IMG/VR virus record: IMGVR_UViG_3300031673_000171
Location: 1-40,902 of that record
Source: a virus
DNA: 40,902 nt
Strand: one strand, 5' to 3'
The position numbers were made by a program, and so were the translations under genes. The stretch's first letter is position 1. Each line of letters begins with the position of its first letter. Shown here piece by piece: positions 1 to 40,902 of the stretch. The notes under the pieces were generated by a model. The model had not been told where the DNA came from and searched no databases. It saw nothing but the letters and a program-made list of their open reading frames with translations.

Positions 1-2097
1 GCCGTCTACGATGCGCTGCTGATCGCCGGACCAGATGCCGCGCGGAGGGCGCTTGATGATCGGGTAGAAGACCGTGGCACCGTCAATCGACGTCACCGCG
101 CCGTTGCTGCTTCCGATGTTCTCCGTGTTCGCGAAGAACACCTCGATCTTGGCCTCTGCTCGAATCGACGCATTGAGGACCGGAGGATTCGCGAAGGTCG
201 TGGTGAACTTGCCGGTGCTGTAATCCATGGTGTTGGTTCCACCAACATCGACACTGCCCAGAAATGACCCATCACCGTCATCTACGACTTGCAGCGTTCC
301 GTCGGTGACTGCCGTTGACTCCAGCACTACGGATGTGCCGTCCTCCAACACGAAGTCACCGGAGAACGTAGCGGTGACGCCGTCGCCTGTTCCGATGACT
401 ATCTGCACCAAGCGAGAGCCGATGATTGATTCAATCAAAACGCGCTCAACACCAGCGGTCGACTCGATGACCCGGAACAACTCACCGATGGGGACGTCAG
501 TACCGGGTCGCACAAGCGCGCTGTTGAAGAACTTGCTGACGGATGCGGTTACCGCCGCGAAGACCGCCTGACGCGACTGCCCGCGCACAAGTTCGATGGA
601 GAGGTCGAGGTCCATCTGTACGATCTCGCCATCCTTCATCTCCACAGTCGTCGTGAACGTGCGGCGTGCATCGAGGAAGCGCTTGACACCAATCTTGAGC
701 GCGGAGCCGGGCGTAGCAACGCGACCAAGAGAGTCGCGACCCCACAGCGCGCACACCACCGTGTTGCGCTCGGGTCGCTTCTGTTTGAGGAAGCACGACG
801 CGTAAGACGGTGCACCAAACACCTGATCGACGTAGCTGCTGGCGAGCGCGTTCCAATCCTCCTCACGAACTGCGCGATTATTGCTCTTGGCGAAGCGTGG
901 GGCAAGCACGCGTGCGCTCTCCACCGACTCTGGGTTTTGTCCTCCATCTCCGCGCTCAAGGTTGCGCAGACGGACAGGCGTGCTCGCACCACTCGGGAGT
1001 ACGCCCTGCACCGACACGCTGATGGTGCCTGGGGGCACGTTCCCACGCTGACCACCACCCACCCGGTAGCTGACAACGATGTCCGAGTTATTAGACGGGA
1101 TCACACCGAAGACGCCGTCACCGAACAGAATGAGTCCGGCGTCGTCTTCGTCGAACGCGAGTTGATAACGCTTCTGCGAGCCTGCGATCAAGTAGAGAAC
1201 CTGAATACTGCTACCAGCACCTGGTGCGGTGCCGTCTGCAGCGAGACCGAACCGCACTCGCGTGTTCCCTGAGATGTCAATGATGGTAGTGAACTCGCGC
1301 GGCGCACCTGTGAACTCCGCGACTTGCTGCCACACCTGTAGCGCTGATTGCGGCTGACCGAGTGGGAAGATCAACACAGTGATGCCGTCTTCGTCCTCCA
1401 AGCTGGTGATCGGGTTCATCAACGAGAGAACGTATTCCTGCGAGTCGACCCCGGTGCCGGTGAAGGCGTCGCGCCCCTGCTGTGTGCCCTCTACGAACGC
1501 GAGCGCGGCTACCTCTTCCCACTCTTCACCCAGCACGACGACGGCAACGCTTCCGTCGATGACGCCGGGTTGTGATAGTGGGAAAGACTGCCACTGCGAC
1601 CCGTCCGATGTGAAGCGGTCAACGCGCGTCACGCCTTCCGTCAGCACGATCACATCGTCAGTCGTGCCGTCAGGCCACGTGGTAACGCTCGGGGGGATGG
1701 TGTGGTCCTCGATCAATTCGAAGGTCAGACCAGCGGCTTGCACCGTGGTACCGGCCTTCAACAAAATCGAAGCTGGTTGGGGTGGATCAGGCTGTGCGAG
1801 CACCGACACACCAGCGGCGGTGGCGGGGCGCATACGGTAGCCCTGCGCGCGCGTGAGGATGCGCATGGACTCCAACGTGTCTGCAAGGATTAGCAGACTG
1901 TTGCGACGACGGCGGTCGTAGTAGTACGCGTTCTGCTCGTGAAACCAAGCGAGCACGTCGATGATCGCAGGAGCAACGCCCGTCGAGATCGCATCGTTGT
2001 AAGCAAAGTTGCCGATGCGTCCTTTCAGAAAAGTGAGACCGCGTGTACGGATCGCATCGAAGGTGCGCGCGGTGAAGTCTACGTTGACAATGACCAT
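1..2097 (-). CDS. Baseplate wedge protein, gp6 / Baseplate J-like (partial, 3' end off window)
   Basis: The frame is open from ATG at 2097 to the window edge (699 codons, no stop), so the C-terminus is missing. Residues of about 290-420 have the look of the Baseplate_J family: a Gly-rich turn with GGGQRGNVPPGTIS, followed by the segment NNRAVREEDWNALA. These proteins (T4 gp6, P2 gpJ) form the wedge ring of the contractile-tail baseplate. The N-terminus (about 1-90) is helix-rich with a DRRRRNSL segment, as in other J-like wedges. Residues of about 575-650 carry an extra beta module with MDYSTG at 624-629, which also occurs in the sheath, capsid and two head-region proteins of this phage. The gene follows the gp25-like gene after a 5 nt gap, the usual wedge order. 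Family assignment is by pattern recognition. Confidence 0.85.
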   Translation of the reverse strand, partial: MVIVNVDFTARTFDAIRTRGLTFLKGRIGNFAYNDAISTGVAPAIIDVLAWFHEQNAYYYDRRRRNSLLILADTLESMRILTRAQGYRMRPATAAGVSVLAQPDPPQPASILLKAGTTVQAAGLTFELIEDHTIPPSVTTWPDGTTDDVIVLTEGVTRVDRFTSDGSQWQSFPLSQPGVIDGSVAVVVLGEEWEEVAALAFVEGTQQGRDAFTGTGVDSQEYVLSLMNPITSLEDEDGITVLIFPLGQPQSALQVWQQVAEFTGAPREFTTIIDISGNTRVRFGLAADGTAPGAGSSIQVLYLIAGSQKRYQLAFDEDDAGLILFGDGVFGVIPSNNSDIVVSYRVGGGQRGNVPPGTISVSVQGVLPSGASTPVRLRNLERGDGGQNPESVESARVLAPRFAKSNNRAVREEDWNALASSYVDQVFGAPSYASCFLKQKRPERNTVVCALWGRDSLGRVATPGSALKIGVKRFLDARRTFTTTVEMKDGEIVQMDLDLSIELVRGQSRQAVFAAVTASVSKFFNSALVRPGTDVPIGELFRVIESTAGVERVLIESIIGSRLVQIVIGTGDGVTATFSGDFVLEDGTSVVLESTAVTDGTLQVVDDGDGSFLGSVDVGGTNTMDYSTGKFTTTFANPPVLNASIRAEAKIEVFFANTENIGSSNGAVTSIDGATVFYPIIKRPPRGIWSGDQQRIVDG

Positions 2098-2102
2098 AGC
2101 TG

Positions 2103-2501
2103 CTAACTCGCCGTCGACAAGGTGTTGAACTCGACCGGTGCGGTGAAGACGCGATTCTGCGGGTCGCCGAGTATGGTGAACGCTAGCGTGACGATTACGG
2201 TGTGGGGCTCATTGTCGGGCGCCTCAGTGCGTACAGTCAACACGCGAATGCGAGGATCCTGCTTCTCCACGTCCCGCTGCACGAAGTAGCGAATTGACGC
2301 GCGCGTGATGGCGTCGTTCGGATCGAATACAAGCCTTGGCACCTCACTACCCATAAAGGGTGCGTGCGGAATGGTGCCGATCTCCGTAGTCACGATGTTG
2401 GACAGCGACGTGAACACGACCTCAAGGTCTGACTTAGGTCCAAACGTGCCCTGCCACGATGGTCCGAACTGGTAGGCAGGCCCAGAGAATCTGTTAGCCA
2501 T
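2103..2501 (-). CDS. Baseplate wedge protein, gp25/GPW family
   Basis: A 132-residue protein of typical size for the T4 gp25 / P2 gpW family, which joins the wedge to the tube-sheath end of the baseplate and helps start sheath assembly. The central part (PFMGSEVPRLVFDPNDAI, then helix RASIRYFVQRDVEK) and the QDPRIRVLTV segment match the family pattern of a P-x-x-G loop, a helix and an E/D-P-R-I strand. The usual Glu of the EPR motif is Asp here. Its ATG overlaps the stop of the spike gene as TGATG, implying translational coupling. Position between spike and J-like wedge genes agrees with myovirus order. Confidence 0.85.
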   Translation of the reverse strand: MANRFSGPAYQFGPSWQGTFGPKSDLEVVFTSLSNIVTTEIGTIPHAPFMGSEVPRLVFDPNDAITRASIRYFVQRDVEKQDPRIRVLTVRTEAPDNEPHTVIVTLAFTILGDPQNRVFTAPVEFNTLSTAS

Positions 2502-3388
2502 CAGTTCCCCTTAACGCTAGTGGTGGCTAGCACTGCGGTGGCAGGAACGACTGGCGGCGTACCTGCGACGCCATGCACGTGTGTGTTGAAGAAGGCGATG
2601 AACGTATCCATCATGAGCGAAAACCGGGCGCCGTCTGGTCCAAGCAAACACGGAACCCCTTTGAAGGTGACTTGCCCGGTGCCAATCACGTCGACAGCGG
2701 GGCTGGTCACTGTGACCAAGGCTCCAGCGTTCACGTTCACATTGGTGTCTGCGTTCACGTTCACATTGGTGGCGGCATTCACATTGACCACACCGCTGGC
2801 GTCCAGAATTTCGATGCTCTGCGTAGTTGTCTCCAAACGCACTAGCTGCTGCGCATCATCCAGCGTGAGCTTGCGACCACCAAGGGTGAGCGCCTCGACC
2901 ACAGCACCCGCCGGGTCGTCTCTGAGATTCACAGCACTACCACCGGCAGTAACGATGCGAATCTTCTCCTCACCGTCGACCCAGCGCATCTCGATCAGAT
3001 GACCGTTGGCGGTGCGTATGATTCGCGTCTTGGGAGTCGGTGTGTATGCACTCGTGAACTCCGCAGGGGCATCGCCTGTTCCCAAGAATTGCCCATGCCA
3101 AATCGGATTATTCGAGAGGCCGCCGTAGAAGCTGACCCAGACACCATCACCGACCTCTGGCACGTGTAGATCGTGCGTCGGGAATGCTGGCCTAGCCCAC
3201 GGCAGTTTGTCGTCCTCAATGAACTCCGATTCAAGAGTGTCGCCGAAGACTTGTGGGACACGCACGCGCACGCGACCGTTCTTATCAGGATCGGCTGTGT
3301 CGACCACGTAACCCGGCCACATCCCAAACCACTCCGAGCGTTGGACCGGAATTTCCTCCGTTGCTTCAAATCCTGGGAGCGTGCTCAT
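2501..3388 (-). CDS. Baseplate central spike, gp5/gpV-like (OB domain plus beta-helix)
   Basis: This 295-residue protein has the build of a membrane-piercing spike. An OB-fold-like domain lies at about 20-110 (GRVRVRVPQVFGD, then EVGDGVWVSFYGG and NNPIWHGQF). A beta-helical needle follows at about 120-250, containing alternating VNVNA repeats at 201-221. Near the C-terminus is His270-Val-His272. In P2 gpV and phi92 gp138 an HxH motif binds an iron ion at the spike tip, so the same role is inferred here, although the last 23 residues extend beyond it. No lysozyme domain is inserted, unlike T4 gp5. The ATG lies in a 4 nt ATGA overlap with the hub gene. Confidence 0.88.
   Translation of the reverse strand: MSTLPGFEATEEIPVQRSEWFGMWPGYVVDTADPDKNGRVRVRVPQVFGDTLESEFIEDDKLPWARPAFPTHDLHVPEVGDGVWVSFYGGLSNNPIWHGQFLGTGDAPAEFTSAYTPTPKTRIIRTANGHLIEMRWVDGEEKIRIVTAGGSAVNLRDDPAGAVVEALTLGGRKLTLDDAQQLVRLETTTQSIEILDASGVVNVNAATNVNVNADTNVNVNAGALVTVTSPAVDVIGTGQVTFKGVPCLLGPDGARFSLMMDTFIAFFNTHVHGVAGTPPVVPATAVLATTSVKGN
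2727..2789 (-). repeat. 24 nt tandem repeats encoding the spike beta-helix
   Basis: Two direct copies with a 24 nt period (2727-2750 and 2751-2774) share an identical 20 nt core. A third partial copy follows from 2775. They encode the octad repeat NVNVNA(D/A)T of the spike protein, so protein structure rather than a DNA function probably explains them. Confidence 0.8.
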
Positions 3389-4593
3389 GAAAGCACCTTT
3401 GCAGTTCTGATGCTGCTACCTTCGCTGCCTGCTGTCTGGTTTTCATCGCGCGTACCGGTGTTCGTCGCCAGCGCGCCGGTAGGTTGCGCGTCGCCAACCT
3501 GTGACTCACGACGGAAACCGGTGATCGACGTAGTCAGTAGGCTACCCACTACGATGTGCTGAACCTCTAACAAAACGTATCGACCCATGAACGGCGTCTG
3601 CTGTAGGTCACCGAAAGAGTTTTCTATAGAGATGACCTTGTTAGGTCGCAACGAGGGGTCAGGTCTTGCCCTGAGTCGCACAGAGAGATAACGCGGCGCT
3701 ACCCTACCCCAACGCGACCGAGTGCTCTCACTGACAACACCCAAATCATCCTCCGCGAACGGCACCACCCGCAGGCCGTCACCCATACGGCGCGGCACGC
3801 GCGGCGCCAGCGCCGGTTGAGTCGCCGCAGCTACCGGGTCCATGTCGAACACGAGACCGCGTTTGGTGTCGAAGTCGAAACCGATGCCACGCAGGGTAGC
3901 GCCGCCGTTTCGGTCGACCTCGCGCCCGCTGTAGAGGAACGCGAAATCTTCAACGCGATCCTCAAGCACCGACACATCGTAGCGACGCTCTGTCATGTCG
4001 GTCAGCGTGGGCGCCTGGTATCGCAGCGTAGATCCGTCCAACCACAGGTAGGAGTCTCCGCGATTGCCAGAGACCGTGGACGTCAGCGCAAGGTCACGCA
4101 TGAACGACCAATCATCTTGGCGCGCCTGCACCCACACTGACGAATAGGCCGACGCGGCGATGTCTGAGCTAAGACCGTACTCTGTGGCGATTGACTGAAG
4201 GACGTCAGACGCGCGCATGTTATTCCAAGCTCGTGTGCGAGCTTTCTGCGCGAGCACCAGCCGTTGGTCTGCGCCTTTGATCTCAGCGAGCATACGAGTG
4301 CTCGCGTTGAACGCCGCACGACTCTTATCGGTGATGCCAGTCCGCCACTCGGAACTAAGGGTGCGCTCCTCTCCTTCTTGAGAAGAGACGCGGAACGAGA
4401 ATTCGGGGTTGTCCTGCCCCATCATGATCGAGTCCCACGCCTTCCATCCACCGGTTCTAAAACGCAGCGACCACGAGAAGCCGCCAGCTAGCATGCTCTC
4501 GGTCCAAGTGAATTGATCTATGAACGGTGTGATGTCGTGCACCTCACCGTCAATCCGAATCTCCACGATAGACGTGATGATGCTGGAACTCAC
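3385..4593 (-). CDS. Baseplate hub protein, gp27/gpD-like
   Basis: A 402-residue protein of the hub family (T4 gp27, P2 gpD, VgrG N-half), which forms the trimeric ring that links the tail tube to the spike. The N-terminus (IDGEVHDITPFIDQFTWTES) resembles hub proteins that begin with a definition of their ligand plane. The segment RASDVLQSIATEYGLSSDI at about 128-147 is the typical hub helix, and VWVQARQDDWSFMRDLA at about 153-169 matches the adjoining family motif (Q-x-x-x-S/D-D-W-x-F-x-R). The gene overlaps both neighbours by 4 nt (ATGA), inside the run LysM protein, hub, spike, gp25, gp6. Confidence 0.85.
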   Translation of the reverse strand: MSSSIITSIVEIRIDGEVHDITPFIDQFTWTESMLAGGFSWSLRFRTGGWKAWDSIMMGQDNPEFSFRVSSQEGEERTLSSEWRTGITDKSRAAFNASTRMLAEIKGADQRLVLAQKARTRAWNNMRASDVLQSIATEYGLSSDIAASAYSSVWVQARQDDWSFMRDLALTSTVSGNRGDSYLWLDGSTLRYQAPTLTDMTERRYDVSVLEDRVEDFAFLYSGREVDRNGGATLRGIGFDFDTKRGLVFDMDPVAAATQPALAPRVPRRMGDGLRVVPFAEDDLGVVSESTRSRWGRVAPRYLSVRLRARPDPSLRPNKVISIENSFGDLQQTPFMGRYVLLEVQHIVVGSLLTTSITGFRRESQVGDAQPTGALATNTGTRDENQTAGSEGSSIRTAKVLS

Positions 4594-4943
4594 GAATTGG
4601 TACTGCGATTCTGCGTGTCGCGGTAGGCCGCGTTCACGTTCTGTAGCTTCGGAATGATGATGACGTCGCCCGCCTTCACCTCCTCAAGCGGGAAGTCGAT
4701 CCGGTTGACCTGTGCGATGGCGCGCCAGAGCTTGCGGTCGCCGAGAAATGTCTGTGCGAAGAGGTCAAGCTGCCCTTCTAGACCCATGGACACGACGACC
4801 TGTTGCTCATCGCCGTCGAGCACGACTGGTGGCTCATTCCATAAACCGTAGAACGCGCGACCATCCTTGATGAATAGTTGCGTGCGCTTGTACGGGTCAC
4901 TGAACTCGGTCGGAAGCTCGAATGTTCTGTCTTCTTCTGCCAT
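4590..4943 (-). CDS. LysM-like baseplate protein (gp53-like)
   Basis: A 117-residue protein whose C-terminal half is LysM-like: GQLDLFAQTFLGDRKLWRAI, then N80 and KAGDVIIIPKL at 90-100. This is the layout of T4 gp53 and of LysM domains in small tail proteins: a helix, Gly-Asp, L-W-x-x-I, Asn, and G-D-x-x-x-I-P. In tails these domains stabilise the baseplate or tube initiator rather than bind cell wall. The N-terminal 50 residues have no recognised domain. The start overlaps no upstream gene (6 nt gap) and the stop overlaps the hub ATG by 4 nt. In phages such as PBSX a related LysM is fused to the preceding protein; here it is separate. Confidence 0.75.
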   Translation of the reverse strand: MAEEDRTFELPTEFSDPYKRTQLFIKDGRAFYGLWNEPPVVLDGDEQQVVVSMGLEGQLDLFAQTFLGDRKLWRAIAQVNRIDFPLEEVKAGDVIIIPKLQNVNAAYRDTQNRSTNS

Positions 4944-4949
4944 GAGTGC

Positions 4950-5753
4950 CTACGGCGCCGCCGCGCCTGCGTTGGCAGCGGCGCGCCTAGTGGCGATAGA
5001 TCGACTGAGCGAAACTCGCGTGGCAGCGCCCAAAGCGTCACGCTGCGCGAGACCGCGCACCAACACCTCGTGCGCCGGACTCAGGCCAGCCTGATTACGC
5101 ACCGAATCCCAATCTGGCATACCAGTGTCGAACCGCTGAAACGACAGCGACACTCGCGCACCGTATGGCTGCGCTGTGATCGGATGCCATGGGCCTTCCC
5201 ATTGGATGGTGACTTGCGTTATGTAGCCTCTGAGGGTCAAGAACGAACCGAACACCACCAGCACCATCGGCGGGTCGTAGCGCTTTAGTACCGGGATCTT
5301 GACCAAACCCTGATGGAATTTGGGGTCGAGCTTCGCTACGCGAGACTGTAATCCTCTGTTCAGTTCAGTGGCGTTCCGCTCTTTCGGAAAGCCCAACGCC
5401 TCAAGCCATCGGATGTTGTGTTCCATCTCCGACAGAAGATTGTTGATGTCGATGTTAGCTATGCGGTCCAAATCTGAAACGCGCGTGATGTTGCGCCCCG
5501 CGCGAAACACCAACTCAAGAGACATGATGCTCCAGTTGCCGCCGCGATACAAAGCGGCGCCCGGCTGCGGCATGCGGCTTCTCTGAGTCTCCTCGTAGGA
5601 GTCAACTTGGTAAGCCTGCGTGATGCTTCCGGGAAAGCTCTGAAAGTCGAGTCGCCCGTCGTCTGCATAACTCGGGCTGTCCTCAAGCACCAAAGCGCAC
5701 GGGACTACGTCAGAACGAATGCCGGGCAAGAAGTTAGTGGAAGGAAATGTCAC
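4950..5753 (-). CDS. Putative tail tube initiator / baseplate protein
   Basis: A 267-residue protein read from GTG at 5753, which forms a GTGA overlap with the tape measure stop; a TTG one codon upstream is less likely. It has two beta-rich halves. The first contains GNWSIMSLELVFRAGR. The second has ITQVTIQWEGPWHP, then QPYGARVSLSFQRFD, ending in an Ala-rich tail (RRAAANAGAAAP). Paired strands of this kind followed by a LysM protein recall XkdP-like and gp48/gp54-like tube initiators, which cap the tape measure and nucleate the tube. The position directly after the tape measure and before the LysM gene supports this, but the family assignment is an inference. Confidence 0.55.
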   Translation of the reverse strand: MTFPSTNFLPGIRSDVVPCALVLEDSPSYADDGRLDFQSFPGSITQAYQVDSYEETQRSRMPQPGAALYRGGNWSIMSLELVFRAGRNITRVSDLDRIANIDINNLLSEMEHNIRWLEALGFPKERNATELNRGLQSRVAKLDPKFHQGLVKIPVLKRYDPPMVLVVFGSFLTLRGYITQVTIQWEGPWHPITAQPYGARVSLSFQRFDTGMPDWDSVRNQAGLSPAHEVLVRGLAQRDALGAATRVSLSRSIATRRAAANAGAAAP

Positions 5754-7372
5754 CAAGCACCTACCCCGTCCATCCCAACGGCCATAGACAAACCACCATC
5801 GCCACCGGAAACAGACACCGCAGACGCACCACCATCAACGCGCAGCTTTCCGCCGAGCTTATCGTCTATGCGCTCCAGTACACGCTGAATCGCCTCTTGC
5901 CCAGGCATCTCGATCTTCGGCAGCAGCGGCAACAAAACACGCTCAACGGTAGACCGATTCAAAGGGAGAATCATCTCCGGCCCAGCTTCCCCAGCGATGA
6001 CCGGTCTGTTCACCATGGCTGCTCCGTCCGCCATCGGCGGGAGAGAAGGTGTAGCCACGCCGGTTGCACCGATCATCGGGAGTCTAGGCGCCGGAGTGTC
6101 AGGTGTGGAGAACAGGTTAAACGCTTTCTTCATGGTGTCGGCTGCGGCGCCGAACGGGTTCAGTAGCGTTTTCACCACCGACCCTGCGGGTGTGTCCAAC
6201 CATTTGCTGAAATTCGTGAACGGCGAAAAGATGTCGCTGAAGGCACCGCCCCACTCGGCTTTGCTCATTCCGAGTATCTGCTTGAACTGATCTGCGGCGT
6301 CCTTCAGCAAAGTCACCAAAGGTGGGAGCCACTCTTTGATGAATGGGATGACATCGTCGCGCAGGATCGGCACAATGGCCTTGAGCGTGGGGAGCATCAC
6401 GTCGCGCAGGATCGTGACTGCGATCTCGGTCAGATCCGGTATCAACGGCAGTAGTGCTCTTGCGATCTCCAAGAACGCCTTGAGCATTTCAGGCCCGACC
6501 TCCTTGAAAACCTTCCCAATCTCCATGAGAGCATCCATCATCATGGGAAGTGATTCGACTGCTAGATCAACTACCGCGTCAATCATGTCCTCTAAGAAAC
6601 CGCTGTCGATCAATTCGGTAACCCACGCACCGAACTGAACAGCTAGAAGCTCTGCGATCACCGTCAGCTTAGATATGTGCGGGAGTAGTTTCATTGCGAT
6701 GTTGGTCGCGATGATGTCTAGCGTCTGAGTCAGTGGGCCGAACGCGCTCTGGATGATAGCCGTGAACGACGTCATGGCAGGCATGAACGCTTCAGTGAAC
6801 ATCTTTATTAGCGGCTCAAACAAACGGAAGAGCGCGGCGAATGGTCCCAAGAATATGCCAGCCACGCCGCCAGCTAACTTGAAGGCGTTGGTGATCTTCT
6901 CGATGCTGATGAACTTCTGTAGAAAGTCGTTGACGACTGGAATTGCGGCGCGCGTGTGCTTGACGAGAACGGTGAATGCCTTGGCGTAATTCTTACCGTC
7001 GAAGGCGCGCTTCATCTCGTCGCCCAAAGCGGTGACCATGTTCAGTAACTTGGGGATCGTCTCGGCGCCTATGTCCGCCAACATCCCGGAGACATTCTTG
7101 ACCTTCTTACTCGTGTCGTCCCAATGCTTGACGAACCCGTCACCGAAGTCATGCCACTTGGCAGCGACCTTACCGAACATCCCACTGTAGAACTTCACCA
7201 ACTCCACTGGCACTTCTTCAGCCTTCGTGGTGAAGGTCTGAAGCACTACATCTGCTGCTTTTGCTGTCTTCTTGACTGCCTCGTCAATCAGTTTCTGGAC
7301 CTTGATGACGGGTCCGGTAGCCTCGTCCTCAATGGACAAGACCCAACCGATTGTCTCGAAACCGTCAGCCAC
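5750..7372 (-). CDS. Tail tape measure protein
   Basis: A 540-residue, largely helical protein starting at GTG (7372), which overlaps the preceding TAG as TAGTG. The C-terminal motif VIAGEAGPEMILPL (458-471) is a hallmark of many tape measure proteins. A hydrophobic stretch lies at about 163-185, and long amphipathic helices fill about 200-370. Tape measures fix tail length at about 0.15 nm per residue, which would give a tail near 80 nm, short for a phage with such long head genes. It lies downstream of chaperone-like genes and upstream of the tube-initiator-like gene, the standard order. The N-terminus (about 1-90) is charged and coiled-coil-like. The C-terminal 50 residues are Gly-rich and may be processed. 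Confidence 0.85.
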   Translation of the reverse strand: MADGFETIGWVLSIEDEATGPVIKVQKLIDEAVKKTAKAADVVLQTFTTKAEEVPVELVKFYSGMFGKVAAKWHDFGDGFVKHWDDTSKKVKNVSGMLADIGAETIPKLLNMVTALGDEMKRAFDGKNYAKAFTVLVKHTRAAIPVVNDFLQKFISIEKITNAFKLAGGVAGIFLGPFAALFRLFEPLIKMFTEAFMPAMTSFTAIIQSAFGPLTQTLDIIATNIAMKLLPHISKLTVIAELLAVQFGAWVTELIDSGFLEDMIDAVVDLAVESLPMMMDALMEIGKVFKEVGPEMLKAFLEIARALLPLIPDLTEIAVTILRDVMLPTLKAIVPILRDDVIPFIKEWLPPLVTLLKDAADQFKQILGMSKAEWGGAFSDIFSPFTNFSKWLDTPAGSVVKTLLNPFGAAADTMKKAFNLFSTPDTPAPRLPMIGATGVATPSLPPMADGAAMVNRPVIAGEAGPEMILPLNRSTVERVLLPLLPKIEMPGQEAIQRVLERIDDKLGGKLRVDGGASAVSVSGGDGGLSMAVGMDGVGAW

Positions 7373-7545
7373 TACAGACCCATCACCCTGGTGAACACCA
7401 TCGAGAGCATAGTGCCCAGATTATTGCTCTCGTTCATCTTCTTCAAAACCTTGTTATCGCGCTTCTCCTTTCTCACAACTAACTCCAGGCGCTGCCAGCG
7501 TGTCATGAGGCGCCAATCGCTGTAAGCAATTCCGGCGCGGTGCAT
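7372..7545 (-). CDS. Small basic protein between gp26-like gene and tape measure
   Basis: A 57-residue protein starting at ATG 7545, which is preceded by a strong AGAGGAGAGG ribosome binding site about 6 nt upstream. The same frame stays open upstream into the gp26-like gene, but no ribosome binding site supports a longer form. The sequence (YSDWRLMTRWQRLELVVRKE, then a Met-rich end) is helical and basic. In many phages two overlapping chaperone ORFs precede the tape measure gene, so this may be the second chaperone or a gp28/gp51-type small hub factor. No family is recognised with confidence. Confidence 0.7.
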   Translation of the reverse strand: MHRAGIAYSDWRLMTRWQRLELVVRKEKRDNKVLKKMNESNNLGTMLSMVFTRVMGL

Positions 7546-7582
7546 GATGTGCCTCTCCTCTTGGAGCTTGATGAGCGAGTGC

Positions 7583-8707
7583 TCAGACGCCAGAAGAACG
7601 ATTGCGAAACATGGAACCGTCCAGGGAGAGTTGTTTGCGGAAGCGATGCTTGCAGTGGGAGCACTGAAACATCGGACGCAACTCGTAGCCGAACGACCTC
7701 CTTTCAATCACCTCGCGAAGTTCGCGGAGGAGGGGAAGGGGTGCCTGCTTGCACCACCGCATGGCGTCGATCACACCGACGCTGCGCCCGTCGATGGCTG
7801 CGATGTAGCGCGCCTGCACAAACGAGTGCAGCCGCGATCCCATGTTCGTGTTGCCGCTCTGTGAGCGCTCCGCGAATTCCGATGCTTGAATCAAGTCGGC
7901 GATGCGCAGGTATCGCCAACCAATCTGCTGCCCGTTCTGCAGCTTGACGGTGATAGGCTCATCCAACGACGCCGCCGCGAACACTTGATGCGAGTCAGTG
8001 CTGCCGTCTTCGCCGAGCCCCATCTCACGCAGGATGAGCAAGTCTTCGTCTTCGTCGGCAGTCGTCGCTGGGGGCCACGTCACCGGCTCACCGGGCAGAG
8101 CGCGATGCAGTGAACGACACGGCACTGCGCTCAGGACGCGTGACCCGTCGAAGTGCTGCGTGCACGATGGGCACTGCGGGTACATCGGCAAGTTATCGGA
8201 GCCCTGCGACAGTGAAAGGATGTGCAACAGACACGCAGCCCAGTCCTCCAGAATGAGTTGGTCGTGCACAATGCCGCGCGTGTCAAGACACTGCTCAACT
8301 ACGTGACGGATGGCTGGTGTGGCGTTCACACCAACGCCAGCGCCTGCGATCATCTCCTCCTGTTCGCCGCGCATCGGCGACAACACCACCGCCCCGTCAT
8401 GCCCAGGATACAACAGCCCACCGGACGGGAGCTTGAAGGGGCGGCTCAGAGGGTCCACAGGAGCCCCCTGGGACGACCCAACGGTCGTGGGCTCCCAACG
8501 AGCGGCCACAGGAGCCCCCTGGGGGGCGTGTTGGTAGGTGGGGAAGTTGGGGGCTAGTCGACTGGTACTAACCGCGTCACCGCCCGCTGGTGGCGCCCCC
8601 TGGACCTCCGACGCGATCCCTAGCTGCGCTGCCAGGTTGCGTAGTGGGTGTCCTTCTGGGAGATTGGCCGGGTCTACGGGTTGATATGCAGGTACCTGCT
8701 TGGTCAT
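7583..8707 (-). CDS. T4 gp26-like baseplate hub / tail assembly protein
   Basis: A 374-residue protein resembling the T4 baseplate family of gp26. The family core starts at about 90 with FKLPSGGLLYPG, then VVLSPMRGEQEEMI, then a helix ending IVHDQLILEDWAACLLHILS. Two CxxC pairs, Cys179/Cys182 and Cys349/Cys352, could form a zinc site, as in relatives that carry CPxC after this helix. The N-terminal 85 residues are Pro/Gly/Ala-rich linker with repeated QGAP segments. Members act in hub assembly and are considered tail assembly chaperone-like; they sit just before hub or tape measure genes, as here. The ATG overlaps the stop of the upstream gene as ATGA. Confidence 0.75.
   Translation of the reverse strand: MTKQVPAYQPVDPANLPEGHPLRNLAAQLGIASEVQGAPPAGGDAVSTSRLAPNFPTYQHAPQGAPVAARWEPTTVGSSQGAPVDPLSRPFKLPSGGLLYPGHDGAVVLSPMRGEQEEMIAGAGVGVNATPAIRHVVEQCLDTRGIVHDQLILEDWAACLLHILSLSQGSDNLPMYPQCPSCTQHFDGSRVLSAVPCRSLHRALPGEPVTWPPATTADEDEDLLILREMGLGEDGSTDSHQVFAAASLDEPITVKLQNGQQIGWRYLRIADLIQASEFAERSQSGNTNMGSRLHSFVQARYIAAIDGRSVGVIDAMRWCKQAPLPLLRELREVIERRSFGYELRPMFQCSHCKHRFRKQLSLDGSMFRNRSSGV
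8455..8523 (-). repeat. Direct repeat of 18 nt within the gp26-like gene linker
   Basis: Near-identical 18 nt copies at 8455-8472 and 8506-8523 encode the QGAPV segments of the Pro/Gly-rich linker. A third, weaker copy lies near 8591-8604. This is probably a coding repeat rather than a regulatory site. Confidence 0.6.
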
Positions 8708-9027
8708 GCGTCTCTCCTAGCGGCATCCACTGCCTTGGTGCGCGAACCAGCCTCGACGATGCGCTTACCTTCCCAGAGGATCGCCTCGTCGAGCTTCGTG
8801 ATGACAAACGCGCGGCTACGCGACGAGTCCACGGACATCAAAGCCCGCGCCTGATCGGCGCAGACCTTGAGAACATCTACGAGTTGAACACCGTTGACCC
8901 CGTAGGCGGGAGCAGGCCCACTCTGGAACTGAATCGAGAGATGATTCTCGATCTCAGCAACGTCCCAGACGTTGTTTTCCTGCCCCCAGCCTCCTGGGGA
9001 ATGAACGTAGCGCGCATCGGTGAGCAT
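8704..9027 (-). CDS. Small protein of unknown function between tail tube and gp26-like genes
   Basis: A 107-residue protein starting at ATG 9027 after a very strong site (AGGAGG, 6 nt spacing). No family is firmly recognised. The N-terminus is aromatic and acidic (YVHSPGGWGQENNVWDV). The C-terminal half is helical, with SRSRAFVITKLDEAILWEGK at about 69-88. That pattern (R-x-x-A-x-x-x-T-K-L-x-E-A-x-x-W) resembles the helical core of small Acb2/Tad1-type sponge proteins, which sequester cyclic nucleotide immune signals. The resemblance is weak. Its place in the tail operon argues equally for a tail assembly factor. The stop overlaps the next ATG by 4 nt. Confidence 0.7.
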   Translation of the reverse strand: MLTDARYVHSPGGWGQENNVWDVAEIENHLSIQFQSGPAPAYGVNGVQLVDVLKVCADQARALMSVDSSRSRAFVITKLDEAILWEGKRIVEAGSRTKAVDAARRDA

Positions 9028-9092
9028 TTTGCTCCTCCTGCCTCCTGTTGAGGCTGCTTCGTTTCGTCAAATTGTGAAAGCGGAGTCTACTA
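9028..9092 (-). other. 65 nt gap between tail tube gene and next gene
   Basis: This gap holds the strong ribosome binding site of the downstream gene. A TTGACG hexamer is present but has no convincing -10 partner, so no promoter is called. I see no hairpin with a T-run. Confidence 0.5.
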
Positions 9093-9650
9093 CTAGCCCA
9101 TAACCGGTGCTAGTAGGTTTTGGTCCCAAATCACGCGGTCGCAGGAGAACGTCATATCCATGGTGAGGATGTCACCTGTGTTGAAGTCCATGCCAATGTC
9201 CGGCATCTTCGTGGGGAAGAGACCTTCCAACGACGCTGTGCGCTCACCCTGGCCGTCCGACTGGAACAACACGAGAGTGCCAGTGGTCTTCACGACGCCC
9301 ATGGGCAGCATCAAACCAGACTCCTCGTTGTAGACCAGCGACATCCACTGGTAGAGAAGGCGCCGCGTGCCTGCCAGTGGGAAGTCGCGGAACTGTGCCA
9401 TGATGTCCCCCTGCGGACCAGGTCGGGTCGCGTAGTGTGCGTTGCCGTTGAGATAAGGCAACTCAGCCTTGCCGACATCCCGCCCAGGAACCGAGAACGA
9501 CGCAAGACTGAGGATCAACACCTCTTTGGCGCCGGGAATGAGTTGATCCAGGTTCAACTCCAACATCCCCATGTTCTGCTTCTGGACATTCCAGATGCCG
9601 CCAGCCTGAGCGGCGAACGCACCTGAGTATCTGTACTGTGATACGGGCAT
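9093..9650 (-). CDS. Tail tube protein, gp19-like
   Basis: A 185-residue protein of the right size and position for the tube of a contractile tail. It starts at ATG 9650 after AAGGAGG with 8 nt spacing. Typical features are an N-terminal loop region, the central strand pair AKEVLILSLASFSVPGRDVG, the aromatic-rich YNEESGLMLP segment, and a final beta hairpin (MDFNTGDILTMDMTFSCDRV) that matches the gp19-family ending in which the inner-barrel strands close. It lies directly downstream of the sheath gene, as in T4 (18-19). Subunits stack as hexamers around the tape measure and form the DNA channel. Confidence 0.88.
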   Translation of the reverse strand: MPVSQYRYSGAFAAQAGGIWNVQKQNMGMLELNLDQLIPGAKEVLILSLASFSVPGRDVGKAELPYLNGNAHYATRPGPQGDIMAQFRDFPLAGTRRLLYQWMSLVYNEESGLMLPMGVVKTTGTLVLFQSDGQGERTASLEGLFPTKMPDIGMDFNTGDILTMDMTFSCDRVIWDQNLLAPVMG

Positions 9651-9663
9651 GTCTTATGCCTCC

Positions 9664-12600
9664 TTAACCGGCGGCGCTGACGTCAGAGAAGTCAGCACCA
9701 GTGGGGGTGAGAACAATGTCGAACTCCAAGAACTCGACGGCGCGGGCAGGCTTGATGAATATCTTAGCCTTCACGGTGAGGTTGTCGATGTCGCTAGCCG
9801 TGGTGGTAGTGCCGTCCACGAGCACGAACGCGTCCTGCAGACCGCGACGCTCGATTATGGGCTTGAGCACCTTGTCGATAGCGGCCTTGATCTCCCTCCA
9901 CAAGATCGTGTCGTTCAACTCAAAGAGGAAGTCCTTTGAGATGTTGTCCACGTCGTTCATGATCTTGTTGACAGTCCACCGCACGTTGATGCGGTCGAGC
10001 GCCGTCGGAGAACGCTGCGCAGTGCGCTGACCGACTAGCTGCAGTCCACGGCCCTGCTGCACTGCGATGACGTTGATGACCTCTGTGCGCGCTCCGACCT
10101 GTCCGTAGACCAGGTTGCGATCATCCAACTCAGTTGAGTACTTCACCGCGTCGGCGAGCACACGACCGCGTCGTCCGCCAGCGATTGGGAACCACGGTGC
10201 CGCTACGTTGTCGGTATTCGCCACGAGCGTAGCCATGTCACCATCCGGCGGCTCGATCACCGTCTCGTTGGTGTAGTTGTCGAGGTACTGCAGCCACGGG
10301 TCGAAGATCGCAAGCTGGTTGCTGTTGATTGGCACCTGTGGCGGGAAGGGAACGAGGGCAGTCGGCACCGGAGGAAGACCAGGCCCACTGTTGTACTCAG
10401 CGTTGACGAAGTCACGCGTCTCGAAAACTTCATCAGCCTCTGGGCACGGTACGATGCCGATTGCACGGCGACCATTCCGCTCGACCAGCGTTTGGAGCGC
10501 AGTGATGACGGGTGCATGCCACTGACCGGGAATCATGATCCAGTCGAGCGCGACCACCTCGTGATTGCGGAAGTGCTGCAGCCCGGTGTAGGTGTTGCCC
10601 ACCTTCGCACCGACGACGTCCGCGTTGGTGAACGCACCGGACAGGCCGATGGATTGCGGAGCCGTAAGGTCGATGTCAAGAAACCCAGCTTCGTCGGTCG
10701 AGTTGAGTCGGATGAAGTCCGAGCCGTTGAGAGGATCGTTGACCGCCTCGACGAGACTGGCGATGTCAGGTTGCTGCCCGAACGATTCGATGGCGGTGGT
10801 CGCGAAGAAGACCCGACACCGAAGAGTCCCAACAAGGGAGGGGTCCGAATCGACGACGACGTAGAAACCTTCCGTCATGATCGTGCGTTCGTTCTCGATG
10901 TCTCCTGGGTAACGCGCGGTCGCGTGAATGACGACGTCATCCGCCGTGACGACAACAGCCTCATCCAACGCCGGGGCGCCGGTCCACTGAATCGAAGTGG
11001 CACCCGTTCGGTAGTCGAGGAAGTTGTCTGGATCACTCGGCAATGCGACGTTCTGCGTCCAGTGATCCGCGTCGGCGCTAATGCCGAGCGTTCCGAAGGC
11101 AACTTGCGGGTCACCCGCACCAGCGCTTGACGCTTGCGCAGTTTGAAGCGCGACCAGTCGGTCATCCTGTCGCCGGTAGGGGGCGCTGGACAGTTGACCA
11201 GTGAAGACGGTCGTAGTGCCGTCACCGAAGCCGAGGATGTCGGCTGGCATGTAGACGGCGGTCAGCGCCCCGTTGTCGCGCACGTTGAACGTGTTCGCAC
11301 CCGTAGGCACCAGGTCCAACTCGATGGAGAACTCTCCTGTGACGTGGTCGAGCCAGTTGGTGCTGTTGTAGGCGTTCGCCAACGTCGGCGTGTCGAGGTT
11401 CATGCCAGCGGCGTTGGGCGTCGTGTCCGCGATGAACTGTGGACCCATCCCACGCACCGCGCGGCGAGCCTGCCGAAAGGGTGTGGACGTGTAGTCGGCG
11501 CTGATGGATGCCGTCGCCGTGATCGCGGCGCTCGCCGTGACGCTCCACGCACCCGTTGTGTAGTCGAGCGCACCAGTCACTGCGGTTGCACGAGGATCGC
11601 CGCGCGGCCTGTCAAGCCAACCACCGACACCGCTGTCGTAGAGAGTCTCGGGACTGCCCGAAACGTCTGAGATGGTCAACGCCACGGTGCCGGGTTGGAT
11701 CGGCAGAGGAAGGCGTGACGCTCCGGGGTCGGTGTCCGCTGCTAGCGCATCGCCACCAGCGTCAGACGGCTGCGCGAGGTGCTGCTTCGATCCGTTGACA
11801 CCACCCGGAACAGCGCCGCCACCCAGGTTGATGATCTGGATGTCATAGGTCGCTTCGATCTGCGCGGCGGTGACTGCGGGAAAAGCGACGGCCCCTACTG
11901 GATCCCACGTGGTGACAGCCCACACACCCGTGCGGTAGTTGATGGTGCCGACAACAGCGGTGCCAGCACCACCAGGCAACGTAGTGAACCCACCGAATCC
12001 GTCATCGTAGATCACCGGAGGTACGGCATCGGTGGGATGCGTCGGCGTCAGCGCGACCGTGCCGGGGACGATCCACCCCGCGAGCGTCTTGAGCGTTGCA
12101 ACGGAGCTTGCAGCACCGACCGCACTTAGAACGGCGTCTCCGCTGACCTCGTCGATGGGAACAGTGATGACTGCCTTGTTGCCGTTGAACCATCCAGGCG
12201 CAAGGCTGAACCGCGAGAGGTTGCCTGCGTAGGTGCCGAGACCGGCGACGGTAGCGCCGACCAACTCAGTGGCGCCCTTGATCCAGATGGCATCGATGGC
12301 CCCACCCGCGAAGAATGTCGAGGCCGACGGCGTGATGTCGAGGCCAAAGTTCCCAGTGCGATAATCGATGTAGCCAGTGGCGCCTGCGCTGGTCAGGATC
12401 CCGAAGCCAGCACCGCCAGGAGCGTAGGACAGGTCACCGTCGTCCGACGCCTCGACGAACGACGCGGCACCGACCTCCGCGCGCACTGTGAACGTGCCAG
12501 GCACGACCGCAGTTCCCACGGAACCGTAGACGCGCTGCTGACCAGCTAGCACGGCATCGATGGTTCGGATGTTCTCCCACTCGCGCGAGCCAGTGATCGA

Positions 12601-13272
12601 GTCGAGCTTTCCGAAGAACTTGCGACCAGCCACACCGCTCGTCGTGCTCGACGTGCTGTCGCTCTTGGCGAAGGCGCCATCATCTCCACCGTTGAAGGCT
12701 TTCGGGTCCAGTGCGCCCGTGACGACATTGAGCGTCTGCGCTGGGAACGTCGCACCAGCACCCGGAGCAAGCTGCACCTGAATGCGCTCCGAGTTGTTGT
12801 TGATGTTGGTCTCGATGGTTCCGTTGGTCAGTCCGATGAACTGCTCATCCGACAGCACGCCGTCCTGGTAGACCTGGACGTTGTACGACGTCGTCCCGTT
12901 ATGGATGATAGCGACCTCAAGAAAGCCGTTGTTGGCCCACGAACCTGGGCTCGCCGCCGTGAGCAGAAGGATGGGCGTGAGCCCGTCTGCCGCGTAGAGG
13001 GTCAGGGTTGCCGTAGCGAGGTTGTCGCCTGCGATGCGAACGAACTTAGCCTGGTTGCCGCGACGGAAGTAGCGGATCAAACCTCGCTGCGCATACATGC
13101 GGTCGACAGGGCGTCCATGGAAACTAACGAAGTTGCCTTCATCAGTGAAGTCGTTCAGTTGGTTGACTTGGCCCTTAGTGGCTGGGCCTACGCATCCCAT
13201 CACAGCGTTCGTGGTGCGAGGGGCGTAGAGCGTTAGGTCAGTGACCCTGATGAAAGTTTGCGGTGCGACCAT
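9664..13272 (-). CDS. Tail sheath protein, giant form with inserted beta modules
   Basis: This 1202-residue protein is about twice the length of T4 gp18 (659). The conserved sheath core is split. Residues 1 to about 250 hold the N-terminal domain (DEGNFVSFHGRPVDRMYAQR, then YFRRGNQAKFVRIAG). Residues from about 790 hold the C-terminal domain, ending in the handshake region (GRRGRVLADAVKYSTELDDR, INVRWTVNKIMNDVDNISKD, AKIFIKPARAVEFLEFDIVL). Between them lie four clear copies and one degenerate copy of a beta module with the signature [IL]-[DN]-Y-x-T-G (302-307, 444-449, 569-574, 752-757; degenerate LDHVTG at 641). These probably project from the outer sheath surface, as protrusion domains do in other sheaths. 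The ATG follows GGAGG with 8 nt spacing. Confidence 0.92.
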   Translation of the reverse strand: MVAPQTFIRVTDLTLYAPRTTNAVMGCVGPATKGQVNQLNDFTDEGNFVSFHGRPVDRMYAQRGLIRYFRRGNQAKFVRIAGDNLATATLTLYAADGLTPILLLTAASPGSWANNGFLEVAIIHNGTTSYNVQVYQDGVLSDEQFIGLTNGTIETNINNNSERIQVQLAPGAGATFPAQTLNVVTGALDPKAFNGGDDGAFAKSDSTSSTTSGVAGRKFFGKLDSITGSREWENIRTIDAVLAGQQRVYGSVGTAVVPGTFTVRAEVGAASFVEASDDGDLSYAPGGAGFGILTSAGATGYIDYRTGNFGLDITPSASTFFAGGAIDAIWIKGATELVGATVAGLGTYAGNLSRFSLAPGWFNGNKAVITVPIDEVSGDAVLSAVGAASSVATLKTLAGWIVPGTVALTPTHPTDAVPPVIYDDGFGGFTTLPGGAGTAVVGTINYRTGVWAVTTWDPVGAVAFPAVTAAQIEATYDIQIINLGGGAVPGGVNGSKQHLAQPSDAGGDALAADTDPGASRLPLPIQPGTVALTISDVSGSPETLYDSGVGGWLDRPRGDPRATAVTGALDYTTGAWSVTASAAITATASISADYTSTPFRQARRAVRGMGPQFIADTTPNAAGMNLDTPTLANAYNSTNWLDHVTGEFSIELDLVPTGANTFNVRDNGALTAVYMPADILGFGDGTTTVFTGQLSSAPYRRQDDRLVALQTAQASSAGAGDPQVAFGTLGISADADHWTQNVALPSDPDNFLDYRTGATSIQWTGAPALDEAVVVTADDVVIHATARYPGDIENERTIMTEGFYVVVDSDPSLVGTLRCRVFFATTAIESFGQQPDIASLVEAVNDPLNGSDFIRLNSTDEAGFLDIDLTAPQSIGLSGAFTNADVVGAKVGNTYTGLQHFRNHEVVALDWIMIPGQWHAPVITALQTLVERNGRRAIGIVPCPEADEVFETRDFVNAEYNSGPGLPPVPTALVPFPPQVPINSNQLAIFDPWLQYLDNYTNETVIEPPDGDMATLVANTDNVAAPWFPIAGGRRGRVLADAVKYSTELDDRNLVYGQVGARTEVINVIAVQQGRGLQLVGQRTAQRSPTALDRINVRWTVNKIMNDVDNISKDFLFELNDTILWREIKAAIDKVLKPIIERRGLQDAFVLVDGTTTTASDIDNLTVKAKIFIKPARAVEFLEFDIVLTPTGADFSDVSAAG

Positions 13273-13275
13273 TTA

Positions 13276-13989
13276 CTAGTCCTCCAAGCCGACGTTGAGT
13301 GTCGTCAGGACTGCCTGAGACGACTCTTCCACTATGTCAATGGTGATGTCACGCACGATGCGCGATTCTTCCGGTCTGTAAGGCATGTAGAACTCGTATC
13401 TACCCGACCACGTGCGGCGTACTTCTTTGCTGCCTTGCGCTCGTTCGATACTCGTGTTGTCGATCCATCCACTCGTCACCAAATGACCACGCGTCTTACC
13501 GTAGTGTCTGGCGTGCTTGACTACGTCGAAGGGGGGACGATACCACCTCTCCAGAGTCCAGTCGATGGGTAGGTAGACGCTCTCGTTGGGAAACAAAAGC
13601 TCAAGCTGGAACTGCACCGACTCAGCGATGCCGTGCCCGCCCTCACCGCACCACAAATCTACGTGGATGTCTGATGTCATAGGGCGTGGGAAGCGCATCC
13701 TAAGCGCGGTGCCCGATACCTTGTCGACGCTGAATTTCCCAGTCCACCCCCGGCTGTCGCGCTGCGCGTCGTACTGCGGCTCAGTGCGCCAGATGGACAT
13801 GAACGGAACAGGCACCGGCCCGTCCTCGATCTGCTGCTTCGTGAGCGTTCCCTGCATCCTCGATTTGAAAACCTTGGCGGCTTCTGTGTGCGCGCGATCC
13901 GGGTCAGCGAACACAGTCACGACAGACTTGTCACCCCATCGTGCTTGGGAGAAGAAAGTCCTTAACGGGAAAAACACTGGCGCAAACAT
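13276..13989 (-). CDS. Putative tail terminator / sheath-stabilising completion protein
   Basis: A 237-residue protein encoded immediately upstream of the sheath gene (3 nt gap). Its ATG overlaps the preceding stop as TGATG. It begins MFAPVFFPLR and has the central segment VPVPFMSIWRTEPQYDAQRD, with a beta-rich C-terminus (YEFYMPYRPEESRIVRDITI). Size, N-terminus and place recall gp15-like or gp3-like completion proteins that cap the tube and lock the last sheath ring to the neck. The sequence match to those families is only general, so the role is inferred mainly from synteny. Confidence 0.5.
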   Translation of the reverse strand: MFAPVFFPLRTFFSQARWGDKSVVTVFADPDRAHTEAAKVFKSRMQGTLTKQQIEDGPVPVPFMSIWRTEPQYDAQRDSRGWTGKFSVDKVSGTALRMRFPRPMTSDIHVDLWCGEGGHGIAESVQFQLELLFPNESVYLPIDWTLERWYRPPFDVVKHARHYGKTRGHLVTSGWIDNTSIERAQGSKEVRRTWSGRYEFYMPYRPEESRIVRDITIDIVEESSQAVLTTLNVGLED

Positions 13990-14579
13990 CAGGGAGCCTC
14001 GCGAATTGCAGTACGCAGCGCGACGGCCTGAACTTCAGGTCCCATGCGCCGAAGCTCGCGGCGCACGATGCGGATTACGGGAGCCCAATGCGGGCGCGGC
14101 GGCATGCGACTGGTGCCGAACTCGTGGAATGCGGCGAGCACGCGATGCGTGACACCGGCATCTGGATGCATGCCAGGCTTCGGTCGCACGGTGTAATAGG
14201 TCTTGCCAGCGCGCGTGCCCTTGAACACCTCGATGCCCTCGATGTACGCGCCAGTAGCGATCAGCTTGCGCCCGTCCTGCTCGCGCTGAACTTTGTTCTC
14301 TACAGTGCGCTCTGCGAGCGGTGCGTGCCTGAACGGACGACGGTCGACAGTCTGAATTTCTCGGCGCCTGAGCAGTGGTGGTCGCTCGACTACTACCGCA
14401 CCGGGTCGCGCGGGTGTGACCGCCATGAGCTTGTCGATGATTAGTTCACGACCCTCTTCAGCGAGCACTCGTATCTGCACTAAACCAGCGCGCATAGTCT
14501 CACTGACCACTCGGGCGTGAAACCCAGAGATGACCTCCCGCCCATTCACGGTGTGCGTCACGACGGTTATCCCAGCCAT
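13989..14579 (-). CDS. HK97 gp10-like neck / tail completion protein
   Basis: A 196-residue basic protein. The segment LAAFHEFGTSRMPPRPHWAP near the C-terminus matches the conserved E-x-G-T-x-x-x-P-P-R-P pattern of HK97 gp10-like proteins, which sit at the head-tail joint and connect the neck to the tail. The N-terminal third is helical (ETMRAGLVQIRVLAEEGREL), as expected in that fold. The gene overlaps the upstream neck gene by 13 nt and the downstream gene by 1 nt. The Arg-rich middle section (PPLLRRREIQTVDRRPFRHA) is an insertion of unknown role. Confidence 0.65.
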   Translation of the reverse strand: MAGITVVTHTVNGREVISGFHARVVSETMRAGLVQIRVLAEEGRELIIDKLMAVTPARPGAVVVERPPLLRRREIQTVDRRPFRHAPLAERTVENKVQREQDGRKLIATGAYIEGIEVFKGTRAGKTYYTVRPKPGMHPDAGVTHRVLAAFHEFGTSRMPPRPHWAPVIRIVRRELRRMGPEVQAVALRTAIREAP

Positions 14580-15235
14580 TGAACATCCCTGTGTGCGTGC
14601 GGGACGACCGGGTCGCTGGTTGGTGGTACAAGTTGGTCGATGTTCACGATGGGCTTAGTCGCATCCATGCTCACGACTACGGCGGTGCCTTTCCACACCA
14701 TCACAGTCCCCTGCGGACTCAGTGATGCGCTGTAGTCAGGCTCAAGCTGCTGGATGTAGTGATGCCTGCGTCGAAACATGAAGATGTCTCCGGCACGAGG
14801 AATATAGATCGGGTCTCTGCCTTTGAACGGGCCGTCACTGTGTCCGGTCTTCTCTTCGTCAGTGAGCGTCGCATCTCGATCATCTACAGTGCCAAACTGG
14901 ACACCAAGACGCCGACACTCCGAGCGACTGATTGCTAGAACAATCTCCCCAGTAGTTTCGACGACGCCACGGACCTTGCCCTTTTGCTTGCCGGAGTCAT
15001 CTACGAACAGATGCACGCCGTGAGGCCCATCATACTTGCGATAGATTTCAGGCGTCTCGTAATAGGTCTCTTCTGGGGAGATGCCGCCGCTGTCCTCGAT
15101 GTTGAGGAGCCGCCAGAACCACTTGAGCGGGATGTTTCGCCGGTCGTGCTTGCTCTGTATAGAAAGCGAAACGATCTCATGGCGCGAAAAACGCGCAGGC
15201 CACAGGCCACGGTCATAGGATGACGTCTCGCTCAC
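14567..15235 (-). CDS. Putative head-tail adaptor (neck) protein
   Basis: A 222-residue protein starting at GTG 15235 after AAGGGG. The sequence has a beta-rich C-terminal half with YIPRAGDIFMFRRRHHYIQQ and GTVMVWKGTAVVVSMD, a small-barrel pattern common in neck and connector proteins, but I do not recognise a specific family. It precedes the HK97 gp10-like gene and overlaps it by 13 nt. It follows the membrane-protein pair after a 92 nt gap. The role in joining head and tail is inferred from synteny only. Confidence 0.5.
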   Translation of the reverse strand: MSETSSYDRGLWPARFSRHEIVSLSIQSKHDRRNIPLKWFWRLLNIEDSGGISPEETYYETPEIYRKYDGPHGVHLFVDDSGKQKGKVRGVVETTGEIVLAISRSECRRLGVQFGTVDDRDATLTDEEKTGHSDGPFKGRDPIYIPRAGDIFMFRRRHHYIQQLEPDYSASLSPQGTVMVWKGTAVVVSMDATKPIVNIDQLVPPTSDPVVPHAHRDVQWLG

Positions 15236-15327
15236 GCGGCCCCTTCTGCGCCGACAGCGTTAATGCTGCCGTCTCGCCAGAACCACCCCAATCGTAGCGA
15301 CTGATCCGACTACCTACAAGAACCCGT
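15236..15327 (-). other. 92 nt gap between holin-like gene and neck genes
   Basis: This is one of the longer gene-free stretches. On the minus strand it contains a weak hairpin (CGGCAGC / GCTGTCG around an A/T-rich loop near 15260-15280) without a following T-run. It also holds the AAGGGG site before the GTG at 15235. No promoter hexamers are convincing. Confidence 0.4.
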
Positions 15328-15588
15328 CTACGCGGATGGAGGGGCGGGCGCAGCAGACGCAGCGGGCTGCGCATCAGCGGCGGTGATGTGTAGCTTGGCT
15401 TTGGCCTTGCCGAAGTCGGCGATGCCCTGGCTGGCGAGGTACGCCATTGCCAACGGAATCAGCTTCGCGGCCAGCCACTCACTCGTCTCCGGGTCCATGC
15501 CTAGCCTGACGGCCAGAGTCACAGCGGCGGTGGTAGCCATCACCAAGAACTTCTTGGAGGTCAGCAGTTCTTTGAGCATGTCTTTCAT
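15328..15588 (-). CDS. Holin-like small membrane protein
   Basis: An 86-residue protein starting at ATG 15588, which forms an ATGA overlap with the upstream gene and follows a GAGGAAGAAG site. There are two hydrophobic segments, about 13-29 (KFLVMATTAAVTLAV) and about 37-53 (WLAAKLIPLAMAYLASQ). They are followed by GIADFGKAKAK, an ending common in phage holins with two membrane helices, and a Pro/Ala-rich tail. Holins permeabilise the inner membrane at lysis. No endolysin or spanin is recognised next to it, so a virion or other membrane role cannot be excluded. Confidence 0.6.
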   Translation of the reverse strand: MKDMLKELLTSKKFLVMATTAAVTLAVRLGMDPETSEWLAAKLIPLAMAYLASQGIADFGKAKAKLHITAADAQPAASAAPAPPSA

Positions 15589-16019
15589 CGTTCTTCTTCC
15601 TCTTTTGTTGGGACCAACTGCGGCCACCACAACGCACCACAGATGAACCCAGCCAATGCAGCGACCAGGTTAGCAAACTGAAACGTGGGCAGTGAGTGCG
15701 CGAGGTTTATCAAATCACGCAGCACCACCAGTGCCGTCACGGAGGTGAGCTTCGTGAACTGTAGGTTTCGATCCTCTCCCGGCCGATTCCAAAACAGATG
15801 ACCCATGATGCCCATAAGAACAAACGGCAGCGTCAGCCAATCGTGCGAGAGGTCACGAAGCAACTCGCTAATCGTGTCGTCCTTCACATCGTTGTGGGCT
15901 ACGTCGATGTCCCAGACCAGCAAAATCACCGTGAACATCACAAGCATCACCGCTGTGATCTTTCGCAGCTTCGCAGCCTTGGTGCGCTGTGTCGCCGTCA
16001 CGTTCTCTGGTGCGCTCAT
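15585..16019 (-). CDS. Multi-pass membrane protein of unknown function
   Basis: A 144-residue protein. The chosen ATG at 16019 overlaps the previous stop as ATGA; an upstream start at 16052 lies inside the preceding gene and is less likely. Hydrophobic segments at about 21-37, 62-77, 89-101 and 115-132 suggest three or four membrane helices, with NDVKDDTISELLRDLSHDW between the first two and a Glu-rich end (KEEEER). Coupling to the holin-like gene suggests a lysis or membrane role, perhaps a second holin or an antiholin. I do not recognise a named family. Confidence 0.6.
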   Translation of the reverse strand: MSAPENVTATQRTKAAKLRKITAVMLVMFTVILLVWDIDVAHNDVKDDTISELLRDLSHDWLTLPFVLMGIMGHLFWNRPGEDRNLQFTKLTSVTALVVLRDLINLAHSLPTFQFANLVAALAGFICGALWWPQLVPTKEEEER

Positions 16020-16936
16020 ACCGTCTTCTTCCGCGCGAGAGTCATGCGACACGCGACCTCAACAGACCCTGCCCCGATCTCGCGATGCAACGTGAAGACG
16101 AAGACCCAGTGCGGGAGCAACTTCTTGCCCTTGAGCGCGCTCGGCGCAATGGATCCTCCGATCAAGCACGGGAGCTTGTTCGCCTGTCTCGCGAGAGGCA
16201 GTTCCGCATCGAACAGGTTGTAGGCACCGTCTGGGGCAGAGGGATCCGCCACAGGGGTGATCGACGGTGTCGTATCGGGATCCCAATTCCAATAGCCCGT
16301 CCCGTCGCTCGGGATCGGGACCAGATCGGTGTTGATCTCACCCGCAGTCAGAGCCGCGCCGTCAACGTCCCAGTCGCCGTCGCCGAGGGGCGCGGGCACG
16401 ATGATGCTGAACGGGCCGACGCTGACCTTGTTTGCGTTCCCGTCGTGTGTCCCCGTCTTGTCCGTAGGGGCTGACGCAGGCGCTTTCACATCCATGCTGA
16501 CGTAGTCGGTGTAGTTCGCACCTATCGCCGCGATAGCGCCACCCAGGATGTAGACGTGTTCAATGAACTGGCCCTCGACGGCGGTATCTCCCGTGTCCGT
16601 TTTCTTCAGCGCGATCAACGCGCCGCCGCCGCGCGCTCCAGTAGCCACGTCGTCAAATGCCCCAGTCAGATAAAGCACGTAGCCGGGCGGGACGATGCTC
16701 GGCTGGTAGATCGGGGTCTTGGCACTCGTCTGAGGGAAGCTCGCGACCGACCCATCGGGGCTGACGATGTTGACCTCGTTCGGGCCGAACGTCTCCACTA
16801 CGTTCACCGAATCCGGTGTGACGGTGTGCCCCGTATCGACGGGGCAAGTGGTGGGCTCGGGGTCGCCTTCTGGAAGGTAGTGATCCTTCCAGAGACCCTC
16901 AGTCGAGCAATGAATCGTGTAGTGCGCTATTTTCAT
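16016..16936 (-). CDS. Virion-type protein of unknown function
   Basis: A 306-residue protein starting at ATG 16936. The N-terminus has HCSTEGLWKDHYLPEGDPEP followed by TCPVDTGHTV, which looks like a small cysteine-containing entry domain. The remainder is Gly/Asp/Pro-rich and beta-like, as in decoration and fibre proteins, and includes CLIGGSIAPSALKGKKLLPH near the end. It stands in a block of fibre-like genes and is coupled to the membrane-protein pair downstream (ATGA). No family is recognised. The role as a virion component is inferred from composition and position. Confidence 0.6.
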   Translation of the reverse strand: MKIAHYTIHCSTEGLWKDHYLPEGDPEPTTCPVDTGHTVTPDSVNVVETFGPNEVNIVSPDGSVASFPQTSAKTPIYQPSIVPPGYVLYLTGAFDDVATGARGGGALIALKKTDTGDTAVEGQFIEHVYILGGAIAAIGANYTDYVSMDVKAPASAPTDKTGTHDGNANKVSVGPFSIIVPAPLGDGDWDVDGAALTAGEINTDLVPIPSDGTGYWNWDPDTTPSITPVADPSAPDGAYNLFDAELPLARQANKLPCLIGGSIAPSALKGKKLLPHWVFVFTLHREIGAGSVEVACRMTLARKKTV

Positions 16937-16940
16937 TTGA

Positions 16941-17312
16941 CTACCACTTGATTGCTACTGTGCCTGCCGCCACTTGATCGCCACCCGTGCCGGATACGCG
17001 CTTGACCTGTAGCACCCAGATCGCGGGATCAGTCGAGACGTTGGCGAGCGCACCGAGGTCGCAGAATGCAGGGTTGGTCGCCGTGAGGGTGATGTCGCTA
17101 GCGATCATCTGTGCGTTGGTGTAGTCGTAGATCCTCATGCCCGCCACGGCACCTGGATCGACTACGCCGCCGATGACCTTGATCTTGGTCGGGATCCCTA
17201 GATCGTCGGAGCCCAGGAATCCGAACACGCCCACGGTCTGCCAGGACGCGCCGCTCGTGAGCACCTGTGGGAAAGAAACCTGCTCCCACGCATCGCTTCT
17301 GTTGACCGGCAT
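16941..17312 (-). CDS. Small beta-rich virion-type protein
   Basis: A 123-residue protein starting at ATG 17312, which overlaps the preceding stop as TAATG. The sequence alternates short hydrophobic strands (WQTVGVFGFLG, KIKVIGGVV, WVLQVKRVSG) with Gly/Asp loops, suggesting a single beta-sandwich such as a fibre accessory or head decoration protein. No catalytic motif or membrane segment is visible. It lies between the three-repeat fibre-type gene and a larger virion-type gene, so a shared appendage is possible. Confidence 0.55.
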   Translation of the reverse strand: MPVNRSDAWEQVSFPQVLTSGASWQTVGVFGFLGSDDLGIPTKIKVIGGVVDPGAVAGMRIYDYTNAQMIASDITLTATNPAFCDLGALANVSTDPAIWVLQVKRVSGTGGDQVAAGTVAIKW

Positions 17313-18346
17313 TAGTCACCCACCGCAGAGACGTAGATGACCGAACTCACCGGATTCGTCAGTGCCCCTGCCGTAGCCGGGAGGGTTGCCCCGGTCCCAG
17401 ATTCCTGGCGCACCGGAAGGAAGTCCGCGCGAGCCGTTGCCGTGACCGCGAACTTGACCGACGTGGAGTCGCTGACAATCGCAATCCAATAATAGCCGGT
17501 GTAAGGCAGGACGTAGTTACCTCCCGCCAACGCGACGGTCATGAACATCCCATTCTGCCCGCCTGTGTCTACTGCCGCTGTTTGCGCGACACGCGTGTTT
17601 GGGGTGCCCGAAGGACTAGCAGGAACTGCCTGTGTGTAGATCCCCATTCGGATATTTCGGCTCGGTGTCCCGCCCGAGTCGATGAACGTCCGCATCCCAG
17701 TGATGACGACGCCAGCGGATATTTTGAGTCGCAGGTAGAACACCGTGCCCGACGACGCGTTTCCTGGGGACGGGTAGTCCAGCAGCGTCCCGAACATGAA
17801 CTCGCCTGGATTGACAAGCGATCCGGCCCCGGCAAGCGACGACGACTTCCACCGCGCCGCTCCTGTGGTGGCTGACGTGCAAATGAAGCTGGTGTGCTCC
17901 ACCTCGTTCACCCAGAGCGACCCGATCTCGTAGCCCTCCGAGTCGTCGTTCGTGACGGACGGGTCCGTCGTAGCCGTGTTGTTCGGCTTTGGTTGGTCGA
18001 TCCTCTCCCAGATAGCCGCGCCCACCCCTACAAAGAGCGCCTGGTAGACCTTCTGCGCCGTGGTGTCGATCCAGTGGTCTCCTACCGCGTAGCCCGCGCT
18101 GCTGTCGTCATCGACGGTCGGAGCGGTGGTGTCTGTATGGACGGGGTGCGACCCCGCACCCGGTGTCGATACGTCTTTCCACACAGCGGCACCGCCAGCG
18201 ACAGCGACACAGAACAAGACTTTTCCGGTGGTGGTGTTGACCCAACGCGACCCAACGTCCCAGCCAGACGGGCCATCATCCGAGGCAGACGGATCGGTCG
18301 TCGCGGCATCGTTATTCGAGATTTCGACGCCGGGGGTGCGTGCCAC
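17312..18346 (-). CDS. Fibre-type protein with three N-terminal repeats
   Basis: A 344-residue protein starting at GTG 18346, directly after the preceding TAG. Residues of about 11-60, 71-115 and 122-168 are three copies of a unit of the form ATTDPS-x-x-DD, then G-[YW]-x-[VI]-G-x-x-W-[VI]-N/D and AAxWK. Similar units (N-x-x-x-T-x-P-x-x-x-D-D and a closing A-x-W) recur in phage tail fibres and capsid appendages. The C-terminal half is one beta-rich domain with YYWIAIVSDSTSVKFAVTAT, perhaps a receptor or glycan-binding head. Function as an appendage is inferred from these repeats. Confidence 0.65.
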   Translation of the reverse strand: MARTPGVEISNNDAATTDPSASDDGPSGWDVGSRWVNTTTGKVLFCVAVAGGAAVWKDVSTPGAGSHPVHTDTTAPTVDDDSSAGYAVGDHWIDTTAQKVYQALFVGVGAAIWERIDQPKPNNTATTDPSVTNDDSEGYEIGSLWVNEVEHTSFICTSATTGAARWKSSSLAGAGSLVNPGEFMFGTLLDYPSPGNASSGTVFYLRLKISAGVVITGMRTFIDSGGTPSRNIRMGIYTQAVPASPSGTPNTRVAQTAAVDTGGQNGMFMTVALAGGNYVLPYTGYYWIAIVSDSTSVKFAVTATARADFLPVRQESGTGATLPATAGALTNPVSSVIYVSAVGD

Positions 18347-18934
18347 CTAACTACTCTTTGATGTCTTCCGTACGGCCTTGGCCTTGCTCTTCTTCTTCTT
18401 CTTTGCCGCCTTCTTCCTCGCCTTTTTCACGGGAGCCGCTGCGTCTAGTGCTTCCGCCTTTCGCTGCGCTGCAACCGACTCGCCTGGGTGAGTCCCGACC
18501 GCACGATCTCTTCCGCTGCTGCCCTGTGGATTCTCCAGCGCTTCTTTGGCTGCCTCGACCTTACGCTCCTCGATCTCCTTGGCTTTCGCGAGTCGTTGAA
18601 TCGTGTGCCTGAAAGCCATCGCCTTGCCCTCCATCTGTAGACGGAGGTTGTCGCTCGTCTTACCGAGCGTGACGGCTTTTGCCAGGCACGCGCTTAGGTA
18701 GGACTGGGCCGACGACTGGTCCTCAAGAGAGCGAAACGGAGGGGCGTCAGACTCCATGTCCAGTTTTAGCTTGGCGATGATCTTGGTGATCTCGTGAGTC
18801 AATAGCTGCGCCGCCTGGTTGCGCCCGGTGGCGCGCAACGCATCGCGGTTGGCAGCTTCTAGGTCATCGTCCGTCTCGCACCCGAGATCGTGGGCGAATG
18901 CGACCTTCAATGCAGACTTAGCGCCTGATGACAT
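18347..18934 (-). CDS. Protein with lysine-rich histone H1-like tail
   Basis: A 195-residue protein starting at ATG 18934 after a GGTGAGG site. The first 150 residues are helical and charged (LTHEITKIIAKLKLDMESDA, IQRLAKAKEIEERKVEAAKE), possibly a coiled coil. From about 168 the sequence becomes AAPVKKARKKAAKKKKKSKA and ends KAVRKTSKSS, much like the C-terminal tail of histone H1 or bacterial H1-like proteins. Such tails bind nucleic acid by charge. No DNA-binding fold is seen, and a small terminase role is unsupported. It stands between two fibre-type genes, so it could be a packaged or DNA-condensing protein, but this is open. Confidence 0.6.
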   Translation of the reverse strand: MSSGAKSALKVAFAHDLGCETDDDLEAANRDALRATGRNQAAQLLTHEITKIIAKLKLDMESDAPPFRSLEDQSSAQSYLSACLAKAVTLGKTSDNLRLQMEGKAMAFRHTIQRLAKAKEIEERKVEAAKEALENPQGSSGRDRAVGTHPGESVAAQRKAEALDAAAPVKKARKKAAKKKKKSKAKAVRKTSKSS

Positions 18935-18947
18935 GCCTCACCTTTTC

Positions 18948-20861
18948 TTAAGCACGGCTCAAGGCGCAGAGCACATCGTTGATTTTGATTGTGAACTCGA
19001 ACTTTAGTTGACCGTCGGCCGTGTTATTCAAGTCGGTGCCAGGATACACGTCGTTGTTCGCCGCAGCGTTAGCGCCGCTACGCAGCAGCGAGCCGTTGAG
19101 GTAGATGTCGTGGTCGAGCACAAAGTCTCCACCCGACAGGTCACCAAGAGCGGAGTCCAGGTTGCTGTCACTCAGCGAGACATCGTTGTTGGCGACCGTC
19201 GTTGCCGTGACGTTGGCGCACGCCTTGATGATCCCGCCTTGGTTGCTTGCCTGAGTGATAGCGTTCAGGAGACTGACTTCGCCGAACTGCAATTCGAACG
19301 CATCCCACTCAGCAGTATCCTCCGAGAGCTTGATGCCGTCCGTCTGAGCCCAGGTGGAGCCGCTCTGGTTGACATCGTCCAGAAAAAGCTCAGCGGCTGC
19401 CAGCACGCGAAGATCGCCTGCGGTGCTCTCAATCACACCGTCAGTGACACCAACGTCGATGGGGCGCGTGCCACCACTGTTGATCGACGCACCACTGGCG
19501 AAGTCCACGTCGATGGCATCGTTATCGTAGAGGTCGACACCTGAGTGAATGTTGATCTCCGACGTACCGCCACCGCTACCTTCGATGACGCGGAACAGGT
19601 CTGCGTTGGCAAGATCGCGGATCGACCACTCGATGCCAGCCGCGAGGTCGAGGTCGGCGTTATTCGTTAGCTCGACCGGGGTGACGCCCTGATTGTCGTA
19701 GGCCACCTTCCTGGTGACCGTGCTCCCCGTAGGCACGTCCACGCTGGCGCCGCCGAGGAAATTGTCTTCGGTGAGGTCTTCCAGACGGATGCGCTGGACC
19801 GCGCAGTAGTTGATGGTCGCGCCGCCAATGTCGGTAGCCGGAACCGCCTCCAGGTCGTCGCCCGTGGCGTTGATGCGGACGAAACTGATCTGGACGCGAG
19901 TCGTCGTAGCGCCAGTGATCGTGACACCGTCTGTGAGACCAGACTCCCCCTGTAGCAGTCCGTAGACCTGTCGAGAATCGGAGAGGATCGGATCGCGGGT
20001 TGAGCCGTCAACGATCTGCATCAGGTTCTTCGGGCTGATCGCGGTGGAGCCCACAACCTCGTCCAGCGCGAGTTCACCGAATGTTCCGGTGTGGGGGGCG
20101 ACCACGGTGCCCAGAGTGGTCACCGCACCGACAGCAGCGATGGTCTGGGCGGGGAGTTCCCCACCACCGAGGATCGACACATCACCCGCACCACCCGTTA
20201 GGGTCGCGGTGCCCCAGGAGCCGGTGGAAGCGGTTTCGCTGACCGCGATTGCGTTGGCTGCGGTGCCAGCGACCTTGGCCGTCGCAACCGTCGTGGTCGC
20301 GCCGTCCGTCGCGGACACAGTCGGGTGCAGCGTCATGGCCGCTGCGTAGTTGGTGCCCGCAACGCCGTCGAGGTTGATCGCTCGGCGCAGGTTCTCGTGG
20401 GACAGCGCGACCGTCGCGCCGATCTGCACGTTGCCGTCCACGTTGGTCAGCGTGGTCTGGAACGCGTAGACCTTGCCGTCGATGGTGACGGTCTCGGTGT
20501 CCAAGAAGTTCGTCGCGTTGGTCAGGGTCGCGGCAGCGCTCACGGCTGCTGGGACAACGACGTCGACTAGACTCCAGGTGCAAGACAGGACGCGTTTCTT
20601 CTCCAGTAGGTGAAGCGCGTCGTTGAGGTTGGAGACACCACGCTGGGTGCCGGTTTCCAGGGCGGACGGCGTAGTGATGACGTCGTACCAGTTGCCTGCC
20701 TGGACATCGAGGAGATGCGACAGCATCGAGCGCTGGTTGTTGAGGTCCGTCTCGATGTGGACCGGGTTCGTTTCGAAGTTGGCGATGGACGGCACTACCG
20801 TGTCGTCATAGACGTCCGAGGTACGAATCTGAGTGTCTTGACGAATGAACGTGCGTGCCAT
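18948..20861 (-). CDS. Large structural (appendage/fibre-type) protein
   Basis: A 637-residue protein. It begins MARTFIRQDTQIRTSDVYDD and continues HIETDLNNQRSMLSHLLD, an N-terminal pattern I recognise from large-phage structural proteins of otherwise undefined role. Residues of about 110-230 contain a beta domain (TVTIDGKVYAFQTTL, IGATVALSHENLRRAINLDG, then a T/A-rich stretch ending TLTGGAG) that recurs in many phage tail and head appendage proteins. The rest is strand-and-loop sequence rich in D, G and N, consistent with a fibre shaft or head fibre. Exact position in the virion is unknown. Confidence 0.6.
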   Translation of the reverse strand: MARTFIRQDTQIRTSDVYDDTVVPSIANFETNPVHIETDLNNQRSMLSHLLDVQAGNWYDVITTPSALETGTQRGVSNLNDALHLLEKKRVLSCTWSLVDVVVPAAVSAAATLTNATNFLDTETVTIDGKVYAFQTTLTNVDGNVQIGATVALSHENLRRAINLDGVAGTNYAAAMTLHPTVSATDGATTTVATAKVAGTAANAIAVSETASTGSWGTATLTGGAGDVSILGGGELPAQTIAAVGAVTTLGTVVAPHTGTFGELALDEVVGSTAISPKNLMQIVDGSTRDPILSDSRQVYGLLQGESGLTDGVTITGATTTRVQISFVRINATGDDLEAVPATDIGGATINYCAVQRIRLEDLTEDNFLGGASVDVPTGSTVTRKVAYDNQGVTPVELTNNADLDLAAGIEWSIRDLANADLFRVIEGSGGGTSEINIHSGVDLYDNDAIDVDFASGASINSGGTRPIDVGVTDGVIESTAGDLRVLAAAELFLDDVNQSGSTWAQTDGIKLSEDTAEWDAFELQFGEVSLLNAITQASNQGGIIKACANVTATTVANNDVSLSDSNLDSALGDLSGGDFVLDHDIYLNGSLLRSGANAAANNDVYPGTDLNNTADGQLKFEFTIKINDVLCALSRA

Positions 20862-20887
20862 GCTCTACCTACTTGTCCCTGTGTCCC

Positions 20888-21478
20888 TCAAAATGCGGTC
20901 AACGACTCGACACGGATGAGGTCGCCCTTCCGTATCTTCATCTCAAATGCGACGGAACTTGTGGACACATAGTACACATCCCGCCCGCCCCCTAGTCCTG
21001 CGCTCTTGCTCAAGACTACACCATTGAGCCACATCTGAACTCGTGTATCATCGCGAAATTCAGATCCAGACACCGGAAGCACCGGGGTGCCGAAGCTGGA
21101 GTAAAGGGCCTGCGCCCCCGCGACGGAGAATGACCCTGTCTGGATGTCGAACACATCTCCAGGGGGGATCAATGCCGTGAGCACATCCACCTCAATGAAC
21201 GGCTTTCTGGCGGATGCGCCCGCGCCCGCGATGATTGCGTTGAGGACATCATCGGCCAACTCCTCCAGGGTGACTTGCGTGCCGCCAGGTGATAGAGGGT
21301 CACCGGCAGGAATGGGTAGGCGCGGGTAATAAGGCGGGATCACCACGCCCTTGTTTGTGCCCATGCACGAGAACACGCGACCTTTTCCGGTCTCTGTTGC
21401 GATGATTTCGTTGCGATTGGTCAAAGCCTTCTCAGGCTCATGACGGTAGTCGCGAATCACGCGGTTTGGGGTGCCCAC
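20888..21478 (-). CDS. Virion-type protein with fibre-like C-terminal domain
   Basis: A 196-residue protein starting at GTG 21478. The C-terminal segment VQMWLNGVVLSKSAGLGG, followed by DVYYV and KIRKGDLIRVESL, fits a common phage appendage motif (x-x-L-N-G-x-x-L ... D-Y-x-V ... G-D-x-I-x-V). The N-terminal half has a cluster YYPRLPIPAGDPLSPGG and a helix (LEELADDVLNAIIAG). It precedes the 637-residue structural protein and is probably part of the same appendage. No enzyme motif is seen. Confidence 0.55.
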   Translation of the reverse strand: MGTPNRVIRDYRHEPEKALTNRNEIIATETGKGRVFSCMGTNKGVVIPPYYPRLPIPAGDPLSPGGTQVTLEELADDVLNAIIAGAGASARKPFIEVDVLTALIPPGDVFDIQTGSFSVAGAQALYSSFGTPVLPVSGSEFRDDTRVQMWLNGVVLSKSAGLGGGRDVYYVSTSSVAFEMKIRKGDLIRVESLTAF

Positions 21479-21487
21479 ACCGGCACT

Positions 21488-22282
21488 CTACCCAATGTAA
21501 CCAGGAGGAGGTACGCTCATCATTGAGTTGATGAGCGTCTGCTCGACCTGATCCCACTCCTCACGCCCTTCGGAGCGAAGTTCCTGGGCGTCGGTCTGAA
21601 TTTCGCCGCCTGCACCTCTGATTGGTCCCTTGCTACCGAGCGTTCGCGCGAGAATGTACTTCGCTCGCGCCGTCGCAGCCTTGAGGAACAGGCTCACCTG
21701 GTCGTAAGGGATCTCTTCAAGCAACATCTCGCGCGTGGCGAGAGCCATCACTCGTGTATCTCGGCTAGGACTGCTGATGTACAGTTTCCTATCCGACGGA
21801 TTCCAGTACCAATCGGGGCGAGAGCCCGCCAAACGCTCGTAGCGACGTTGAGCGACTTGCAATTCGTAGAAAAGTCGCGGCCCTTCGGCGCCCCATCGCA
21901 GATTGTAGCCCTCAAGGTAGCCTGAGCGCGTTCCAAGTATGCGCCTGTCCGCATCGCTGAACTCAACGCGCACGATACGCCGGATGTAGGCGTCGCTAGC
22001 CGGTGATGTGTGTGCTTCATCCGCGAAGAACGCGATGATGACGGTGTCGGTGGCTGGAATGTCGAACGGGAACCACTGCTTGCACGGGCGGTAGCGATTC
22101 CACAATTCAAGTGCGCGCGAAAGTGCGGAGTTGAGTTGATTGACGCTCAACTCAGGGTCGACACCGTCGCCTCCCAGGTCTTCTAGGATGCGACGGTGCC
22201 ACTCTGGCCGCGTGTAGCCCTTCGTCAAGGCTGAGGGGGTCAGAGCGAGTGGAGAGCCGGGTACAGGTTGTTGATCTGACAT
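21488..22282 (-). CDS. Head-tail connector-like structural protein
   Basis: A 264-residue protein starting at ATG 22282 after GAGGAGAG. The N-terminal helix region YTRPEWHRRILEDLGGDGVD, followed by ELSVNQLNSALSRALELW, matches a pattern common in T4-like and large-phage virion proteins: W-x-x-x-I-x-x-x-L-G, then a helix with Q-x-x-x-A-x-x-x-A-L. These are often annotated as neck or connector components. The second half has VSLFLKAATARAKYILARTL, a helix that may line an inner ring. Function as a connector is inferred; no specific T4 homologue is asserted. Confidence 0.5.
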   Translation of the reverse strand: MSDQQPVPGSPLALTPSALTKGYTRPEWHRRILEDLGGDGVDPELSVNQLNSALSRALELWNRYRPCKQWFPFDIPATDTVIIAFFADEAHTSPASDAYIRRIVRVEFSDADRRILGTRSGYLEGYNLRWGAEGPRLFYELQVAQRRYERLAGSRPDWYWNPSDRKLYISSPSRDTRVMALATREMLLEEIPYDQVSLFLKAATARAKYILARTLGSKGPIRGAGGEIQTDAQELRSEGREEWDQVEQTLINSMMSVPPPGYIG

Positions 22283-22296
22283 GGGCTCTCCTCTTC

Positions 22297-22932
22297 TTAG
22301 ACGTTGAATCCGAGACGCTCTCCGATTAGCCCCTGCATCAGCGGTCGAGTCACGGTCGCTTCTGCGTCGTCAGGGTCTAGCGCCGACTCCGGGTCGATGC
22401 CGAGCATGCCGCACCACGTAGTGAGCGTGGAGTGAGACGCACGCTGCAGCTTGCGCTTAGAAAGCGGAAGTGGCACCTGATCCCCCACGTCAGCGCCCTC
22501 GCCTGACTCCGTAGAGGGCGCCTCAGCACGCGCAACGCGCGTTGAGGCCACCACAGTCGGTGCGGTAGTCTCCGGCGGCTCTACGGGCGTGGGATCCTGT
22601 GCAGGTACCTGCCCGCTGGACGAGCGCACAGTGACTGCACCATCCACATCGACCAGTTGCGGTCGAGAGGTGGACGGACCGCCACTGCGGTTGCCGCCGG
22701 GGAGGATCGGATCCCCCTCAGCATCAATTCGCATCGGCGTGCGCGGGGCTGAGGTACCCTGCTGCCCTGGCATCGCCTGCTGAGCGTCAGGTTGGGTCGC
22801 ATTCGTCGCGGTTGGGATTGCGGCAGCGACATGAGCCGGTGCCGTGGTCCCTTTGCGGTAGGTGCCCTTCAGCCCTTTGGCGTCGTGCATGCGTCCGTGA
22901 GACATGATGACGTTACGCCGCATCTCAGCCAT
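22297..22932 (-). CDS. Disordered protein with small C-terminal helical domain
   Basis: A 211-residue protein of unknown function. Residues of about 25-160 are rich in P, T, A, S and G and probably disordered. The ends look ordered: a basic N-terminus (MRRNVIMSHGRMHDAKGLKG) and a C-terminal segment LSKRKLQRASHSTLTTWCGM followed by LGIDPESALDPDD. This architecture of two binding ends and a flexible spacer suits a linker or assembly protein. It sits between the connector-like gene and a small protein gene, with 3 and 14 nt gaps. Confidence 0.55.
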   Translation of the reverse strand: MAEMRRNVIMSHGRMHDAKGLKGTYRKGTTAPAHVAAAIPTATNATQPDAQQAMPGQQGTSAPRTPMRIDAEGDPILPGGNRSGGPSTSRPQLVDVDGAVTVRSSSGQVPAQDPTPVEPPETTAPTVVASTRVARAEAPSTESGEGADVGDQVPLPLSKRKLQRASHSTLTTWCGMLGIDPESALDPDDAEATVTRPLMQGLIGERLGFNV

Positions 22933-22935
22933 GGA

Positions 22936-23361
22936 CTAGATTCCCCTCGCGGCGCGCTGCAATGGAGTGAGGTGCGCCGAAGCTGGCTTCGGGGCGGGCG
23001 GCTGCTCAGCACCGACCTCGATGCTCCTGAGTCGAGCGGCCTTAATCCAATCCTCTTCCTCGTCGCCGACGCGGATGCGGCGGATCTTGTTGACCTGACC
23101 AAGTCGCTTGGCGTCGACACGGTAGAGCGGCATGAGTCCAGGCATCTTGCCGACGCACTCGATGATGTAGTAGGGTCCGCGCCTGCGGTCGCCGACTTCC
23201 AACCGATGCGGGTCGTTCAACGTGTGGGGCGCCGAGATCATGAGTGACTGGTTGCCAATGTTGATGACCACGTCTTCGGGCGCATCTTCGTTGGTGTACT
23301 CGTAGAGTTTCTCGTCGTCTTGACTGGTGGCGAGCGCTTCGCCTCGTGCTGATTCGATCAT
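22936..23361 (-). CDS. Small protein of unknown function
   Basis: A 141-residue protein. ATG 23361 is chosen because AGGAGG lies 9 nt upstream; a GTG seven codons earlier would place that site inside the gene. The middle is beta-rich (VVINIGNQSLMISAPHTL, PYYIIECVGKMPGLMPLYRV), resembling a small barrel. The C-terminus is helical with a Pro/Ala-rich linker (EQPPAPKPASAHLTPLQRAA). No family is recognised. It is the third gene after the major capsid gene, so a minor head role is plausible. Confidence 0.6.
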   Translation of the reverse strand: MIESARGEALATSQDDEKLYEYTNEDAPEDVVINIGNQSLMISAPHTLNDPHRLEVGDRRRGPYYIIECVGKMPGLMPLYRVDAKRLGQVNKIRRIRVGDEEEDWIKAARLRSIEVGAEQPPAPKPASAHLTPLQRAARGI

Positions 23362-23417
23362 GGGTAATAGCCTCCTGGGCACAGCATAGCAGATGCCAAC
23401 CGCGTTGCCGCTAGTTT

Positions 23418-24299
23418 CTACTGGGACGGGAAACCGTCAACAGGGCGACCTTCTAGGGCGATGGCGAAGACGTTGCTGGGACCGCCACGCCTACCTAAGT
23501 CCACGATGTGCCGTGCCCCGGCCTCGCGTACGAAGCGAATCCCCAGTCCGATCAGCGCGTCTTCAAACGAACGCCGCATGACGGATCCCTCGTTCATGCG
23601 CGACGTCTGCATGGGTGCGTGGCCGTGGTCATTACACTCGTTGAGGTACTGGTTCCAGCTACGCATTGTGCTCTCATCCTGGTTGACTGACTCGGACTTA
23701 ACACCGAACGGTGATCCGAGCAGGATCTTCATGTGTGACTTGCCCGCGATCTTGCGGCGATACCAACCGGGGTGCTTCGGGTACTTACCGTCAGGATGCG
23801 CGCCGATCCACTCGACAGTCTTGCCTAGAACCTTCTCGACGTCGGCATGGTTGTTGACTGAGGGTGCACCATGGTACTTGAGCAGGACGTGCGCGATTGC
23901 ACCGCTCATCTCGGCGTAGAAGCCCTTAGTCTTGAGACTGACGCCCGACTTGGCGATGACGAAGTCCTTGCTGGCCTTCGCACCGTCGTGACCCATGCCT
24001 ACTGACTTGAGTCCGTAGGGCTTCTTCTTCGCGAGCTTGACTACATCCGCTTCGGGGTCGCTGTCGATGTCGGCGGCTACCCAGAATGACGCGTTGTTGA
24101 CGATGTCAGACGGGCTCGTGATATTGACGTGACCACCGATGGGTTTGTAGGCAAGGTCAACAAGGTCAAATAGTTCCTGAGCCAGCACCTTGTTATTATT
24201 GAGGTCGGACTTCGATAGCTCGACCCACTTGCCGTGCTTACCCTTGAAGGTCTGAGCGTCCTCCAACACGGAGCAGCGGTAACGGTCCCAAGTTTTCAT
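23418..24299 (-). CDS. Putative packaged internal head protein with two capsid-targeting-like motifs
   Basis: A 293-residue protein starting at ATG 24299 in an ATGA overlap with the upstream gene. It begins MKTWDRYRCSVLE and has a second copy, MRSWNQYLNE, at 212-221. Both resemble the T4 internal protein III targeting sequence MKTYQEFIAE, which is cut after the Glu by gp21. Between the copies (about 14-205) is a compact domain with LFDLVDLAYKPIGGHVNI, WVAADIDSDPEADVV, GFYAEMSGAIAHVLLKYHG and GWYRRKIAGKSHMKILLG. I recall similar conserved segments in large-phage proteins; an acetyltransferase-like (GNAT) fold is possible but unproven. After the second motif lies a short domain ending at 293. 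Confidence 0.7.
   Translation of the reverse strand: MKTWDRYRCSVLEDAQTFKGKHGKWVELSKSDLNNNKVLAQELFDLVDLAYKPIGGHVNITSPSDIVNNASFWVAADIDSDPEADVVKLAKKKPYGLKSVGMGHDGAKASKDFVIAKSGVSLKTKGFYAEMSGAIAHVLLKYHGAPSVNNHADVEKVLGKTVEWIGAHPDGKYPKHPGWYRRKIAGKSHMKILLGSPFGVKSESVNQDESTMRSWNQYLNECNDHGHAPMQTSRMNEGSVMRRSFEDALIGLGIRFVREAGARHIVDLGRRGGPSNVFAIALEGRPVDGFPSQ
23637..23666 (-). other. Capsid-targeting-like motif copy (MRSWNQYLNE)
   Basis: Internal copy in the 293-residue protein, residues 212-221. It keeps the M-[KR]-[ST]-W-[DN]-x-Y-[LI]-x-E frame and ends in an L-x-E that suits a gp21-like protease, although the residue after Glu is Cys rather than A, G or S. Confidence 0.55.
24261..24299 (-). other. Capsid-targeting-like motif at the N-terminus of the 293-residue protein
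   Basis: Residues 1-13 (MKTWDRYRCSVLE) keep M-K-T-W-D-R-Y and end in V-L-E after a three-residue insertion relative to the other copies. The N-terminal location matches that of T4 internal protein targeting sequences. Confidence 0.55.
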
Positions 24300-25192
24300 C
24301 CGTGAAACATCAGTTCGGCATTGGACATGGCTTCACGCTGCCCGCCGGGCATCGGCTTCTTACCGTAGTAGCCGTCGTAGTACCACCGACCTTCATCCAC
24401 GTAGAAGTACATGCCCGTCCTGCTGTCTTCCAACGCGTTTCTGACGGTCCAGGTGTTCTCGGGGCTACCCATCCCGTTGTTGGGGCCGTAGTAGACGACC
24501 GACACATCACCCGTGTAGTCGAACACCTCCCGTTGACGCACCAGTGCGGCGCGTAACATGCTGGGATCCTCGTTAGCACCACCTGACCCGTACATCCGCA
24601 GCGCGTCTTTCTGCGCGTCCTTCGTACCATCCACAGCGGAAAGATACGCCTTGTCAGCGACCTGCTGGACTTCCTTCGGCATCCCCATACGCACCAGCTT
24701 GGCCTTCTCCTGCGGCCAAGACCCACGCACATAACTGGAGCTTTGCTCAGCAAGATAGCGATTCCAGGTCTTGATCGCGCTTTCGTCTGAATCTTTCTTC
24801 TTGCTGATGGCCTTGCTGATGGCCTTCTTCGCGACGTAGCCTGCGGCGGCTTTAACGACCTTGCGGCCCACTGGAGTTTTGGCAACAGCGACAGCGCCAC
24901 GGACCAGCGCACCGACTACCTCATCGGTGTGTTCACGCTCTGCGATGTATCGATCCCAGGTCTTCATGGAGCCTTCAGTCTGCTGCGCGAGCAGCTTCTC
25001 CAGCGCGCGCTTCGCTCGCTCAAGTTTGTGGTCTTTGCCGATGAGTTTGTGGTCCGCGTATATTTCCCACGCGTCTGGATCACCGACCGATGCTACTTGC
25101 TCAATGCGCCAACCGTCGTGCCGCCCGTCGCCCCCCTTGATGAACCAGGTTCGCCAACCACGCTTTGTGCCGTCTCTGAAAACCCAGCGCAT
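24296..25192 (-). CDS. Putative packaged internal head polyprotein with two capsid-targeting-like motifs
   Basis: A 298-residue protein from ATG 25192, chosen because GGAG lies 5 nt upstream; a GTG five codons earlier lacks a site. It has three parts divided by MKTWDRYIAE (residues 76-85) and IKTWNRYLAE (140-149). Part one is a small W-rich domain (GWRTWFIKGGDGRHDGWRIE). Part two is short and cationic (TPVGRKVVKAAAGYVAKKAI), possibly DNA- or membrane-binding. Part three has SVVYYGPNNGMGSPENTW and a Tyr-rich region. The first motif is 6/10 identical to the T4 internal protein III targeting sequence (MKTYQEFIAE). Cleavage at the Glu residues would release three head-internal peptides. The gene follows the major capsid gene. 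Confidence 0.7.
   Translation of the reverse strand: MRWVFRDGTKRGWRTWFIKGGDGRHDGWRIEQVASVGDPDAWEIYADHKLIGKDHKLERAKRALEKLLAQQTEGSMKTWDRYIAEREHTDEVVGALVRGAVAVAKTPVGRKVVKAAAGYVAKKAISKAISKKKDSDESAIKTWNRYLAEQSSSYVRGSWPQEKAKLVRMGMPKEVQQVADKAYLSAVDGTKDAQKDALRMYGSGGANEDPSMLRAALVRQREVFDYTGDVSVVYYGPNNGMGSPENTWTVRNALEDSRTGMYFYVDEGRWYYDGYYGKKPMPGGQREAMSNAELMFHG
24746..24775 (-). other. Capsid-targeting-like motif copy (IKTWNRYLAE)
   Basis: Internal copy in the 298-residue protein, residues 140-149, followed by Q-S-S-S. It ends in L-A-E, fitting the L-x-E part of the T4 prohead protease site. Confidence 0.6.
24938..24967 (-). other. Capsid-targeting-like motif copy (MKTWDRYIAE)
   Basis: The best copy, at residues 76-85, identical to MKTYQEFIAE at six of ten positions with aromatic residues kept at positions 4 and 7. 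A GAAGG about 4 nt before its ATG leaves open an internal translation start that would make this motif N-terminal. Confidence 0.65.
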
Positions 25193-25211
25193 CGTGTCTC
25201 CGTACACAAAC

Positions 25212-25243
25212 AGTTCCCCAGGCCAACGTAGGCCAGGGGAACT
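25212..25243 (-). terminator. Second hairpin downstream of the major capsid gene
   Basis: A near-perfect inverted repeat: AGTTCCCC, one mismatch, GGCC, a 6 nt loop, GGCC, one mismatch, GGGGAACT. On the minus strand it is followed by GTTTGTG, a poor T-run, so it is a weak intrinsic terminator or a processing hairpin. It stands about 20 nt before the next start codon and could also affect that gene's leader. Confidence 0.5.
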
Positions 25244-25281
25244 GCTCGTCTTCTTCTACCGTTAGTAGAGAGAGCAGAATA

Positions 25282-25314
25282 GCAAAAGGCGGGGAGCCAC
25301 CCCCCCGCCTTCTG
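25282..25314 (-). terminator. Intrinsic terminator after the major capsid gene
   Basis: On the minus strand, GCAGAAGGCGGGG and CCCCGCCTTTTGC pair over 12 of 13 positions around an 8 nt loop. The 3' arm runs into TTTTGC followed by TATTCT. It lies about 20 nt after the capsid stop codon, the classic place for a terminator that isolates a highly expressed capsid message. Confidence 0.75.
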
Positions 25315-25333
25315 CAAACCCGGCGGGGTACGA

Positions 25334-26791
25334 CTAGAGGTTGACGATCTGCAACGTCGCGATCATGTCAGGATCGATGACCTTGATGACGTACTCGGAC
25401 AGCAGCGCGAAGTCCTTGCGGAACCCACGAACGTGAACCGGCGCCTTGTAGAGCGGCACGTAGTCGCCCTTGATCGCCGCCGTCGAGACGAACTCCGGTC
25501 CACGGTAGGACAGAAGCGCCTGATCGCGCGGGTAGGTCGGATCCACGAACACGTCGATGTCGTGATCGGCGAGCCGCCCCAGGAAGCGCGGACCAGCGAT
25601 ACCATCGTTGGCGTAGCGCTGCCCAGCCCATCCGTCTTGGAACGCGATGGCGAACGCAATGGACGGATGAATGACCATGACGTTCGGGCGGGTGGTCTGC
25701 GTGGCCTCGTAGACGAGGTCTTGCAGACGAGTGATGAAGAGGTGGAGGGTCTTCAGGTGGTCACGGTACGACACGCCGGACGGAGCCGTGTTATCAAAGA
25801 TGACCGCGCCGCCCGTGCTCTGCTTGCGCAGTTCATTGACGACATGCTTGAAAATCTCCTGCGAGATGAGACGCGCACCGGCTTCGATGATCGTGGGCTC
25901 GGCGTCGATGCCGAAGTCGTTCATGAAGTCCATGACCGCCTGCTGCGACCACGAAGCGCCCAGGGCACGCGGACGCGCCTCGACGTTCTCGGCCCGCAAG
26001 TGGATGCCGTACTCAGGAAGCTGAAGTGCGGCTTCGATGTTGAAGACGTACTTCACGCGAATGGTGTCGGAGGTCGCCGCAGCGAATCGGACACTCACGG
26101 TGCGCGAGATGTAGTCGATGGTGTTGGTGACACCACCGCCAGGAGCGCCGACGTCGCCGACGAGCAGACCGTTGCGGTTGTCCCGCACGACCAGACTGCC
26201 ATCGGTGATCTCCAGAGTTCCGGGGATGACCGGACCGTAGCCCAGGACGACCGGGCTGTAGTCTGTCGAACCAGCCGAACCGAACGGCTCGTCATCGACC
26301 TTCTCCGAAGAGAAGTTCTCGCTACCACGGAACCCGTTCAGAGCATCGAACATGATGGCGCGGTCGGGCAAGTTGCCCTTGGCGCGCTCGGAGACGACAT
26401 CCAGGTAGTGGATGCGACCGAGACGATTGCTCATCGGCTGGACGCTGATGACTCGGTCGACGATGTCGTCAGCCTGCGCCGAGGCGATGAGCGCGAGCCC
26501 GTTCTTGACCCAGGCGGGCAGGCTCGCGCGAGAGGTCTCGTCGATGAGCCCCTTGCCGAACATATCCATCGTCTTGTTGACGAAGTTCTCCATGAGGATT
26601 GCGCACTTGGTAGCGCGCAGCGGGTCGAGACCGTTTCCCGTCTCCAGAATCTCAAGCGGATTTAGCGCCTTGTCGATTCCGAGCGTCGGAAGGGTGAAAT
26701 TCTGGAAACGGCGAACGCGGTCGCGGTGCTTGCGCACCATGGCCTCTTGAATGGAATTCGCCTGCTGCTGGTGCTCTTTCGATGCGAGCAT
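25334..26791 (-). CDS. Major capsid protein, gp23-like (HK97 fold)
   Basis: A 485-residue protein starting at ATG 26791 after AGGAGAG. It resembles T4-type gp23: the region FQNFTLPTLGIDKALNPLEI, the core segment DRVISVQPMSNRLGRIHYLD, and the C-terminal PNVMVIHPSIAFAIAFQDGW and DIDVFVDPTYPRDQALLSYR. SIQE16|A17 fits the L/I-x-E|A cut of the gp21 protease, predicting a short 16-residue propeptide. An insertion at about 190-250 (GTLEITDGSLVVRD, IDYISR) is the same beta module that occurs in the sheath. In T4 gp23 an insertion domain braces neighbouring subunits, so this module may do so here. A strong terminator follows. Confidence 0.92.
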   Translation of the reverse strand: MLASKEHQQQANSIQEAMVRKHRDRVRRFQNFTLPTLGIDKALNPLEILETGNGLDPLRATKCAILMENFVNKTMDMFGKGLIDETSRASLPAWVKNGLALIASAQADDIVDRVISVQPMSNRLGRIHYLDVVSERAKGNLPDRAIMFDALNGFRGSENFSSEKVDDEPFGSAGSTDYSPVVLGYGPVIPGTLEITDGSLVVRDNRNGLLVGDVGAPGGGVTNTIDYISRTVSVRFAAATSDTIRVKYVFNIEAALQLPEYGIHLRAENVEARPRALGASWSQQAVMDFMNDFGIDAEPTIIEAGARLISQEIFKHVVNELRKQSTGGAVIFDNTAPSGVSYRDHLKTLHLFITRLQDLVYEATQTTRPNVMVIHPSIAFAIAFQDGWAGQRYANDGIAGPRFLGRLADHDIDVFVDPTYPRDQALLSYRGPEFVSTAAIKGDYVPLYKAPVHVRGFRKDFALLSEYVIKVIDPDMIATLQIVNL

Positions 26792-26830
26792 ATCTAACTC
26801 TCCTGGGTGTGATGATGCTGCTAGAGCAGC

Positions 26831-29800
26831 TTACGCGTTGCTACGACGACGACGGCGTGCTGCAGCCACACGGCTAGCCACGTTGCCTGATCCGATGTTG
26901 CCCGTCCGTCCCAGACCCTCTGAGATGGGCGAAGAAGACTCATTGATGCTAGTCGGCACGTTGCGTGCCTCCGTGCTGTCCACGGCGTTCTGTCCGCGAC
27001 GATTGAACGTCTGCGACTCCGCACGCTCGACGAGCGGCGCTGGCTGCGGCGCGGGCTGCGCCTGCTCCACCAACGTGAGTAGCATCTGGGCCTCGTTGTG
27101 AAGCTCCTCGCGCGACTCGCACGTCCTCAGCCTCTGGGCGGCGAACTTTAGTTCTGGATGCTGCTCCATGATGCGGGTTCGGTCAGCGACCAAAGTCTCA
27201 CGCTCGTGAGACTCGCGCAACGCGCTGATGGCCTCGTGCTGCTCCTGCACGGTGTCCTCGTAGCGCGCAAGCTCATCCTCCATGAAGGTGACCTTGCTGC
27301 GTAGGTGCGCGTTCTCCTCGCGGATACGAGCGATCTCGCGGAAGCTGGTGCTCTCGACGTACTCGCCGTCGCCCTCTTCGGACGCATCGTCGTAGTCGCC
27401 TGGCTCCTGGCCGTCGCCGTCCTGCCCGCGATCTCCCGGCTCGTTCATCGTCTTCATCGAGTACTCAGGGCCTTCTTTGCCCTTCCAACTGTCGCCCTTC
27501 GTGACGACACCGCTGTCACCGCCGTGGCGAGCAGGTAGATCGTCTTCGAAGACGGGTGCGCGGAAGACTTCGCCAGCCTTGTCACGCCAGTACTTCTCAT
27601 GCATCGTGCTCACCTTGCCTCTGCCTCTGCCTCTTGACTCGGCCATGTAGATGGTCGAACCGTTGCGGTCGCGGACACCCTCAAGGATGCCCTGCTTGTC
27701 GTAGTACTCGTATGCGACCGGTTCATCACTCTCATTGAACCAGACGCGCACCGCGCCGACCAGCTTCTTGTTCTCGCTGATGCGGTTGAAGGTGTGGAAG
27801 TAGGTGCGGCTTTCCTTGCGGCTCTTCGTGCGTGAGCGCTTGTTGTCGAGCTTCTGCTTCTTCGTGAGCACGCGCTTCTTGCTGTCACCCTTGGGGATCG
27901 AGCGGTCGTTGTCCACGGCGTTGTTGTGTCGGAACGTCTTTTGGTACTCGGTGTTTGGGGCGTCTTTGCTGAACGCCTTCGCGAACATCGCATTGCTCGC
28001 CGTGCTGCCGCCATTTGGTCCCTTGCCGCCGAGTTTGGCTTCGCCCATACGGCGACCTTTGCTGTAGCCCACGATGTTCTCCATTTCGTAGTCGTCGTCA
28101 TCGTCAGCGTAGTCGTCGTCAGCGTAGTCGTCGTCGTCGTCGCCCATGTCGTCGCCCATGTCGTCGCCGTCGTAGTCGACGCCGCTCTCGAAGTCGCCGT
28201 CTTCTTCGTCGTTGAGTCTCAACTCGTCAACGTCGTCATCGCCTTCGTAATCGTAGTCGATGGGATCGCCGTACTCTTCTTCATCTTCTTCCTCGTTGAC
28301 GTCGAGGTCGAGGTCGAGGTCTTCTGGATCTTCTAGATTCGCAGTCGGACTGATGCCGTCCGGCTCGTCATCATCGTCGGGAACCGTGTCGCCGCCCGCC
28401 ATGCTGCCGCCCGCGCTCTTGTCAGGTGCGTACTCAGAGAAAATGCGTCGTCTACGCTTGGTGATGCCCATGGTGTTCTCCGTGATGACTTTACCAGCGG
28501 ACACACGTCCGACGTGCTCGGCCTGCATCTTCTGAATCCCCTTCGCGGTAAGGACCCGGCATACGTGTGCCTTGGCCTGCTCACCGTCTTCATAGCTCGT
28601 ATAGACCGTCAGCTTGTCGTCGCTGAGTTTGGTGACGTGGAACCCTGCCTTCTGCAGAGCAGACACCGCCGCCTCACACTCGGCCTTGCTGCCAGCTTCC
28701 AACTCTAACATCGTACCGCTGTAGGGCATCGACCCGAGTTGTTTCCACTCCTCTTGGAGCGTGCGCAGCCATGGCTTGAACTTGGAGTTCGCCTCGATGA
28801 TTGCCTTGTGCCGCGCTTCAGTCGACTCGAATGAGAGCACGATCCTTGGTGTGCGCGACGGCTGGTGCGGCATCATGCCTGCCATGCCGGAAATGTTGGG
28901 CATGTAGGACGGCGCGGCGACGGCTTTGAGTTCGGCGCCTTCTTTGGCGATGGCGTTGGATGCGGCGGCGCTCTGCTGCGCTGAGTAGTGCCCACTCGCG
29001 AGGATCAGCTTGTAGTGGTTCTCGGCAACATGCTGCGCGGCGTCCCGAGTTGGGATGTGTGACGCGAGTCGCGAGGGTGCGAGGTTGTGTGGATGCAGCC
29101 ACACCTCCCACTGACCAGCCGTACCCTGATACGCGCGATAGTGCGCGCTGCCGTCCTCGAAAGCCAAGAGGTACCTGCTGAAGCCGCTGGGAGGTACCTC
29201 TGACTCAGTGATCGCACACTTGCACACACCACCCTTGCAGTCGACCTGTGACTCACGCACCGCGCGCAAACCATCAGCTTCGGCAAGTTGGCGCGCCATA
29301 GTGATGTCACCGCCTGCGGACTCCACCAGCGCCTTGACATAGGCATCAATGTTCTCGCGCAGATTGCGCGCGCGGACTTCAGCACCGGGAGTCGACTCGT
29401 CGATGACGCAGTCCCATGTGATAGGGTCGAAGTCGAGTTGAACTTCGTCAACGCCGTTCTTATGTTGCACCGAACCGTTGCCGCGCGAGCTTAGTCCGAA
29501 GCGAACGCCATCACGAATGTAGGACTCGACAAGGCGCCCAGGTGGCGTCGACAACGTCTCAAAGACGATCCACACCTCGCCGTTGTCATCGGGCGAGAAC
29601 GCCTCAGTCACAACGATGGCGGCGAGCGGCATCTTGGACTTGCCGTCTTCTGGGTGTTCCAGATGACCAATGACCCCACGGCCTCCGATCTTATTCTGGA
29701 ATTCCGCGCCTTCGCGAAGATGCTGCTCCCACACCTCGCGCGGGTAGATACGCCCGTTGCGGTTCTTGACTTCGGTGTGTTGCGCCTTCGCGCGAACGCG

Positions 29801-29974
29801 ATAGCGCCCGTTCTCAAGCTCCTCGATGAAGCCCTTGCCGCGCGTTTGCTTCTCAGCAAGAGCGCGCGGCTCTACCGGCTCAGGCCCGGCCTTCTCTGTG
29901 ATGAGAGTGAAGACGTCGTAGGGAATGCCGTCAGCAGTCTCACGAAGTGCAGCGGCGGTAGCGACGATGGTCAT
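26831..29974 (-). CDS. Prohead protease (gp21-like) fused to scaffold-like tail
   Basis: A 1047-residue protein whose ATG follows a TAG directly. Residues of about 60-215 are a T4 gp21-type serine protease: NRNGRIYPREVWEQ, GVIGHLEHPEDG (His104 and His107 are the candidates), TPPGRLVESYIRDGVRFG then LSSRG (Ser162/Ser163), and a closing SxPGA-like STPGAE. Residues of about 250-500 hold extra alpha/beta domains. Residues 532-632 are strikingly acidic (long D/E runs). A basic stretch lies at 695-725. Residues of about 876-970 form a coiled coil (EIARIREENAHLRSKVTFME), as in scaffold gp22, and the end is Arg-rich. About ten L/I-x-E|A/G/S sites suggest self-processing. The major capsid gene follows after 39 nt. 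Confidence 0.88.
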   Translation of the reverse strand: MTIVATAAALRETADGIPYDVFTLITEKAGPEPVEPRALAEKQTRGKGFIEELENGRYRVRAKAQHTEVKNRNGRIYPREVWEQHLREGAEFQNKIGGRGVIGHLEHPEDGKSKMPLAAIVVTEAFSPDDNGEVWIVFETLSTPPGRLVESYIRDGVRFGLSSRGNGSVQHKNGVDEVQLDFDPITWDCVIDESTPGAEVRARNLRENIDAYVKALVESAGGDITMARQLAEADGLRAVRESQVDCKGGVCKCAITESEVPPSGFSRYLLAFEDGSAHYRAYQGTAGQWEVWLHPHNLAPSRLASHIPTRDAAQHVAENHYKLILASGHYSAQQSAAASNAIAKEGAELKAVAAPSYMPNISGMAGMMPHQPSRTPRIVLSFESTEARHKAIIEANSKFKPWLRTLQEEWKQLGSMPYSGTMLELEAGSKAECEAAVSALQKAGFHVTKLSDDKLTVYTSYEDGEQAKAHVCRVLTAKGIQKMQAEHVGRVSAGKVITENTMGITKRRRRIFSEYAPDKSAGGSMAGGDTVPDDDDEPDGISPTANLEDPEDLDLDLDVNEEEDEEEYGDPIDYDYEGDDDVDELRLNDEEDGDFESGVDYDGDDMGDDMGDDDDDYADDDYADDDDDYEMENIVGYSKGRRMGEAKLGGKGPNGGSTASNAMFAKAFSKDAPNTEYQKTFRHNNAVDNDRSIPKGDSKKRVLTKKQKLDNKRSRTKSRKESRTYFHTFNRISENKKLVGAVRVWFNESDEPVAYEYYDKQGILEGVRDRNGSTIYMAESRGRGRGKVSTMHEKYWRDKAGEVFRAPVFEDDLPARHGGDSGVVTKGDSWKGKEGPEYSMKTMNEPGDRGQDGDGQEPGDYDDASEEGDGEYVESTSFREIARIREENAHLRSKVTFMEDELARYEDTVQEQHEAISALRESHERETLVADRTRIMEQHPELKFAAQRLRTCESREELHNEAQMLLTLVEQAQPAPQPAPLVERAESQTFNRRGQNAVDSTEARNVPTSINESSSPISEGLGRTGNIGSGNVASRVAAARRRRRSNA

Positions 29975-30397
29975 CTATCGACCCCCGCCCAACGACGTGC
30001 GAAACCTCGACTGGGGAAGCCTGCTATGGCGTTGCCCCCTGGATCGGAAGTAGCGGTCGGAGCGGCTCTCTCCCGTGCTCATGCGCGCGGTTGCGAACAC
30101 CTTGCGAATCCACGGAAGTTCATCCGGGTCCACGAGGTTCATGACTGTGCCATTCTTGTGCGGGTAGTAGGCGACGTGCATCTCGTACGTGAGGCGGTCA
30201 CGTAGCGCCTGACTATTGGGTAGTCGATCCATCCACTGCTTGTGCTCGGTGCGGTCGAGGCGCACTGGGTACGTCTCAGCAACATCACCGCCGATAGGCA
30301 CGTGCAGAAGAAGCTGCTGGTCAGAGGGGTGACTGCGATGAAACAGCACGACCTCCGGCAGTTCTGCGAGCTTAGGTAGTGGGATCGATTTCGCCAT
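29975..30397 (-). CDS. Small head-region protein of unknown function
   Basis: A 140-residue protein whose ATG directly follows a TAA (TAAATG). It has an N-terminal beta segment (LPEVVLFHRSHPSDQQLLLH), a helical middle (EHKQWMDRLPNSQALRDRLT), and a basic Arg/Ser-rich tail (RYFRSRGQRHSRLPQSRFRT). No family is recognised. It stands directly before the protease-scaffold gene, where T4 has small prohead core genes (67 and 68), so a prohead core role is possible but rests on position alone. Confidence 0.6.
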   Translation of the reverse strand: MAKSIPLPKLAELPEVVLFHRSHPSDQQLLLHVPIGGDVAETYPVRLDRTEHKQWMDRLPNSQALRDRLTYEMHVAYYPHKNGTVMNLVDPDELPWIRKVFATARMSTGESRSDRYFRSRGQRHSRLPQSRFRTSLGGGR

Positions 30398-31270
30398 TTA
30401 GCCGTTCGCCATCTCAGCGTCCCAGCAAAGATCAATGTCCAAGGGCAGGTAGAGAGTGCCGTGCTCGTAGTCGGCCAAGATGTTGACTGCGTCGGTCGAC
30501 ACCGAGAATGCGAGTGTGATGATGCCGGTGCGGTAGTTGATGGAACCGTCCGCAGTGGCGCCGCTGATGGCTTCCTGACCGACCAGCCGACCGTCGCCCG
30601 TGTCACGGACTACGAAGGCGTTACCACCGACAGTGGCCGTGATGGCGACAGATCCTGGGGCGACGTCAGCCGCGTTCGTTGCGGGTGTAATTGAGTCGAG
30701 TAGTTGGAAGGTGAATCCGGTGTTGCTACCAGCATCGACGATGTTGGCCGTCTCTGCGTTTGGTCCCAACAGACGGACGCGCAGCAACTGACCACCTGGG
30801 CGATGACCAGAGTCGGGCACATCAGCGTTGGGATCGCGGGGCCACACGGGCACGAACCCGGCGTAGCGGCCTTTGGCGATGAGCCCCGTTGCGGGAATGG
30901 CTGGCGTCAACGTACCGACAGCAGCCCAAGCCGGTTCGACTTGAGCCACCGCCGTCGTGCCGTTCGGAAGCGTACCACCAACGGAGATGGTGCGACCACG
31001 GTTGAAGCGCGCACCGCCGCCTGCCACCGGAGTGACGGCGGCGCGAGCGGCAGCTTCGATGACGAACGTCGCAGCGGGAAAGACAGTGCCGTTCCGCTGC
31101 GCGTCATCCGTCTGTGGCAATGCAGTGGGCTGATCGACGTTGATGTAGAGCGGCGAGCCTCCTGGGATGTTGTCCTCAAAGACCACACCCAAAAGTTGCC
31201 GCGCTCCATCGTCTCCGCTCCGGTGGTTGTACCGGAGACGAAGCGCTGATCCTGATTGAACAATGCTCAC
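30398..31270 (-). CDS. Head-region virion protein with one beta module
   Basis: A 290-residue protein starting at GTG 31270 after AGAGGTG. The first 200 residues are beta-rich with many Gly/Ala/Thr loops (FNRGRTISVGGTLPNGT) and no recognised family. Residues of about 205-270 are one copy of the recurrent module (PGSVAITATVGGNAFVVRD, then DGSINYRTGIITLAF, INYRTG at 244-249). The last 20 residues (LYLPLDIDLCWDAEMANG) follow. The module is shared with the sheath, major capsid and wedge proteins. Location between two other head-region genes suggests a decoration or vertex protein. Confidence 0.65.
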   Translation of the reverse strand: MSIVQSGSALRLRYNHRSGDDGARQLLGVVFEDNIPGGSPLYINVDQPTALPQTDDAQRNGTVFPAATFVIEAAARAAVTPVAGGGARFNRGRTISVGGTLPNGTTAVAQVEPAWAAVGTLTPAIPATGLIAKGRYAGFVPVWPRDPNADVPDSGHRPGGQLLRVRLLGPNAETANIVDAGSNTGFTFQLLDSITPATNAADVAPGSVAITATVGGNAFVVRDTGDGRLVGQEAISGATADGSINYRTGIITLAFSVSTDAVNILADYEHGTLYLPLDIDLCWDAEMANG

Positions 31271-31307
31271 GTGATTACACCTCTACGCCACTAGGCGATG
31301 GCGAAGA

Positions 31308-32321
31308 CTAGATACGCGGATCGTTGCTCGCGCCGCCAGGTGGGAACGAGGTGTAGTCCTCTTTGACGCGGTAGGGCTCCTCACCGTGGTGACCCCACCA
31401 GGTGACCAGGTTGGTCGCTTGGTTTCCGTCGCGGGTCTCTCCGAGGAGAGCAAGGCTCGCCTCTCCCTTGATGCCGTCGGCGAAGGCTTCGCTTCCGATC
31501 TCGGGGATGTCTGGGGACAGAAGGTCGAAGCCCTGCGACCCGCCACCAGCCGCCAGAACGCCCGCGAACGGGTTGAACTGATAGGTGACGGTAGTCGGGT
31601 TGGCGAGAGTGCCGGACCCAGACGTCAGAGTGATGACACCCGTGGCATAGTCGATGGACCCGGTGACCGTGGCGATACCACCAGTGGTCTCGATCATGTT
31701 CCCCTTGCCGTCATCGACGAATGTCTCGACACCGTCAGTCAGGCTGACCGTTCCAGGGACCACGCGACCGAAGGTCGTGGGAAGCACTTCGGGGTACGAC
31801 GTCGCGACGGTTGGAGTGCTGGTCTGCGCGAACCCAAACTCAGTCCAGTCGGTGTGGCTGTAGCCCGCGAGGACCGGCGCCGTCGCAGCCACTGCGTAGG
31901 TGAGAGAGATGATGCCGGTGAAGTAGTCGACGGTTCCGCGAAGAGTCGAGGTTCCGATGTCGACCAGGTTACCGGCCCCGTCGTCAACTACGGTCGCGGG
32001 TGCGCCAGCGTTTGTGATCGACAGAGTGCCGGGGGTGATGCTGCTGGACTGCAGCTTGCCCTTGAAGATCGTGAGTGGGTTGCCGAGCGCCGCCAAGTGC
32101 TCGCCCGTCTTGGTCTTGGTCGAGCCCCCGTGCGCCAACCGAACGTCAGCCGCAGCCGAGCCCTGGTTCATCGCACGCACACCAGTGGTGCGCAAAATGG
32201 GCGCTGAGAGCAGCGCGGTCTTACCACCAAGAGGCGGTACTCCGGTTCGATGCTCGTTCTCACGGGTCTTGGCCTCTGCGGCCCCAATCCCGGCAAAGCT
32301 GTAATTGCCTTCCAACGACAT
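31308..32321 (-). CDS. Head-region virion protein with two beta modules
   Basis: A 337-residue protein starting at ATG 32321 after AGGAG. Two copies of the module occur at about 97-155 (PGTLSITNAGAPATVVDDGA, RGTVDYFTG) and 189-250 (PGTVSLTDGVETFVDDGKGN, SIDYATG). They are separated by a segment ending in TTFGRVVPG. The C-terminal 80 residues (LLSPDIPEIGSEAFADGIKG, NLVTWWGHHGEEPYRVKED) have no recognised family. Two tandem modules recall outer capsid proteins made of repeated Ig-like domains, so a decoration role is inferred. Confidence 0.65.
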   Translation of the reverse strand: MSLEGNYSFAGIGAAEAKTRENEHRTGVPPLGGKTALLSAPILRTTGVRAMNQGSAAADVRLAHGGSTKTKTGEHLAALGNPLTIFKGKLQSSSITPGTLSITNAGAPATVVDDGAGNLVDIGTSTLRGTVDYFTGIISLTYAVAATAPVLAGYSHTDWTEFGFAQTSTPTVATSYPEVLPTTFGRVVPGTVSLTDGVETFVDDGKGNMIETTGGIATVTGSIDYATGVITLTSGSGTLANPTTVTYQFNPFAGVLAAGGGSQGFDLLSPDIPEIGSEAFADGIKGEASLALLGETRDGNQATNLVTWWGHHGEEPYRVKEDYTSFPPGGASNDPRI

Positions 32322-32339
32322 GATGTTCTCCTGTTTCGC

Positions 32340-32675
32340 TTACGCGGCCCCAAGGTTTGCCGGGGAGCCATCCACGGTTCTGATGACGGTGACGAGCAGC
32401 TTAACATTGCCGCCCGCATAAAGAGCAAGACGCGCTCTGGAACTGATGACCGTCTTAGTGACGCTTTTGCCAGGAAAAACCGTGGCAACGGTGTCGCTGA
32501 TGTCGGTCCAACTGGAGCCGTTGTCGGACTCCTGAAACCGAATCTCGGCGGAAGACAGCGTGTCGTTGTTTTCGATGACAACGGTAGGTGCAACGCCGCC
32601 GTTGTTTAGAAACTCCACGATGCGATCAGCGATAGCTGGTGCGCCGTAGATACCCGACTCAACCTTGCTTGACAC
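32340..32675 (-). CDS. Small beta-sandwich virion-type protein
   Basis: A 111-residue protein. GTG 32675 is chosen because AGGAGGA lies 7 nt upstream; an ATG ten codons earlier would put this site inside the gene. After a short helix (APAIADRIVEFLNNGG) come paired strands (VVIENNDTLSSAEIRFQESD, SSWTDISDTVATVFPG, RLALYAGGNVKLLVTVIRTV). This is the build of a carbohydrate-binding-like beta-sandwich used for head decoration or fibre attachment. No exact family is recognised. Confidence 0.65.
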   Translation of the reverse strand: MSSKVESGIYGAPAIADRIVEFLNNGGVAPTVVIENNDTLSSAEIRFQESDNGSSWTDISDTVATVFPGKSVTKTVISSRARLALYAGGNVKLLVTVIRTVDGSPANLGAA

Positions 32676-32744
32676 CGAACATCCTCCTACGTGACATTCC
32701 GACATTAACAGGTCGGATCAGTGGACACAATAGCGCGTCAAGTG
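32676..32744 (-). other. 69 nt gap after the P-loop polyprotein gene
   Basis: The gap holds an AGGAGG site for the downstream GTG and a small inverted repeat CCGAC/GTCGG at 32699-32716 with an 8 nt loop and no T-run. A TTGACG is present near the upstream end, with no fitting -10 hexamer. Confidence 0.4.
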
Positions 32745-35700
32745 TCAAACCGATGCCCCAATGACGCCGGTCAGTTCGTTCTCCAAAATCTCTGCCAGCA
32801 AGGCGTGAGTGGACTTGCCGCGCCTACGCAATGAGTTGACGGCCTCCGTCAACTCGGAGACCGATGCGAGCGTTTGACGACCGCCACTGGTCCGCTCCAC
32901 CAAGCCTTCGGTAAGACTACCGAACATTGCGACATCAGCCAAGAGTCGATGATCCCGCGCGCTGAACGTCAGTCGCATCGTAGCGTCAACTGGCATGCTG
33001 CCGATAGTCTTGATCCGCTCGATGATGTCTATGCGCTCGCGCACGTCGAGGTATGGGCAGTGCCCAAGAATCGACTCGTTGAGCGTGCGGTAGTCTTCAC
33101 CGCCGATGATCCGCTCGGGCAAGTCGGTTTCCATGATGATTGCGAGTGCCGCGTTTACTGACTCTGCGGTCGGTGTTGCGGTAGGGGCAAACTCTGGCGT
33201 AGGTGCTGCGCCGTCGCCCGGTGCAAGGGCAGGGGCAGGGGCAGGGGCAGGGGCGCCGTTACCGTCTACCGGCTCCATCGGCTGGTCGACGGTATCACCA
33301 CCTACACCACCGTTCTCGCCCTTGAGCACTTCGTTGGCCTTGTCGATTGCGCCGCCGATCTTCTGGAGATCGTCGAGGAACGATGCGCCGAGAGTCTGCG
33401 CCTTCTCCAAGGCGCCCGCTGCGCGGTTCATACCACTGGCCTTCGCCATCGACGTGGCTTGGATGAGGTCGGCGGTGGTCAGTGCGAAGATAGCCTCGCG
33501 CGCCTTCTTCAAGTTCTCGGCTGCGGTCTTCATCGACTTGGCGGTAGCCGTCTTCTCGGCCTCTTGGCCGACGTCGAGGACTTCAGAGAGGAGTAGACTC
33601 ATCACGCGGTCGTTCGACTCCGCGCGGTACTTCGGGTCCTTCTCCAGCATCGCAATCAGCTTGTCGGTGATGTCTGCGGCGTCTTTCTTTGAGAGTTGCG
33701 CGAACTTTAGGAACTGCTCAAAGCCAATACCAAGCGGCTCCAAGATGCCGGTGGAAAGTTGCTTGGTCTTCTTGAGTTGTGCAAACGCCGCCTTGGGCGT
33801 CAGCGCTTCGTGCAAGGGGAAGTTCCTTTTGAAGTCGGCGACGTTCTGCGCGCGCTGTGCACTGGTGAAAGGTGTGCCGAATGCTCTGCGTGCCTCCTGC
33901 ACCGCGATCTGCTTTCGCATCTTAGGCTTCTCGGGGTCGTCTCCTTCTACGCCCTGCGGCGCGTCCACGATCTGCTTACGCGCGCGCGGTCCGCCTGCAT
34001 CTCCGGTTGGCGCCTTCATCGCCATGTCGCCATGACCCAACGTATCGGCTTCCATCGCCAGAACGAAACGCCCCTCCAACACGCCAGCGCCTTCGTTGAT
34101 CCAGATGTAGCGCATAGTGCGGTCGAATCGCTCAGTGCGCACGAGGTAGTCGACCATCTTACGCGACTCGTTGTGGTCGACTACCGCCTTGGTCTCGGAG
34201 ACCAAGGCGCGCTCAATGACGTCACTGAGCTTGACGTCCATCTCGATCAACGTCGAGACGACGCCGAGAGACTCTGCGAGGTCAAGGATGCTGGGAATCG
34301 GCGTGTCGAACGTCGCGTCTACGACGACAGTTTCTCCGATGCAAATGATCGTAGTCTTGCGCGTGTCGGTGAACGCGTGCTTCGTGGCGTCCTCCTGTGA
34401 CTCGATCCACGACCCACGCATCCCAGCGTAGTAGCCGCGCACCTTCGGCTCTCCGTAGAAACGGTCGAACCCACCGCGACGAAGGCGCGCGAAGCTCGAC
34501 TCAGTCACGACCGCACGAAGCATGGACGTGCGCCCGTCAGCACCGATGTAGCGGAACTGCGGGCTGCTGATGCGTGCTTCGAATTGACCTGACGCGTGCG
34601 CGCGGTTGAGTCGAGCAAAATCCTCACGAGCAGCGGACTCACGCATGGTGCGCATGGCGTTGTGTGCACTGCGCTGCGCGGTCGACGTCAGTCGAGACGA
34701 CGATGGGAAACCCAAAGAGATAGCGGAGCGCTCCTCTCGCAGTGCGGGTCCGAGCGTGTGCTTAATGAACGCGCTCTTACCAGACGACGGCGGGCCAACG
34801 ACAACGATGACGTTGCTGGCGGACTCCATGATCTGTTCAAGGTCGGCAGTCTCCACGAGGCGGTCGCCGATGAACGACTCACTCATGGACTCTTGCACGA
34901 ACTCGTTCCCGATTCGGATGACGTCACCGCATGGAACGCGGATGAGGCTGGTCTCGTCGTCGGTCTCCAAGATCACCACGACCGTACCGGCGTCGACTTC
35001 GCTCGTGCCGTAGTCGACACCTTCTGGCAGCACGCCCGCTCGCTCAACAGTCGCGGCTCGGAAGACCTGAACGAATTCGGTTCCGCTGATGCGCTGGTAA
35101 CTTTCCTGCTTCTTCCCGAACGCGTTCTTCACAGAAGTGAAAAACTTCTCTGCACCCTTCTTGAGTGCACCGACACCGGATGCTTGACCGGCGTACTCCT
35201 GCTCGCGCGCCTGCGCCTGTTTGATCGACATGCCAGCGTAGTCGCGGCTGTCGCCACTCGACTTGCTGCTGCTGCTGCTGCTGCTGCGGCTGCTCGACCC
35301 GGCCCCACCTTTGGTAGTCATCATCATGACGGCCATGTTCTCGGCGACCGACTCATTGTAGAGATTAGACTTGAGCGCGCTCATCGCCGCTTTCTTGATC
35401 GTGACGACCTCATGCCCGGCCAAGTAGTCGAGCGTGTCGAGTACACGCTCAACCAGCTTGTGGGGCTGCGCGGAGAGTCCAGTGGATATGACGAGGTTGA
35501 TGCCCTCCAACACACGGCGCGTGTCGGAGGAGTTGAGAAGTGTCAGCGCATCGCGCAGGTTCTCATCTACGGACTCGCGCTTCAGAACCTTAGACGCCAT
35601 AGACGCCGCCCTGCTGAACATCCCAGGCTTCTTGGGCTTGGGCGGCGCACTGCGTCCACCCTTCGCCGCTGACTGGCGCTGACTGCGCGCCGTCTGGCGC

Positions 35701-37334
35701 TCCTTAGCCGCCTTGGCGCGCGCCGCGTTGGCCGCTGGGCCGGTGTGGTTTAGCTCATCGAGCAACGCTTCGTAACTCTCGCCGAGGTAGGACTCTTGTG
35801 CGGGTTGCGGCGCTGCGGTCTTCTGCGCGAGGATGGTCTGTAGGCGCGCCTGCTGCTCAGGCGTCATCTGCCCCTGCATGCCCTGCGCCTGCTTGAGCGC
35901 CTCTTCATCACCCTGCTCAGCGGCGTCGAGGAAGCCATCGACATCCTGCGGTGCGTCGGGATCTGCGGGAGCGGGAGCGGGAGCTTCAGGCGCGGCTTCT
36001 GCGTCAGGTGCCGGTGCGGCTGGCTCTTCGGCTGCAGGTTGCTCATCACCAGGTTGCGCGGGCGCTTGCCCTACCGCATCCTGGCTAGCAGTCTGCTGCG
36101 CCATCTGCTGCTGCTGCACACTCGGTTGCGGGGGTTCCGTACCAGTCGCCGCCATCTGGTCGGCGCCGCGCTGAGTCGGTTGCCCACCTTCGGTGCCGTT
36201 GGCTACCTGCGTCGCCATGCTCTGTAGCATCTTAGAGAACGCCTGGCGCAGTGCGTCCATCGGCACTTCCGTGCCGTCTGGTAGACGTAGTGCGTTTGTC
36301 GGTCCGCCCTGCTCCTGTGTGGGAACGTGCTCAGTGGGTTGCGGCTGCGGCTCCTGCGGGTTGCTCTTGCTGTCGGCAGGAGAACCTTGCCGCATGTCGG
36401 GTTGGTCCTTCGCGATGCCGCCGCGATCATCACTGTTATCGCCGCCCGTGTTGCCGGTGCCGGTGACGCCCACCGCCGCGCCGCCAGCCTCCACGAGTCG
36501 ACGGAGCGCATTTACCGATGTCACGTTCTCGGGAACAAACGTGTTGATGTAGTTCTTCGGGTTGTTCGCGCGCTGAATCAGGTTCAGAAAGTTTCCGATG
36601 TCGCGGCGGTTGGCGTGCTCGATGAACTGCGCGAGCTTGTTGCGCGTGTCAGGCGCCATGTTCTCTACGAGCTTCTCAAAATTCGTGGCTTCCGCCAACA
36701 CAGTGACCACGTCGCGCGGGATGCAGAACGACGAGAGGCGCGTGTGATAGCGCGACATGGCGTTCCCGCCGTGCCCGCCGTGGATGCCCATGAACATAGC
36801 CTCGTTGAGACTGGTGCCGGGCTGGCGGTGGATTGCTTCTATGAGCGCACGCTCACACTCATCGCCGTCTAGTCCACTGGTGAACATGGACTCAGGTAGC
36901 GAGACGTCGACACGGTCGAAGCGGTCGGCCAGTTTGGGACCGACGACTCGTGTGCCGCCTAGATCAGCGGCGAAATGGTCGATGCTCTCCTGCGCCTGCG
37001 TGTCGTAGCCGAGTGCGGAGACCATGCCACCGCCGTCGACATGCGTGGCTTGCCCACCGTTCTCGGCCACGCGTTTGGCGAACGCCGTCGCCTGACTGGG
37101 TCCTGGCAGTTGGTAAACGATGCTGCCCTCGTTCAACGGGGTCAACTCGCTGGCATAAGCCATCACACGGTCGCGCGTGGCTACCGGGAGTTGCTTGATC
37201 TCTTGCAGTAGTTTTGAGTTGTGTGCGATGGCTCGCTCAATGTGCGGCCACGCACGAACAGAAACGGAGTCGACGCGAACAGGGCTCTCGACCAAAGCAC
37301 GGTACACGCGAACAGCGCGCTCAAGATTCTTCAA
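32745..37334 (-). CDS. Giant putative head-internal polyprotein with P-loop kinase-like domain
   Basis: A 1529-residue protein starting at TTG 37334 (GGGAG 9 nt upstream). The N-terminus (MKNLERAVRVYRALVE|S) itself resembles a targeting leader with an L-V-E|S cut. Residues of about 315-470 are Pro/Gln/Ala-rich and disordered, and a serine run lies at 680-694. At 847-854 is a Walker A motif (GPPSSGKS), followed by VVVDATFDTPIPSILDLAES (about 1003-1022) and VIERAL, as in P-loop kinases of the AAA_33/zeta-toxin type. Later parts are helical (about 1160-1340) with an APAP linker at about 1360-1390. I count 14 L/I-x-E|A/G/S sites, more than composition would predict, which fits processing by the gp21-like protease. 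Confidence 0.75.
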   Translation of the reverse strand: MKNLERAVRVYRALVESPVRVDSVSVRAWPHIERAIAHNSKLLQEIKQLPVATRDRVMAYASELTPLNEGSIVYQLPGPSQATAFAKRVAENGGQATHVDGGGMVSALGYDTQAQESIDHFAADLGGTRVVGPKLADRFDRVDVSLPESMFTSGLDGDECERALIEAIHRQPGTSLNEAMFMGIHGGHGGNAMSRYHTRLSSFCIPRDVVTVLAEATNFEKLVENMAPDTRNKLAQFIEHANRRDIGNFLNLIQRANNPKNYINTFVPENVTSVNALRRLVEAGGAAVGVTGTGNTGGDNSDDRGGIAKDQPDMRQGSPADSKSNPQEPQPQPTEHVPTQEQGGPTNALRLPDGTEVPMDALRQAFSKMLQSMATQVANGTEGGQPTQRGADQMAATGTEPPQPSVQQQQMAQQTASQDAVGQAPAQPGDEQPAAEEPAAPAPDAEAAPEAPAPAPADPDAPQDVDGFLDAAEQGDEEALKQAQGMQGQMTPEQQARLQTILAQKTAAPQPAQESYLGESYEALLDELNHTGPAANAARAKAAKERQTARSQRQSAAKGGRSAPPKPKKPGMFSRAASMASKVLKRESVDENLRDALTLLNSSDTRRVLEGINLVISTGLSAQPHKLVERVLDTLDYLAGHEVVTIKKAAMSALKSNLYNESVAENMAVMMMTTKGGAGSSSRSSSSSSSKSSGDSRDYAGMSIKQAQAREQEYAGQASGVGALKKGAEKFFTSVKNAFGKKQESYQRISGTEFVQVFRAATVERAGVLPEGVDYGTSEVDAGTVVVILETDDETSLIRVPCGDVIRIGNEFVQESMSESFIGDRLVETADLEQIMESASNVIVVVGPPSSGKSAFIKHTLGPALREERSAISLGFPSSSRLTSTAQRSAHNAMRTMRESAAREDFARLNRAHASGQFEARISSPQFRYIGADGRTSMLRAVVTESSFARLRRGGFDRFYGEPKVRGYYAGMRGSWIESQEDATKHAFTDTRKTTIICIGETVVVDATFDTPIPSILDLAESLGVVSTLIEMDVKLSDVIERALVSETKAVVDHNESRKMVDYLVRTERFDRTMRYIWINEGAGVLEGRFVLAMEADTLGHGDMAMKAPTGDAGGPRARKQIVDAPQGVEGDDPEKPKMRKQIAVQEARRAFGTPFTSAQRAQNVADFKRNFPLHEALTPKAAFAQLKKTKQLSTGILEPLGIGFEQFLKFAQLSKKDAADITDKLIAMLEKDPKYRAESNDRVMSLLLSEVLDVGQEAEKTATAKSMKTAAENLKKAREAIFALTTADLIQATSMAKASGMNRAAGALEKAQTLGASFLDDLQKIGGAIDKANEVLKGENGGVGGDTVDQPMEPVDGNGAPAPAPAPALAPGDGAAPTPEFAPTATPTAESVNAALAIIMETDLPERIIGGEDYRTLNESILGHCPYLDVRERIDIIERIKTIGSMPVDATMRLTFSARDHRLLADVAMFGSLTEGLVERTSGGRQTLASVSELTEAVNSLRRRGKSTHALLAEILENELTGVIGASV
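33226..33254 (-). repeat. GGGGCA hexanucleotide repeat (Ala-Pro linker)
   Basis: About five tandem units of the plus-strand sequence GGGGCA encode the APAPAPAPALAP linker of the P-loop polyprotein, a flexible spacer. Unit number could vary without a frameshift. Confidence 0.75.
35264..35287 (-). repeat. TGC trinucleotide repeat (serine run)
   Basis: Eight perfect TGC units on the plus strand encode part of the serine run at about residues 683-690 of the P-loop polyprotein. Slippage would change serine number without breaking the frame. Confidence 0.8.
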
Positions 37335-37339
37335 GATGT

Positions 37340-40300
37340 CTAACTCCCTGCTGCGTTCAGCATTTTGCCAACGTCAACGTCCTGCGCGATGGCCTCAACG
37401 TCTGGACTCTGCCCCATGACGACCATCTGCACCCTGGTTCCGTAGTCCTCCGGTGACCTAGCGTAGAACGCTGGATCAGGTGAGGCAACATCCTCGCCGA
37501 TACCTGGAAGAAAGAAAACCCACCAGTCGCTTTCGATTTGTTCATTGGGCAAGCTCATGTTCGGGCTGGCGATCAGTTCGATCTCGCCTTTCGCCTGCTT
37601 GAGCGACCCAAGAAGTTCGTCGATCTCGTCACCACGAAGAATCGGATCGAAGAACATATAAACCGCACCAGACTCGTTGTCAAACTCGACATCAGACAGT
37701 ACGTCCATGTCCTGCGAGACGATTAGCCTACGCAGCAACGCCTCAAAGTCGTCTTCGACTGAGGGGTGCTCCAGGTTCTTTCCAATGTCCTCACGCAACT
37801 GCTGACCAGCGGAGTAGGCAAGGATGCGATCCTTGACATCCATGATCTTTTCGCGCACTTCCACACTGGCTTCCAGTCTAGACTTGTTGAACTCAGCCTG
37901 CGCGCGGTGATATTTGCGACCCTCGCGACCACGGTGCCATTCTTTGTGCTTCTGAATCTTGCGGGGACTGTTGCCGCCCTTCGCATTCTTCTTGTTCTGC
38001 AGCGACTTCTGCACATCCTTATTTGGTTTGTGCCGCTGCTTCGTAGTCGAAAAGCGGAAACCTTGAATGGGATGTGAGAGCCCCTCGCCAGGCTCGCGCG
38101 GATTGCTCGACGAACGCCGCGTGTCCTCTTCGGTTCTGAACTCACCGGTCACGCGCTGATGCTTCTGGTCCACGGATCGCGTGCGGGCGTGCGCGCGTCC
38201 CAGAGAATACGCAGCACTGGCGTACGACACCTCGTCTAGCACTGCGTCGCGCTCAGCGACCTCGCGAAGTCTGGAGACCTCACCGCGACCGAGAGCGTAC
38301 CCAGTAGCGGTGTGCACCAAGGCCCACAGATACTCCTCGCCGATCAGACGTCGCGACGGGATCAAGTCCAGACCGAGCGACGAGACCTCCACCATCGCCG
38401 ATGGCTCATCCGAGAAAAGCTCAACGGCGCTCACCAACTCAATCGGGGCGGCTTCATAGAGACCGTGCGCACCCAGCGCAACCATGTCTAGATTGGGTAG
38501 CGCAGATTCCAACGCCGCGACCACTCGCGCGGCCTTTTGCATGCCCTTCCCGATTTCAACACTCTTCACGCTGGTGGCTGTCGCGTCAGCCACGAACAGC
38601 GCAGACAACGGCGCGTCCATTAGATGAACGAACCCACCGACAGCGAGGTAGAGCAGCATCATCTTGTAGAGCGTGCCGTCACACATGCCGCGCAAATCAT
38701 CGTCGGCGCGGTAGGCGTCGAACGACACCGGCTTATACATATCGTCTCGCCCGACATACTTGGCGACGCGCCAACCGCGCGCCCACGCGCGTGTGTAGAC
38801 GGCGTATGAAAGTCGGTCAGGTACCGTGTAGTCGATGATCCGCGACTCCACGTGATGCATGACTTGATGTGCGTGCTTCAGCGCTTCGTGCGCCTTTGTG
38901 AACCCAAGCATCTTCGTTGCCTTCGCGAGTGCGGCGAGCAATAGCGGGACACCTCCGACAACGGCGTAGAACAGGCCCACAAGCGTGGTGAATCCAAGGG
39001 CCTCGTCAAGCTGAGACTCACCCAGACCTGCTTCCTCCACGCTTTCTATGCGCGAACCGGAGAACGCACCACGCATACGGTCGTTGAGACCGCGCGCCAT
39101 GCGCATTTCAACGGTGACGGGAACAGGCACGCCGGAGTCGCGTGCAGCTTCATCCCAGATGTCCTGCACAACACTGAGTTGGCGCCCGAACTTGAGCAAT
39201 TTCTCTACACGCTTACGCAGTGCTCCGATGACCTTGTCAGCCGTATCGCCAAGTGTGCCTTCGTCGATCACAACATCGTGATCCTCAAAGGTGGCGTCGT
39301 GATCCTCGATCACACACTCACTGAACGGGTCGATCAGCAGGTACCTGCTAGGGTTGCGCGTGGCGAACAACCGCGCACGCTGTCGCTTGTCATCGAACTC
39401 GACGACTAGTGCAGGGTCAGTTGCGGACTCGACGCGGTAGTGAAAACCGCAATCAACCGGCCCCTCAAAGAACTGCTTGAGGTTGTCGACGCTACCGCAC
39501 GTCTCTGAGATTGCAGAGTACGAGACAGTGATGACGCGTGAACACGACTCGTCCTTGAGGTATACGCCGAACGATTTCCTGCCCGACTCGATCAGCGCTT
39601 GAATACGCTGCGAGCGAGATACGCAGACGACTGGCATCGACTCACCTAGTTCGCGACTCCACGTGTAGGTCACGACTGGTCGTTGAGTGGCACCCTGCCA
39701 CGGTGTGCCCCACTTCGGTGCGCCCCACGTAATCGTGACGTTGTAGGTCTTCGCTTTACGGTGCTTCCCGCGCACCTTCATCTTGGTTGGTGCCCTCAGC
39801 GCCTTGGCGAGTGCGGTCATCACCTCTAGGTCACCGCGTTCTAGTCCGAACGCTTCAGGATTGATGTCGCTGTTTTCAGTTCCGTTACCGCTTGTGGGTG
39901 GTTTGGATGCGTAGAAGTTATCTGGCGACGTATAGGACGTCTTCGGTGCAGTCAGCGAGTATTTGACGCCGCTATTGAGATTCTTGACCACGAGCTTGAC
40001 GTAGCCCGCGACATCACGCTCCCCCTTAACGACATCACGCTCGGGTGGTTGGATCTTTCGATCTTGGTCAGCACGGACGATGTCGCCTGCGGCAACCATG
40101 ACCGAGCGCGGGAAGCGTTTGGAAGTCGTGTAGCTCTTCCAGTCGACGCCAGCGATAGCGTCCAACGCATCGACCACGGCATCGGCTGTCGCACGCTTCT
40201 TAAAGCCGCCAAGACCGGCGCCGCTTGGGATGTGGCTCAGGTAGTAGCCGCCTTTTGTCGTCTCAATGGCCCACACACCGTCATCGCTGATGAAGCCCTT

Positions 40301-40902
40301 GCCTTTTAGGGTCGTATTCCCTTGCGATGTCCTGGCCGAGAACTCGCCCTGTACAAACTTGGCCTCATCGACGTGCTCAACGGACTCGTGGACACGCGCG
40401 TGTTTGCGAATCAAACTCGCACTGTTCTTGAGGAGTGCTTCCATACCGAAGTGCTTCTTAGGGAGACGCTTCAACTCTTCGTAGGTCATCCACTCAGCGC
40501 GCTCAGTCTCCCAGTCGAGGCGCGGCTTGAATTCGTCATCGACCAGTCCGATGAAATTGGAGAAGCGAAAGCCGCCGCCTGGGGATGTGAACACGTAAGC
40601 GGGAATCAACTCGACGCCCCTACAACATCCAAGCTCTTCAAGCATCTCACGCTGCGCTGCGTGACGCGGGTTCTCACTCGCATCCACAGCGCCACCAAAC
40701 GTGCCCCACGTGCCCGGCTCATTAACGGACTTCGACCGCAGGCTGACCAAGATTCGTCCGGTGCTCTTTGCGATTGGCAACACACCAGCACCAGCGTTGC
40801 CCCAGAAACCCTCACCAGCAGCATCGGTAGTGATCGCGTGAGCGCCGGTACCCCACTCAGCTTCACTTACAGGCTCTGCAGCCTCCTCCAACCTATCGAC
40901 GT
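37340..40902 (-). CDS. Giant putative head-internal polyprotein with N-terminal Nudix domain (5' end probably off window)
   Basis: The frame stays open to the window edge. The first possible start inside is TTG 40891 (1183 residues), but it lacks a visible site, so the true start is probably outside. Numbered from that TTG, residues of about 35-150 are a Nudix hydrolase: the box G67-x5-E73-x7-R81-E82-x2-E85-E86-x-G88 is complete, with GTWGTFGGAV before it. Nudix enzymes cleave nucleoside diphosphates linked to another moiety. Hydrophobic segments lie at about 634-656 and 742-765. A strongly basic region is at about 945-1000 and an acidic C-terminus follows. Six L/I-x-E|A/G/S sites (417, 435, 544, 625, 630, 813) suggest prohead processing. 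It is followed after 5 nt by the P-loop polyprotein gene. Confidence 0.75.
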   Translation of the reverse strand, partial: VDRLEEAAEPVSEAEWGTGAHAITTDAAGEGFWGNAGAGVLPIAKSTGRILVSLRSKSVNEPGTWGTFGGAVDASENPRHAAQREMLEELGCCRGVELIPAYVFTSPGGGFRFSNFIGLVDDEFKPRLDWETERAEWMTYEELKRLPKKHFGMEALLKNSASLIRKHARVHESVEHVDEAKFVQGEFSARTSQGNTTLKGKGFISDDGVWAIETTKGGYYLSHIPSGAGLGGFKKRATADAVVDALDAIAGVDWKSYTTSKRFPRSVMVAAGDIVRADQDRKIQPPERDVVKGERDVAGYVKLVVKNLNSGVKYSLTAPKTSYTSPDNFYASKPPTSGNGTENSDINPEAFGLERGDLEVMTALAKALRAPTKMKVRGKHRKAKTYNVTITWGAPKWGTPWQGATQRPVVTYTWSRELGESMPVVCVSRSQRIQALIESGRKSFGVYLKDESCSRVITVSYSAISETCGSVDNLKQFFEGPVDCGFHYRVESATDPALVVEFDDKRQRARLFATRNPSRYLLIDPFSECVIEDHDATFEDHDVVIDEGTLGDTADKVIGALRKRVEKLLKFGRQLSVVQDIWDEAARDSGVPVPVTVEMRMARGLNDRMRGAFSGSRIESVEEAGLGESQLDEALGFTTLVGLFYAVVGGVPLLLAALAKATKMLGFTKAHEALKHAHQVMHHVESRIIDYTVPDRLSYAVYTRAWARGWRVAKYVGRDDMYKPVSFDAYRADDDLRGMCDGTLYKMMLLYLAVGGFVHLMDAPLSALFVADATATSVKSVEIGKGMQKAARVVAALESALPNLDMVALGAHGLYEAAPIELVSAVELFSDEPSAMVEVSSLGLDLIPSRRLIGEEYLWALVHTATGYALGRGEVSRLREVAERDAVLDEVSYASAAYSLGRAHARTRSVDQKHQRVTGEFRTEEDTRRSSSNPREPGEGLSHPIQGFRFSTTKQRHKPNKDVQKSLQNKKNAKGGNSPRKIQKHKEWHRGREGRKYHRAQAEFNKSRLEASVEVREKIMDVKDRILAYSAGQQLREDIGKNLEHPSVEDDFEALLRRLIVSQDMDVLSDVEFDNESGAVYMFFDPILRGDEIDELLGSLKQAKGEIELIASPNMSLPNEQIESDWWVFFLPGIGEDVASPDPAFYARSPEDYGTRVQMVVMGQSPDVEAIAQDVDVGKMLNAAGS

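Follow-up and report, generated by a model that had tools for sequence, protein, structure and literature searches.

Copies of a motif resembling the T4 capsid targeting sequence between the modules of two putative head cargo proteins of a phage with a gp23-like capsid

The window analysed here is a stretch of 40,902 nt of viral DNA (IMG/VR record IMGVR_UViG_3300031673_000171, positions 1 to 40,902). A gp23-like capsid gene and an S77 protease gene are adjacent in it, both upstream of two ORFs, cargo genes 1 and 2, which overlap in an ATGA shared by the start of gene 2 and the stop of gene 1 (Table 1). Both cargo genes and all four copies of a short motif are on the minus strand, with the copies in frame. 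Copies 1, 2 and 4 are internal and copy 3 is N-terminal, and the stretches around them are named modules A to E. These positions and frames agree with an earlier note on this DNA, which had claimed four copies, several of them internal, in two adjacent genes just downstream of the capsid gene. Pfam and PHROG searches with both cargo genes gave no significant match. The whole of cargo gene 1 was found only in identical contigs. Module A has no relatives among the fetched phage proteins and no similarity to the protease-scaffold fusion, and the AF2 single-sequence model of cargo gene 1 (module C) is unreliable (pLDDT 46).

Table 1. Position of the genes, modules and motif copies in the window.
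Feature	Position	Strand	Description
Replaced stretch	23410..23593	-	wholly replaced compared with IMGVR_UViG_3300031565_000409; end of cargo gene 2 after copy 4; flanks 99.8-99.9% identical
Cargo gene 2	23418..24299	-	ORF, 293 aa; CTS3 - module D - CTS4 - module E
Module E	23421..23636	-	residues 222-293 of cargo gene 2; from about residue 236 replaced in near-identical contig L011
Motif copy 4, MRSWNQYLNE	23637..23666	-	residues 212-221 of cargo gene 2; internal; first codon ATG
Module D	23667..24260	-	residues 14-211 of cargo gene 2; GNAT-like domain (predicted), conserved K-x-x-G-x-G-H-D
Motif copy 3, MKTWDRYRCSVLE	24261..24299	-	residues 1-13 of cargo gene 2; N-terminal; weak V-L-E site
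Cargo gene 1	24296..25207	-	ORF, 303 aa, GTG start; module A - CTS1 - module B - CTS2 - module C
Module C	24299..24745	-	residues 155-303 of cargo gene 1
Motif copy 2, IKTWNRYLAE	24746..24775	-	residues 145-154 of cargo gene 1; internal; first codon ATC, not ATG
Module B	24776..24937	-	residues 91-144 of cargo gene 1; very basic, pI 10.0
Motif copy 1, MKTWDRYIAE	24938..24967	-	residues 81-90 of cargo gene 1; internal; first codon ATG
Module A	24968..25207	-	residues 1-80 of cargo gene 1; own N-terminus without CTS
Major capsid protein, gp23-like	25334..26791	-	Pfam Gp23, E=1.2e-22
Capsid-protein I-Q-E before Ala-17	26744..26752	-	residues 14-17 are I-Q-E-A; likely site of prohead-protease cleavage, equivalent in type to the motif ends
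Prohead protease (S77) and scaffold fusion	26831..29974	-	1047 aa; Pfam Peptidase_S77, E=1.1e-13; PHROG protease, 4e-23; weak scaffold match

The pattern [MILV][KR][TS]W[DN].[YF] has exactly these four matches in the six frames of the 40.9-kb window, and the search for further copies that the earlier note had called for yielded no other strict match. The slightly stricter pattern [MILV][KR][TS]W[DN][RQ]Y never occurred in 300 shuffles of the 31 window proteins, and two or more occurrences of [KR][TS]W..Y were obtained in only 2 of 20,000 shuffles of both cargo genes. The copies differ in synonymous codons for Arg (CGA/CGC/CGT), Lys (AAG/AAA), Thr (ACC/ACT) and Ala (GCA/GCT), which indicates conservation at the protein level, not of the DNA, and hence selection on the protein. 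None of 40 other genes in the 40.9 kb of known sequence begins with a comparable motif.

The capsid targeting sequence (CTS) of the T4 internal protein IPIII directs this protein into the prohead and is cut after its Glu by gp21. The sequence read for T4 ipIII from NC_000866 is MKTYQEFIAE, and the claim that the best window copy shares six of its ten residues and keeps both aromatic positions is correct against it. Residues 4 and 7 of the T4 tag act in targeting, residues 8 and 10 in processing (PMC9026906). All four window copies have W4 and Y7. Copies 1, 2 and 4 end in [LI]-x-E at positions 8-10 and thus keep W4, Y7, I/L8 and E10 together. Copy 3 has W4 and Y7 followed by a three-residue insertion and then V-L-E at 11-13, so that the [LI]-x-E end of the consensus K-T-W-[DN]-R-Y-[LI]-x-E, formerly proposed for the four copies, holds for copies 1, 2 and 4 and not for copy 3. 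It is also the only copy at an N-terminus, where the relatives of module D carry theirs. We consider it highly probable that the four-copy motif is a T4-type CTS, a reading well supported by the comparisons that follow.

The window phage has both an S77/gp21-type prohead protease, as the Pfam Peptidase_S77 match confirms for the gp21-like protease claimed earlier, and a gp23-type capsid protein. An I-[QA]-E-[AG] sequence near the N-terminus of the capsid protein is present in the window and in three of four relatives (4 of 5 family members). The three relatives with a capsid protein 84-86% identical to that of the window keep it, and the one with 69% identity does not. This conserved I-x-E-A/G suggests that the window protease cuts after [IL]-x-E like gp21, the same cleavage rule as that of the motif ends. 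Residues 19-27 of the protease-scaffold fusion are YDVFTLITE (YGVRTLLTE in contig L013) and could serve for autocleavage or targeting in the manner of LIE-9 of T4 gp21; FHTFNRISE at residues 726-734 is a weaker CTS-like match in mid-protein. The prohead protease gene of the relative L013 (positions 5911-6953) carries an in-frame intein (Hint and LAGLIDADG, about 347 codons) after ...HPGDGK.

In the four relatives (capsid protein 84-86% and 69% identical), the interval from the capsid gene to the next conserved gene contains neither cargo gene, and the cargo genes are therefore accessory. In relatives this spot holds other small unrelated genes (L012:1725-2027, L015:2451-3353) and is an accessory-gene hot spot. 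Contig IMGVR_UViG_3300031565_000409 is identical to the window over 17.3 kb save four substitutions and small indels, and has a different coding sequence of nearly equal length in place of the end of cargo gene 2. Two of the four substitutions adjoin the junction of the replacement. Searches with the replaced module E gave no relatives beyond its own contig. The replacement after copy 4 is as expected of a cargo module that can be swapped. Unrelated modules downstream of different copies, exchange after copy 4 and absence of the genes from relatives are together the behaviour of exchangeable cargo.

Module D is the only module for which separate-gene relatives were found, a question that the earlier note had raised for the modules in general; searches found none for modules A, B, C and E. 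Its AF2 model (pLDDT 79.7, pTM 0.76) matches nearly exclusively GNAT acetyltransferases among PDB structures in Foldseek (best E 8.7e-4, TM about 0.4-0.5). The alignment of relatives reveals K-x-x-G-x-G-H-D in nearly all of them, with Lys replacing the Gln/Arg of the GNAT acetyl-CoA loop [QR]-x-x-G-x-[GA]. There is no sequence match of module D to GNAT Pfam or PDB families, and for this reason the fold predicted for it is called GNAT-like only.

Relatives of module D were retrieved by tblastn and from IMG/VR in the 735-kb LR756501, the 635-kb LR745206, Tenacibaculum phage pT24 and 17 further IMG/VR contigs. An S77-like protease accompanies them in LR756501, LR745206 and pT24 (3/3) and, among the fragmentary IMG/VR records, in 10 of 17. 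The module D relatives begin with MKSFKQFLIE, MVNISEYLEE, MIKLIDLLLE, MSRIKLSELLNE, MNYIKLFEDF, MKNRYIASYKIFESDE and MVMKHLKAFEEYE, with MRATEFAKNTWH as the exception. Every lineage but one thus has its own CTS-like N-terminus; two types, MNYIKLFEDF and MKHLKAFEEYE, match more loosely and depart from the exact 4/7/8/10 spacing. In several relatives the binding part varies and [LI]-x-E is kept. Across lineages, domain D is constant and the putative tag changes with the lineage. The outcome that the earlier note had named as refuting its reading, a conserved domain without the motif, was encountered among module D relatives only in contig L115, where the domain is present behind a start that is not clearly CTS-like. 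An esterase or alpha-beta-hydrolase-like gene lies beside the module D gene in three lineages (L003, pT24 056; L004:8493-8984; L102:2413-2896), and the module D fold also occurs in the BFVD match A0A8S5PWR1 (406 aa), which is named esterase.

These observations bear on a reading in which the motif is a short amphipathic helix through which the two proteins, minor components of the structure, dock to scaffold or capsid, and not a removable tag. The internal position of the copies, the absence of a good cleavage site in copy 3 and the helix predicted for the copies in a low-confidence model agree with an uncut docking motif. However, three of four copies end exactly in the protease consensus, relatives retain [LI]-x-E when the binding part varies, and the module replacement points to cargo rather than to structure, which makes this reading improbable compared with a CTS.

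The CTS reading was further examined at genome scale. ORFs, taken as the longest from ATG, were scored for [YFW]xx[YFW][LIVM]xE within their first residues and compared with shuffles. The pattern is found in 54 of 893 ORFs of LR756501 (shuffled mean 2.8, maximum 9), in 27 of 855 in LR745206 (shuffled 2.5), in 7/152 of contig G002 (0.3) and in 9/208 of contig G009 (0.7). Phage pT24 has the aliphatic form [ILV]xxY[LI]xE in 11 of 271 ORFs (shuffled 0.4); CTS-like starts in this phage include MVNISEYLEE (BPT24_057), MRDIRDYIKE, MRDITHYIKE and MLGLERYIIE. The T4 positive control gave three matches, among them the annotated ipII and ipIII. The negative controls SPO1 (0/183), phage G (2/488) and phiKZ (0/175, 160 kb tested), none of which has a Pfam S77 match, are not enriched. 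Enrichment is not clear in the smaller contigs G014 (1/161) and G016 (2/119) or in KVP40 (3/366). With a matrix trained on LR756501 N-termini, the T4 IPIII tag reaches 20.9 bits and 171 N-termini are marked where about 17 are expected; in LR745206 a trained matrix marks 144 where about 13 are expected. Fifty-six CTS-like LR756501 proteins share only 7% column identity, with the consensus xxxxYxxFxNE. The proteins that carry such N-termini in LR756501 and LR745206 are unrelated; PPK2, CoaE, radical SAM and methyltransferase domains are found among them, also within the set of 56. In contig G002 (L131-L132, G002:C1:20891-24782, minus strand), six tandem genes start with MKEL..F[RK].FL.E and have unrelated bodies; this array lies about 10 kb from a module D relative and resembles a T4-style array of internal-protein genes.

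Two further features of LR756501 were noted. The motif DPYGEExW recurs soon after the CTS-like start of many small proteins (ORFs near 5129, 132554, 132879, 338418 and 474650-476339) and also inside a 669-aa fusion. The adjacent ORFs 606636-607503 and 607495-607813 encode proteins with CTS-like sequences at their end, not at their start (LKNYNDFLRNV, IKTFESFINDKA).

The enrichment also weighs on the idea that the copies are duplications within a protein of other function whose likeness to the T4 CTS is coincidental. An IMG/VR-wide DNA scan for KTW[..]RY..E retrieved only the phage's own contigs and two spurious out-of-context matches in a 12-residue frame, and this privacy of the letters KTWDRY would suit unrelated repeats. 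Such repeats are nevertheless very improbable in view of the synonymous divergence of the copies, their exact match at the mapped CTS positions, the CTS-like N-termini of module D relatives, and the N-terminal enrichment with its controls.

The presence of putative CTS copies between modules leads to the proposal that both genes encode small polyproteins. Outside the window phage, tagged modules are also found fused. In LR756501 a 669-aa ORF has an internal IKKYKGFLNEN at residue 250. Its N-terminal half is phosphoribosyltransferase-like (Pfam 4e-5, below cut-off) and has a separate neighbouring paralog (E 5e-34); its C-terminal half matches separate proteins (E 2e-10, 3e-7), most with the CTS-like start MIK.[FY]. 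In contig L118, a relative of module D is fused to a GH19 glycosidase, with L-D-E in between. Head targeting, as interpreted in the earlier note, is strongly supported by comparison, and the polyprotein part of that interpretation is plausible only, by way of these parallel fusions.

Alternatively, the genes could be nested, the ATG of copies 1 and 4 starting shorter proteins with an N-terminal CTS and the long ORFs being read-through products or recent fusions, so that no internal cutting would be required. In favour of this, ATG is the first codon of three of the four copies, and the ATC of the remaining one differs from it by a single base. Copies 1, 2 and 4 are preceded at 4 nt by weak purine stretches (GAAGG, GAAAG, GAGAG), and one internal copy in LR756501 has an ATG a few residues upstream. 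The stretches are, however, poor Shine-Dalgarno sequences compared with the better GGAG/AGGAG of the genome, copy 2 does not begin with a start codon, the residues leading up to the copies, [DQ][DT]E[SG][AST], are linker-like and the ORFs are open throughout. Nested genes are in our opinion unlikely. A Shine-Dalgarno sequence and ATG at every copy were rejected as the main explanation, since the sites are too weak and copy 2 lacks the ATG. If the motif is a CTS, a polyprotein cut at its internal copies is plausible and, in our analysis, somewhat favoured.

The best explanation of the whole, which we regard as probable, is that the two genes encode CTS-loaded polyproteins cut into modules by the S77 protease; the motif with its positions and context, its comparative conservation and the module replacement are what we observe, and packaging, cleavage, ejection and acetyltransferase activity are what we infer. 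During prohead assembly, the motif's two aromatic residues would bind the core, for which the scaffold part of the 1047-aa protein is the presumed candidate, and the cargo would be drawn in ahead of closure of the gp23-like shell. Cleavage after the motif Glu by the S77 protease would follow. Each cargo gene would give a small polyprotein, loaded as a complete chain through one or more of its tags, and a cut at every copy would free modules A to E for ejection together with the DNA. A possible role for module D is early acetylation of a host target, comparable to the ADP-ribosylation of RNA polymerase by T4 Alt.

A more general proposal, to which we give slightly less than even credence, is that some phages load their heads with polyproteins alternating tags and cargo modules, the tag serving for loading, for release and as a joint for effector swaps. 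The dozens of tagged proteins, metabolic enzymes included, in the 735- and 635-kb relatives suggest that huge-phage heads may deliver a large injected proteome. If true, the T4 CTS, so far a feature of few proteins in a single phage group, would widen into a packaging code readable from sequence in many large phages, it would exist in a polyprotein form, and injected proteins could be predicted from genomes. The prediction is directly testable in the cultured phage pT24. A literature search found no published account of such tags in huge phages, which is not proof of absence.

Module D resembles GNAT acetyltransferases, including phage Rac and the GNAT domains of injected polyvalent proteins, in its predicted fold; it differs by having no sequence match to GNAT families, and its activity is predicted at most. 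GNAT domains are known in injected phage proteins (PMC7824862). The inner-body and ejection proteins of phiKZ and SPN3US are likewise packaged in large number and processed by a distant gp21-type protease, with several cut sites per propeptide (PMC5694885), but they have long propeptides (>100 residues) and S/A/G-x-E sites, and the 160 kb of phiKZ tested are not enriched in CTS-like N-termini. In phage P1, the N-terminal signal of DarB suffices to load a reporter into the head (PMC9024508), whereas the Dar proteins have no N-terminal consensus and the DarB signal is not described as T4-like in sequence. The closest likeness is to T4 IPI, IPII, IPIII and Alt, with their 10-residue tag, aromatics at 4 and 7, [LI] at 8 and Glu at 10 (PMC9026906), their S77 protease gp21, gp23 capsid and accessory variable cargo. 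The cargo sequences are unrelated to those of T4, and protease and scaffold are fused in the window phage. T4 proteins have a single N-terminal CTS, whereas the window copies lie between modules of one ORF, where targeting is putative; a tag functional between modules would help to load several proteins together.
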